42,820 nucleotides of DNA, taken from positions 1 to 42,820 of the forward strand of contig JALVEY010000014.1 in assembly GCA_027030485.1 (NCBI GenBank), given 5' to 3'. Positions 1-42,820 of this stretch are shown here, in pieces. Origin of the DNA: Persephonella sp. (lineage in GTDB: Bacteria > Aquificota > Aquificia > Aquificales > Hydrogenothermaceae). Both the position numbers and the translations under genes were made by a program. Positions within the stretch are counted from its first letter, which is position 1; every line of letters starts with the position of its first letter. The notes beneath the pieces are model-generated. The model was given only the letters and a program-made list of their open reading frames with translations. It searched no databases and was not told where the DNA came from.

Positions 1-570
1 ATAGGTATAGGATTTGGAATACAGGATATTGTTAACAACTTTGTAAGCGGGTTTATAATTCTTTTCAGCAGAACAGTTAAAAGGGGTGATTGGATAACCC
101 TTGGTGATAAGTTTGGAAAAATTGTTGATATAGGTATAAGGACATCTACTCTAAGAACACTTGATAATATAGATATAATAATACCAAATTCCCATCTTAT
201 ATCTGGAGAGCTGATAAATTGGTCTTATACGGATAATACGGTAAGAATTCATATTCCTGTTGGCGTTTCCTATTCTTCAGATGTTGATATGGTAAGAAAT
301 ACCCTTCTTGATGTGGCAAAGAAATCTGAAGATGTTCTTGAAAATCCACCGCCTGAAGTTAGATTTGTTGAGTTTGGGGACAGCTCACTTAATTTTGAAC
401 TTTTGGTCTGGATTAATGTTAAAAAAGTTCCTGTCCCTCTGGCAAAAAGCAACCTAAATTATATGATATGGTATGCTTTCAAAGAGAAAGGAATTCAAAT
501 TCCTTTCCCTCAACAAGATGTATGGTTTAAAAATGAACTTGTAATAAAAAAAGCCCCGAAGGGCCTGTGA
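1..570 (+). CDS. Mechanosensitive ion channel family protein (MscS-like), C-terminal part; 5' end lies outside the window
   Basis: Open frame from base 1: IGIGFGIQDIVNNFVSGFIILFSRTVKRGDWITLGDKFGKIVDIGIRTSTLRTLDN, typical MscS beta-domain; stop TGA 568-570. Confidence 0.9.
   Translation: MGIGFGIQDIVNNFVSGFIILFSRTVKRGDWITLGDKFGKIVDIGIRTSTLRTLDNIDIIIPNSHLISGELINWSYTDNTVRIHIPVGVSYSSDVDMVRNTLLDVAKKSEDVLENPPPEVRFVEFGDSSLNFELLVWINVKKVPVPLAKSNLNYMIWYAFKEKGIQIPFPQQDVWFKNELVIKKAPKGL
546..566 (-). terminator. Rho-independent terminator with UUCG tetraloop for the cytochrome gene
   Basis: Minus strand reads AGGCCC-TTCG-GGGCTTTTTTT; GCCC(UUCG)GGGC stem followed by a T run, just after the stop of the 573..1286 gene. 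Confidence 0.75.
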
Positions 571-572
571 TA

Positions 573-1286
573 TTATTTTTTCTTATTTATTAGATTCTTT
601 AGCTCAGGTGGTAAATTCTGTGGGTCTGGACTGTAGATCCATGGCAGATTTGGTACTGTTGTATAGGCTGGTGCGAGTGAGTTTGGATAATCACCAAGCG
701 GCTTGATGTAGTCAGGTGTTATATTAAATATAACAAGGTTTGGATCATCTAAAGCAAATTCTCCTTTACCGGTCTCTTCATTCATAGAAGTAAATATTTT
801 TACAGACTGTATTCCATAAAATTTCGTATCCACTTTAGCAGGATGACAGGTCATACAGAAAACCCCAACCTGAGATCCTCCTTTTGTATCAACTCTAAGA
901 TACTTCCAATTTGGGTTAGAAGGATGAGGATCATGGCAGCTAACACATTGAAGTATCCCTTTTCTCAACAACTTTTCAGGTACTTTGGCGACTTTAGGGT
1001 TTGGTTTAATTCCTACAGGATGAGTCATATGAAGATAAATAGGTCTAACTCCAGCTCCTCCAAATTCTGTTAGGTTATGACATCCCAGGCACAATGCGTT
1101 TATGTCTTGAGGTTTTTTTCCTGTTCGTGGGTTAATGTACTTGTCGTTTTTTACTTTGAAGATTTTCTGTGCCTTTGCGTAATGGGGATCGTGGCATCCT
1201 AAACAATCAAGTCCTTCATGAAGTCCTGCTGCCAGGGATGATCCTGATAAAAACAGGAAAGCCAGAAAGATTAAAACTCTAATCAT
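573..1286 (-). CDS. Exported tetraheme cytochrome c, doubled-CXXCH type
   Basis: Signal peptide MIRVLIFLAFLFLSGSSLAA; four CxxCH motifs (CLGCH, CLGCH, CVSCH, CMTCH). Confidence 0.85.
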   Translation of the reverse strand: MIRVLIFLAFLFLSGSSLAAGLHEGLDCLGCHDPHYAKAQKIFKVKNDKYINPRTGKKPQDINALCLGCHNLTEFGGAGVRPIYLHMTHPVGIKPNPKVAKVPEKLLRKGILQCVSCHDPHPSNPNWKYLRVDTKGGSQVGVFCMTCHPAKVDTKFYGIQSVKIFTSMNEETGKGEFALDDPNLVIFNITPDYIKPLGDYPNSLAPAYTTVPNLPWIYSPDPQNLPPELKNLINKKK

Positions 1287-1490
1287 ATCAACCCTCCCTG
1301 TATTAAATTAAAATTATGAATAAATATTGTTATTATTTGAGTATAATTAAAGATAATTTGCAATTCAAGGGTAGCACATAAAAAGCCATATAAACATTGT
1401 ACAAAGTGGTATAAAAAGATAGGCAGTAATAAGATATATGGGTATATTTTTTATAATCTTGATGATTGCTATGTGCAAAAATGAGATCAA

Positions 1491-1530
1491 AAATTCCAGA
1501 AATTTCCAAAAAATTCCAAATAATTCCAAA
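1491..1530. repeat. Four tandem 10-bp AATTCCAAA-type repeats
   Basis: aaattccaga / aatttccaaa / aaattccaaa / taattccaaa, exact 10-bp period. Confidence 0.7.
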
Positions 1531-1584
1531 TGGGTTAAATTCAGTTAAAGTATTGATAAATTTATTTGAGCATTGATTTTTCTA

Positions 1585-1659
1585 TGGAGGCGGGGGCGGG
1601 AATCGAACCCGCGCATAAGGGATTTGCAGTCCCCTGCCTTACCACTTGGCTACCCCGCC
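1585..1659 (-). tRNA. tRNA-Cys (GCA), CCA encoded
   Basis: Minus strand GGCGGGGTAGCCAAGTGGTAAGGCAGGGGACTGCAAATCCCTTATGCGCGGGTTCGATTCCCGCCCCCGCCTCCA; 7-bp acceptor stem, GCA anticodon, GGTTCGATTCC T-arm. Confidence 0.95.
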
Positions 1660-1671
1660 ATGGAGAGTTAT

Positions 1672-1700
1672 ATTATAGCACAGTTTATTTATTCTGCCAG
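1672..1700 (-). promoter_or_regulatory. Candidate sigma-70 promoter for tRNA-Cys
   Basis: Minus strand CTGGCA-N17-TATAAT ending 13 nt upstream of the tRNA 5' end. Confidence 0.5.
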
Positions 1701-2102
1701 TCTGTCAAGAACATGTTTTTCTGGTATAACGCAATAAAAATTCCCATTAAATACGATCTCATTTTTTTCGTTTTTGGCGGTTACCTCAACTGTTCTCTTG
1801 TTTTCATTTTTCTCTGTAACTATTCCTTCAAAAAAAAGATGTTCTCCCACCCTAACAGGTTTTAGAAATCTTACTTCTGCCTTTGAAAGAACAACATTTG
1901 GATGATTAACAGAAAGCATTGCACAGTAATCTGCAGCAGAAAAAATAAAACCTCCGTGAACTAAACCTTTTTTATCAGCCTTCATTTTTTCGGTTATTTC
2001 AAGAATAACAGAGGCAAATCTGTCTGTTTCAACTGTTGTAGGAATTCCTGAAAGAGTTTGATCAATTTCTTGATGGGTTTTTATTTCCATATTCTCCTCC
2101 AT
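1689..2102 (-). CDS. Hotdog-fold thioesterase family protein (PaaI-like)
   Basis: KKGLVHGGFIFSAADYCAMLSVNHPNVVLSKAEVRFLKPVRVGEHL resembles PaaI/hotdog proteins. Confidence 0.75.
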   Translation of the reverse strand: MEENMEIKTHQEIDQTLSGIPTTVETDRFASVILEITEKMKADKKGLVHGGFIFSAADYCAMLSVNHPNVVLSKAEVRFLKPVRVGEHLFFEGIVTEKNENKRTVEVTAKNEKNEIVFNGNFYCVIPEKHVLDRLAE

Positions 2103-3783
2103 TTTTGTCTGGTTTGCTTTTATAATAAAACATTATACGATCAACAAGCTTTTTTAGAACAGGGGCAGACACTGTTCCTCCACCGATAAATTCCCATTTC
2201 TTTATTCTTTTTGGTTCGTTTGCAAATATTACGACTGTAAATTTTGGGTTTTCTGCTGGGAAGTATCCTGCAAACCATGTGTAAAATTTCTCGTCTGACA
2301 GAGCTTTTATTTTAGGATCGTATTTTTGTGCAGTCCCTGTTTTACCAGCTATTGTAAAGTAATTGGATCTTCCTTTTTTTGCTGTGCCAATCTCAACAAC
2401 CTGTTTTAGTATTTTTTGAAGTATTTCAACAGATTTATCTGAAAGAACTTTGCCTACTACCTTTTTTTCAGGTTTTTTTATATCTCCTGTTTCCTTATTT
2501 ATTATCTGTTTTATGAAGTTTGGTTTCAGTAGATAACCGCCGTTTGCTATAGCTGAGTAAGCCATTGCTATCTGGATAGGGGTTGCTGTCCAGTTCTGTC
2601 CTATTGACGCATAGGCTATTTCTACAGGTCTTTTATCTTTTCTTATAAGTCCTGATGCCTCTCCGGGAAATGTTTTTGTTGATTTTCCAAATCCCAGAGA
2701 AAACAGTCTTTTATAAAATCTATCCGGATCAAGTTTTAATGCGATTTCTATAGCTCCCACATTAGAAGAATATATTATTATTTCATCGGCTGTAAGGTTT
2801 TTGAACTTTTTGTGATCTCTTATTCTTATACCGTCAACTGTTATACTTCCTTCACCACAGTAATACTTTTTAGAGAATGAGATCTTTTCTTCATCTATCG
2901 CTTCGGCAAGAACGAAAGGTTTTGCTAAAGATCCAGGCTCATACGCATTGTGAAAGGTGATATTTTTATGGTTTTTGTATCTGTAGTATCTGTTTGGATT
3001 GTAGTTAGGATATGTTGCGTTTGCAACAATGTCTCCTGTATTTGGATCAACTACGAGTATTAAAGCTTCTTTTGGTCTTCTTTCTTTCACAAACTCTTTT
3101 AGTACATCCTCTACTATAAACTGTATATTACTGTCTATTGTTAACTTTATATCGTGACTTTTTTCTAAGTTTTCTTCATTTTCAATAGTGAACGGATTTC
3201 CCATAGCATCTTTCATCACAAGTATGTTTCCTGTGCCTCCTCCTAATTTTTTATCGTATTTCAGCTCAAGACCTTCCATTCCCTTTCCTGTTGTTCTACT
3301 GACAAATCCTATGGTTGAGCCAGCTATACTGCCAAGTGGATAAAATCTTTTTGAAGACTCAATAATTCCGATATTCCATTCTCTTAATTCTTTTCTCAAG
3401 GTTAGAAGTCTTTCTTTTAGAGATTTATCAAGACCTCTTGCAAGGACTACATAATGTTTTTTTGTGTAGAGTTTGTTCAATATCGTTCTGTATGGTTTTT
3501 TTATAAGAGTGGAGAGTTCTTTTGCGACTCTCTCTTTGTTTTTTATATATTTAGGTATCACAAATATATCAACTGTGGGAACGCTTATTCCTAAAATTCT
3601 ATTGTTGCTATCGTAAATTGTTCCTCTGGGAAGAATAATTTTTTCCTTTGTGTAATACTGTTTTTTTATGTACTCGAGGAAATAATCTCTCTCTATTATC
3701 TGAAAGTAAAACAGTCTGATGATTACGATTAAGAAAGAAAAAGCTATAAGAGAAGCAACAATATAAACCCTACTCTTTACCAT
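2062..3783 (-). CDS. ftsI: Peptidoglycan D,D-transpeptidase FtsI / class B penicillin-binding protein
   Basis: SSNVG, KTGTAQ and N-terminal TM segment with PBP dimer domain; follows rsmH and ftsL-like genes. Confidence 0.9.
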   Translation of the reverse strand: MVKSRVYIVASLIAFSFLIVIIRLFYFQIIERDYFLEYIKKQYYTKEKIILPRGTIYDSNNRILGISVPTVDIFVIPKYIKNKERVAKELSTLIKKPYRTILNKLYTKKHYVVLARGLDKSLKERLLTLRKELREWNIGIIESSKRFYPLGSIAGSTIGFVSRTTGKGMEGLELKYDKKLGGGTGNILVMKDAMGNPFTIENEENLEKSHDIKLTIDSNIQFIVEDVLKEFVKERRPKEALILVVDPNTGDIVANATYPNYNPNRYYRYKNHKNITFHNAYEPGSLAKPFVLAEAIDEEKISFSKKYYCGEGSITVDGIRIRDHKKFKNLTADEIIIYSSNVGAIEIALKLDPDRFYKRLFSLGFGKSTKTFPGEASGLIRKDKRPVEIAYASIGQNWTATPIQIAMAYSAIANGGYLLKPNFIKQIINKETGDIKKPEKKVVGKVLSDKSVEILQKILKQVVEIGTAKKGRSNYFTIAGKTGTAQKYDPKIKALSDEKFYTWFAGYFPAENPKFTVVIFANEPKRIKKWEFIGGGTVSAPVLKKLVDRIMFYYKSKPDKNGGEYGNKNPSRN

Positions 3784-3791
3784 TCAGTTCC

Positions 3792-4094
3792 TTACTTGTC
3801 AATGAAACGAACCTTTGAATAATCTACAGGTTGCATACCTAATTTTCTTTTCGCTATTTTTCCTATTCTGTCAGGGGATGAAAGCTTGCTTATATCTTTT
3901 TTTAGCATCATATTTTTAGCTGTTAGCTGATTTTTCACATGAGTAAGATCGGTTATTTCTTTGTTAACTTTGAAATAATATTGGTTGTACAATGCCATTG
4001 TTCCGCTGACGCAAAGAAAAAATACCCAAAATTTTATATATCTTTTTATGTATATAAAATCTCTTTTAAGCTCTATGACTGTATCTTTTATCAT
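3792..4094 (-). CDS. ftsL: FtsL-like small division protein
   Basis: 100 aa, one TM plus coiled coil and RIGKIAKRKLGMQPVD motif, between rsmH and ftsI. Confidence 0.65.
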   Translation of the reverse strand: MIKDTVIELKRDFIYIKRYIKFWVFFLCVSGTMALYNQYYFKVNKEITDLTHVKNQLTAKNMMLKKDISKLSSPDRIGKIAKRKLGMQPVDYSKVRFIDK

Positions 4095-4096
4095 GG

Positions 4097-4984
4097 CTAT
4101 ACCCTTTTTCCAACTCTGAGTTTTGCACTTCTGGAAGGAGGATTTTCTTTTATTTCCTCCATTCCTGGTGTAATTGGTTTTTTCGTCAGGATTTCAAGTT
4201 TCTTTAATTTTTTTGCCTCTCTGAATATATTTTTTACTATTCTGTCCTCAAGTGAATGGAATGATATAACCTGAATTATTCCACCTTTTTCAAGTCTTTC
4301 AATTCCTTTGCTTACTCCAAGTTTTATCTCTGAAAGTTCATCGTTTACCTCTATTCTTATCGCTTGAAAAGTTTTTGTTGCAGGATGTATCCTTCCTCTT
4401 CTTAAAGGGGGTGGGTAAGATCTGTACACTATATCTGCAAGCTGTTTTGTTGTTTTGATAGGATTTTTTTTCCTTTCCTCAATAATGTTTTTTACAATCC
4501 TTTTTGCAAATTTTTCCTCTCCGTACTCAAAGATTATCTTCTCAAGGAGGTTTTTTGAATATTTGTTGATTACATCATAAGCTGTTAAGCTCTGGGATCT
4601 GTCCATTCTCATGTCAAGGGGCTGATCTTTTTGAAACGAAAATCCTCTTTCTGTTTTTAGATGGAATATTGATACTCCAAGATCAAACAAAAAACCTTGA
4701 ACAGTTTGCAAACCAAGCTGATCAAGGATATTGTCTATATTTTTAAATGAGGATCTTATCAGGTTATACCTTCCTTTAAACTGTTTTAATTTCTGATCTG
4801 CTGTTTGTATAGCATACTCGTCTTTATCTATACCTATTATTTTTACTTCTGGAAGTTTTTTTAAAATCAAAAAAGAATGTCCCCCTCCTCCTATAGTTGC
4901 GTCAACAATGTACCCTTTTTTTATATCCTTAAAAAAATTTAGAACCTCCCTGTGTAAAACAGGATAATGTTCCAGTTGGCTCAC
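4097..4984 (-). CDS. rsmH: 16S rRNA (cytosine1402-N4)-methyltransferase RsmH
   Basis: HYPVLHREVL, DATIGGGGHS, DLGVSIFHL, RGFSFQ, LDMRMD, HSLEDRIVK. Confidence 0.95.
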   Translation of the reverse strand: MSQLEHYPVLHREVLNFFKDIKKGYIVDATIGGGGHSFLILKKLPEVKIIGIDKDEYAIQTADQKLKQFKGRYNLIRSSFKNIDNILDQLGLQTVQGFLFDLGVSIFHLKTERGFSFQKDQPLDMRMDRSQSLTAYDVINKYSKNLLEKIIFEYGEEKFAKRIVKNIIEERKKNPIKTTKQLADIVYRSYPPPLRRGRIHPATKTFQAIRIEVNDELSEIKLGVSKGIERLEKGGIIQVISFHSLEDRIVKNIFREAKKLKKLEILTKKPITPGMEEIKENPPSRSAKLRVGKRV

Positions 4985-5757
4985 CCCTCAAATCTCTCGG
5001 TAGGAACTTTGTAAATGTCTTCCATAATGTCTATTCCGCAGGGAAGGTCATCAAGCCAGTCAAGAAATCTGTTTACTTTATCTTTTCCTTTTATTATTGC
5101 GCCGTGTTGTGGAGCTATAGTTTCTATATCAAGCTGTCTTGCCATTCTGACCCATGCTTTTAGAATTTTGGATGTTGGAATGTACCTTTTATGGAAACTT
5201 TCCATATACTTTATATGTTGGTCAAAGTCTTCAACATAGGTGTAATCCTGTCCAAGAGATGCTCCAAGATCTCCAGAGTAAAGAATTTTTGAGACTGGAT
5301 CGTAAACCTGAAGATTTCCGGGAGCATGCATAAAATGGGCAGGCAGTATGTATAGATCGGTATTGCCAAGCCTTATAATTGTTCCTTCATCTTGAATTCC
5401 TTTTATTCTGTTTACCACAAGTCTGTCAACACCAAAGTGGGGAATAAACCTGATCCATAAGATAGGTGATAAAGCTGTAGCTTTTGTTGTCATTAACCAG
5501 CCGTTAATTGCTGCTACAATATCAGGATCTTGATGAGAAAGAAAGATATACCTGAGGTTGTCTATACCTATGAGAGCACCAACCTCAGAGAGAAGATGTT
5601 TAAATACCTTATGACCTCCAGGATCAAGAATCATACCTTGTCCACTATCAACGATAAAATGGACATTGGCCTGAACCATTTCTCCATGTCCGTAATCCTC
5701 AAGGAGGATGTTTTTGTGGGAGCCGTTGTCAAAAATTTTTCTTTCTTCTGGAATCAT
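4981..5757 (-). CDS. MBL-fold metallo-hydrolase / oxygen-binding di-iron protein (FprA-like, no flavodoxin domain)
   Basis: FLSHQDPDIVAAINGW, PAHFMHAPGNLQVYDPVSKILYSGDLGAS, APQHGA. Confidence 0.8.
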   Translation of the reverse strand: MIPEERKIFDNGSHKNILLEDYGHGEMVQANVHFIVDSGQGMILDPGGHKVFKHLLSEVGALIGIDNLRYIFLSHQDPDIVAAINGWLMTTKATALSPILWIRFIPHFGVDRLVVNRIKGIQDEGTIIRLGNTDLYILPAHFMHAPGNLQVYDPVSKILYSGDLGASLGQDYTYVEDFDQHIKYMESFHKRYIPTSKILKAWVRMARQLDIETIAPQHGAIIKGKDKVNRFLDWLDDLPCGIDIMEDIYKVPTERFEG

Positions 5758-5780
5758 TTAGACACCTCTCTTTATTATTT

Positions 5781-6230
5781 TTATCTCTTTAATTTTTCAA
5801 ATATTTTTCTGTCTAACTTTAATATCCCATCATAAACTGTTAGCTCTAAAGATGGCTTTTTTCTCTTTTTTATAAATAAAAAAGGTAGTAGCTCTGGATA
5901 CTCTTTTAACCTTTGGTAGCATTCTTTTTTTGAAAATGTTTTGCACATAAGATCCATAATCCCTGCTGTCAGAATCAAGTCAATATCTATCTCAGGATAG
6001 TTGTCGTATATACATAACGCTATTGAAAGTGTTGAGGCTGTTCTTTCTAACAATCCTCCCTCATAATTTCTACCTGTTTTTTTGTCCTTCAGTTTCTCAA
6101 CCTTATTCCTAAGTTCTTTATTAAATAAATATTTATCCAGTAAACTCTTATACTTTTTTTTTCTGACCTCTTTGTAAAACAGTTCTAACTGCTTCCATAA
6201 AAATTCATACGGATAAGGGGTTTTTTCCAA
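5781..6230 (-). CDS. Degenerate HD-domain (YhaM-like) protein, probably without metal-binding residues
   Basis: NYEGGLLERTASTLSIALCIYDNYPEIDIDLILTAGIMDLMCK aligns with the YhaM-type pattern HHxYxGGLLEHT...YP.id.DLl.aGillHDIGK. Confidence 0.6.
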   Translation of the reverse strand: MEKTPYPYEFLWKQLELFYKEVRKKKYKSLLDKYLFNKELRNKVEKLKDKKTGRNYEGGLLERTASTLSIALCIYDNYPEIDIDLILTAGIMDLMCKTFSKKECYQRLKEYPELLPFLFIKKRKKPSLELTVYDGILKLDRKIFEKLKR

Positions 6231-6231
6231 A

Positions 6232-7626
6232 TTACTGGAGCAACCTCCTGTTTATAATTATTTCGGAATCTTCTTTAAGTTTATCAATTAGCATCTGTAC
6301 CAGTGTTCTGTATTTGCTTTCTAATAAGATTGGTTTGAGTAGTTTTTCCATATCTTTTCTACTTTCTTTTTCAGGTGGTTCTATTTTTGATATTTTCCCT
6401 ATGAGGATACCTGAAGGCGTTTTGAAAGGTCCGACGATCTGTCCTGGTTTTGCTTTTACTATTTTTCCCAGATCCTCCTGAGAAATTCCGTACTCTGTAC
6501 CCAGTAGTTGAGCTGTTTCATTTTTGATTTTTTTAATTTTAGACCTGTAATTAATGGCTATGTTTTTCAGATTTTTTTCCTGCTTAACTATTTTTTCCAA
6601 TTCTTTATAAAGTTTTTGCACAGATTTTTCCAATTTCTCTTTTTTTAGTTGAGAGATTATTTTGTCTTTTACTTTCTTTATAGGTAAAGGTTGAGAGACA
6701 TCTTTTATATATTTTATAAGGTAATAGCTGTCATCTTCAGAAACAAGGATTATTCTTTTTTTGGAAGAAAGATTTTTTATTTCCTGCTTTAATTTTTCCG
6801 GTAGATTGATTTTATTATTATAAACAACATCTTCAAATATCTTTTTTATTCCTTTTTCTTCACTTATCTGCTGGTCATTTTTAAGCTTTTTGTAAATCTG
6901 TTGTGCTTTTTTCTGTGCTTTTTCTGCTCCAAGCTCTTTTATACTGATCTGGTATATGACTATCAATTTTCCCTTTTTTCCTGAAAACTCCTTTATATTT
7001 TTTTTGTAATACTGTTTGATCTCTTTTTGTGTAGGTCTGTACTCTGGTGGTTTAATGAGAACAAACTCTCCTGTAATCTTGGAAATTTGTTTGTTTATGT
7101 AAGTGTCAAGCTCATCATCAGAAAGGTAAAAACCTACTTTTTGTATAGTTAGTAAATGCCTTATTGATAGTTCCTTCTTTAGTATTTCTTCAAAAAAAGA
7201 TGGGGTAAGGTTGATCTGTGATAGGAAGGCTAAGTATCTACTTTTAGAAAATTTCCCCCCTTCTTTAAATGCATCTATATCAAGAATATACCTTTTTACC
7301 TCTTCCTTTGTGGCTTCTAAACCTTCTTTCTGGGCTTCTTGAAATAAAATTTCCTGATCAATAACGTTTCTTATTGCATCTGCATATATTTGTTTTTTTA
7401 AGGGGGCTGTATCTATACCCTGATTTTCCATCTGTCTTGTAATAAGATTAACCTGATAGTAAAATTCAGCCATCGGTATTTCTTTGCCGTTTACTTTGGC
7501 AACTCCTTGTATGTTTCCTGCAAATTTATAAATAATGAGGGCTACAAATGCAGTACCTACAAAAGCAAATGTCGTTATAAATAGGATGATCTTCATCCAT
7601 TTAGACTTACCTATATTTATAAACAT
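6232..7626 (-). CDS. SurA N-terminal / PpiD-like membrane-anchored peptidylprolyl isomerase family protein
   Basis: N-terminal TM, VAKVNGKEIPMAEFYYQVN, C-terminal parvulin-like YGISQEDLGKIVKAKPGQIVGPFKTPSGILIGKI. Confidence 0.75.
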   Translation of the reverse strand: MFINIGKSKWMKIILFITTFAFVGTAFVALIIYKFAGNIQGVAKVNGKEIPMAEFYYQVNLITRQMENQGIDTAPLKKQIYADAIRNVIDQEILFQEAQKEGLEATKEEVKRYILDIDAFKEGGKFSKSRYLAFLSQINLTPSFFEEILKKELSIRHLLTIQKVGFYLSDDELDTYINKQISKITGEFVLIKPPEYRPTQKEIKQYYKKNIKEFSGKKGKLIVIYQISIKELGAEKAQKKAQQIYKKLKNDQQISEEKGIKKIFEDVVYNNKINLPEKLKQEIKNLSSKKRIILVSEDDSYYLIKYIKDVSQPLPIKKVKDKIISQLKKEKLEKSVQKLYKELEKIVKQEKNLKNIAINYRSKIKKIKNETAQLLGTEYGISQEDLGKIVKAKPGQIVGPFKTPSGILIGKISKIEPPEKESRKDMEKLLKPILLESKYRTLVQMLIDKLKEDSEIIINRRLLQ

Positions 7627-7676
7627 TAAACCTCCCCTTTTTATTAATTCGGTTTATTATTTTACGATAATTTTTG

Positions 7677-8348
7677 TTATGTTGTAATCTTTCCATCTGA
7701 TATTTTTATTACTCTGTGGGCGTAGGAGGCAATTGTTGGGTCATGGGTTATTAGGATTATCGTTTTTCCTTTTTTGTTCAGATCAACAAATATCTCCATT
7801 ATCTCTTTTGCCGTTTTTGAGTCAAGAGCTCCAGTCGGCTCGTCTGCCAGTATGAGATCAGGGTCATTAATCAGTGCTCTTCCTATGGCAACTCTCTGCT
7901 GTTGCCCCCCTGAAAGTTGGGAAGGTTTGTTGTTTTTTTTATCTTCAATACCAAGCATTTTCAGTATTTCTTCAGCCTCTTTCTCTTTCTGTGAAAAACT
8001 TTTTTTGGAGTAAACTACAGGGACGAGAATGTTTTCTAACGCTGTAAGATAGGGGATCAGAAAAAACTGCTGGAAAACAAACCCGATGTATTCATTTCTG
8101 AGCTGGGAAAGCTGATCATCGTCCATTTTTGATACATCATTTCCAAGAAGATAATACTTACCTGATGTTGGTGTGTCAAGACAACCTATAATATTCATAA
8201 GTGTTGTTTTTCCTGATCCGGAAGCACCCATAATCGATAAAAACTCTCCTTCATAAACAGCAAGATTTATTCCTCTTAAAGCATAGGTTTTTATGCCTGC
8301 TGTCTGGTAAATCTTTGTAGTATTTTCCAGCCTTATTATTTCTTTCAT
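7677..8348 (-). CDS. ABC transporter ATP-binding protein (MacB/LolD type)
   Basis: [10 protein letters not shown] Walker [16 protein letters not shown] signature, [12 protein letters not shown] Walker B. Confidence 0.95.
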
Positions 8349-9577
8349 TTAAAAACCTTTGTTTTTACCGGTGCTGTAAATTTTGTTGCTATAACTTCTC
8401 CCTCTTTTAGCCCTTCTAAAACCTCTGTGTGTTTTTCATCAATCCATCCCGTTTTTATATACCTTATCTGGGGTTTACCATCTTTTATCACATATACATA
8501 CTGTTTTCCTTTCTCGAATCTAATGGCAGAGTTTGGAATGATAATCGCATTTTTCTTTATGCCAGCTATTATCTTTGTGTAAACTGTCATTTCAGGTCTA
8601 AGATAATAGGCATAATCTGTTTTTACAGGGACGATAGCAAGGTAATAAACTATATTCTGTTTTACAATTGGTTCTGGGTATATCTTTGTTATTTTTCCGG
8701 TAAATTTCTTATCAGGAAAGGCATCAACATGGTAATTCACCATTTGTCCTGGTTTTACCTTGCCTATATCTGTTTCATCAACGAAAATCTGGATTTCAAG
8801 TTTGTCAGGTTTCAGTATTGTTACAAGCTCACCTGCCTGAAGCCCTGCAACAAGGGTTTCCCCTTCTCTTGCAACAACATTAGAGACGATACCATCGATA
8901 GGTGAGTAAATCTCTGTGTATGAAAGTTTTATTTTTGCCTTTTCAAGCTCTTTTTTTAGTATCTTAATATCGTCCTGCGCAAGTTTTTTTTCTGTTTCAT
9001 ACTCAATTTTTAGTCTTTTTAATGTTTCTTCAGCAAGTTTTAGTTTTGCTTTAGTTGTGTCTAACTGTTTCTTTGCTACTTCAAAGTTTTCTTTTGTTGT
9101 AAATCCTTCTTTTAAAAGTTTCTTTTCCCTTTCGAATTTCCATTGTGCAAAATCATACTCAGATTTAGCAACCTGAATATTTTTTTCCGATTCCTTTATC
9201 TTTACTGGATAAAGCTGGTTTATCTGCTCCAGCCTGTTTTTCGCTTTTTGTATCTGAGATTTAATTTTTTGTATATCTTTTTTGAACTCTCTTTGATCTA
9301 TTATGGCTATAAGCTGTCCCTTTTTGACGTAATCTCCTATATCAATAAACATTTTTTGAACTAATCCTGTTGTTCTTGTTCCTATTTTTAGATAGGCATT
9401 AACCCTTGTTTTTACAATCGCTGTAGCGTTTATAATATCTTTTATCTCGCCTCTTTTAACCCTTTCTGTTTTAAAAACTTTAACCTTGTTTTTTTCTGCC
9501 TTCTTTGAGTTTGTGTACATGTAATATCCAGTACCTATAAGCATTGCCAGTATTACAAATAGGATCGTTTTTTTCAT
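8345..9577 (-). CDS. Periplasmic adaptor subunit (HlyD/MacA family)
   Basis: N-terminal TM, lipoyl/coiled-coil/lipoyl layout, YSPIDGIVSNVVAREGETLVAG. Confidence 0.9.
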   Translation of the reverse strand: MKKTILFVILAMLIGTGYYMYTNSKKAEKNKVKVFKTERVKRGEIKDIINATAIVKTRVNAYLKIGTRTTGLVQKMFIDIGDYVKKGQLIAIIDQREFKKDIQKIKSQIQKAKNRLEQINQLYPVKIKESEKNIQVAKSEYDFAQWKFEREKKLLKEGFTTKENFEVAKKQLDTTKAKLKLAEETLKRLKIEYETEKKLAQDDIKILKKELEKAKIKLSYTEIYSPIDGIVSNVVAREGETLVAGLQAGELVTILKPDKLEIQIFVDETDIGKVKPGQMVNYHVDAFPDKKFTGKITKIYPEPIVKQNIVYYLAIVPVKTDYAYYLRPEMTVYTKIIAGIKKNAIIIPNSAIRFEKGKQYVYVIKDGKPQIRYIKTGWIDEKHTEVLEGLKEGEVIATKFTAPVKTKVFK

Positions 9578-10833
9578 TTCACCTCACCTTCTGTGAGTTT
9601 TTCCACTCCCATTTCTCTCTCTAAAATGGCTTTTGTTAGAGCGATATTGAGTAAAGATTGGACATAAGTCTCATGGGCATTAGCAAGGGAACTTTCAGCT
9701 GTAACAAGAGAGATTATATCACCTTTTCCTACCCTGTATTCTCCGAGAGCCTGTTTGTAGTTATGTTCTGCCTCTTTTAAAAGGGTTTTTGAAACTTCCA
9801 AATTTTTATAGGATGTTTTTAGATCAAGATACAAACTGTAAAGGTTCAGAAGTATCTGTCTTTTTAGTTCTTTCAATCTGTACCTGTAAAATCGCTCATC
9901 CTCTTTTGATGAAAGATAGTAGTAATATCTTTTTAAACCCTCAAAGATTGTCCATGAAAGACCTATTCTGAAAATGTTATAATTTTGTGAATTTCCATAG
10001 ATTGTTGAGTAATCTCTGTTTATTGAATAGGATATATATATACTTGGTGTAAAGCTTAAAATAGACTGGATAGATCTCAGTTTTGATGCTTCAAGATCGT
10101 AAGTGTACTGTCTGAATATAGGTCTGTGAAAAGCTGTTTTTTTAATACTTCTAAAATCAGGGATTTTTTCTTTTTCAACCTGTGTTAAAATTGATGTATC
10201 AATTTCTGTTTGTGTATCAAGGGGATAACCTATAAGACTATTTATATGGGCTATAGATTTTTTGTATTCATTTTCAGCCTGAAAGAGCATATATCTAACA
10301 TTCTCAAGTCTTACCTTTGCCTGCAGGTAATCTGATCTTTTCACAAGTCCTAATTTAAGTTTTTTTTCTGCCATCTGGAAGTTTTTCTCTGCTGCCTTAA
10401 GCTGTATTTTTCTAAATCTCAGTATTTCTCTGTTTGCACAGGCTGTATAATAAGCCTTCTTTATCTGGAATTTAATATCAAGAACAGTCTCTGAATAATC
10501 ATTCTGGGAGGATTTAAGGAGTTTTTCTTTTATTCTATTTAAAAGGATGTTCTGTCCTGAGTTGTAAATAGTCCAATAAAAACTAAAGGAGTAATTTCTG
10601 GAAAAGTAATCAGGCTCTGTATCTCTGTATTTAGAATAGGTGTAATCAAAGCTTAACGTGGGAATGAAATTACCATATGTGGTAAAGTAATCGAACCTTT
10701 TTGATCTTAACTCGGAAAACTTCTGTTTTAAAAAAGGATGGTTTTTTAAAGCAAGTTTTACTGCCTGCTCTAAATCCAAAGCAAAAGAAAGGTTAAAAAT
10801 CATAAAAAAAATAACTAAAATTCTTGCCATCAA
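9574..10833 (-). CDS. TolC family outer membrane efflux protein
   Basis: Signal peptide, LEQAVKLALKNHPFLKQ, long helical repeats; operonic with MacA-like and ATPase genes. Confidence 0.9.
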   Translation of the reverse strand: MMARILVIFFMIFNLSFALDLEQAVKLALKNHPFLKQKFSELRSKRFDYFTTYGNFIPTLSFDYTYSKYRDTEPDYFSRNYSFSFYWTIYNSGQNILLNRIKEKLLKSSQNDYSETVLDIKFQIKKAYYTACANREILRFRKIQLKAAEKNFQMAEKKLKLGLVKRSDYLQAKVRLENVRYMLFQAENEYKKSIAHINSLIGYPLDTQTEIDTSILTQVEKEKIPDFRSIKKTAFHRPIFRQYTYDLEASKLRSIQSILSFTPSIYISYSINRDYSTIYGNSQNYNIFRIGLSWTIFEGLKRYYYYLSSKEDERFYRYRLKELKRQILLNLYSLYLDLKTSYKNLEVSKTLLKEAEHNYKQALGEYRVGKGDIISLVTAESSLANAHETYVQSLLNIALTKAILEREMGVEKLTEGEVK

Positions 10834-11297
10834 ATTACACTCTGCTCAGTTAGGTTTTTTAGCTTTTCAAACTGCTCTTTTGTTAATGCACTCTGGATAG
10901 TCCTTACTTCTTTTATGTTGTAAACTGTTAGCTCGGCTTTTTCTTTTGCTATTTCAACGATTAAATCTTTGATTTTTTTGGGATCTCCTCCATTCAACAC
11001 CAGAGAGTTAAGCTGTTTTTCCTTTTCCTGGATAGATTTTGCAAGCTCTTCCATCTTTTTGTAGTACTTTGAGTAAAAATCATTAAGAATTTTTATCTGT
11101 TCTTCGGTTAATCCAAGCTGGGATTTGTATTTTTTTAGAACAGGAAGGAAGTTAAACCTTTTTGTTAAGAAAGAGTTATCCATCCAACTGTCTTCATTGA
11201 TCTGGTCTATTGTTATGGTTGTGGTGGACTGCTCTTCCTCTGAAAAGGATATGCTCCACACAAAAAGTACTAATACAAAAGTAATTACCTTTCTCAA
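10830..11297 (-). CDS. Spy/CpxP-like periplasmic protein
   Basis: Signal peptide; helical YKSQLGLTEEQIKILNDFYSKYYKKMEEL...LTKEQFEKLKNL; first gene of the export operon. Confidence 0.6.
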   Translation of the reverse strand: MRKVITFVLVLFVWSISFSEEEQSTTTITIDQINEDSWMDNSFLTKRFNFLPVLKKYKSQLGLTEEQIKILNDFYSKYYKKMEELAKSIQEKEKQLNSLVLNGGDPKKIKDLIVEIAKEKAELTVYNIKEVRTIQSALTKEQFEKLKNLTEQSVI

Positions 11298-11395
11298 TTT
11301 TCACCCCTTCTAAAAATTTTTTTCACTTAAAATTATACTAAAGTTGATAATAGCTTATAATATTATTTTCTGAAAAATTAAGGAGGTCAGAGGTT

Positions 11396-14236
11396 TTGGA
11401 CTGGAAGGATACTTTAAATCTGCCGAAAACAGAGTTTCCTATGAAAGGAAACCTACCAAAAAAAGAGCCTGAAATACTCAAAAAATGGGAAGATATAAAC
11501 CTTTATGAAAAACTGAGAAAAGAGAGAAAGGGAAAGGAAAAATACATTTTACACGATGGACCTCCTTATGCAAACGGGAACATCCATCTGGGACATGCTC
11601 TAAACAAGATTTTAAAGGATATTCTCGTTAAATTTGAGTCAATGAAAGGGAAGGATGCTCCTTTTGTTCCCGGTTGGGACTGTCATGGATTACCTATAGA
11701 ACAGCAAGTTGAGAAACAGTTAAAAAAAGAGAAAAAAAGGAAGGAAGATCTGACTAAATCGGAATTTAGAAAGCTTTGCCGTGAGTATGCATCAAAGTAT
11801 GTGAATATACAGCGGGAAGAGTTTAAAAGACTTGGTATTATAGGAAATTGGGAGAAACCATATCTGACAATGAGACCATCGTATCAGGCTCAGGAAATTA
11901 GGGAGCTTGGAAGGATATTCAATTCAGGCATAGCATACAGAGGTAAAAAGCCTGTCTACTGGTGTATATACGACAAAACCGCTGAAGCTGAAGCAGAGGT
12001 GGAATACAAAGAAAAAAAAGATCCTTCTGTTTATGTTGCTTTCGAATTTTTGGAAAAGCCGTTTGAAATTCTGAAAAAAACTTATGCTGTTATATGGACT
12101 ACAACCCCATGGACGCTCCCTGCAAACCTTGGAATTATGGTAAATCCTGATTTTGATTATGTTTTTCTTGATATAGGTGAAAAGATTTTTATTGTTGCAG
12201 AAGAACTTCTTGAGAGTTTCAAAGAAAAGACAGGATTGGAGGGAAATGTTATAAAAAAAGTAAAAGGAAGGGAACTGGAGTTTTTAGAATATAAACATCC
12301 GTTTATAGACAGGGTTTCGAAGATATATCTTTCCGAATTTGTAGAGCTTGGAACAGGAACAGGTCTTGTTCATATGGCACCTGGGCATGGTCAGGAAGAC
12401 TACATAATAGGTCAAAGATACGGCCTACAGCCTTTTGCCCCTATTGATGACGAAGGAAGGTTTACCCTTGAAGCCCCTGAGTTTATTCAGGGTGTAAAAG
12501 TATTTGATGCAAACGCCCTTATTATAGATAAATTAGAGGAAGTTGGGGCTCTTCTATTTCATGAAGAGATAACCCACTCCTATCCCCACTGCTGGAGATG
12601 TAAAAATCCTGTTATATTCAGGGCAACTCCCCAGTGGTTTATTTCAATGGATGGAATACTTGAGAATGGAAACACCCTTAGAGGAGAGGCAATTAAAGAG
12701 ATTGAAAGGGTAAAATGGATACCTAACTGGGGTGAAAATAGGATTAAATCAATGGTTGAAAATAGACCTGACTGGTGTATATCAAGGCAAAGAACTTGGG
12801 GTGTGCCTATAGCTGTTTTTTACTGTAAAAATTGTGGAGAAACGGTTAAAAACTTAGAAGTTTTTGAACATATTGCAAAACTTGTTGAGAATTATCCTTA
12901 TGGTGCAGATATATGGTTTGAGAAAAAAACTGAGGAACTTCTTCCTGAAGGATATAGATGTCCAAAATGTGGATCAGACAAGTTTGAAAAGGAGGAGGAC
13001 ATTCTTGATGTATGGTTTGATTCTGGCGTTTCCCATTCATCGGTTTTAAAAACTGGTTTCTGGGAAGAACTTAGATGGCCTGCAGACATGTATCTTGAGG
13101 GTTCTGATCAGCACAGAGGTTGGTTTCAATCTTCTCTTCTTGAAGGTGTTGCTTCTTACGGAAGAGCTCCTTATAACAGTGTACTGACGCATGGTTTCAT
13201 ACTTGATGAAAAAGGTAGAAAAATGTCCAAATCTGTTGGAAATGTTATCCCACCTGAAAAAGTAATAAAGATGTATGGTGCTGACATCCTGAGGCTGTGG
13301 GTTGTTTCAGAGGATTACACTGAAGACATTAAGATAGGAATGAACCTTCTTAAAGGAATAGCTGATGACTATAGAAAAATAAGAAATACATTCAGATATT
13401 TTCTTGGAAATCTTTACGATTTTGATCCAGTTAAAAATACAGTTCATTATGAAGATTTACTTGAGATAGACAGATGGATGCTCTCTAAACTTCAAAGAGT
13501 TATTGATCTTTCCCTTTCTGCATACCAAAATTACAGATTTCACAGAATATATCACGAAATAAAGAAATTTATGATAGTTGATCTATCAGCGATATACCTT
13601 GATATTTTGAAAGACAGACTTTATGTTTATGCTCCAAATTCCCTTGAGAGAAGATCAGCCCAGACAGTTCTTTATTCAATGCTAACCTCCCTATCAAAAC
13701 TTCTTGCCCCTATACTTTCATTTACGATGGAAGAAGTATGGAATTATGTTAAAGGTTTTGATAAAAATGCAAAAGAGAGTATACATCTTGAAATTATGCC
13801 TATTGTTAATCAAGATATGATTGATAGAGATCTTGAGGAGGTATATAAGGATCTGTTAAAAATAAGAGATGATGTTCTTAAGGTTCTGGAAAAAGCAAGG
13901 GAGTTAGGCATTATAAGACATCCTTACGAAGCTAAGGTTATTTTGGATATTCCTGAAAAATATAAAAAGCTTGTTGAGGAAAGAATAGACTGGATTAAGT
14001 TCTTCTTTACCGTTTCACAGGTTGAAATCTCAAAGAAAGTGGAAGGAAAACCTGTGATAAGAGGTGAAAAAACAGGAGGTAGCTTTGCTGTTAAAAAAGC
14101 AGAAGGTCACAAATGTCCAAGATGCTGGATATACGATATTTCTGTGGGTAAAGATGGACAGGTTGTTTGTGATAGATGTGCTCAACAGCTTGAAATAATG
14201 AATATAAACATAAATCAAATAGAGGAGGCAAAATGA
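11396..14236 (+). CDS. ileS: Isoleucyl-tRNA synthetase (TTG start)
   Basis: DGPPYANGNIHLGHALNKILKD, KMSKSVGN, C-terminal zinc site CPRCWIYDISVGKDGQVVCDRC. Confidence 0.98.
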   Translation: MDWKDTLNLPKTEFPMKGNLPKKEPEILKKWEDINLYEKLRKERKGKEKYILHDGPPYANGNIHLGHALNKILKDILVKFESMKGKDAPFVPGWDCHGLPIEQQVEKQLKKEKKRKEDLTKSEFRKLCREYASKYVNIQREEFKRLGIIGNWEKPYLTMRPSYQAQEIRELGRIFNSGIAYRGKKPVYWCIYDKTAEAEAEVEYKEKKDPSVYVAFEFLEKPFEILKKTYAVIWTTTPWTLPANLGIMVNPDFDYVFLDIGEKIFIVAEELLESFKEKTGLEGNVIKKVKGRELEFLEYKHPFIDRVSKIYLSEFVELGTGTGLVHMAPGHGQEDYIIGQRYGLQPFAPIDDEGRFTLEAPEFIQGVKVFDANALIIDKLEEVGALLFHEEITHSYPHCWRCKNPVIFRATPQWFISMDGILENGNTLRGEAIKEIERVKWIPNWGENRIKSMVENRPDWCISRQRTWGVPIAVFYCKNCGETVKNLEVFEHIAKLVENYPYGADIWFEKKTEELLPEGYRCPKCGSDKFEKEEDILDVWFDSGVSHSSVLKTGFWEELRWPADMYLEGSDQHRGWFQSSLLEGVASYGRAPYNSVLTHGFILDEKGRKMSKSVGNVIPPEKVIKMYGADILRLWVVSEDYTEDIKIGMNLLKGIADDYRKIRNTFRYFLGNLYDFDPVKNTVHYEDLLEIDRWMLSKLQRVIDLSLSAYQNYRFHRIYHEIKKFMIVDLSAIYLDILKDRLYVYAPNSLERRSAQTVLYSMLTSLSKLLAPILSFTMEEVWNYVKGFDKNAKESIHLEIMPIVNQDMIDRDLEEVYKDLLKIRDDVLKVLEKARELGIIRHPYEAKVILDIPEKYKKLVEERIDWIKFFFTVSQVEISKKVEGKPVIRGEKTGGSFAVKKAEGHKCPRCWIYDISVGKDGQVVCDRCAQQLEIMNININQIEEAK

Positions 14237-14523
14237 AAAAGTCGGATATCATTGAGATGCTCTTGGAAGAATTTCCTGATATTGACAGAAAAACAGTGGC
14301 AAACATTGTGAATGGCACCTTTGAATCTATGATGGAAGCTCTGGCAGATGGAAAAAAAATAGAGATAAGAGGTCTTGGAACATTTAGGGTAAAGTCTAGA
14401 CCGGCTAAAGTGGCAAGAAATCCTAAAACAGGAGAAAAAATAACTGTTCCCCCAAAAAAAGTGGTTCATTTTAAGATAGGGAAACTTCTGAAAGCAAAAC
14501 TTAATGCAAGGGCAGGGGTTTAA
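14233..14523 (+). CDS. HU/IHF family DNA-binding protein
   Basis: GLGTFRVKSRPAKVARNPKTGEKITVPPKKVVHFKIGKLLK. Confidence 0.95.
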   Translation: MKKSDIIEMLLEEFPDIDRKTVANIVNGTFESMMEALADGKKIEIRGLGTFRVKSRPAKVARNPKTGEKITVPPKKVVHFKIGKLLKAKLNARAGV

Positions 14524-14548
14524 CCCTCCCTTACTTTAGTTTTTTTTA
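14508..14548 (+). terminator. Hairpin terminator spanning the convergent HU and mnmG stop codons
   Basis: AAGGGcAGGG-GTTTAA-CCCTCCCTT followed by ACTTTAGTTTTTTTT. Confidence 0.65.
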
Positions 14549-16388
14549 TCTTTTCCAGATATACCATTATTGCTGTTATAGCTGCAGGTGTAATACCTTC
14601 AAGTCTTGCAGCATGACCAAGTGTAATAGGTTTTGCATCTGATAACTTTTGAACTACTTCTTTTGTCAAACCTGCTATTTTAGAGAAATCTATATCCTCG
14701 GGTATTTTTATATTCTCAAGATGTCTCATCTTTTCATTCATCTTTTTTTCTCTTTCAAAGTATCCTGAATATTTTGCCGCAATATCTATCTCTTCCTGAA
14801 TATAATTTTTATCTGGAGTTTCAATGCCCAGTTCTTTTAGATTTTTTATACTGATTTCAGGTCTTTTTAAGTACTCAAATACAACAAAAGACCTTCCTGA
14901 TAAATTTAGCTTTTCATTTTTATATCTGTTTATCCAGTTTGAGATTTCTTCCTCAATCTGTTTCACATACCTAAACTGTTCTTCTGTTATCATACCAACA
15001 TTGAAAGCTTTTTTGTACAGTCTTAAAATTGGATTATCCTGTCTAAGGTGAAGTCTGTACTCTGACCTTGATGTGAAAAGTCTGTAAGGTTCTATAACAC
15101 CTCTTGTTGTAAGGTCATCTATCATTACACCGATATAAGATTCATCTCTTCTTATGTAAATAGGTTCTTTCCCAAGAGCTCTACGGGCAGCATTTATTCC
15201 TGCAACAATACCCTGACCTGCAGCTTCCTCATAACCTGTAGTTCCATTGAAGTTTCCGGCATGGTAAAGACCTTTTATTTTCTTTGTTTCAAGCGTGGGA
15301 TAAAGCTCTGTTGGTGGAACAACATCATATTCAATGGCATAGGCAGGTTTCAAAAGAACGACATTCTCAAGTCCGGGAATTGATCTGTACATCTCCCACT
15401 GAACTTCTTCAGGGAGAGATGTTGAGAGCCCGTTCGGATAAACGCTTATTCCATCTTTTGTCTCAGGTTCAAGCCAGACAGTATGTCTTTCTTTATTTTC
15501 AAACTTCACGATCTTGTCCTCAATTGATGGACAGTACCTTGGACCTATCCCTTTTATAGCTCCTCCATAAAGGGCTGTTCTGTGGAGGTTTTCTTTTATT
15601 ATTCTGTGGGTTTCAGGGGTTGTGTAGGTGATGTAGCAGGGTATCTGATCTTTCTGCCCTTTTTCAAACCAGTAAGAACCGTAAGGCTCTGTCCAGAAAG
15701 AAAACTTTGGTGCCGGATCATCTCCGGGAGCTTCTTCAAGGGAAGAGAAATTAATCGTTCTTTTATCAAGTCTTGCTGGTGTTCCTGTTTTAAATCTCAG
15801 CAGAGGAAATCCAAGTTTTCTATAAAACTGGGGTAGTCTGTTTGCAGGTTTTTCCCCCATCCTTCCTGCAGGTATCTGTTTGTCTCCTATATGTATAACA
15901 CCCTCAAGGAATGTTCCTGTTGTTATCACAACAGACTTTGACCTTATTCTAATTTTCCCATCTATTTCAACCCCTTCAACCTCATTTTTCCCTTTTTTCA
16001 GATATATGTTTGTTGCTTCCCCTTCTATAACACTCAGGTTATCTGTGTTTAAAACTTTTTCGATCATATACTTTCTGTACTCTTCTTTATCAGCCTGGGC
16101 ACGGGGAGATCTGACAGCTGGACCTTTCCTTGTATTGAGTGTTTTGTACTGGAGGCCTGTTTTATCTATGGCCTTGCCCATTTCCCCTCCGAGGGCGTCT
16201 ATCTCCCTCACAACTATCCCTTTAGCTATACCCCCAATTGCAGGATTACAGGGCATTAAACCTATTTTTTCCCTGTCAAGTGTTATCAGAATGGTTTTTG
16301 CCCCTATCTTGGCAGAGGCAAGAGCCGCCTCTATACCTGCATGTCCTCCACCTATTACAGCGACGTCAAATTCTGCATCATAAACCAT
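14520..16388 (-). CDS. mnmG: tRNA uridine-5-carboxymethylaminomethyl(34) synthesis enzyme MnmG
   Basis: DVAVIGGGHAGIEAALASAKIG, CNPAIGGIAKG, GLYHAGNFNGTTGYEEAAGQG. Confidence 0.98.
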   Translation of the reverse strand: MVYDAEFDVAVIGGGHAGIEAALASAKIGAKTILITLDREKIGLMPCNPAIGGIAKGIVVREIDALGGEMGKAIDKTGLQYKTLNTRKGPAVRSPRAQADKEEYRKYMIEKVLNTDNLSVIEGEATNIYLKKGKNEVEGVEIDGKIRIRSKSVVITTGTFLEGVIHIGDKQIPAGRMGEKPANRLPQFYRKLGFPLLRFKTGTPARLDKRTINFSSLEEAPGDDPAPKFSFWTEPYGSYWFEKGQKDQIPCYITYTTPETHRIIKENLHRTALYGGAIKGIGPRYCPSIEDKIVKFENKERHTVWLEPETKDGISVYPNGLSTSLPEEVQWEMYRSIPGLENVVLLKPAYAIEYDVVPPTELYPTLETKKIKGLYHAGNFNGTTGYEEAAGQGIVAGINAARRALGKEPIYIRRDESYIGVMIDDLTTRGVIEPYRLFTSRSEYRLHLRQDNPILRLYKKAFNVGMITEEQFRYVKQIEEEISNWINRYKNEKLNLSGRSFVVFEYLKRPEISIKNLKELGIETPDKNYIQEEIDIAAKYSGYFEREKKMNEKMRHLENIKIPEDIDFSKIAGLTKEVVQKLSDAKPITLGHAARLEGITPAAITAIMVYLEKIKKTKVREG

Positions 16389-16443
16389 CTGCTACCTCAA
16401 TTAAAGATTTTCAGGAAAAATAATATATGAATACATCACTTTA

Positions 16444-16893
16444 TTACAACTTTTGGATTTTTTCTAAAACCCACTCTCCTATAGGGTTCTTAAACTCCGG
16501 ATCCCCCATATGGTATGCCGTCCACAAATGAAGACATTTTACTTTAAACGGTTTTTTTTCAAAGTCCTGAATTCCGCCGATCCCTGTGTTTAAGAGTTTT
16601 TTTGCCACATAATCCGGAAGATTTTTACCTTTGATAAATTTTTTTCTTTTTTCAATCTCTTTATTATGGAGGTTAACAAAAAAATTAAATAGCTCCTCAT
16701 CTCCTGTTATATTTTCTTCCCATTTTCTTATCCAGCCTTTTTCTTCTAATTTTGATATTTTTGACCTGAGATTTTTGTTTAGTATCCAAAATCTTGTCGG
16801 TTGAGGTATGTAGATTTCTTTTTTCTCATCATAGGCTACAGGGGGGTTCTCCACAATATCAGTACTCTTCATTTTCCCACATTTCAGGCTCAA
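16444..16893 (-). CDS. DUF501-like protein
   Basis: PTRFWILNKNLRSKISKLEEKGWI...TGIGGI...VKCLHLWTAYHMGDPEFKNPIGEWV resembles the DUF501 pattern (GIGG...VKCLHALYAH...NPIG), from memory. Confidence 0.6.
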   Translation of the reverse strand: MSLKCGKMKSTDIVENPPVAYDEKKEIYIPQPTRFWILNKNLRSKISKLEEKGWIRKWEENITGDEELFNFFVNLHNKEIEKRKKFIKGKNLPDYVAKKLLNTGIGGIQDFEKKPFKVKCLHLWTAYHMGDPEFKNPIGEWVLEKIQKL

Positions 16894-18718
16894 ATCTTAC
16901 CACTTTGTTTCTACCAGTTTCTTTTGCTTTATAAAGAGCTATATCAGCATATTTAATACACTGCCAGAACTTCTCACCATCCGTAGGAAACTCACTAACT
17001 CCTATGCTTACAGTTTTTTTCAAGGTTATTCCTCCGGTAGCGATTGTAGTTTTTTCAACTTTTTCACGTATTTTTTCAGCTACTTTCACCGATTCTTCTG
17101 GGGCTACATCAATTAAAATAACAAGAAATTCTTCTCCTCCATATCTTACAACAATATCAGACTGTCTTACGCTGTTTTTAATCACAGAAGCGACTTTTTT
17201 CAGTACAACATCTCCAACCGAATGTCCATACTGGTCATTCACTTGTTTGAAAAAGTCAATATCTATCATCAAGACCCCAACTGTTATATCTTTCCGGGAT
17301 ACATAAGCCATAATTTTGGGTGCAAGTTCCTCAAGAAATCTCCTGTTATAAACACCTGTAAGTTGATCAACAAGAGACTGTCTTTTAAGTTTTTCCATAT
17401 AAGATTTAGCCTCAATTACAGGAGCAACCTCTCTAAGATAAGCTTCTATGAAAGGTGTTTTTCTTTTTATCTCCTCTTTTTCTTCCTTTGTATAAACAAG
17501 TTGGAGTATTATGCCCACTCTTCCTCCGACGAATATAGGAAGACATGAGAATAGTTCTTCAGCCTCTCCGTCTTCACAATTTATAAAGTTAGGACACACA
17601 CATGCATATTCTTCAGATATTACTTCAGACCCTGTCCTTTTTACACGGCACTGATCAGCATTTGAAAAAACAATATCCTTACACCATTTCACAGATTCAT
17701 CAATATCTATCAATCTGTTTCTTTCGTAATCTACCTCATAAATGGAGTATTTCTTTATTTTCATGTCTCTCATAAGTTTTCTAAGCCTCATGTATATATC
17801 TTCTTTTGAGGCATCTTTTTCCACAATTTTTTTAAAGTTATATATATTCACAAGTTCATCAACGATTTTATAAGTGTCTTTCAGTGCATTTGTTGATTTT
17901 TCGGTGTTTCCTCCAATCAGGTATGAAACCTTATTCTCAATAGAGGTTAATGTCATACATAACTTATCCATCGTTTCGTTGTATGTGTCTGCGACCTCTT
18001 TTGCTTCATCTTGTGTGTTAATAAATATCCTTTCTTTGAAATCCCCTTCTTTTGCTTTGGAAAGTCCTTTCTTTAATTTAGAGAAAAACTCTGTGTAAGG
18101 CTGAAAAAACCTGATAATAACAAATATTGTTGCTATAAAAATTACCATTGAAACAATTGATGTGTTTAAAAGGTTAAAGAAGGCTGTTTTTCTAATTTCA
18201 GAGAGGTCTGTTTTTATGTAGATAGCACCTAAAATGTCTCCTGCATCAACATCATGACACTTTAAACAGTCTATTTTACCTTTTGGCTCTGCCTTATAAG
18301 GAATTATCAGTACGTAGTGAACTTTTTCAAAAGATTCTTCCAATTCTTCATATGGAATTCCTGTTTTCAGAACCTCTTTTTCCTGGGAAGATTTAGGTTG
18401 TTCGTAAGGGTTTCCCGGCCCGTACTGTTTTACAACCTTATCGCCCCGGATTACCCTTATCTCTTCTATATTTTTTTTGTGCATTCTTATGTTGTTCAAA
18501 AATATTTCCCTTTTATCAATCTGTCCGATGTTCATCAGTGTAGTTAAAGAATCTCTTACCATTTCTGCTACGATATTTGACTGATTCTTCGCATGGTAAA
18601 TGTTTATTTCCCTGAAACTTTTATATTCAAGTATCTGGATTATTATAAAAAGAATTATTAAAAGAATACCAATTCTAATAAGAAGACGGCTTCTAATTGA
18701 TTTCATTATTTTAACCAA
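16859..18718 (-). CDS. Membrane diguanylate cyclase with periplasmic CxxCH site, HAMP-like segment, Cys-rich GAF-like domain and GGDEF domain
   Basis: CLKCHD between two TM segments; WCKD...DQCRVKRTG...CVCPNF...CLPIFVGGRVG; RQSDIVVRYGGEEF (RxxD I-site plus GGEEF). Confidence 0.9.
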   Translation of the reverse strand: MVKIMKSIRSRLLIRIGILLIILFIIIQILEYKSFREINIYHAKNQSNIVAEMVRDSLTTLMNIGQIDKREIFLNNIRMHKKNIEEIRVIRGDKVVKQYGPGNPYEQPKSSQEKEVLKTGIPYEELEESFEKVHYVLIIPYKAEPKGKIDCLKCHDVDAGDILGAIYIKTDLSEIRKTAFFNLLNTSIVSMVIFIATIFVIIRFFQPYTEFFSKLKKGLSKAKEGDFKERIFINTQDEAKEVADTYNETMDKLCMTLTSIENKVSYLIGGNTEKSTNALKDTYKIVDELVNIYNFKKIVEKDASKEDIYMRLRKLMRDMKIKKYSIYEVDYERNRLIDIDESVKWCKDIVFSNADQCRVKRTGSEVISEEYACVCPNFINCEDGEAEELFSCLPIFVGGRVGIILQLVYTKEEKEEIKRKTPFIEAYLREVAPVIEAKSYMEKLKRQSLVDQLTGVYNRRFLEELAPKIMAYVSRKDITVGVLMIDIDFFKQVNDQYGHSVGDVVLKKVASVIKNSVRQSDIVVRYGGEEFLVILIDVAPEESVKVAEKIREKVEKTTIATGGITLKKTVSIGVSEFPTDGEKFWQCIKYADIALYKAKETGRNKVVRFEPEMWENEEY

Positions 18719-18816
18719 AAAAGTATTTGAGATTTATAATTTATATTCGCAAAAAAAGTGGAAAAAGTTTAGAATTTTTATATAATTCATAGAAAAGATA
18801 TAAAGGTTCTGGTTAA

Positions 18817-19362
18817 TTGGAAAAAAGGATATTTGTTGGAAGTTTTATAAATATACCGGATTTTAAAAAAGAATACCTAAACATTAAAAGAGATTTTGGA
18901 GGTATTCTTGGGGGAAAATGGGTTCCGGAGCGGAACTTCCACATAACTTTTAAGTTTATAGGTAATGTTCATTTTGATGAAATTAACAGAATAAAAGCAG
19001 CTTTAAAAGATCAGATCGGTAAGAGTATCATAGTAAACCTTGAGTTTAGAGGATTAAACGCTTTTCCTAATCTCTCGAACCCAAGAATTTTCTTTATAAA
19101 TGTTAAGGATCGTACAGGAAACCTTGAAGAGATAAATAAATACGTTAATACAAAACTATCTTTACTTGGTTATCCGGAAGAAAAAAAGCCGTTTATACCT
19201 CACATTACCCTAAAAAGGATCAAATATGTCAAAAAAGGTATCTTTCAAAGGAAAATAGAGAGTTATGAGAACAGATTTTTTGGAATTCAAAAGAAGATCA
19301 AGGTGGAAATAATTGAAAGCATCCTAAATCCAGATGGAGCTATATATAAACCTGTGGAATAA
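18817..19362 (+). CDS. thpR: RNA 2',3'-cyclic phosphodiesterase (ThpR/LigT family), TTG start
   Basis: Two HxTx motifs, HITFKF and HITLKR; RIFVGSFIN N-terminus. Confidence 0.88.
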   Translation: MEKRIFVGSFINIPDFKKEYLNIKRDFGGILGGKWVPERNFHITFKFIGNVHFDEINRIKAALKDQIGKSIIVNLEFRGLNAFPNLSNPRIFFINVKDRTGNLEEINKYVNTKLSLLGYPEEKKPFIPHITLKRIKYVKKGIFQRKIESYENRFFGIQKKIKVEIIESILNPDGAIYKPVE

Positions 19363-19473
19363 TATACTTAACAGATATATATTTATTTTAGATTTTTTAA
19401 TTTAAAAATTATGAGAATTTTCATTTTTGCACGAGTAAAAAAATGTTAGAAGGATTATCTAAAATGGGATTAA

Positions 19474-20847
<1,374 letters not shown>

Positions 20848-21831
20848 ATGGAAAAGTTTGAAAAAATTTTAGAGAGTATAGAAGATCCTGTAGTTGTAGT
20901 ATCAAAAGAAGGTAAAATTATTTATATGAACCAGGCTGGGTACATATTAAAGTCCCAGCTTGGGGGCAAACAGTTTGAGGAGCTTATAAATTACCCTTTT
21001 AGCCTTGAATTTATTAAAAAAGGAATGTCTGTAAAGGGTATCTTTAAAGAAATAAAAGAAAGTAGATTTCTTATAGATGCATTTCCTTATGAAAAAAGAG
21101 GATTAACTCTTCTGATTAGAGATATAACCAGATTTATTGAACTTGAAGAATTATCTAAAAAAGAAGGACTGATAATAACGGTCTCCAAACTTCTCTCCTC
21201 TGTATTCCATGATATGAAAGGTCCTGTAGGAGGCATAAAAGGAGCTGCACAACTTCTTAAAGAAGACATTCAAGATGAAGAATTGGTGGATGACATACTG
21301 TATGAAACCAAAAGAATAGAAACCATGATAAATGAGATAACCCTTCTAACAAAGCCGGTTAAACTATCTAAAAGCTATGTAAACATTCATAAAGTTCTGG
21401 ATGACGCAATAAAAACACTTGAAAAGCAATACACCAAAGTGTATTTTGAAAGGATTTACGATCCAAGTCTTCCAGATCTTTTAATAGATGCAGACTATAT
21501 GAATAGAGTGTTTATAAATATAATAAGAAATGGGATTGAAGCGATAAATAGTGAAGGTAAGATTACGATACAAACAGGAATATCATGGGATAAAGTTTAT
21601 TCTCCAAAAGGAAATAAAATATTTGTAAGAATTAAAGATTCAGGAGAAGGAGTTCCTGATGAATTTGTTGATAAACTTTTTATCCCTTTTATTTCAACAA
21701 AGAAAAAGGGTATGGGAATAGGACTTTCATCTTCATATAAAATAGTCAAACAACACAATGGGGTATTAAGATATATAGGAGATGCAACATTTGAGATATT
21801 ACTTCCTATTCCTGAAAGGAGTTGTAGATGA
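20848..21831 (+). CDS. PAS-containing NtrB-like sensor histidine kinase
   Basis: H-box VFHDMKGPVGGIKGAAQLLKED, IRNGIEAINSEG N-box, DSGEGVPDEF, GMGIGLSSSYKIVKQHNG. Confidence 0.92.
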   Translation: MEKFEKILESIEDPVVVVSKEGKIIYMNQAGYILKSQLGGKQFEELINYPFSLEFIKKGMSVKGIFKEIKESRFLIDAFPYEKRGLTLLIRDITRFIELEELSKKEGLIITVSKLLSSVFHDMKGPVGGIKGAAQLLKEDIQDEELVDDILYETKRIETMINEITLLTKPVKLSKSYVNIHKVLDDAIKTLEKQYTKVYFERIYDPSLPDLLIDADYMNRVFINIIRNGIEAINSEGKITIQTGISWDKVYSPKGNKIFVRIKDSGEGVPDEFVDKLFIPFISTKKKGMGIGLSSSYKIVKQHNGVLRYIGDATFEILLPIPERSCR

Positions 21832-23204
21832 AGGCTATAGTTTTTGATGATGAAAGAACTATAAGAAAGGTTATGGAAAAAATACTTAAAAAAGAAGGCC
21901 TTCAGGTTGAATCCTACGAGTCAGGAGCAGATGCATTAAAAATAATAAACAGTAAAAAGCCTGACATAATTTTTCTTGATATTTCTCTTCAGGACTCTAA
22001 CGGCCTTGATATTTTAAGATCAATAGTTACCCTTGAGAACAGACCTTATGTTGTTATGATTTCAGGTCATGATGAGTATAATTATCTTATTGAAGCTATG
22101 AAATTAGGTGCTTTTGACTACATACCTAAACCTTTTGATATAAACAAAATAAGAAAGGTTATAAAAGAAATAAAAGAGATATATTCTACCAAAACCGTTT
22201 CGGACTCGTCTGAAGTAGATATAATAGGCAAAAGTCCCGCCATGAAAGAAATTTTCAAAATAGTAGGAAGAGCCAGTGCAAGTAATCAACCTGTACTAAT
22301 TACAGGAGAAAGCGGAACAGGTAAAGAGGTTGTTGCCAAACTAATCCATAAATACAGTAGCAGATCAGATAAACCATTTATCCCAATAAACTGTGCCGCT
22401 ATACCTTCAGGACTAATAGAGTCTGAGCTATTCGGCTATGAGAAAGGAGCTTTTACTGGAGCTGATAGAAGTAGACAGGGTAAATTTCAAGCAGCAGATG
22501 GAGGAACAATTTTTTTAGATGAAATAAGCGAACTTCCACTTGAGGCACAGGGAAAACTACTGAGAGTTCTCCAGGAGATGGAAGTTACACCGGTTGGATC
22601 GACTAAAAATATAAAAGTAAACGTAAGGGTAATAGCTGCAACAAATAAAAATCTTGTAAAATTAGTGGCTGAAGACAAATTTAGAGAAGATCTTTTCTAC
22701 AGACTTTCTGTTATTGAAATAAATCTTCCACCGTTAAGGGAAAGAAAGGAAGATATACCTGAACTTATTGAGCTGTTTACAAAACAGGCATTGAAAATAC
22801 ACGGATTAAAAAAAGGAGGATTTACCCAAGAATCTGTAAAATTTCTTATGGATTACGAATTTCCTGGAAATATTAGGGAGCTTAAAAATCTGGTAAATAA
22901 GCTAATAGCGATATACAGGGAGAGACCCATCACCCCTGACCTAATACAGGTCTATTTAAAGGACGGTAAAGTATCATTTACAGGTTGGAGAGAAGATATA
23001 AGAAAAGAAGTATCTGAGATGTTTACAAAAGGGAAAAAGAATATATACACAAAAATTGTGGAGGATGTGGAAAAGGTTGTAATTGAGGAGGTTTTGAAAT
23101 ACACTAAAGGTAATATTTCTGAAGCATCGAAATATCTTGGTATTCACAGGAACACGGTTCACAAAAAGATTGAAGAATTAAATATAAATAAGGGTAGGGA
23201 ATGA
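21828..23204 (+). CDS. Sigma-54-dependent response regulator (NtrC family)
   Basis: Receiver DIIFLDISL, AAA+ GESGTGKEVVAKLIH, GAFTGA loop, C-terminal Fis-type HTH. Confidence 0.97.
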   Translation: MKAIVFDDERTIRKVMEKILKKEGLQVESYESGADALKIINSKKPDIIFLDISLQDSNGLDILRSIVTLENRPYVVMISGHDEYNYLIEAMKLGAFDYIPKPFDINKIRKVIKEIKEIYSTKTVSDSSEVDIIGKSPAMKEIFKIVGRASASNQPVLITGESGTGKEVVAKLIHKYSSRSDKPFIPINCAAIPSGLIESELFGYEKGAFTGADRSRQGKFQAADGGTIFLDEISELPLEAQGKLLRVLQEMEVTPVGSTKNIKVNVRVIAATNKNLVKLVAEDKFREDLFYRLSVIEINLPPLRERKEDIPELIELFTKQALKIHGLKKGGFTQESVKFLMDYEFPGNIRELKNLVNKLIAIYRERPITPDLIQVYLKDGKVSFTGWREDIRKEVSEMFTKGKKNIYTKIVEDVEKVVIEEVLKYTKGNISEASKYLGIHRNTVHKKIEELNINKGRE

Positions 23205-24403
23205 AAAAGATTTTAATTATTGTTGCAGGATTTTTGATCGCTACAATGTTTTCATGTGCTCCAAAGGTTCAGGAAGAAAAACTACCTCAAAACGCCGAGT
23301 ATTACTATAAAATAGGTCTTTCTTATCTTAACTCAGGAAACAACTCACAGGCTCTTTATTATCTTAATAAAGCATACAGAATAACCCCAGAAGATCCCGA
23401 CATATTAAACGCCCTCGGTATTGCTTACAGTAATGTTGGAGAACTTGAAAAAGCCAAAGAGTTTTTTTTGAAAGCGATAGAAAAAGATCCTGACAGAGCT
23501 GAAACATACACAAATCTTGGTACATTGTTAGCAAAGCAAAAAAATTACGAAAAAGCCCTGTGGTATTTCAAAAAAGCAGCGGAAAATCCCTCCTACATGA
23601 AAAAGGATATAGCTTACTATAATATGGCTCTTATATATAAGAATATTGGAAATCTTAAGCTCTATGAAGAGTACTTAAAAAAAGCTATATCTTACAATAC
23701 ATTTTTACTACCAGCATACATATCATTAGGTAATTTTTATTTGGAACAGAAAAGGTATCAGGATGCTCTGTCTGTGTTTCTAACAGCTAAAGATAAAGGT
23801 CTTGTAAGTCCCCACATCAACATAGGTCTTGCAAAAATTTATATTCACCTTAAAGATTACCAAAAAGCAAAGGAATACCTTCACAAGGCAAAAAATCTGG
23901 CAAGGAACAATGATTTTCTCCTTATAGAGATAAACAGATTGCTATCACTTGTTGACAAGAAAATAATACAGGAAACAGAAGAAAAAATAAAAGAAAAAGA
24001 AAAAGCAGAAGAAAAAAAGATTAAAACTGTTGCTATTCCAGAAGAAATAAAAAAACCAACGGATCAAAAAAAGGAGATTTTGGAAAAACCAGAAGAAAAA
24101 ATTCAGGAGCAACAAATAGCAAAAAAGTTAATTCCTGAAAAGAAAAAAAAGGTAATAAAGCCGAATATAAGGTTTTATGTTTTAGTTGGCAGGTTTACAG
24201 ATCAAAAGAAAGCCCTTGACATATCCGAAAAACTAAAAATGAAAGGTTTCAACCCAGAAATAAAGGAAGAGATTATAGATGGATCACCTGTTTATTCTGT
24301 TATAATAGGTTATTTTAAAGAGTATAGGGAAGCGTCAAGATTTTACAGGAAAAATTTAAAACCACTTGGTTTAAGAGGAATTGTTAAATTTACAAGGAAA
24401 TAA
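23201..24403 (+). CDS. TPR lipoprotein with C-terminal SPOR-like domain
   Basis: Lipobox MFSCAPK; repeated TPR units; C-terminal RFYVLVGRFTDQKKALDISEKLKMKGFNPEIKEE. Confidence 0.85.
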   Translation: MKKILIIVAGFLIATMFSCAPKVQEEKLPQNAEYYYKIGLSYLNSGNNSQALYYLNKAYRITPEDPDILNALGIAYSNVGELEKAKEFFLKAIEKDPDRAETYTNLGTLLAKQKNYEKALWYFKKAAENPSYMKKDIAYYNMALIYKNIGNLKLYEEYLKKAISYNTFLLPAYISLGNFYLEQKRYQDALSVFLTAKDKGLVSPHINIGLAKIYIHLKDYQKAKEYLHKAKNLARNNDFLLIEINRLLSLVDKKIIQETEEKIKEKEKAEEKKIKTVAIPEEIKKPTDQKKEILEKPEEKIQEQQIAKKLIPEKKKKVIKPNIRFYVLVGRFTDQKKALDISEKLKMKGFNPEIKEEIIDGSPVYSVIIGYFKEYREASRFYRKNLKPLGLRGIVKFTRK

Positions 24404-24412
24404 AGGGGCAAG

Positions 24413-25411
24413 ATGAAGAAGGTAGATTTGTCGGTTGTCATTCCAATTTATAACGAGGAAGAAAATCTTCCTATTCTTTATGAAAGGCTGAAAAAAGTTC
24501 TTGAAGGTCTGGATAAGAGTTATGAGATTATATTTGTTAATGACGGGTCAACAGACAAATCATGGGAGATAATAAAGGAACTATCCCAGAAGGATCCTCA
24601 TGTTGTAGGTGTAAATTTTCGGAAGAACTTTGGGCAGACAGCAGCGATGTCCGCAGGTTTTGAAACCGCAAGAGGAGAGATAATAATAACGATGGATGGG
24701 GATCTGCAGAACGATCCTGAAGATATTCCAAAGCTCCTCCAAGTTTTAGATCAAGGCTATGATATTGTTAGCGGATGGAGGAAGGACAGGAAAGATGCTT
24801 TTATAAGCAGAACATTACCTTCAAAAATAGCAAATTGGCTTATATCAAGGGTTACAGGTGTTTACCTCCATGATTACGGATGTTCTCTGAAAGCATACAG
24901 GGCAGAAGTTGCAAAAAATTTAGATTTTTATGGAGAAATGCACAGATTTCTTCCTGCATTATCAAAAGCGATAGGAGCAAAAGTTACAGAAATTCCTGTT
25001 AAACACCACCCCCGTATTTATGGAAAATCAAAGTATGGAATATCAAGAACTTTCAAAGTTCTTCTTGATCTTATTCTGGTAAAATTTTTACTTGATTACA
25101 GAACAAAACCTTTAAGAGTTTTAGGTGGATCAGGGGCTGTTTTACTCTTTCTGGGTGCTCTTACCCTTTCTTACCTTGTTGTCGTAAAGATTGTGGGAGG
25201 ACAGGATATAGGAAATAGACCCTTACTGATCTTTGGAACTCTGTTTTTTCTTTCAGGCATACAACTGATCTCTACAGGAATTGTTGCTGAACTAATAACA
25301 AGAACTTACTATGAATCACAAGGAAAAAGACCATACATAATAAGAGAGATTATAAGAGATAACAAGCTTGAAATTGTTAACAGAGGCGTTGTTGAAGAAA
25401 AAAGCCATTAA
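24413..25411 (+). CDS. Family 2 glycosyltransferase with two C-terminal TM segments
   Basis: LSVVIPIYNEEENLPILYERL, FVNDGSTDKSWEII, MDGDLQNDPEDIP. Confidence 0.93.
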   Translation: MKKVDLSVVIPIYNEEENLPILYERLKKVLEGLDKSYEIIFVNDGSTDKSWEIIKELSQKDPHVVGVNFRKNFGQTAAMSAGFETARGEIIITMDGDLQNDPEDIPKLLQVLDQGYDIVSGWRKDRKDAFISRTLPSKIANWLISRVTGVYLHDYGCSLKAYRAEVAKNLDFYGEMHRFLPALSKAIGAKVTEIPVKHHPRIYGKSKYGISRTFKVLLDLILVKFLLDYRTKPLRVLGGSGAVLLFLGALTLSYLVVVKIVGGQDIGNRPLLIFGTLFFLSGIQLISTGIVAELITRTYYESQGKRPYIIREIIRDNKLEIVNRGVVEEKSH

Positions 25412-26258
25412 AATATTTGAGCTATTAGTCTCTTTAACTGTAACTTTTGGATTTGTATATCTGTTTTACAAAGTGATCGGGTTTGGAAAATTCATAAGAT
25501 TTTTTTCTGAAATAAATCCTATTAATATTCTAACCGCATTTATACTTTATACAGGGTCGTACATCACAAGGGCTTTCAGATGGAAAATAGTTCTTTCTTT
25601 AAAGGAATTTAAAAAACTTTTCAAAATAACGGCTTTTAACACTGTGTTTAATATATTTCTTCCTTTTAGGACAGGGGAACTGTCTTTTTTTTATATGTTG
25701 AAAAAAGAAAATATTCCCTTTTCAGAAAGTGCCGTAAGTTTTTTTTCTGTAAGAGTATTTGATGCTATTTCATTGTTTTCCGTGTTTGGAATAACCCTAT
25801 TTCTTTTTTTAAACAAACCTGTTTTGTCCATTATAGTGTTTATCTCTGCTCCGTTTTCTTTTTTTATTTTCCAGTTTCTACTTAGATATATCAAACATGA
25901 AAAGGTTCAGGAATTTGAAAAAACAACACTTAATTTTAAAAATATATCAGTTCTCTACCTACTTTCTATTTTTACTTTTTTTTTAAAATTTACCGCTTTT
26001 TATCTTGTTCTTCCTAAAGGAATTAAACTCTCTTTTGTAGAATCATTTTTAGCATCATCTGCAGGTGATATAACGACCATCCTTCCTATACATGGGATTG
26101 CAGGAATAGGAACATATGAAGGGGGATTTGCAGGGATACTTATACTATTAGGGATTGATAAACAGACAGCCCTTTTAAGTTCTGTTTTTGTACATATATT
26201 CATGCTTGTAGGGGCTGCCTTAATAGCAGGATTTTCCTATCTGTTCCTAAGAAAATAA
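25389..26258 (+). CDS. LPG synthase TM-domain / UPF0104-type flippase-like membrane protein (start uncertain, TTG)
   Basis: Multiple TM; SYITRAFRWKIVLS, LPFRTGELSFFYMLKK, LPIHGIAGIGTYEGGFAGILILLG. Confidence 0.8.
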   Translation: MLKKKAIKIFELLVSLTVTFGFVYLFYKVIGFGKFIRFFSEINPINILTAFILYTGSYITRAFRWKIVLSLKEFKKLFKITAFNTVFNIFLPFRTGELSFFYMLKKENIPFSESAVSFFSVRVFDAISLFSVFGITLFLFLNKPVLSIIVFISAPFSFFIFQFLLRYIKHEKVQEFEKTTLNFKNISVLYLLSIFTFFLKFTAFYLVLPKGIKLSFVESFLASSAGDITTILPIHGIAGIGTYEGGFAGILILLGIDKQTALLSSVFVHIFMLVGAALIAGFSYLFLRK

Positions 26259-26264
26259 TATCTT

Positions 26265-27224
26265 TTATTTATTACCGAATACCTGCTCTAATTTTTCTTT
26301 AACAAGTTCTGTTGTTATTCTTGTGACGTCTTCCTTTATACTTTCTCTTACTTTTTCTTTAAGGTCTGTTTCCAATGTCTCAAAAAGCTTATCCTTAACT
26401 TCATTTTTTATATCTTCAGTAGATTCTTTCAGCTCTTTTTCAAGCCTGTCAAAGAAATCTTTTTGTAAATCTTCCTTAATCTTTTTAATATCAATATCAT
26501 TTTTTATTTCTTCTATTAGCTTTTCAATAGCAAGTTGAACAATTGTACTTTTTATCTCCTCAGGTGAGATCTCAACAGTGATCTTTAACATACCAGTGTT
26601 TTCTTCAGGTTTAACAGTTTCTTTTATTTCCTTAGATTCAATTTGTTCTATCTTTTGTTCCTCTATATCAGATCCTACCTGTTTAGGTTTTTCTATCTCC
26701 TTCAGCAGTTCAGAAACATCTTCCAGACTTTCTGTCTCCATAGAGAGATCAATTTCTTCTGTTGATTCTGGGGAGGTAGTTTCTCCCAGTAAAGCGTCCA
26801 TATCTGCAGGAGGTTGATAGGTTTCCTCAAATGATTCAATTGAGGTAGTCTCTTCCTGCACACTGGCTTTCATTTCTGTTTTTGATTTTGAAATATCATC
26901 CACAAGCTTGTCTATTTCCGTTTCCTTGTAGTAAAAATCAAGATTTGAAAACTGGGACAAACTTTCCTGATCGATAGGATTTTCTTTTGATACCAGAACT
27001 TTTACCGTTTTACCTTTTACCTGATCCCTTGAAAGAAAAAATTCAAGGGCATTAAGAGCTATTTCTCCACCTGTAGCATCATAAACAATAACTTCAGGAT
27101 CAAAAAAAGTTATCTCTCTGAGAAGACTTAAACTGTCTGTATAACCTTTTACTTCGTTGTCTGGAAGCTTTTTAGCAAGGGTTTTGATTAAATCCTGGTC
27201 AAAACTGATAACAGCTATGTTCAT
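26265..27224 (-). CDS. Receiver-like domain, acidic linker and C-terminal helical region; unknown function
   Basis: MNIAVISFDQDLIKTLAKKL...DPEVIVYDATGG...VKVLVSKENP...DFYYKETE, long Glu/Ser linker, then charged helical C-terminus. Confidence 0.6.
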   Translation of the reverse strand: MNIAVISFDQDLIKTLAKKLPDNEVKGYTDSLSLLREITFFDPEVIVYDATGGEIALNALEFFLSRDQVKGKTVKVLVSKENPIDQESLSQFSNLDFYYKETEIDKLVDDISKSKTEMKASVQEETTSIESFEETYQPPADMDALLGETTSPESTEEIDLSMETESLEDVSELLKEIEKPKQVGSDIEEQKIEQIESKEIKETVKPEENTGMLKITVEISPEEIKSTIVQLAIEKLIEEIKNDIDIKKIKEDLQKDFFDRLEKELKESTEDIKNEVKDKLFETLETDLKEKVRESIKEDVTRITTELVKEKLEQVFGNK

Positions 27225-27295
27225 AACTCCCTCCAGAATTATTAAAATTTAAAATAATTATAATCTTTTTTTTTTGATTTGGCATTTTTTACTTT

Positions 27296-27315
27296 TAAGA
27301 CAGTAATTTGTCTTA
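27296..27315. promoter_or_regulatory. Candidate operator palindrome upstream of parA
   Basis: TAAGACA-GTAATT-TGTCTTA, perfect 7-bp arms; ACTTTTAAGACARTAATTT recurs at 27346. Confidence 0.5.
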
Positions 27316-27378
27316 GATTAAAGAAAAAAGTTTTTTTTACGAATGACTTTTAAGACAATAATTTTAAGGAGAACAGGA

Positions 27379-28230
27379 ATGGGAAAAATAATAGGTCTTG
27401 TGAACCAGAAGGGTGGTGCAGGAAAGAGCAGTATTACAAATGCTCTATCCAATGAGTTTTCAAGAAGAGGATACAGGGTACTTGTGGTTGATTACGATCC
27501 TCAAGGAACACAGACAATGCTTTTTGGTTTCAACAGGCTTTCTGAGTTTTCGGATACAGAGCATGATATTACAAATATTTTTAATGGGAAAGATTTAAAA
27601 CCTATCAATGTTAAAGAAAACCTTGACCTCATACCTGCAAATCAAGGTTTAAGGGAAGAGGCAGAAAGTGGAAGAATGGGAAAAGAGCTTGTTCTTTTAA
27701 ACTTTTTAAAAGGAGGGTTTGGGAAAAAAGGTCTTGCAGAGGAGTATGACATGATATTTATTGATTCTCCTGCTGATTCAGGTGCATTGACCGTTGGAAC
27801 TATTGCATCCAGCGATTACATACTTATACCTACAAGGCTTACATTTGTTGATTCCACAGGTCTTGTGGGAACACTCCAGACAGTCATACAGGCTGTAATG
27901 ACTTTCAGACTTGATTTATCTATTTTAGGATTTATACCTGTTGCTTATAAACCAAGACTAAAGGAACATAAAGATGTTCTTGCATCTTTAAAGCAGACTA
28001 TCCCACAGATATTAGGTAGATATGATTTTATAAAAATAGCATCAGAGGATCTTTTCTTTGATCCTATAAACGATAGAATTGCGTGGGCTGAAGCGGCAGG
28101 AAAAAGAATATCAATAAGAGATTATATTGAAAAAGAAAAAAAGGGACAGAAGGATATTATTTATACCGTTGAAAAAATAACAGATGAGATAATCAGAAGA
28201 ACGCTAATTCTATCCGAATTAACAGTATAA
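27379..28230 (+). CDS. parA: ParA family ATPase (start moved to ATG 27379)
   Basis: MGKIIGLVNQKGGAGKSSITNALS, VDYDPQGTQT, FIDSPADSGALTVG; AAGGAG RBS upstream of ATG 27379. Confidence 0.93.
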   Translation: MGKIIGLVNQKGGAGKSSITNALSNEFSRRGYRVLVVDYDPQGTQTMLFGFNRLSEFSDTEHDITNIFNGKDLKPINVKENLDLIPANQGLREEAESGRMGKELVLLNFLKGGFGKKGLAEEYDMIFIDSPADSGALTVGTIASSDYILIPTRLTFVDSTGLVGTLQTVIQAVMTFRLDLSILGFIPVAYKPRLKEHKDVLASLKQTIPQILGRYDFIKIASEDLFFDPINDRIAWAEAAGKRISIRDYIEKEKKGQKDIIYTVEKITDEIIRRTLILSELTV

Positions 28231-28240
28231 GGAGGATGTT

Positions 28241-29191
28241 ATGGATTTAGGAATTTTTGAGGACATACTTGATATTAAAAAAACAGAGAAAATAAAAGAA
28301 ACAATTCAAAAAATACAAGAAGTTGAGCCTAAGGAAATAGATATCTCAAAAATTAAAAGTCCTAAGTTCCATGACAGAAGTTATGTCAGCCCTGAAAGGA
28401 TCGTAGCCCTTGCAGAAAATATCAAAGAGTACGGTCTTGCTCAACCTATAGTTGTTAGAAAGCTTGAAGATGGAAGCTACGAGAGGATAATAGGATACAT
28501 CAGGATAAAAGCATTTGAGTATCTAAAAAGGGACAAAATCCCTGCTGTTGTTCTTGATGTTGACGAAGAGACCGCCCTTGCACTTATGATATCAGAAAAT
28601 GCCCAGAGGGAAGATCTGAATGATTACGACAAACTAATGTCCCATCTTGATTATCTCTCTTTTATACTAAAAAAAGATAGAGATGATGTGATAAAAACAG
28701 CAAGAAAGATATTTAACTACATTTCAGGAAATATAAAAGAGCTTACCCCAGAGGAAAGAAGAGAGGGACAGATAATAGAAAAGACATTACAGAAGCTTTC
28801 AGGAACAAATCTGAGAACATTTATAGAAAGATTAAAAATTATTAATGTTGCTCCCCAGATAAAAGATGCCATAAAAAAACACGGCTGGTCTTACTCATTA
28901 GCCATTGAGGTAAACAAGCTCAGGAACTATCCTGAAAAAATGGAACAGCTTATAAAACAGATCATAAAGTATGATCTGAGCAAAAAAGAGGTAGAGGCAA
29001 AGGTCAGGGAGATATTAGGAGAAGAGGCAAAAAAAAGGATTAAAAATCCATTTAAGGAAACCTTTAAAGATCTAAACAGGAAGGTCTCATCAGTATACAA
29101 AAAACTTCCTGAAGAAGAAAAGAAAAAAGTTGAAAAGATAATAGAAGAAAAACTAAACCAGATATACAAAATACTTGAAAAATACGGGTGA
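28241..29191 (+). CDS. parB: ParB/Spo0J family partition protein
   Basis: YVSPERIVALAENIKEYGLAQPIVVRKLEDGSYERIIGYIRIKAFEYLKR...ALMISENAQREDLNDYD. Confidence 0.9.
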   Translation: MDLGIFEDILDIKKTEKIKETIQKIQEVEPKEIDISKIKSPKFHDRSYVSPERIVALAENIKEYGLAQPIVVRKLEDGSYERIIGYIRIKAFEYLKRDKIPAVVLDVDEETALALMISENAQREDLNDYDKLMSHLDYLSFILKKDRDDVIKTARKIFNYISGNIKELTPEERREGQIIEKTLQKLSGTNLRTFIERLKIINVAPQIKDAIKKHGWSYSLAIEVNKLRNYPEKMEQLIKQIIKYDLSKKEVEAKVREILGEEAKKRIKNPFKETFKDLNRKVSSVYKKLPEEEKKKVEKIIEEKLNQIYKILEKYG

Positions 29192-29194
29192 GGA

Positions 29195-29656
29195 TTATTC
29201 CTCCTCTTTTTCTTCTATCTCTTTTAGGGCTTTTTCAAAGTCTTTTATATCCTGAAACTCATTGTAAACAGATCTAAATCTGAGGTATGCAACAGGATCT
29301 ATTTTCTTTAACCTCTCCTGTACAAGATCACCTATCTCTGTACTGTCAACAACAAGTTTTCCTTCCTCAAGAAGATACTTTTCTATCTCATCGGCTATAT
29401 CAACCATCTGTTTTTCAGATACAGGTCTGTTTTTTGAGGCAAGCCTTATTCCTCTAATTATTTTGTCTTTGTTGAAAGGTTCAGTTGTGCCGTTTTTTTT
29501 CTTAACGATAATCTTTTCTTCTTCGTATCTTTCATAAGTTGTAAACCTAAATCCGCAGTCAAGGCATTCACGCCTTCTTCTGATCACAGACCCATCTTTT
29601 GACTGTCTTGTATCAACAACCTTATCATTAAGAGATCCGCAGTTTGGGCATTTCAT
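29195..29656 (-). CDS. nrdR: Transcriptional repressor NrdR
   Basis: MKCPNCGSLNDKVVDTRQSKDGSVIRRRRECLDCGFRFTTYERYE plus ATP-cone. Confidence 0.98.
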   Translation of the reverse strand: MKCPNCGSLNDKVVDTRQSKDGSVIRRRRECLDCGFRFTTYERYEEEKIIVKKKNGTTEPFNKDKIIRGIRLASKNRPVSEKQMVDIADEIEKYLLEEGKLVVDSTEIGDLVQERLKKIDPVAYLRFRSVYNEFQDIKDFEKALKEIEEKEEE

Positions 29657-30054
29657 TAAGTTTTTTCTTCCTCCTTTATTTCCTTATAAGATAATCCATA
29701 ATAAACAAAATGCCCCTGTATTTTTTTGTTCTTATTTATATAAAATTTTGATATTACATCTGCCTTTGAGTCTTCATTTGTGTATATGTAGTATTCCAAA
29801 AGAGCCTCGTCTCCTTTTATCCATAATCCTCTTGGTTTTATTTTTAGCTCTGGGAATATTTTTAGAACAACCTTAAAATAATTTTTTATGTTTTCCTTTC
29901 CTGTTATAGTTAATCTATCGGGATATATCTCTTTTATTTTTGGATCATAAAGCTCTGCTGTTTCAGCATAGCTGTCCATAATTTTCTCAAGATCATGACT
30001 GTTCCAGCCTTCAATCCAGCTGTCAATAGTTTCCTGCACCGGAGACTTTCCCAT
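29656..30054 (-). CDS. NTF2/SnoaL-like domain protein
   Basis: IDSWIEGWNSHDLEKIMDSYAETAELYDPKIKE...GKENIKNYFKVVLKIFPELKI. Confidence 0.75.
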   Translation of the reverse strand: MGKSPVQETIDSWIEGWNSHDLEKIMDSYAETAELYDPKIKEIYPDRLTITGKENIKNYFKVVLKIFPELKIKPRGLWIKGDEALLEYYIYTNEDSKADVISKFYINKNKKIQGHFVYYGLSYKEIKEEEKT

Positions 30055-30062
30055 TTTTCCTC

Positions 30063-31346
30063 CTACAGCTGTTTAAACGTATCTTCCACAGCGTTTATGG
30101 TTTTGTTTATATCCTCATCACTGTGGGCAGTACTCAGGAAAGATGCCTCAAACTGGGACGGGGCAAGATATACACCCTTTTCAAGCATTAATCTATAAAA
30201 TCTGTTAAAAAGTTCAAGATCAGACGATTTTGCGTCATTAAAGTTTTTCACCTCTTTGTCTGTGAAAAACATTGTAATCATAGAGCCGACCCTGTTTACT
30301 GTGGCTTTTATTCCATATTTATCAATAAGCTGCTTAAAGCCATCTTCCAGCTTTTTCCCTTTATTATCAAGTTCTTGATAAGGATTTTTTTCTTTTAATA
30401 TCTGGAGCTGTCTTAATCCTGCTGCCATGGCAAGGGGATTACCTGATAGAGTTCCTGCCTGATAAACAGGTCCTTCAGGTGCAACATGAAGCATTATTTC
30501 TCTCTTTCCTCCGTAAGCTCCAACTGGAAGCCCTGCCCCTATTACCTTACCCATTGTTGTCAGATCAGGATCTATTCCATAAAGCTCCTGTGCTCCTCCA
30601 AGGGCAAGCCTGAAGCCTGTCATTACCTCGTCCCAGATCAGGAGAGCTCCGTACTGCTTTGTTATATCCCTCAGTTTCTGGTGGTATTCTCTGGAAGGGG
30701 CAACAACTCCCATGTTCCCTGCGACAGGTTCAAGAATAACGCAAGCTATATCATCACCATGTTTTTTGAATGCCTCCTCAACAGCATCTATATCGTTGTA
30801 AGGAAGAACTATTGTGAGCTGTGCAAGCTCTTCCGGTATTCCTGGTGTTCCGGGGATACCAAGTGTAGCCACCCCTGATCCTGCAGAAACAAGCAGTGAA
30901 TCCCCATGCCCATGATAGCAACCATCAAACTTGATTATTTTTTTCTTTCCTGTGTATCCCCTTGCAAGCCTGATAGCAGACATTGTTGCTTCTGTTCCAG
31001 AGTTAACAAACCTGACCATCTCAACCGATGGGACAGCATCAACAACGGCTTTTGCCATCTGTATTTCTAATTCTGTTGGAGCTCCAAAACTTGTTCCATA
31101 GTTTGACACCTGTTTTATAGCATTTATTATCTGATCATGGGCATGTCCCAGAATTAAAGGTCCCCATGAGAGAACATAATCTATAAACTCATTTCCATCA
31201 GCATCCCAAACTCTACTGCCTTTTCCTTTTTCAATAAATAATGGTTCCATGCCAAGAGCTTTAAATGCTCTAACAGGAGAATTAACTCCTCCAACAAGGT
31301 ATCTTTGAGCTTCTTTAAACAACTCTTTAGATCTTTCCGTTTTCAT
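30063..31346 (-). CDS. hemL: Glutamate-1-semialdehyde 2,1-aminomutase
   Basis: [63 protein letters not shown]. Confidence 0.97.
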
Positions 31347-31379
31347 TTTCTCCTCGCACTTTTTTTGAATAATTATACC

Positions 31380-31402
31380 AAAGATATAAAGCTAATATCT
31401 TT
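31380..31402. promoter_or_regulatory. Inverted repeat in the hemL/ORF31470 divergent region
   Basis: AAAGATAT-N7-ATATCTTT, perfect 8-bp arms. Confidence 0.4.
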
Positions 31403-31469
31403 ATCCTCTTGCCTTTTTCTTCAAATCAGGTTAAATTTAATAATTAGTTATTAATAACGGGGGGTTAGA

Positions 31470-31790
31470 ATGGAGGGGGAAGATCTTATCTTAAAGCTTG
31501 AGAGTTTAGGGTTTGATTTTGATACGGTTGTTTTATATTCCGAAAGTGGTGAAATTATCCGTGTAATTGGGGATAACCCTGATTTTTCAGAAAAATTACC
31601 AGATCTGTGTCAGATTGTACACTCGGTAGGAATTAATCTTACTAAGGTCGTTAACAAAGGGGATTACCATTACACAATTGTAGAAGGATTAGAAGGAAAT
31701 ATTCTGTTTTGTGGTTATAAAACTTACTGTTTAATAGGAATTATAAAGGAAAATGGTAAACCGTATAGGTATCAGTCTGCATTTCAATAA
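31470..31790 (+). CDS. Small hypothetical protein (106 aa), possibly roadblock-like
   Basis: GGGGGGTTAGA upstream of ATG; alternating beta/helix pattern; no confident family match. Confidence 0.6.
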   Translation: MEGEDLILKLESLGFDFDTVVLYSESGEIIRVIGDNPDFSEKLPDLCQIVHSVGINLTKVVNKGDYHYTIVEGLEGNILFCGYKTYCLIGIIKENGKPYRYQSAFQ

Positions 31791-32665
31791 ATATTTTCAG
31801 GTTCTCCTTCAGGTCTTGTCTTCCATCTTTTATGTGCCCACAAGTATTGATCTGGATGTTTTCTGACCGCATTTTCTATTTTTTTGGTATAAGTTTGAGT
31901 CAAATTAATTAGATCCTCATCGTAATTTCCTGAAGGTATAAAGTCTATTTTTTCTATTTCACAATAATATTTCTTTGTTTCTTTATCAAAGTAAGAATAA
32001 GCAAAAAGAACATCTACATTATATTTCAGAGAAAGTTTAGCTGGAAAGGTAACGGTAGAAGCTTTAAGTCCAAAAAAATCTACAAAAACCCCCCGATGAG
32101 CAAGAGTGTTTTGATCAGCCAAAAATGTAATAATTTTTCCTTCTTTTAATGCTCTAATAAAATCTTTTAAAGGCTGATCATGAAACACTATTTTTATTCC
32201 AGAGGACTGTCTGATATGTGTAATGTAATCATTAAGCTTTTTATTTCCCATTCTATAAGCAAGGTCAACAATACCTTCGAAATTATATGCAAGCCCTGCT
32301 CCTCCAACCTCCCAATTTCCAATATGAGCAGATATAAGTATTTTTCCCTTATTCCTGTTCTGTAAAAGTTCTTTTCCTTTTACTATCTGAAAAATTTCGT
32401 TGATATATCCAGTCTTGACATAATCAGGTATTTTTGGAAACTCAGTTAATATTCTTCCAATATTTTGAAGGGATTTTTTCCCTATATCTAATTTCCAGTT
32501 AAGTGGTTTATCAGGAAAGGCTATATCAAGATTTTTTAAAATAACTTTTCTTCTATATCCTATATTCCAAAATAAAGAACCTAAATTCTCCCCAAATTTC
32601 AGGTTTTTATCTCTGTCTAAATTTTTTACGACAGAAAAAAATACTTTGGCAAGAATATAAGACAT
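31784..32665 (-). CDS. Lipid A biosynthesis-type acyltransferase (LpxL/HtrB family)
   Basis: LISAHIGNWEVGGAGLAYNF, FLADQNTLAHRGVFVDFFGLKASTVTFPAKLS. Confidence 0.9.
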   Translation of the reverse strand: MSYILAKVFFSVVKNLDRDKNLKFGENLGSLFWNIGYRRKVILKNLDIAFPDKPLNWKLDIGKKSLQNIGRILTEFPKIPDYVKTGYINEIFQIVKGKELLQNRNKGKILISAHIGNWEVGGAGLAYNFEGIVDLAYRMGNKKLNDYITHIRQSSGIKIVFHDQPLKDFIRALKEGKIITFLADQNTLAHRGVFVDFFGLKASTVTFPAKLSLKYNVDVLFAYSYFDKETKKYYCEIEKIDFIPSGNYDEDLINLTQTYTKKIENAVRKHPDQYLWAHKRWKTRPEGEPENIY

Positions 32666-33093
32666 TATAACTCCTTAAGAGCTTCTAATTTTTTTAAAGC
32701 CTTTTCGAATATTTTTTTATCTGTTGGATAAGTTAAAATGTTTTGAACTTCATTTATAGGAAAAAATTTTGCTTCATCTATCTCTTCTTTTTGGGGTGTA
32801 ATCTGACCCCCTTTGTATCTCATAAGGTAATAATAAACAAATTTATGAATTCTGTAAAGATTCATACTGTACCAGTAATCTACCTCTCCTAAGTAATCTA
32901 CTATCTCCGCATCAACCCCCGTTTCTTCCTTTACCTCCCTTAAAGCTGCTTTGTCCTTAGGTTCTCCTCTTTCAATATTTCCTTTAGGAAAGCTCCATCT
33001 GTTTTTTACTCTAATCAAAAGGATCTCAATTTCTCCTTTTTCATTCTTTGTATAAACTACACCGCCTGCAGAAAACTCCCACTTTGTTTCCAT
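32665..33093 (-). CDS. NUDIX hydrolase
   Basis: FPKGNIERGEPKDKAALREVKEETGV Nudix box. Confidence 0.93.
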   Translation of the reverse strand: METKWEFSAGGVVYTKNEKGEIEILLIRVKNRWSFPKGNIERGEPKDKAALREVKEETGVDAEIVDYLGEVDYWYSMNLYRIHKFVYYYLMRYKGGQITPQKEEIDEAKFFPINEVQNILTYPTDKKIFEKALKKLEALKEL

Positions 33094-33102
33094 CCATTCA
33101 CC

Positions 33103-34551
33103 TCACTTCATATAGATTAGTACGAAAATGGTTATTATAATTGAACCTATAATATTCATAAAAAATCCAACCTTAACCATTCTACTTATGGGGACATACC
33201 TACTTCCATAAATTATTGCATTTGGTGGTGTGGCTATCGGAAGCATAAAGGCAAAACTTGCGGCAATTATAATACCAAAAACAGGGTAAAAGATCTCTAC
33301 ATTCAGTTGTTTTAAAATTCCAATAAGGATTGGGGCAAATGTAAGCACAGTTGCTGTGTTTGAGCTAATTTCAGTTAAAAACACCATTGATATAACAAGA
33401 ATAAATATAAATAGCACAATAAATTCAGGGGATATAATACCTGCCACATGTTTCCCTATGTATTCAGCAAGCCCTGTTTTTATAATAAGCTTACCTAAAG
33501 CAATACCTCCACCAAATAAAAGTATAGTATCCCAATCAAGTTCTTTAAGGTCTTTTGCTGTCAGGGTTCCCTCTCCCTTCTTTGAAGGAAGTAAAAACAA
33601 AAGTATTCCTGCTATCAAGGCGACTATAGCCTCAGGGATATGGGTTTTTAAAAATTTGTACAGTTCTTTGTTTCCAAGAAGGTTTGCAAGACCAGGCAAA
33701 GTCCATAGGAAAGCCGCAAGAAAAAAAACGAATATTGTATTTCTCTCTGCTATGGAAATCCTGGGTAATTTCTTCTTTTCTTCCTTAATAAGACTTTTTA
33801 TTTTTTTGTAATCTATATTGAAATTTCTTATGTGGAATTTAATATAAAGTAGCATAAATAAGTATGAAAAAAATGTTATTGGTGCAGCAAGCAAAAACCA
33901 ACTTAAAAAGTCCACATCATAGCCTTCATCTTTTAAAAAACCTGCTCCAATAAGGTTTGTAGGCGTTCCTATAAGTGTTGTTGCTCCACCAATAGAGGCA
34001 GCATATGCGACAGAAAGTAAAACAAAAGTAGCAAACTTTCCAGTTTCTCCAATTCCTTTGTTTTTGAACATATGAATAATACCTAAGATAAGAGGGAGAA
34101 GCATCGCTGTTGTTGCCGTATTACTAACCCACATAGAAAGCAAAAAGGAAATAATTGAAAAACCTGCTATAAGCCTGATGGGACTTTTTAGGAAAAAATC
34201 TTTGGAAAGAAGATTTAAAGCAAACCTTCTGTCCAGTCCATGCTTTGTCATTGCTTGTGCTATAAGAAAACTACCTATAAAAAGAAGGATAACAGGATGA
34301 CCAAGGCTCAGAAAAGCATCTTTTACACCAACAACTCCAAAAACAACAGCAATTGAGACCCCTAAGAGAGCTGTTATTGAAAGTGGAACAACCTCTGTTA
34401 ACCAAAAAATGATACAGAATACCATAATTGAAAAAACTATGTGAGCATCTCTGGGAAGGTCTAAAGGAGCAATATAAATTAGAATTGAAAGGATAGGAGC
34501 CAGAAAAAGTCCTATTTCTCTTCTGAATTTTTCAATCCTTTTTATACTCAT
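33103..34551 (-). CDS. DASS/SLC13 family anion transporter
   Basis: Multi-TM; WVSNTATTAMLLPLI, SIGGATTLIGTPTNLIGAG, TEISSNTATVLTFAPI, LPIATPPNAIIYG. Confidence 0.92.
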   Translation of the reverse strand: MSIKRIEKFRREIGLFLAPILSILIYIAPLDLPRDAHIVFSIMVFCIIFWLTEVVPLSITALLGVSIAVVFGVVGVKDAFLSLGHPVILLFIGSFLIAQAMTKHGLDRRFALNLLSKDFFLKSPIRLIAGFSIISFLLSMWVSNTATTAMLLPLILGIIHMFKNKGIGETGKFATFVLLSVAYAASIGGATTLIGTPTNLIGAGFLKDEGYDVDFLSWFLLAAPITFFSYLFMLLYIKFHIRNFNIDYKKIKSLIKEEKKKLPRISIAERNTIFVFFLAAFLWTLPGLANLLGNKELYKFLKTHIPEAIVALIAGILLFLLPSKKGEGTLTAKDLKELDWDTILLFGGGIALGKLIIKTGLAEYIGKHVAGIISPEFIVLFIFILVISMVFLTEISSNTATVLTFAPILIGILKQLNVEIFYPVFGIIIAASFAFMLPIATPPNAIIYGSRYVPISRMVKVGFFMNIIGSIIITIFVLIYMK

Positions 34552-35876
34552 TTTTCCTCGTCTTCTACTCTGATGAGAGCAGTTTTTTCTACGGTAATTT
34601 TTTGTTCTTCAATCTCTTTAATTGCTTTTTGAATATTGTTCTCTGATGCGGTGTGTGTTAGGATCACAAGTGGAACAACTTTTTCTTTAGTTTTTCTTGC
34701 AAAAGAAAGTACTTTTTCTTTTTGTATGACGGCTGCTATACTTATGTTATACTTTGCAAAAACTGTGGAAACCTTAGCAAGTATTCCTGTTATGTCAGGA
34801 ACTGTAAACCTGAGGTAATATCTTGTGTAAAAATCTGATGTTTTTGTAAGGGATAAATCTTTATGTTCCCAATTCATTGATGTTACTTCTATTTCCCTGC
34901 CTACACCAAGAGCGATACTTTTTCCAATATCAACTATATCGCTAACAACTGCACTTGCTGTAGGTAAACTTCCTGCTCCTTTACCGTAAAACATTGTTTC
35001 CCCCACAGAATCTCCCTCAACCATAACAGCATTGTAAACACCTTCCACTTTTGATAAGGGATGATCCGAAGGTAAAAACGTAGGGTGAACTCTAACCTCA
35101 ACTTCTCCATTATGTATCTTTGCTATAGCAAGAAGTTTTAAAGTGTATCCTAACTCTTTACCTAAATCTATATCTAAACTATTAATACTTTCTATACCCT
35201 CTGTGTAAACTCCGGAAAAATCTATAAACCCACCGTAAGAAAGGGATGCAAGAATTGTTATTTTATGGGCAGCATCTGTACCGTTAATATCAAGGGTTGG
35301 GTCTGCCTCTGCATAGCCTAAATCCTGAGCTTCTTTTAATACAGAATCAAAACTTTTTCCTTCCTTAAACATCTTAGTCAAAATATAATTTGTTGTTCCG
35401 TTTAGAATGCCGTATATCTTATTGACTTTATTAGCGATCAAACCTTCTCTCAGAGATCTAATAATAGGTATTCCTCCAGCAACAGCAGCCTCAAAACCTA
35501 TCCTTATTCCTTTCTTTTCAGCTTCAATAAAAATATCTTTACCCTTTTCTGCAAGAAGGGCTTTATTTGCTGTGACTATATGTTTTCCACTTTTTATACT
35601 TTTAAGCATAAGATCGTAAGGAAAATCTACTCCTCCTGTAAGCTCAACTATTATGTGAATATCCCCGTCTTCAAGCAATTCATTCAAAGAAAAAGCTTTT
35701 TTTTCTTCAGAAAGAGGGTATGGAAAGCTTTTGTTCCAATTTCTTGTGAAGACTTTTTTTAAATTTATTTGAATACCTGTTTTTTTTGTTAAAAAATTCT
35801 TCTTTTCCTCAAGAATTTTTGCTACGCCGTTTCCAACAACACCGTAGCCAACTATCCCCACATTAATCTCTTTCAA
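34548..35876 (-). CDS. hom: Homoserine dehydrogenase with C-terminal ACT domain
   Basis: NVGIVGYGVVGNGVAKIL, VTANKALLAEKG, GILNGTTNYILTKM, AYAEADPTLDINGTDAAHK-type region; C-terminal ACT. Confidence 0.96.
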   Translation of the reverse strand: MKEINVGIVGYGVVGNGVAKILEEKKNFLTKKTGIQINLKKVFTRNWNKSFPYPLSEEKKAFSLNELLEDGDIHIIVELTGGVDFPYDLMLKSIKSGKHIVTANKALLAEKGKDIFIEAEKKGIRIGFEAAVAGGIPIIRSLREGLIANKVNKIYGILNGTTNYILTKMFKEGKSFDSVLKEAQDLGYAEADPTLDINGTDAAHKITILASLSYGGFIDFSGVYTEGIESINSLDIDLGKELGYTLKLLAIAKIHNGEVEVRVHPTFLPSDHPLSKVEGVYNAVMVEGDSVGETMFYGKGAGSLPTASAVVSDIVDIGKSIALGVGREIEVTSMNWEHKDLSLTKTSDFYTRYYLRFTVPDITGILAKVSTVFAKYNISIAAVIQKEKVLSFARKTKEKVVPLVILTHTASENNIQKAIKEIEEQKITVEKTALIRVEDEEK

Positions 35877-35886
35877 CCATTACCTC

Positions 35887-36378
35887 CTAAAGCTCTGATT
35901 TTGACAAAAAAATATGAACAATCGACATATCTTTAAAAATCCTTACAGGATACGCATTAACATTGTGGACACACAGAGTTAGGTTTCCTTCATATCCGTA
36001 TCCAATCCATCCAGAATTTAACAGGTTTATACCTAATCTTGATAATCTAAGCTTAGGTTGTAAAAAGATAGAAATATTTTCAGGTATGGAGATATACTCA
36101 AGGGTTTCAAAAATGTAAAATCTTCCCGGTTCTAAAACGATACCCTTATCTGAAATGTAATCCCTTTCAAGAATATTGAAATAAGGGTTTTCAGGATCAA
36201 GGATCTGAACCTCAGGTCGGAGATCTTCAGGATACCTGTAAAATCTGTCTGAAAGTCTTAAATTAATATAAGAGCCGTGGAGCTGAAACTCCACATCAAA
36301 AGGTTCAATACTGATAGAACCTATTTTTATTAGCTGTTTTATCTGGGATTCCTTTAAAAGCAATTTACTTACCTGCAA
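35887..36378 (-). CDS. dCTP deaminase/dUTPase-fold protein with altered active-site residues
   Basis: HGSYINLRLSDRFYRY...GIVLEPGRFYIFETLEYISIPENISIFLQPKLRLSRLGINLLNSGWIGYGYEGNLTLCVHN. Confidence 0.7.
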   Translation of the reverse strand: MQVSKLLLKESQIKQLIKIGSISIEPFDVEFQLHGSYINLRLSDRFYRYPEDLRPEVQILDPENPYFNILERDYISDKGIVLEPGRFYIFETLEYISIPENISIFLQPKLRLSRLGINLLNSGWIGYGYEGNLTLCVHNVNAYPVRIFKDMSIVHIFLSKSEL

Positions 36379-37021
36379 GCCTGAGAACTTCTTTTACAAG
36401 CTTTTCTATTCCTTCTGCAACATCTTTTATCGTTTTTCCTTCCATATAAGCAGGGGTTGATACTATCTTGTGCTCTTCATCAACAAGAGCCTCAGAAACA
36501 GGACATACAAGATGTTGTTGACCCATAGCCTCAATAGCTTTTGCTACCTGCTCATCACTTCCGATTGTAAGTTTAACCTTTGCTTCCCTTAAAGCTGCAG
36601 CCACTATTACAGGAGATATACACACAGCGCCTATAGGCTTTCCTTTTTCAAACATCTCAACAAGAAGTCTCTTTACCTCTGGAATAACATCAGCCTCAGC
36701 ACCTTTTTCAAGGAATGTGGAGAAGTTTTTTGCAACACCGTATCCTCCTGGCATAATAAGAGCATCTATATCGTCTGCAGAAACCTCGTTTATATCTTTT
36801 ATATCTCCCCTTGCTATCCTTGCTGCCTCAACAAGAACATTTCGTGTTTCATCCATCTTTTCACCATTTAGATGATTGATCACCTCTTTTTGTGGAATGT
36901 TTGGAGCCATGCATACGATCTGTACACCTTCCCTGTCAAGAAAATAAAGGGTTAAGGTTGCTTCATGTATCTCTGCTCCGTCAAAAACTCCACAACCTGA
37001 AAGAAGAACTCCTACCTTCAT
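36365..37021 (-). CDS. elbB: ElbB-like DJ-1/PfpI glyoxalase family protein
   Basis: VGVLLSGCGVFDGAEIHEATLTLYFLDREG, IMPGGYGVAKN, IGAVCISPVI. Confidence 0.92.
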   Translation of the reverse strand: MKVGVLLSGCGVFDGAEIHEATLTLYFLDREGVQIVCMAPNIPQKEVINHLNGEKMDETRNVLVEAARIARGDIKDINEVSADDIDALIMPGGYGVAKNFSTFLEKGAEADVIPEVKRLLVEMFEKGKPIGAVCISPVIVAAALREAKVKLTIGSDEQVAKAIEAMGQQHLVCPVSEALVDEEHKIVSTPAYMEGKTIKDVAEGIEKLVKEVLRLAGK

Positions 37022-37093
37022 AATTCCACCCCCTGAAATTTATTTCATTTTATTGTAAACTAAATTATTGAAAGAATTAACAGGAGGCAAGGA

Positions 37094-37504
37094 ATGTATC
37101 AACTTGAGGTTGTCACCCCTAAGGGAATAGTTTTTCAAGGGGAAGTTGAACAGACTGTTATAAATACATCTGACGGTGAGATCGGAATTCTTGAAAATCA
37201 TATGCTTCTTTTGACGAATGTAGTTCCTGGCAAGCTCAGAATAGAAAGACCTGAGGAAGAACCTGTAGAACTTGCTGTAACATACGGAACGATTGATGTT
37301 AGAGGAGATAGGGTAATAGTTCTGGTTGAGGAGGCTTTTGAGTTCGGTGAGATAAATGTTGAGCAGGAAAAGAGAACTCTTGAAGAAGCTGTGGCAAAGT
37401 TAGAACAAAAGGAGACTTTATCTCTTGAAGAAATTGAGAATTTTGAGAGATTGAAAGAAAGGGCTGAAGTCCTCCTTGAACTTGCAGGTGTAAAAGTCAG
37501 GTAA
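37094..37504 (+). CDS. atpC: F1F0 ATP synthase subunit epsilon
   Basis: YQLEVVTPKGIVFQGEVEQTVINTSDGEIGILENHMLLLTNVVPGKLRI. Confidence 0.94.
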   Translation: MYQLEVVTPKGIVFQGEVEQTVINTSDGEIGILENHMLLLTNVVPGKLRIERPEEEPVELAVTYGTIDVRGDRVIVLVEEAFEFGEINVEQEKRTLEEAVAKLEQKETLSLEEIENFERLKERAEVLLELAGVKVR

Positions 37505-38251
37505 ATGGAAATAAGGCTAAAAGATGACGAGGTTCTTACCCCTTTTTTAAGGGGTAGGATTAATATTATCCAGAGTAAAAAAGGCTACAGATTTAATATA
37601 GACAGTATTCTCCTTGCATCTTTTGTAAATGTTCCTGACAAAGATGCCAATCTGATTGATCTTGGAACAGGCTCAGGGATAATTTTAATTTTATTATCCC
37701 TTAAATACAAAAAATTAAAACTTTTCGGTATTGAGATTCAGGAAAGCCTTTTTTCTCAGGCATGGAGAAATCTTCAGCTGAACAATGTTAAAGCCCAGCT
37801 TTTCAACGGAGATATAAGGGAAATAAAAAGGATATTCAGGCCTGAAACATTTGATTATGTGGTTTTTAATCCTCCATACCATATTCCTGAAAAAGAGGTT
37901 CAGCCTACAGAGAGAAATATTGCAAGGTATGAGATACAGGGAAACATAAAGGATTTCATTAAAGTTTCTTCATATCTTCTGAAGAATAAAGGAAGGCTGT
38001 TTCTGATATTTCCTGTGGGAAGGCTGTCTGAGGTTTTATTACTTTTGAAAGACAGGAATATTCAGCCTAAAAGATATAGATTTATTCACCCTTCCCTGAA
38101 AGAAAATGCAACCCATGTCTTGATAGAGGGTATAAAAGGGGGAAATCCCGGAGGCGAAACTGTAGAAAAACCTCTCATAGTTTATGATAATCCTGATAAA
38201 AAAGTCTACACATCTGAGGTAAATTTTTTACTTGAAAAATTCTGTGATTAA
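37505..38251 (+). CDS. tRNA1(Val) adenine-N6 methyltransferase-like (TrmN6/YfiC family)
   Basis: LIDLGTGSGIILILLS, VVFNPPYH. Confidence 0.85.
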   Translation: MEIRLKDDEVLTPFLRGRINIIQSKKGYRFNIDSILLASFVNVPDKDANLIDLGTGSGIILILLSLKYKKLKLFGIEIQESLFSQAWRNLQLNNVKAQLFNGDIREIKRIFRPETFDYVVFNPPYHIPEKEVQPTERNIARYEIQGNIKDFIKVSSYLLKNKGRLFLIFPVGRLSEVLLLLKDRNIQPKRYRFIHPSLKENATHVLIEGIKGGNPGGETVEKPLIVYDNPDKKVYTSEVNFLLEKFCD

Positions 38252-38261
38252 GGAGAAAACA

Positions 38262-38582
38262 ATGAAAAAACTTGCTTTAATATCTTTTATTGAAGGAATA
38301 TCTCTTATAGTTCTTGTTTTTATCGGTATGCCCCTTAAGTACATCTGGGGGTATAAGATAGCCACAGGGATTTTAGGCTCTATACACGGGACATTATGGC
38401 TTGCATTTTTATATGTCCTCTACATCACATACAGAGAGTATAAATTTGATAAAGGTTTTATTTTCAAAATGCTTTTCTTCTCTGTAATTCCATTTGGACT
38501 GATACCAATGGAAAAATTAATAAAGGAATTTGATGATAAAATAAATAATAAACAAGATGAAGGAGAGTTTATCAATGCCTAA
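38262..38582 (+). CDS. DUF3817-like small integral membrane protein (start ATG 38262)
   Basis: MKKLALISFIEGISLIVLVFIGMPLKYIWGYKIATGILGSIHGTLWLAFLYVLY. Confidence 0.8.
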   Translation: MKKLALISFIEGISLIVLVFIGMPLKYIWGYKIATGILGSIHGTLWLAFLYVLYITYREYKFDKGFIFKMLFFSVIPFGLIPMEKLIKEFDDKINNKQDEGEFINA

Positions 38583-39195
38583 ACTTGTTCTTGTCAGACA
38601 TGGACAATCCATATGGAACCTACAAAACAGGTTTACAGGGTGGATAGATGTTCCCCTGACAGAAAAAGGAAAAGAAGAGGCTTACAAGGCCGGAGAACTA
38701 CTTAAAGACATAAGGTTTGATGTTGCTTACACATCAATGCTCACAAGGGCTCAGGAAACACTCAGAATAATCCTTGAGACCATAGGGCTGTTAATACCTG
38801 TTATAAAAGATCAGGCTCTTAACGAAAGACATTACGGGGCACTTCAGGGTCTTAACAAGGACAGGGCAAGGGAAAAATGGGGCAAAGAGATCGTTCATCT
38901 GTGGAGAAGGAGCTACGACATACCTCCCCCTGAAGGTGAATCATTAAAAGACACTGCAGAAAGAACCATACCTTTTCTTGAAAGGGCAATAATGGGAGAT
39001 ATAAAAGACGGGAGAGATGTTCTTGTTGTTGCCCATGGAAACTCTTTAAGATCAATAGTTATGTATCTGGAAAAGCTTTCTCCTGATGAAATAATAAAGG
39101 TTGAGATCCCAACAGGAACACCTATTGTTTACGAACTTGACGAAAATGAAAATATTGTCAAAAAAGAGATAAGACATTTAGAGGAAGAAAAATGA
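38575..39195 (+). CDS. gpmA: 2,3-bisphosphoglycerate-dependent phosphoglycerate mutase (start ATG 38575)
   Basis: LVLVRHGQSIWNLQNRFTGWIDVPLTEKG, LNERHYGALQGLNK. Confidence 0.95.
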   Translation: MPKLVLVRHGQSIWNLQNRFTGWIDVPLTEKGKEEAYKAGELLKDIRFDVAYTSMLTRAQETLRIILETIGLLIPVIKDQALNERHYGALQGLNKDRAREKWGKEIVHLWRRSYDIPPPEGESLKDTAERTIPFLERAIMGDIKDGRDVLVVAHGNSLRSIVMYLEKLSPDEIIKVEIPTGTPIVYELDENENIVKKEIRHLEEEK

Positions 39196-39962
39196 GCTAT
39201 CTTGTAGCTGCAAACTGGAAAATGAATAAAACTGTCGGGGACACCCTTGAATATCTTGATCTTTTTCTCCCCTCTGTAAAAGATCTGATGAAGATAGAGA
39301 TAATGATAGCTCCTTCTTTTACAGCTCTATCCTCAGCTTCTATAAGGCTTGACGCTGCAAAGAAGGAAGGAGAGTATAATGTCAAACTTGGTGCGCAGAA
39401 TATGTATTATATGGAAAAAGGAGCTTTTACAGGGGAGATTTCACCCCTTATGCTTGCAGAGCTTGAGGTTGATTATGTAATACTTGGTCATTCTGAAAGA
39501 AGGCATATATTCGGTGAAAGGGATGACCTGATAAATAAAAAGGTTGTTTCTGCTGTTGAACACGGGATAAGACCGATACTGTGTGTAGGGGAAACAATAG
39601 AAGAAAGAGAGCAGGGGAAAACCCTCTCTGTTGTTGAAAGGCAGATAAGAAATGGACTTGCAGGTGTGGAAAAAGATATGGTTTATATAGACATAGCATA
39701 TGAACCTGTCTGGGCTATAGGGACAGGAGTAAATGCAACACCACAGCAGGCTCAGGAAGTTCACAGATTTATAAGATCATTAATAAATGAAATATCAAAA
39801 GGAAACGATCAAAAAACAAGGATACTTTACGGCGGAAGCGTTAATGAAAAAAATGCAAGGGATCTTACAAAAGAACCTAATATTGATGGTTTTCTTGTAG
39901 GAACAGCAAGCCTTGACCCTGAAAAGTTTTACAAAATAATAACTGAGGTTATGGAGGTTTAA
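39192..39962 (+). CDS. tpiA: Triosephosphate isomerase
   Basis: AANWKMNK, ILGHSERR, YEPVWAIGTG, ILYGGSV. Confidence 0.98.
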   Translation: MSYLVAANWKMNKTVGDTLEYLDLFLPSVKDLMKIEIMIAPSFTALSSASIRLDAAKKEGEYNVKLGAQNMYYMEKGAFTGEISPLMLAELEVDYVILGHSERRHIFGERDDLINKKVVSAVEHGIRPILCVGETIEEREQGKTLSVVERQIRNGLAGVEKDMVYIDIAYEPVWAIGTGVNATPQQAQEVHRFIRSLINEISKGNDQKTRILYGGSVNEKNARDLTKEPNIDGFLVGTASLDPEKFYKIITEVMEV

Positions 39963-39963
39963 G

Positions 39964-40260
39964 ATGGACATTCTGTTTACCGTGCTATCTATCCTGCTAA
40001 TAATAGACGCTGTTCTGTTAATAATAATAGTTCTTATGCAAAAAACTAAAGGTGCAGAGATAGGGGCTATATTTGGATCAGGTGCTGCAGCAGCTGTATT
40101 AGGAGCAGGAGCTTCAAATATACTTACCAAAATAACTTACTGGCTTGGCGGTATATTTATGTTTCTGGTTCTTGTGCTTTCTTTTATACACCATAAGTCT
40201 GTTAAAAGCTCATCTGTTATCAGTGACCTACCTGAAACACAGCAAACACAAAAAAAGTGA
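39964..40260 (+). CDS. secG: Preprotein translocase subunit SecG
   Basis: LIIIVLMQKTKGAEIGAIFGSGAAAAVLGAGASNILTKITYWLGGIFM. Confidence 0.93.
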   Translation: MDILFTVLSILLIIDAVLLIIIVLMQKTKGAEIGAIFGSGAAAAVLGAGASNILTKITYWLGGIFMFLVLVLSFIHHKSVKSSSVISDLPETQQTQKK

Positions 40261-40268
40261 GGTGAAGA

Positions 40269-40865
40269 ATGAAGGTTATTATTACAGCTTTTGTATTGTT
40301 TATATTTGGAATTTCGTTTGGGCAAACCATTGAGGAGAGATTAAATAAACTTGAACAGAAAGTAAAACAATTAGAGGAAAGATTAAATAAAATTGAAAAG
40401 AAACAAAAAGAAGTAGGAGTTGTTTCTGCATCTGAAGAAGTATTGGTGGTAAATAAAGATCAGAAGTTAATTTCCTATAAAGTTTTATCAAAAAAATTCA
40501 GTCCTGCTAAACTAAAAGAAAGTCTGTGGAATAGATCGGACCAGATTGTGCTAAAAATGATCTTTAAAAATAACACAGGCAAAGAGATAAACAATATAAG
40601 AGGCAAGGTTGTTATTTATGACCAAAGCGGTGATGAGCTTATGAAAAAAATTATAAATGTTAACAAAGCTCTTAACTTTTTTAAGGGAACAACCATACAT
40701 CCAGGTGAAGAAGTAAAAATGAATGTAGAAATTGAGTACGACAGAAAAAATGATAAACACAAAAAAGTCAAAGAACTTCCTCTTGACCGGCTTATTATAA
40801 AGTTTTTCCCTTTGAAAATTGATTTTGCAGATGGAACAACAAAATATGTGAGGTACAACCAGTAG
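40269..40865 (+). CDS. Secreted protein with N-terminal coiled coil; unknown function
   Basis: Signal peptide MKVIITAFVLFIFGISFGQ, heptad-rich EERLNKLEQKVKQLEERLNKIEKKQ. Confidence 0.75.
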   Translation: MKVIITAFVLFIFGISFGQTIEERLNKLEQKVKQLEERLNKIEKKQKEVGVVSASEEVLVVNKDQKLISYKVLSKKFSPAKLKESLWNRSDQIVLKMIFKNNTGKEINNIRGKVVIYDQSGDELMKKIINVNKALNFFKGTTIHPGEEVKMNVEIEYDRKNDKHKKVKELPLDRLIIKFFPLKIDFADGTTKYVRYNQ

Positions 40866-41435
40866 ATGGAAAACAGTCATGTTTTCATATCTGTTGTACA
40901 TTATCCTGCAGTAAACAAAGATAAAAAATGGGTGGTTACATCTTTTACAACACTTGATTTTCATGATGTAGCAAGACCTGCAAGAACTTATGAACTTGGA
41001 GGTTATTTTATTGTCCAGCCCCTTGAAGCCCAGCAGTTTGTTATATCAGAGCAGATAAAGTACTGGACTGAAGGGTTTGGATCAAAATTCAATCCAAGAA
41101 GATCAGAGGCTGCAAAACTTGTAAGGCTTGTTTCATCTATCACAGAAGCTATTGAAAAAATAAAGGAAGAAACGGGAAAAACTCCAAAACTTATAGCAAC
41201 CTCTGCAAAAAAATATCCACAAACGGTTTCGTATAAAGAGATGTCCGAGATTATACGAAAAAGGAATAATACATATTTAATACTTTTAGGAACAGGTTGG
41301 GGCATGCCTGAAGAACTCGTCCAAAGCTGTGATTACATTCTTGAGCCAATTTTAGGGGCAGGAGATTACAACCATCTGTCGGTTAGAAATGCATCGGCGA
41401 TAATATTAGACAGATTATTCTCACCAAACAGGTAG
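40866..41435 (+). CDS. SPOUT-like RNA methyltransferase (COG4752-like)
   Basis: FISVVHYPAVNKDKKWVVTSFTTLDFHDVARPARTYELGGYFIVQP...ILLGTGWGMPEE...LEPILGAGDYNHLSVRNASAIILDRL. Confidence 0.8.
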   Translation: MENSHVFISVVHYPAVNKDKKWVVTSFTTLDFHDVARPARTYELGGYFIVQPLEAQQFVISEQIKYWTEGFGSKFNPRRSEAAKLVRLVSSITEAIEKIKEETGKTPKLIATSAKKYPQTVSYKEMSEIIRKRNNTYLILLGTGWGMPEELVQSCDYILEPILGAGDYNHLSVRNASAIILDRLFSPNR

Positions 41436-41439
41436 GCTG

Positions 41440-42504
41440 ATGCTTTATCACTTATTATACCAGTATTTTGATATAAACCTTTTCAAATACATAACTTTTA
41501 GAGGTTTTTATGCCTTAATTACGTCATTTTTTATATCTTTGATTATTGGTCCATACATAATATCAAAACTAAAACTTTTTCAGGAAAAGGAAGGGGGTTA
41601 TGTCAGAGAGTATTTGCCTAACGGCCATGAGCTAAAAAAACATACACCAACGATGGGAGGTGTACTTATTATTCTTTCCGTTTTGATATCTGCTTTGATG
41701 TGGTGCAGGCTTGATAATTTTTATGTGTGGATCACTGTTTTTAGTATGCTTTCATTCGCCATTCTTGGGGGTTGGGATGATTACAAAAAGGTAAAGACTA
41801 AAAGAGGAATTTCGTCAAAAACGAAATTTGTTATTCAAATATTATTAGCATTTTTTGTGGCAATACTCTTGCATCTCTATCCTGATTTTAACTCTGTTCT
41901 TTATATGCCTTTTTTAAAAAATGTTCATATTGATCTGGGAGTTTTTTACATTCTTTTTATGGTTTTTATTATTGTCGGCACATCAAATGCAGTAAACCTT
42001 ACAGATGGTCTTGACGGACTTGCTATAGGTCCTTCTCTTATCGCGATAGCCTCTTTTGCATTTTTTGCTTATGTAGCCGGTCATTCCAAACTCGCAGAAT
42101 ATTTACATCTTCCTCATATAGCAGGGAGTGGGGAACTTACAGTTTTCATGATGGCATTACTGGGAGCTGGTCTTGGTTTTTTATGGTTTAACTCATTTCC
42201 TGCTGAAGTTTTTATGGGAGATGCTGGATCACTCTCAATAGGTGCTGTACTGGGAACTGTTGCTATAATCACAAAACAGGAAATCGTTCTCGCAATAGTG
42301 GGAGGAATATTTGTTGTAGAAACACTTTCGGTCATACTTCAGATAACTTATTTTAAGATAACAGGAAAAAGGCTTTTCCTGATGGCACCTCTCCACCATC
42401 ATTTTGAAAAAAAAGGTATAGAAGAGCCAAAAATAGTCACAAGAGTATGGATAATATCTATTTTGCTTGCGATAATAGCCCTTTCAACTCTAAAAATCAG
42501 ATAA
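41440..42504 (+). CDS. mraY: Phospho-N-acetylmuramoyl-pentapeptide-transferase
   Basis: KKHTPTMGGVLII, NAVNLTDGLDGLAIG, FMGDAGSLSIG, APLHHHFE. Confidence 0.98.
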   Translation: MLYHLLYQYFDINLFKYITFRGFYALITSFFISLIIGPYIISKLKLFQEKEGGYVREYLPNGHELKKHTPTMGGVLIILSVLISALMWCRLDNFYVWITVFSMLSFAILGGWDDYKKVKTKRGISSKTKFVIQILLAFFVAILLHLYPDFNSVLYMPFLKNVHIDLGVFYILFMVFIIVGTSNAVNLTDGLDGLAIGPSLIAIASFAFFAYVAGHSKLAEYLHLPHIAGSGELTVFMMALLGAGLGFLWFNSFPAEVFMGDAGSLSIGAVLGTVAIITKQEIVLAIVGGIFVVETLSVILQITYFKITGKRLFLMAPLHHHFEKKGIEEPKIVTRVWIISILLAIIALSTLKIR

Positions 42505-42756
42505 GTTTCAAAATCTTAGTCTGTCAATCATAGATTTTAAAGGTGTAGTTGAGACAAAATCTCACAGAAAAATTGACTGATTTTTCGGTTTTGACTGTGA
42601 ATGTCAACAGTTTGGCGATCCCCAGGGATTTTTACAGGATTGGAGGTTGACGGGAAATTAATTTAATTTGACAGAGATTGCCGTTTTTTTTATATTTAAG
42701 ATAAGTTAGATTTATCAATGGTTTCTTGACAATAGAATAAGAGATGGATTGGATGG
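42505..42756 (+). other. Putative CRISPR leader
   Basis: ORF-free AT-rich region directly upstream of the CRISPR-type repeat, with a promoter pointing into it and several short inverted repeats. Confidence 0.75.
42668..42696 (+). promoter_or_regulatory. Candidate sigma-70 promoter for the CRISPR transcript
   Basis: TTGACA (42668-42673) - 17 nt - TATATT (42691-42696). Confidence 0.65.
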
Positions 42757-42820
42757 GTTTTAGAGTGCCTATAAGGAATTGAAACTCTATCAAATATTTG
42801 ACAACATAATAAGTCTTGCC
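42757..42820 (+). CRISPR. First CRISPR repeat (42757-42785) and 35 nt of probable first spacer (42786-42820); array truncated by window edge
   Basis: GTTTTAGAGTGCCTATAAGGAATTGAAAC, with the ATTGAAAC 3' end typical of type I-B/III-associated repeats; only one repeat visible. Confidence 0.87.

Follow-up and report, generated by a model that had tools for sequence, protein, structure and literature searches.

The right end of the window, the whole stretch of 42,820 nucleotides from Persephonella sp. analysed here, holds the beginning of a CRISPR array, and we consider it probable that this is the older allele of an array whose newer allele, assembled separately on contig C104, has undergone three further acquisitions from one virus, the contig of the window having broken at this strain difference. 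Such a reading accounts for the stop at position 42820, where the window reaches the full right end of its contig (C14). The locus is valuable in that the newly gained spacers, the probable virus they match and the presumed earlier state are available together, and it illustrates how a recent uptake of spacers may reveal itself by a contig break at the end of the first repeat of an array. It furthermore ties a Hydrogenothermaceae-like host that is hard to culture to a probable virus and a testable PAM (5'-TTA). The original prediction for this stretch had rightly read an array end on the plus strand, and had not foreseen an alternative array allele.

The 29-mer GTTTTAGAGTGCCTATAAGGAATTGAAAC occurs in the window as a single copy, at the predicted position 42757–42785 on the plus strand, and no chance copies are expected there even if 3 mismatches are allowed. 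A preceding G had been named as a possible part of the repeat, and because this base is kept in most copies (18/21 on C104 and all printed copies of the genome's other arrays), the repeat is 30 nt long (GGTTTTAGAGTGCCTATAAGGAATTGAAAC, 42756–42785, +), as located by sequence search and an Rfam match. The latter, to CRISPR-DR2, reached 32.1 bits, which is below the 37-bit cut-off, and was reported on the opposite strand. Throughout the 1.45-Mb genome (175 contigs, 83 % complete) we found 91 copies of the repeat with at most 3 mismatches, one in the window, 21 on C104 and the rest on C12, C60 and C70, while a reversed control pattern of the repeat gave 0 copies. Besides the window copy there are therefore 90 copies in four arrays, all on other contigs, and the same repeat is also present on contigs titled Persephonella, Sulfurihydrogenibium or Aquificota. 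A single copy with nothing more in the window could have been a chance repeat-like sequence instead of an array, but this explanation is refuted by the 91 genomic copies, their regular spacing, the unique spacers, the conserved leader, the cas genes and the virus matches with a PAM.

Upstream of the repeat, sequence comparison delimits a leader at 42511–42755 (+). As far as the contigs extend, all four arrays of the genome have its part at 42604–42755 in conserved form; the part at 42511–42603 recurs only at the C70 array and in many relatives. The leader was found in 23 of 60 relatives, often at several places, and lies 5' of the first repeat, so the predicted leader end of the array is confirmed. 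It contains the putative array promoter TTGACA-17 nt-TATATT (42668–42696, +; 11/12 consensus bases), about 60 nt ahead of the first repeat. With 2 promoter-like sites found against 1.4 expected, a single site is not significant alone; TTGACA with the 17-nt spacing nevertheless recurs at the same distance from the repeat in 35 of the 37 leaders examined, the intervening bases varying. Leader position, forward promoter and a protospacer PAM lying 5' in the spacer sense all agree with the prediction that the array is read on the plus strand, and the array is presumably transcribed and active. In the upstream leader part, at about 42553, we also noticed a palindrome resembling AATTGAGACGRAGTCTCA.

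The array follows mraY (41440–42504, +; an ORF named by eye from the sequence). In a relative (G011, locus L093), whose MraY is 91.8 % identical, an array with the same leader likewise follows mraY, and the locus therefore predates the split of these species; two other relatives, G006 and G001, similarly carry several arrays at common positions. The gene blocks that flank arrays (a thrB block and a thiO block) are oppositely oriented between species (L087 and L088 vs L031 and L076), which suggests a role of dispersed arrays as endpoints of inversions. At the other end of the window, positions 1–1253 resemble C30 (2782–4035) of the same genome with 86 % identity over 1256 nt, reflecting either a paralogue or a related organism's sequence in the bin.

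As predicted, the array continues past 42820. Positions 1–126 of C104 are 100 % identical to window 42660–42785, covering leader and first repeat, and are followed by 20 further copies; the resulting 21 repeats are spaced 64–70 nt apart and separated by unique spacers, so that the anticipated copies at this spacing are found on C104, the window contig itself ending at 42820. Because this 126-nt overlap is identical, whereas the leaders of the C70, C12 and C60 arrays differ from the window leader by 10–12 %, we assign C104 to the same locus as the window. The 35 nt behind the window repeat (42786–42820, +) were correctly described as non-repeat sequence; they can now be specified as a 36-nt spacer lacking its last base owing to the contig end, and as the fourth spacer of C104 rather than the first, with window 42757–42820 matching C104:297–360 (repeat and spacer 4) at 100 %. 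One leader with its first repeat thus has two continuations, into spacer 4 in the window and into spacer 1 on C104.

We take both joins to be alleles probably present in living cells, the window join being seen at one contig end over 35 nt. The contigs of the C104 and C60 arrays both start exactly 126 nt ahead of their own first spacer, an offset to be expected of a de Bruijn assembler (k presumably near 127) wherever the first repeat leads into several different sequences. It could be argued that the assembler instead jumped between identical 30-nt repeats, misjoining leader and first repeat to spacer 4, in which case the C104 allele alone would exist; repeats of this length are classic misassembly sites, and the joined stretch comprises just 35 nt at a contig end. 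The final k-mer near 127 suggested by the 126-nt contig overlap lies far above the repeat length, however, and a random jump would land at the boundary of the virus-matching block of spacers only 1 time in 20. No jump is involved in C60, moreover, whose break has the same offset, and a branch at repeat 1 therefore exists regardless. A misjoin of this kind thus appears unlikely to us. At its far end, C104 overlaps C148 by 147 nt with 98 % identity, which is a separate sign of strain variation.

Directly behind the C104 and C12 arrays, and behind some arrays of relatives, lies a two-gene pair (about 160 and 98 aa in overlapping frames; L031:1559-2257, L032:333-1023 (−), L087:7345-8053 (−), L090:4780-5079), the first gene of which is interrupted on C104. 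We considered this pair as a CRISPR-linked module and rejected the idea, since it occurs widely in the genus, in most cases with no array within 1.5 kb, and so gives no firm link. The C12 array is also adjoined by ATP-citrate lyase genes (named by eye), in keeping with a heat-loving bacterium of the Aquificota.

The target of the additional spacers is a virus-like contig of 32,753 nt, G029:C163, which belongs to another genome bin with 9 % contamination. A first search of 61 relatives, made with every spacer of C104 and C12 and with 14 from C70, placed eight matched spacers on this contig, and local comparison of all 89 spacers of the genome raised the number to 17 at up to 3 mismatches: C104 spacers 1, 2 and 3, C60 spacers 1 and 2, C12 spacer 5, and C70 spacers 1, 7, 8, 9, 10, 13, 18, 19, 20, 22 and 42. 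At the same threshold none of 216 spacers from relatives matched (best, 5 mismatches) and none of 89 shuffled or reversed spacers (9 or more mismatches), so that with 17/89 matches against 0 in the controls the array spacers derive from foreign DNA. The matching spacers are leader-proximal (P = 9e-5), and 5'-TTA stands beside 12 of the 17 protospacers, including those of all three C104 spacers (background 3.4 %, P = 1e-14).

G029:C163 (L137–L138) encodes an integrase, a replication initiator, a DNA methyltransferase, lysozymes, a transglycosylase and a transglutaminase-like protein, and among the proteins tested none could be identified as capsid, portal or terminase; it is a probable integrating virus of these bacteria. 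Its lysozyme genes include a tandem arrangement, and a pair of adjacent proteins (187 and 146 aa), for which no relatives were found, is perhaps structural; the one structural-looking protein of the contig that was searched against the phage collection and IMG/VR yielded no relative. When an 8-kb part of G029:C163 was searched in the present genome, nothing was detected beyond the spacers and a single weak match of 35 nt on C58. Exact searches of IMG/VR with the window spacer and the repeat returned no matches, nor did the C104 array match the phage collection; in the plasmid collection this array gave one hit, to an Aneurinibacillus plasmid (72 % over 31 % of the query).

Three arrays carry near-identical spacers (91–94 %) built around the palindrome AATTGAGACGRAGTCTCA and beginning at the same base (L031:458-498, L033:7630-7670, L034:11166-11205 (−)). 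No source of these spacers was found in relatives, and the motif is absent from IMG/VR by exact search; the notion that they target CRISPR leaders of relatives was dropped as unsupported, the similarity extending over about 16–18 nt only.

Within the C104 array, spacers 1–3 each match G029:C163 with 1 mismatch and spacers 4–20 do not match it, the chance that three matching spacers out of 20 are exactly the first three being 1/1140. As the three spacers that C104 has in excess of the window are exactly its virus matches, the simplest history places spacer 4 first, followed by spacers 3, 2 and 1. The Cas1-Cas2-Cas4 proteins of such systems place new spacers at the leader. Starting from the older allele of the window (leader, repeat, spacer 4), they would have inserted spacers 3, 2 and 1 from one virus beside the leader in part of the population, generating the newer allele of C104, in which leader and repeat lead into spacers 1, 2 and 3 and only then into spacer 4; the population, mixed at the first repeat, would then have caused the assembly break and with it the contig end at 42820.

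The opposite direction of change would make the window allele the derived one, a C104-like array having lost spacers 1–3 when its repeats 1 and 4 recombined. The resulting sequence would be indistinguishable, and repeat-mediated change does occur in these arrays, since C70 spacers 31 and 32 are identical and relatives contain duplicated spacers. Such a deletion must nonetheless have taken exactly the three virus-matching spacers, which carries the same 1 in 1140 chance if it was unrelated to the placing of the matches. Escape from targeting offers a weak motive for it, because C70 retains 11 spacers and C60 two against the same contig. We therefore judge a deletion to be quite improbable, and acquisition rather than loss to be the likely change between the alleles.

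In the C104 array (L031:98-1455), 3 of the 21 repeat copies have a base other than G at position 1, and the other printed arrays have G there; the repeat here also has G in place of T at position 2, which creates a G run at the leader border and may permit integration to slip by one base. The repeat ahead of spacer 4 is preceded by T and not by G, and in the virus the protospacer of spacer 3 likewise continues with a T, as if integration had slipped by one base; this minor feature fits the acquisition history. Along the C70 array (L033:6120-9092), the repeat variants are arranged in blocks outward from the leader, TATAAGG being succeeded by TATGAGG and finally by ...AAAT, an order that would follow from the first repeat serving as template for every new one.

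The C60 array, which breaks at the same offset, has spacers 1 and 2 matching G029:C163, as expected if two arrays diversify at their leader ends in one population. Extending the acquisition reading, we tentatively propose, as a possibility somewhat short of even, one recent adaptation wave that brought spacers from one virus into two or more arrays simultaneously (spacers 1–3 of C104, 1–2 of C60 and perhaps 1 of C70). Older spacers targeting this virus would probably have primed the wave, unadapted cells would still be present, and both contig breaks would mark the event.

No cas genes were seen in the window (ORFs inspected by eye, ten less obvious ones scanned), as had been stated before, and a search elsewhere in the genome located type I-B cas genes on C60 and C70. 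On C60, the adaptation genes lie directly downstream of the array in the order array-cas4-cas1-cas2, with Cas1b matching TIGR03641 at 443.8 bits (cut-off, 304.1). C70 carries the end of cas7, cas5, cas3, an ATPase gene and a 45-repeat array; Cas5b matches TIGR02592 above its cut-off, Cas3b matches a PADLOC model, and Cas7b (Csh2) gives a partial match below the NCBIfam cut-off because C70 begins inside cas7 and the gene is cut by the contig start. In the same operon, toxin-antitoxin-like genes (MNT/HEPN-like, and an antitoxin-like gene with RelE) were noticed between cas7, cas5 and cas3 (L033:449-1085 and L033:1845-2372).

With models for Cas1b, Cas2b, Cas4b, Cas3b, Cas5b and Cas7b matched, the CRISPR-Cas of this genome is, by the cas genes found in its sequence, type I-B. 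Queries with a relative's Cas6 and Cas10/Csm1 found no match in this 83 % complete genome, which means little given the incompleteness; in relatives, cas10/csm1, cmr1 and cas6 adjoin arrays with the same leader and repeat, and the repeat family probably serves type III there. The predicted I-B/III affiliation holds. We infer that the window array, being without adjacent cas genes, is served in trans by those on C60 and C70.

Compared with known type I-B systems (Csh2/Cas7b, Cas5b, Cas3b, Cas1b-Cas2b-Cas4b), the present one is alike in a repeat ending in ATTGAAAC, spacers of 34–41 nt, Cas1b and Cas5b models above cut-off and a 5' PAM ending in A, and nothing distinctive separates it from them, save that toxin-antitoxin-like genes stand among the C70 cas genes and that cas genes and most arrays lie on separate contigs. 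Its 5'-TTA resembles the PAM candidates of Clostridium type I-B systems (TNA, NAA and NCA; in C. tetani the candidates include TTA; PMC4860712). Dispersed arrays, 1 to 13 per genome, are described for Aquificales (PMC4227106), and here too there are several, some without adjacent cas genes; different are the genus-wide leader family of about 180–275 nt and the occurrence of some arrays at the same chromosomal places across species. As for Pyrovirus, uncultivated viruses tied to Aquificae hosts by spacers (PMC7689252), the host is assigned via Aquificae CRISPR spacers. A close parallel to the two alleles is found in Microcystis, where the leader-end variants CT19origin, CT19new+ and CT19proto coexist in one population (PMC5852275). 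There as here, forms with and without the newest spacers occur and older forms begin at a later spacer of the newer; that work relied on deep amplicon sequencing over months whereas our alleles are deduced from two contigs, and the targets of the added spacers are identified here. Both the system and the population variation are of known kinds, and the finding is a fresh instance of them.
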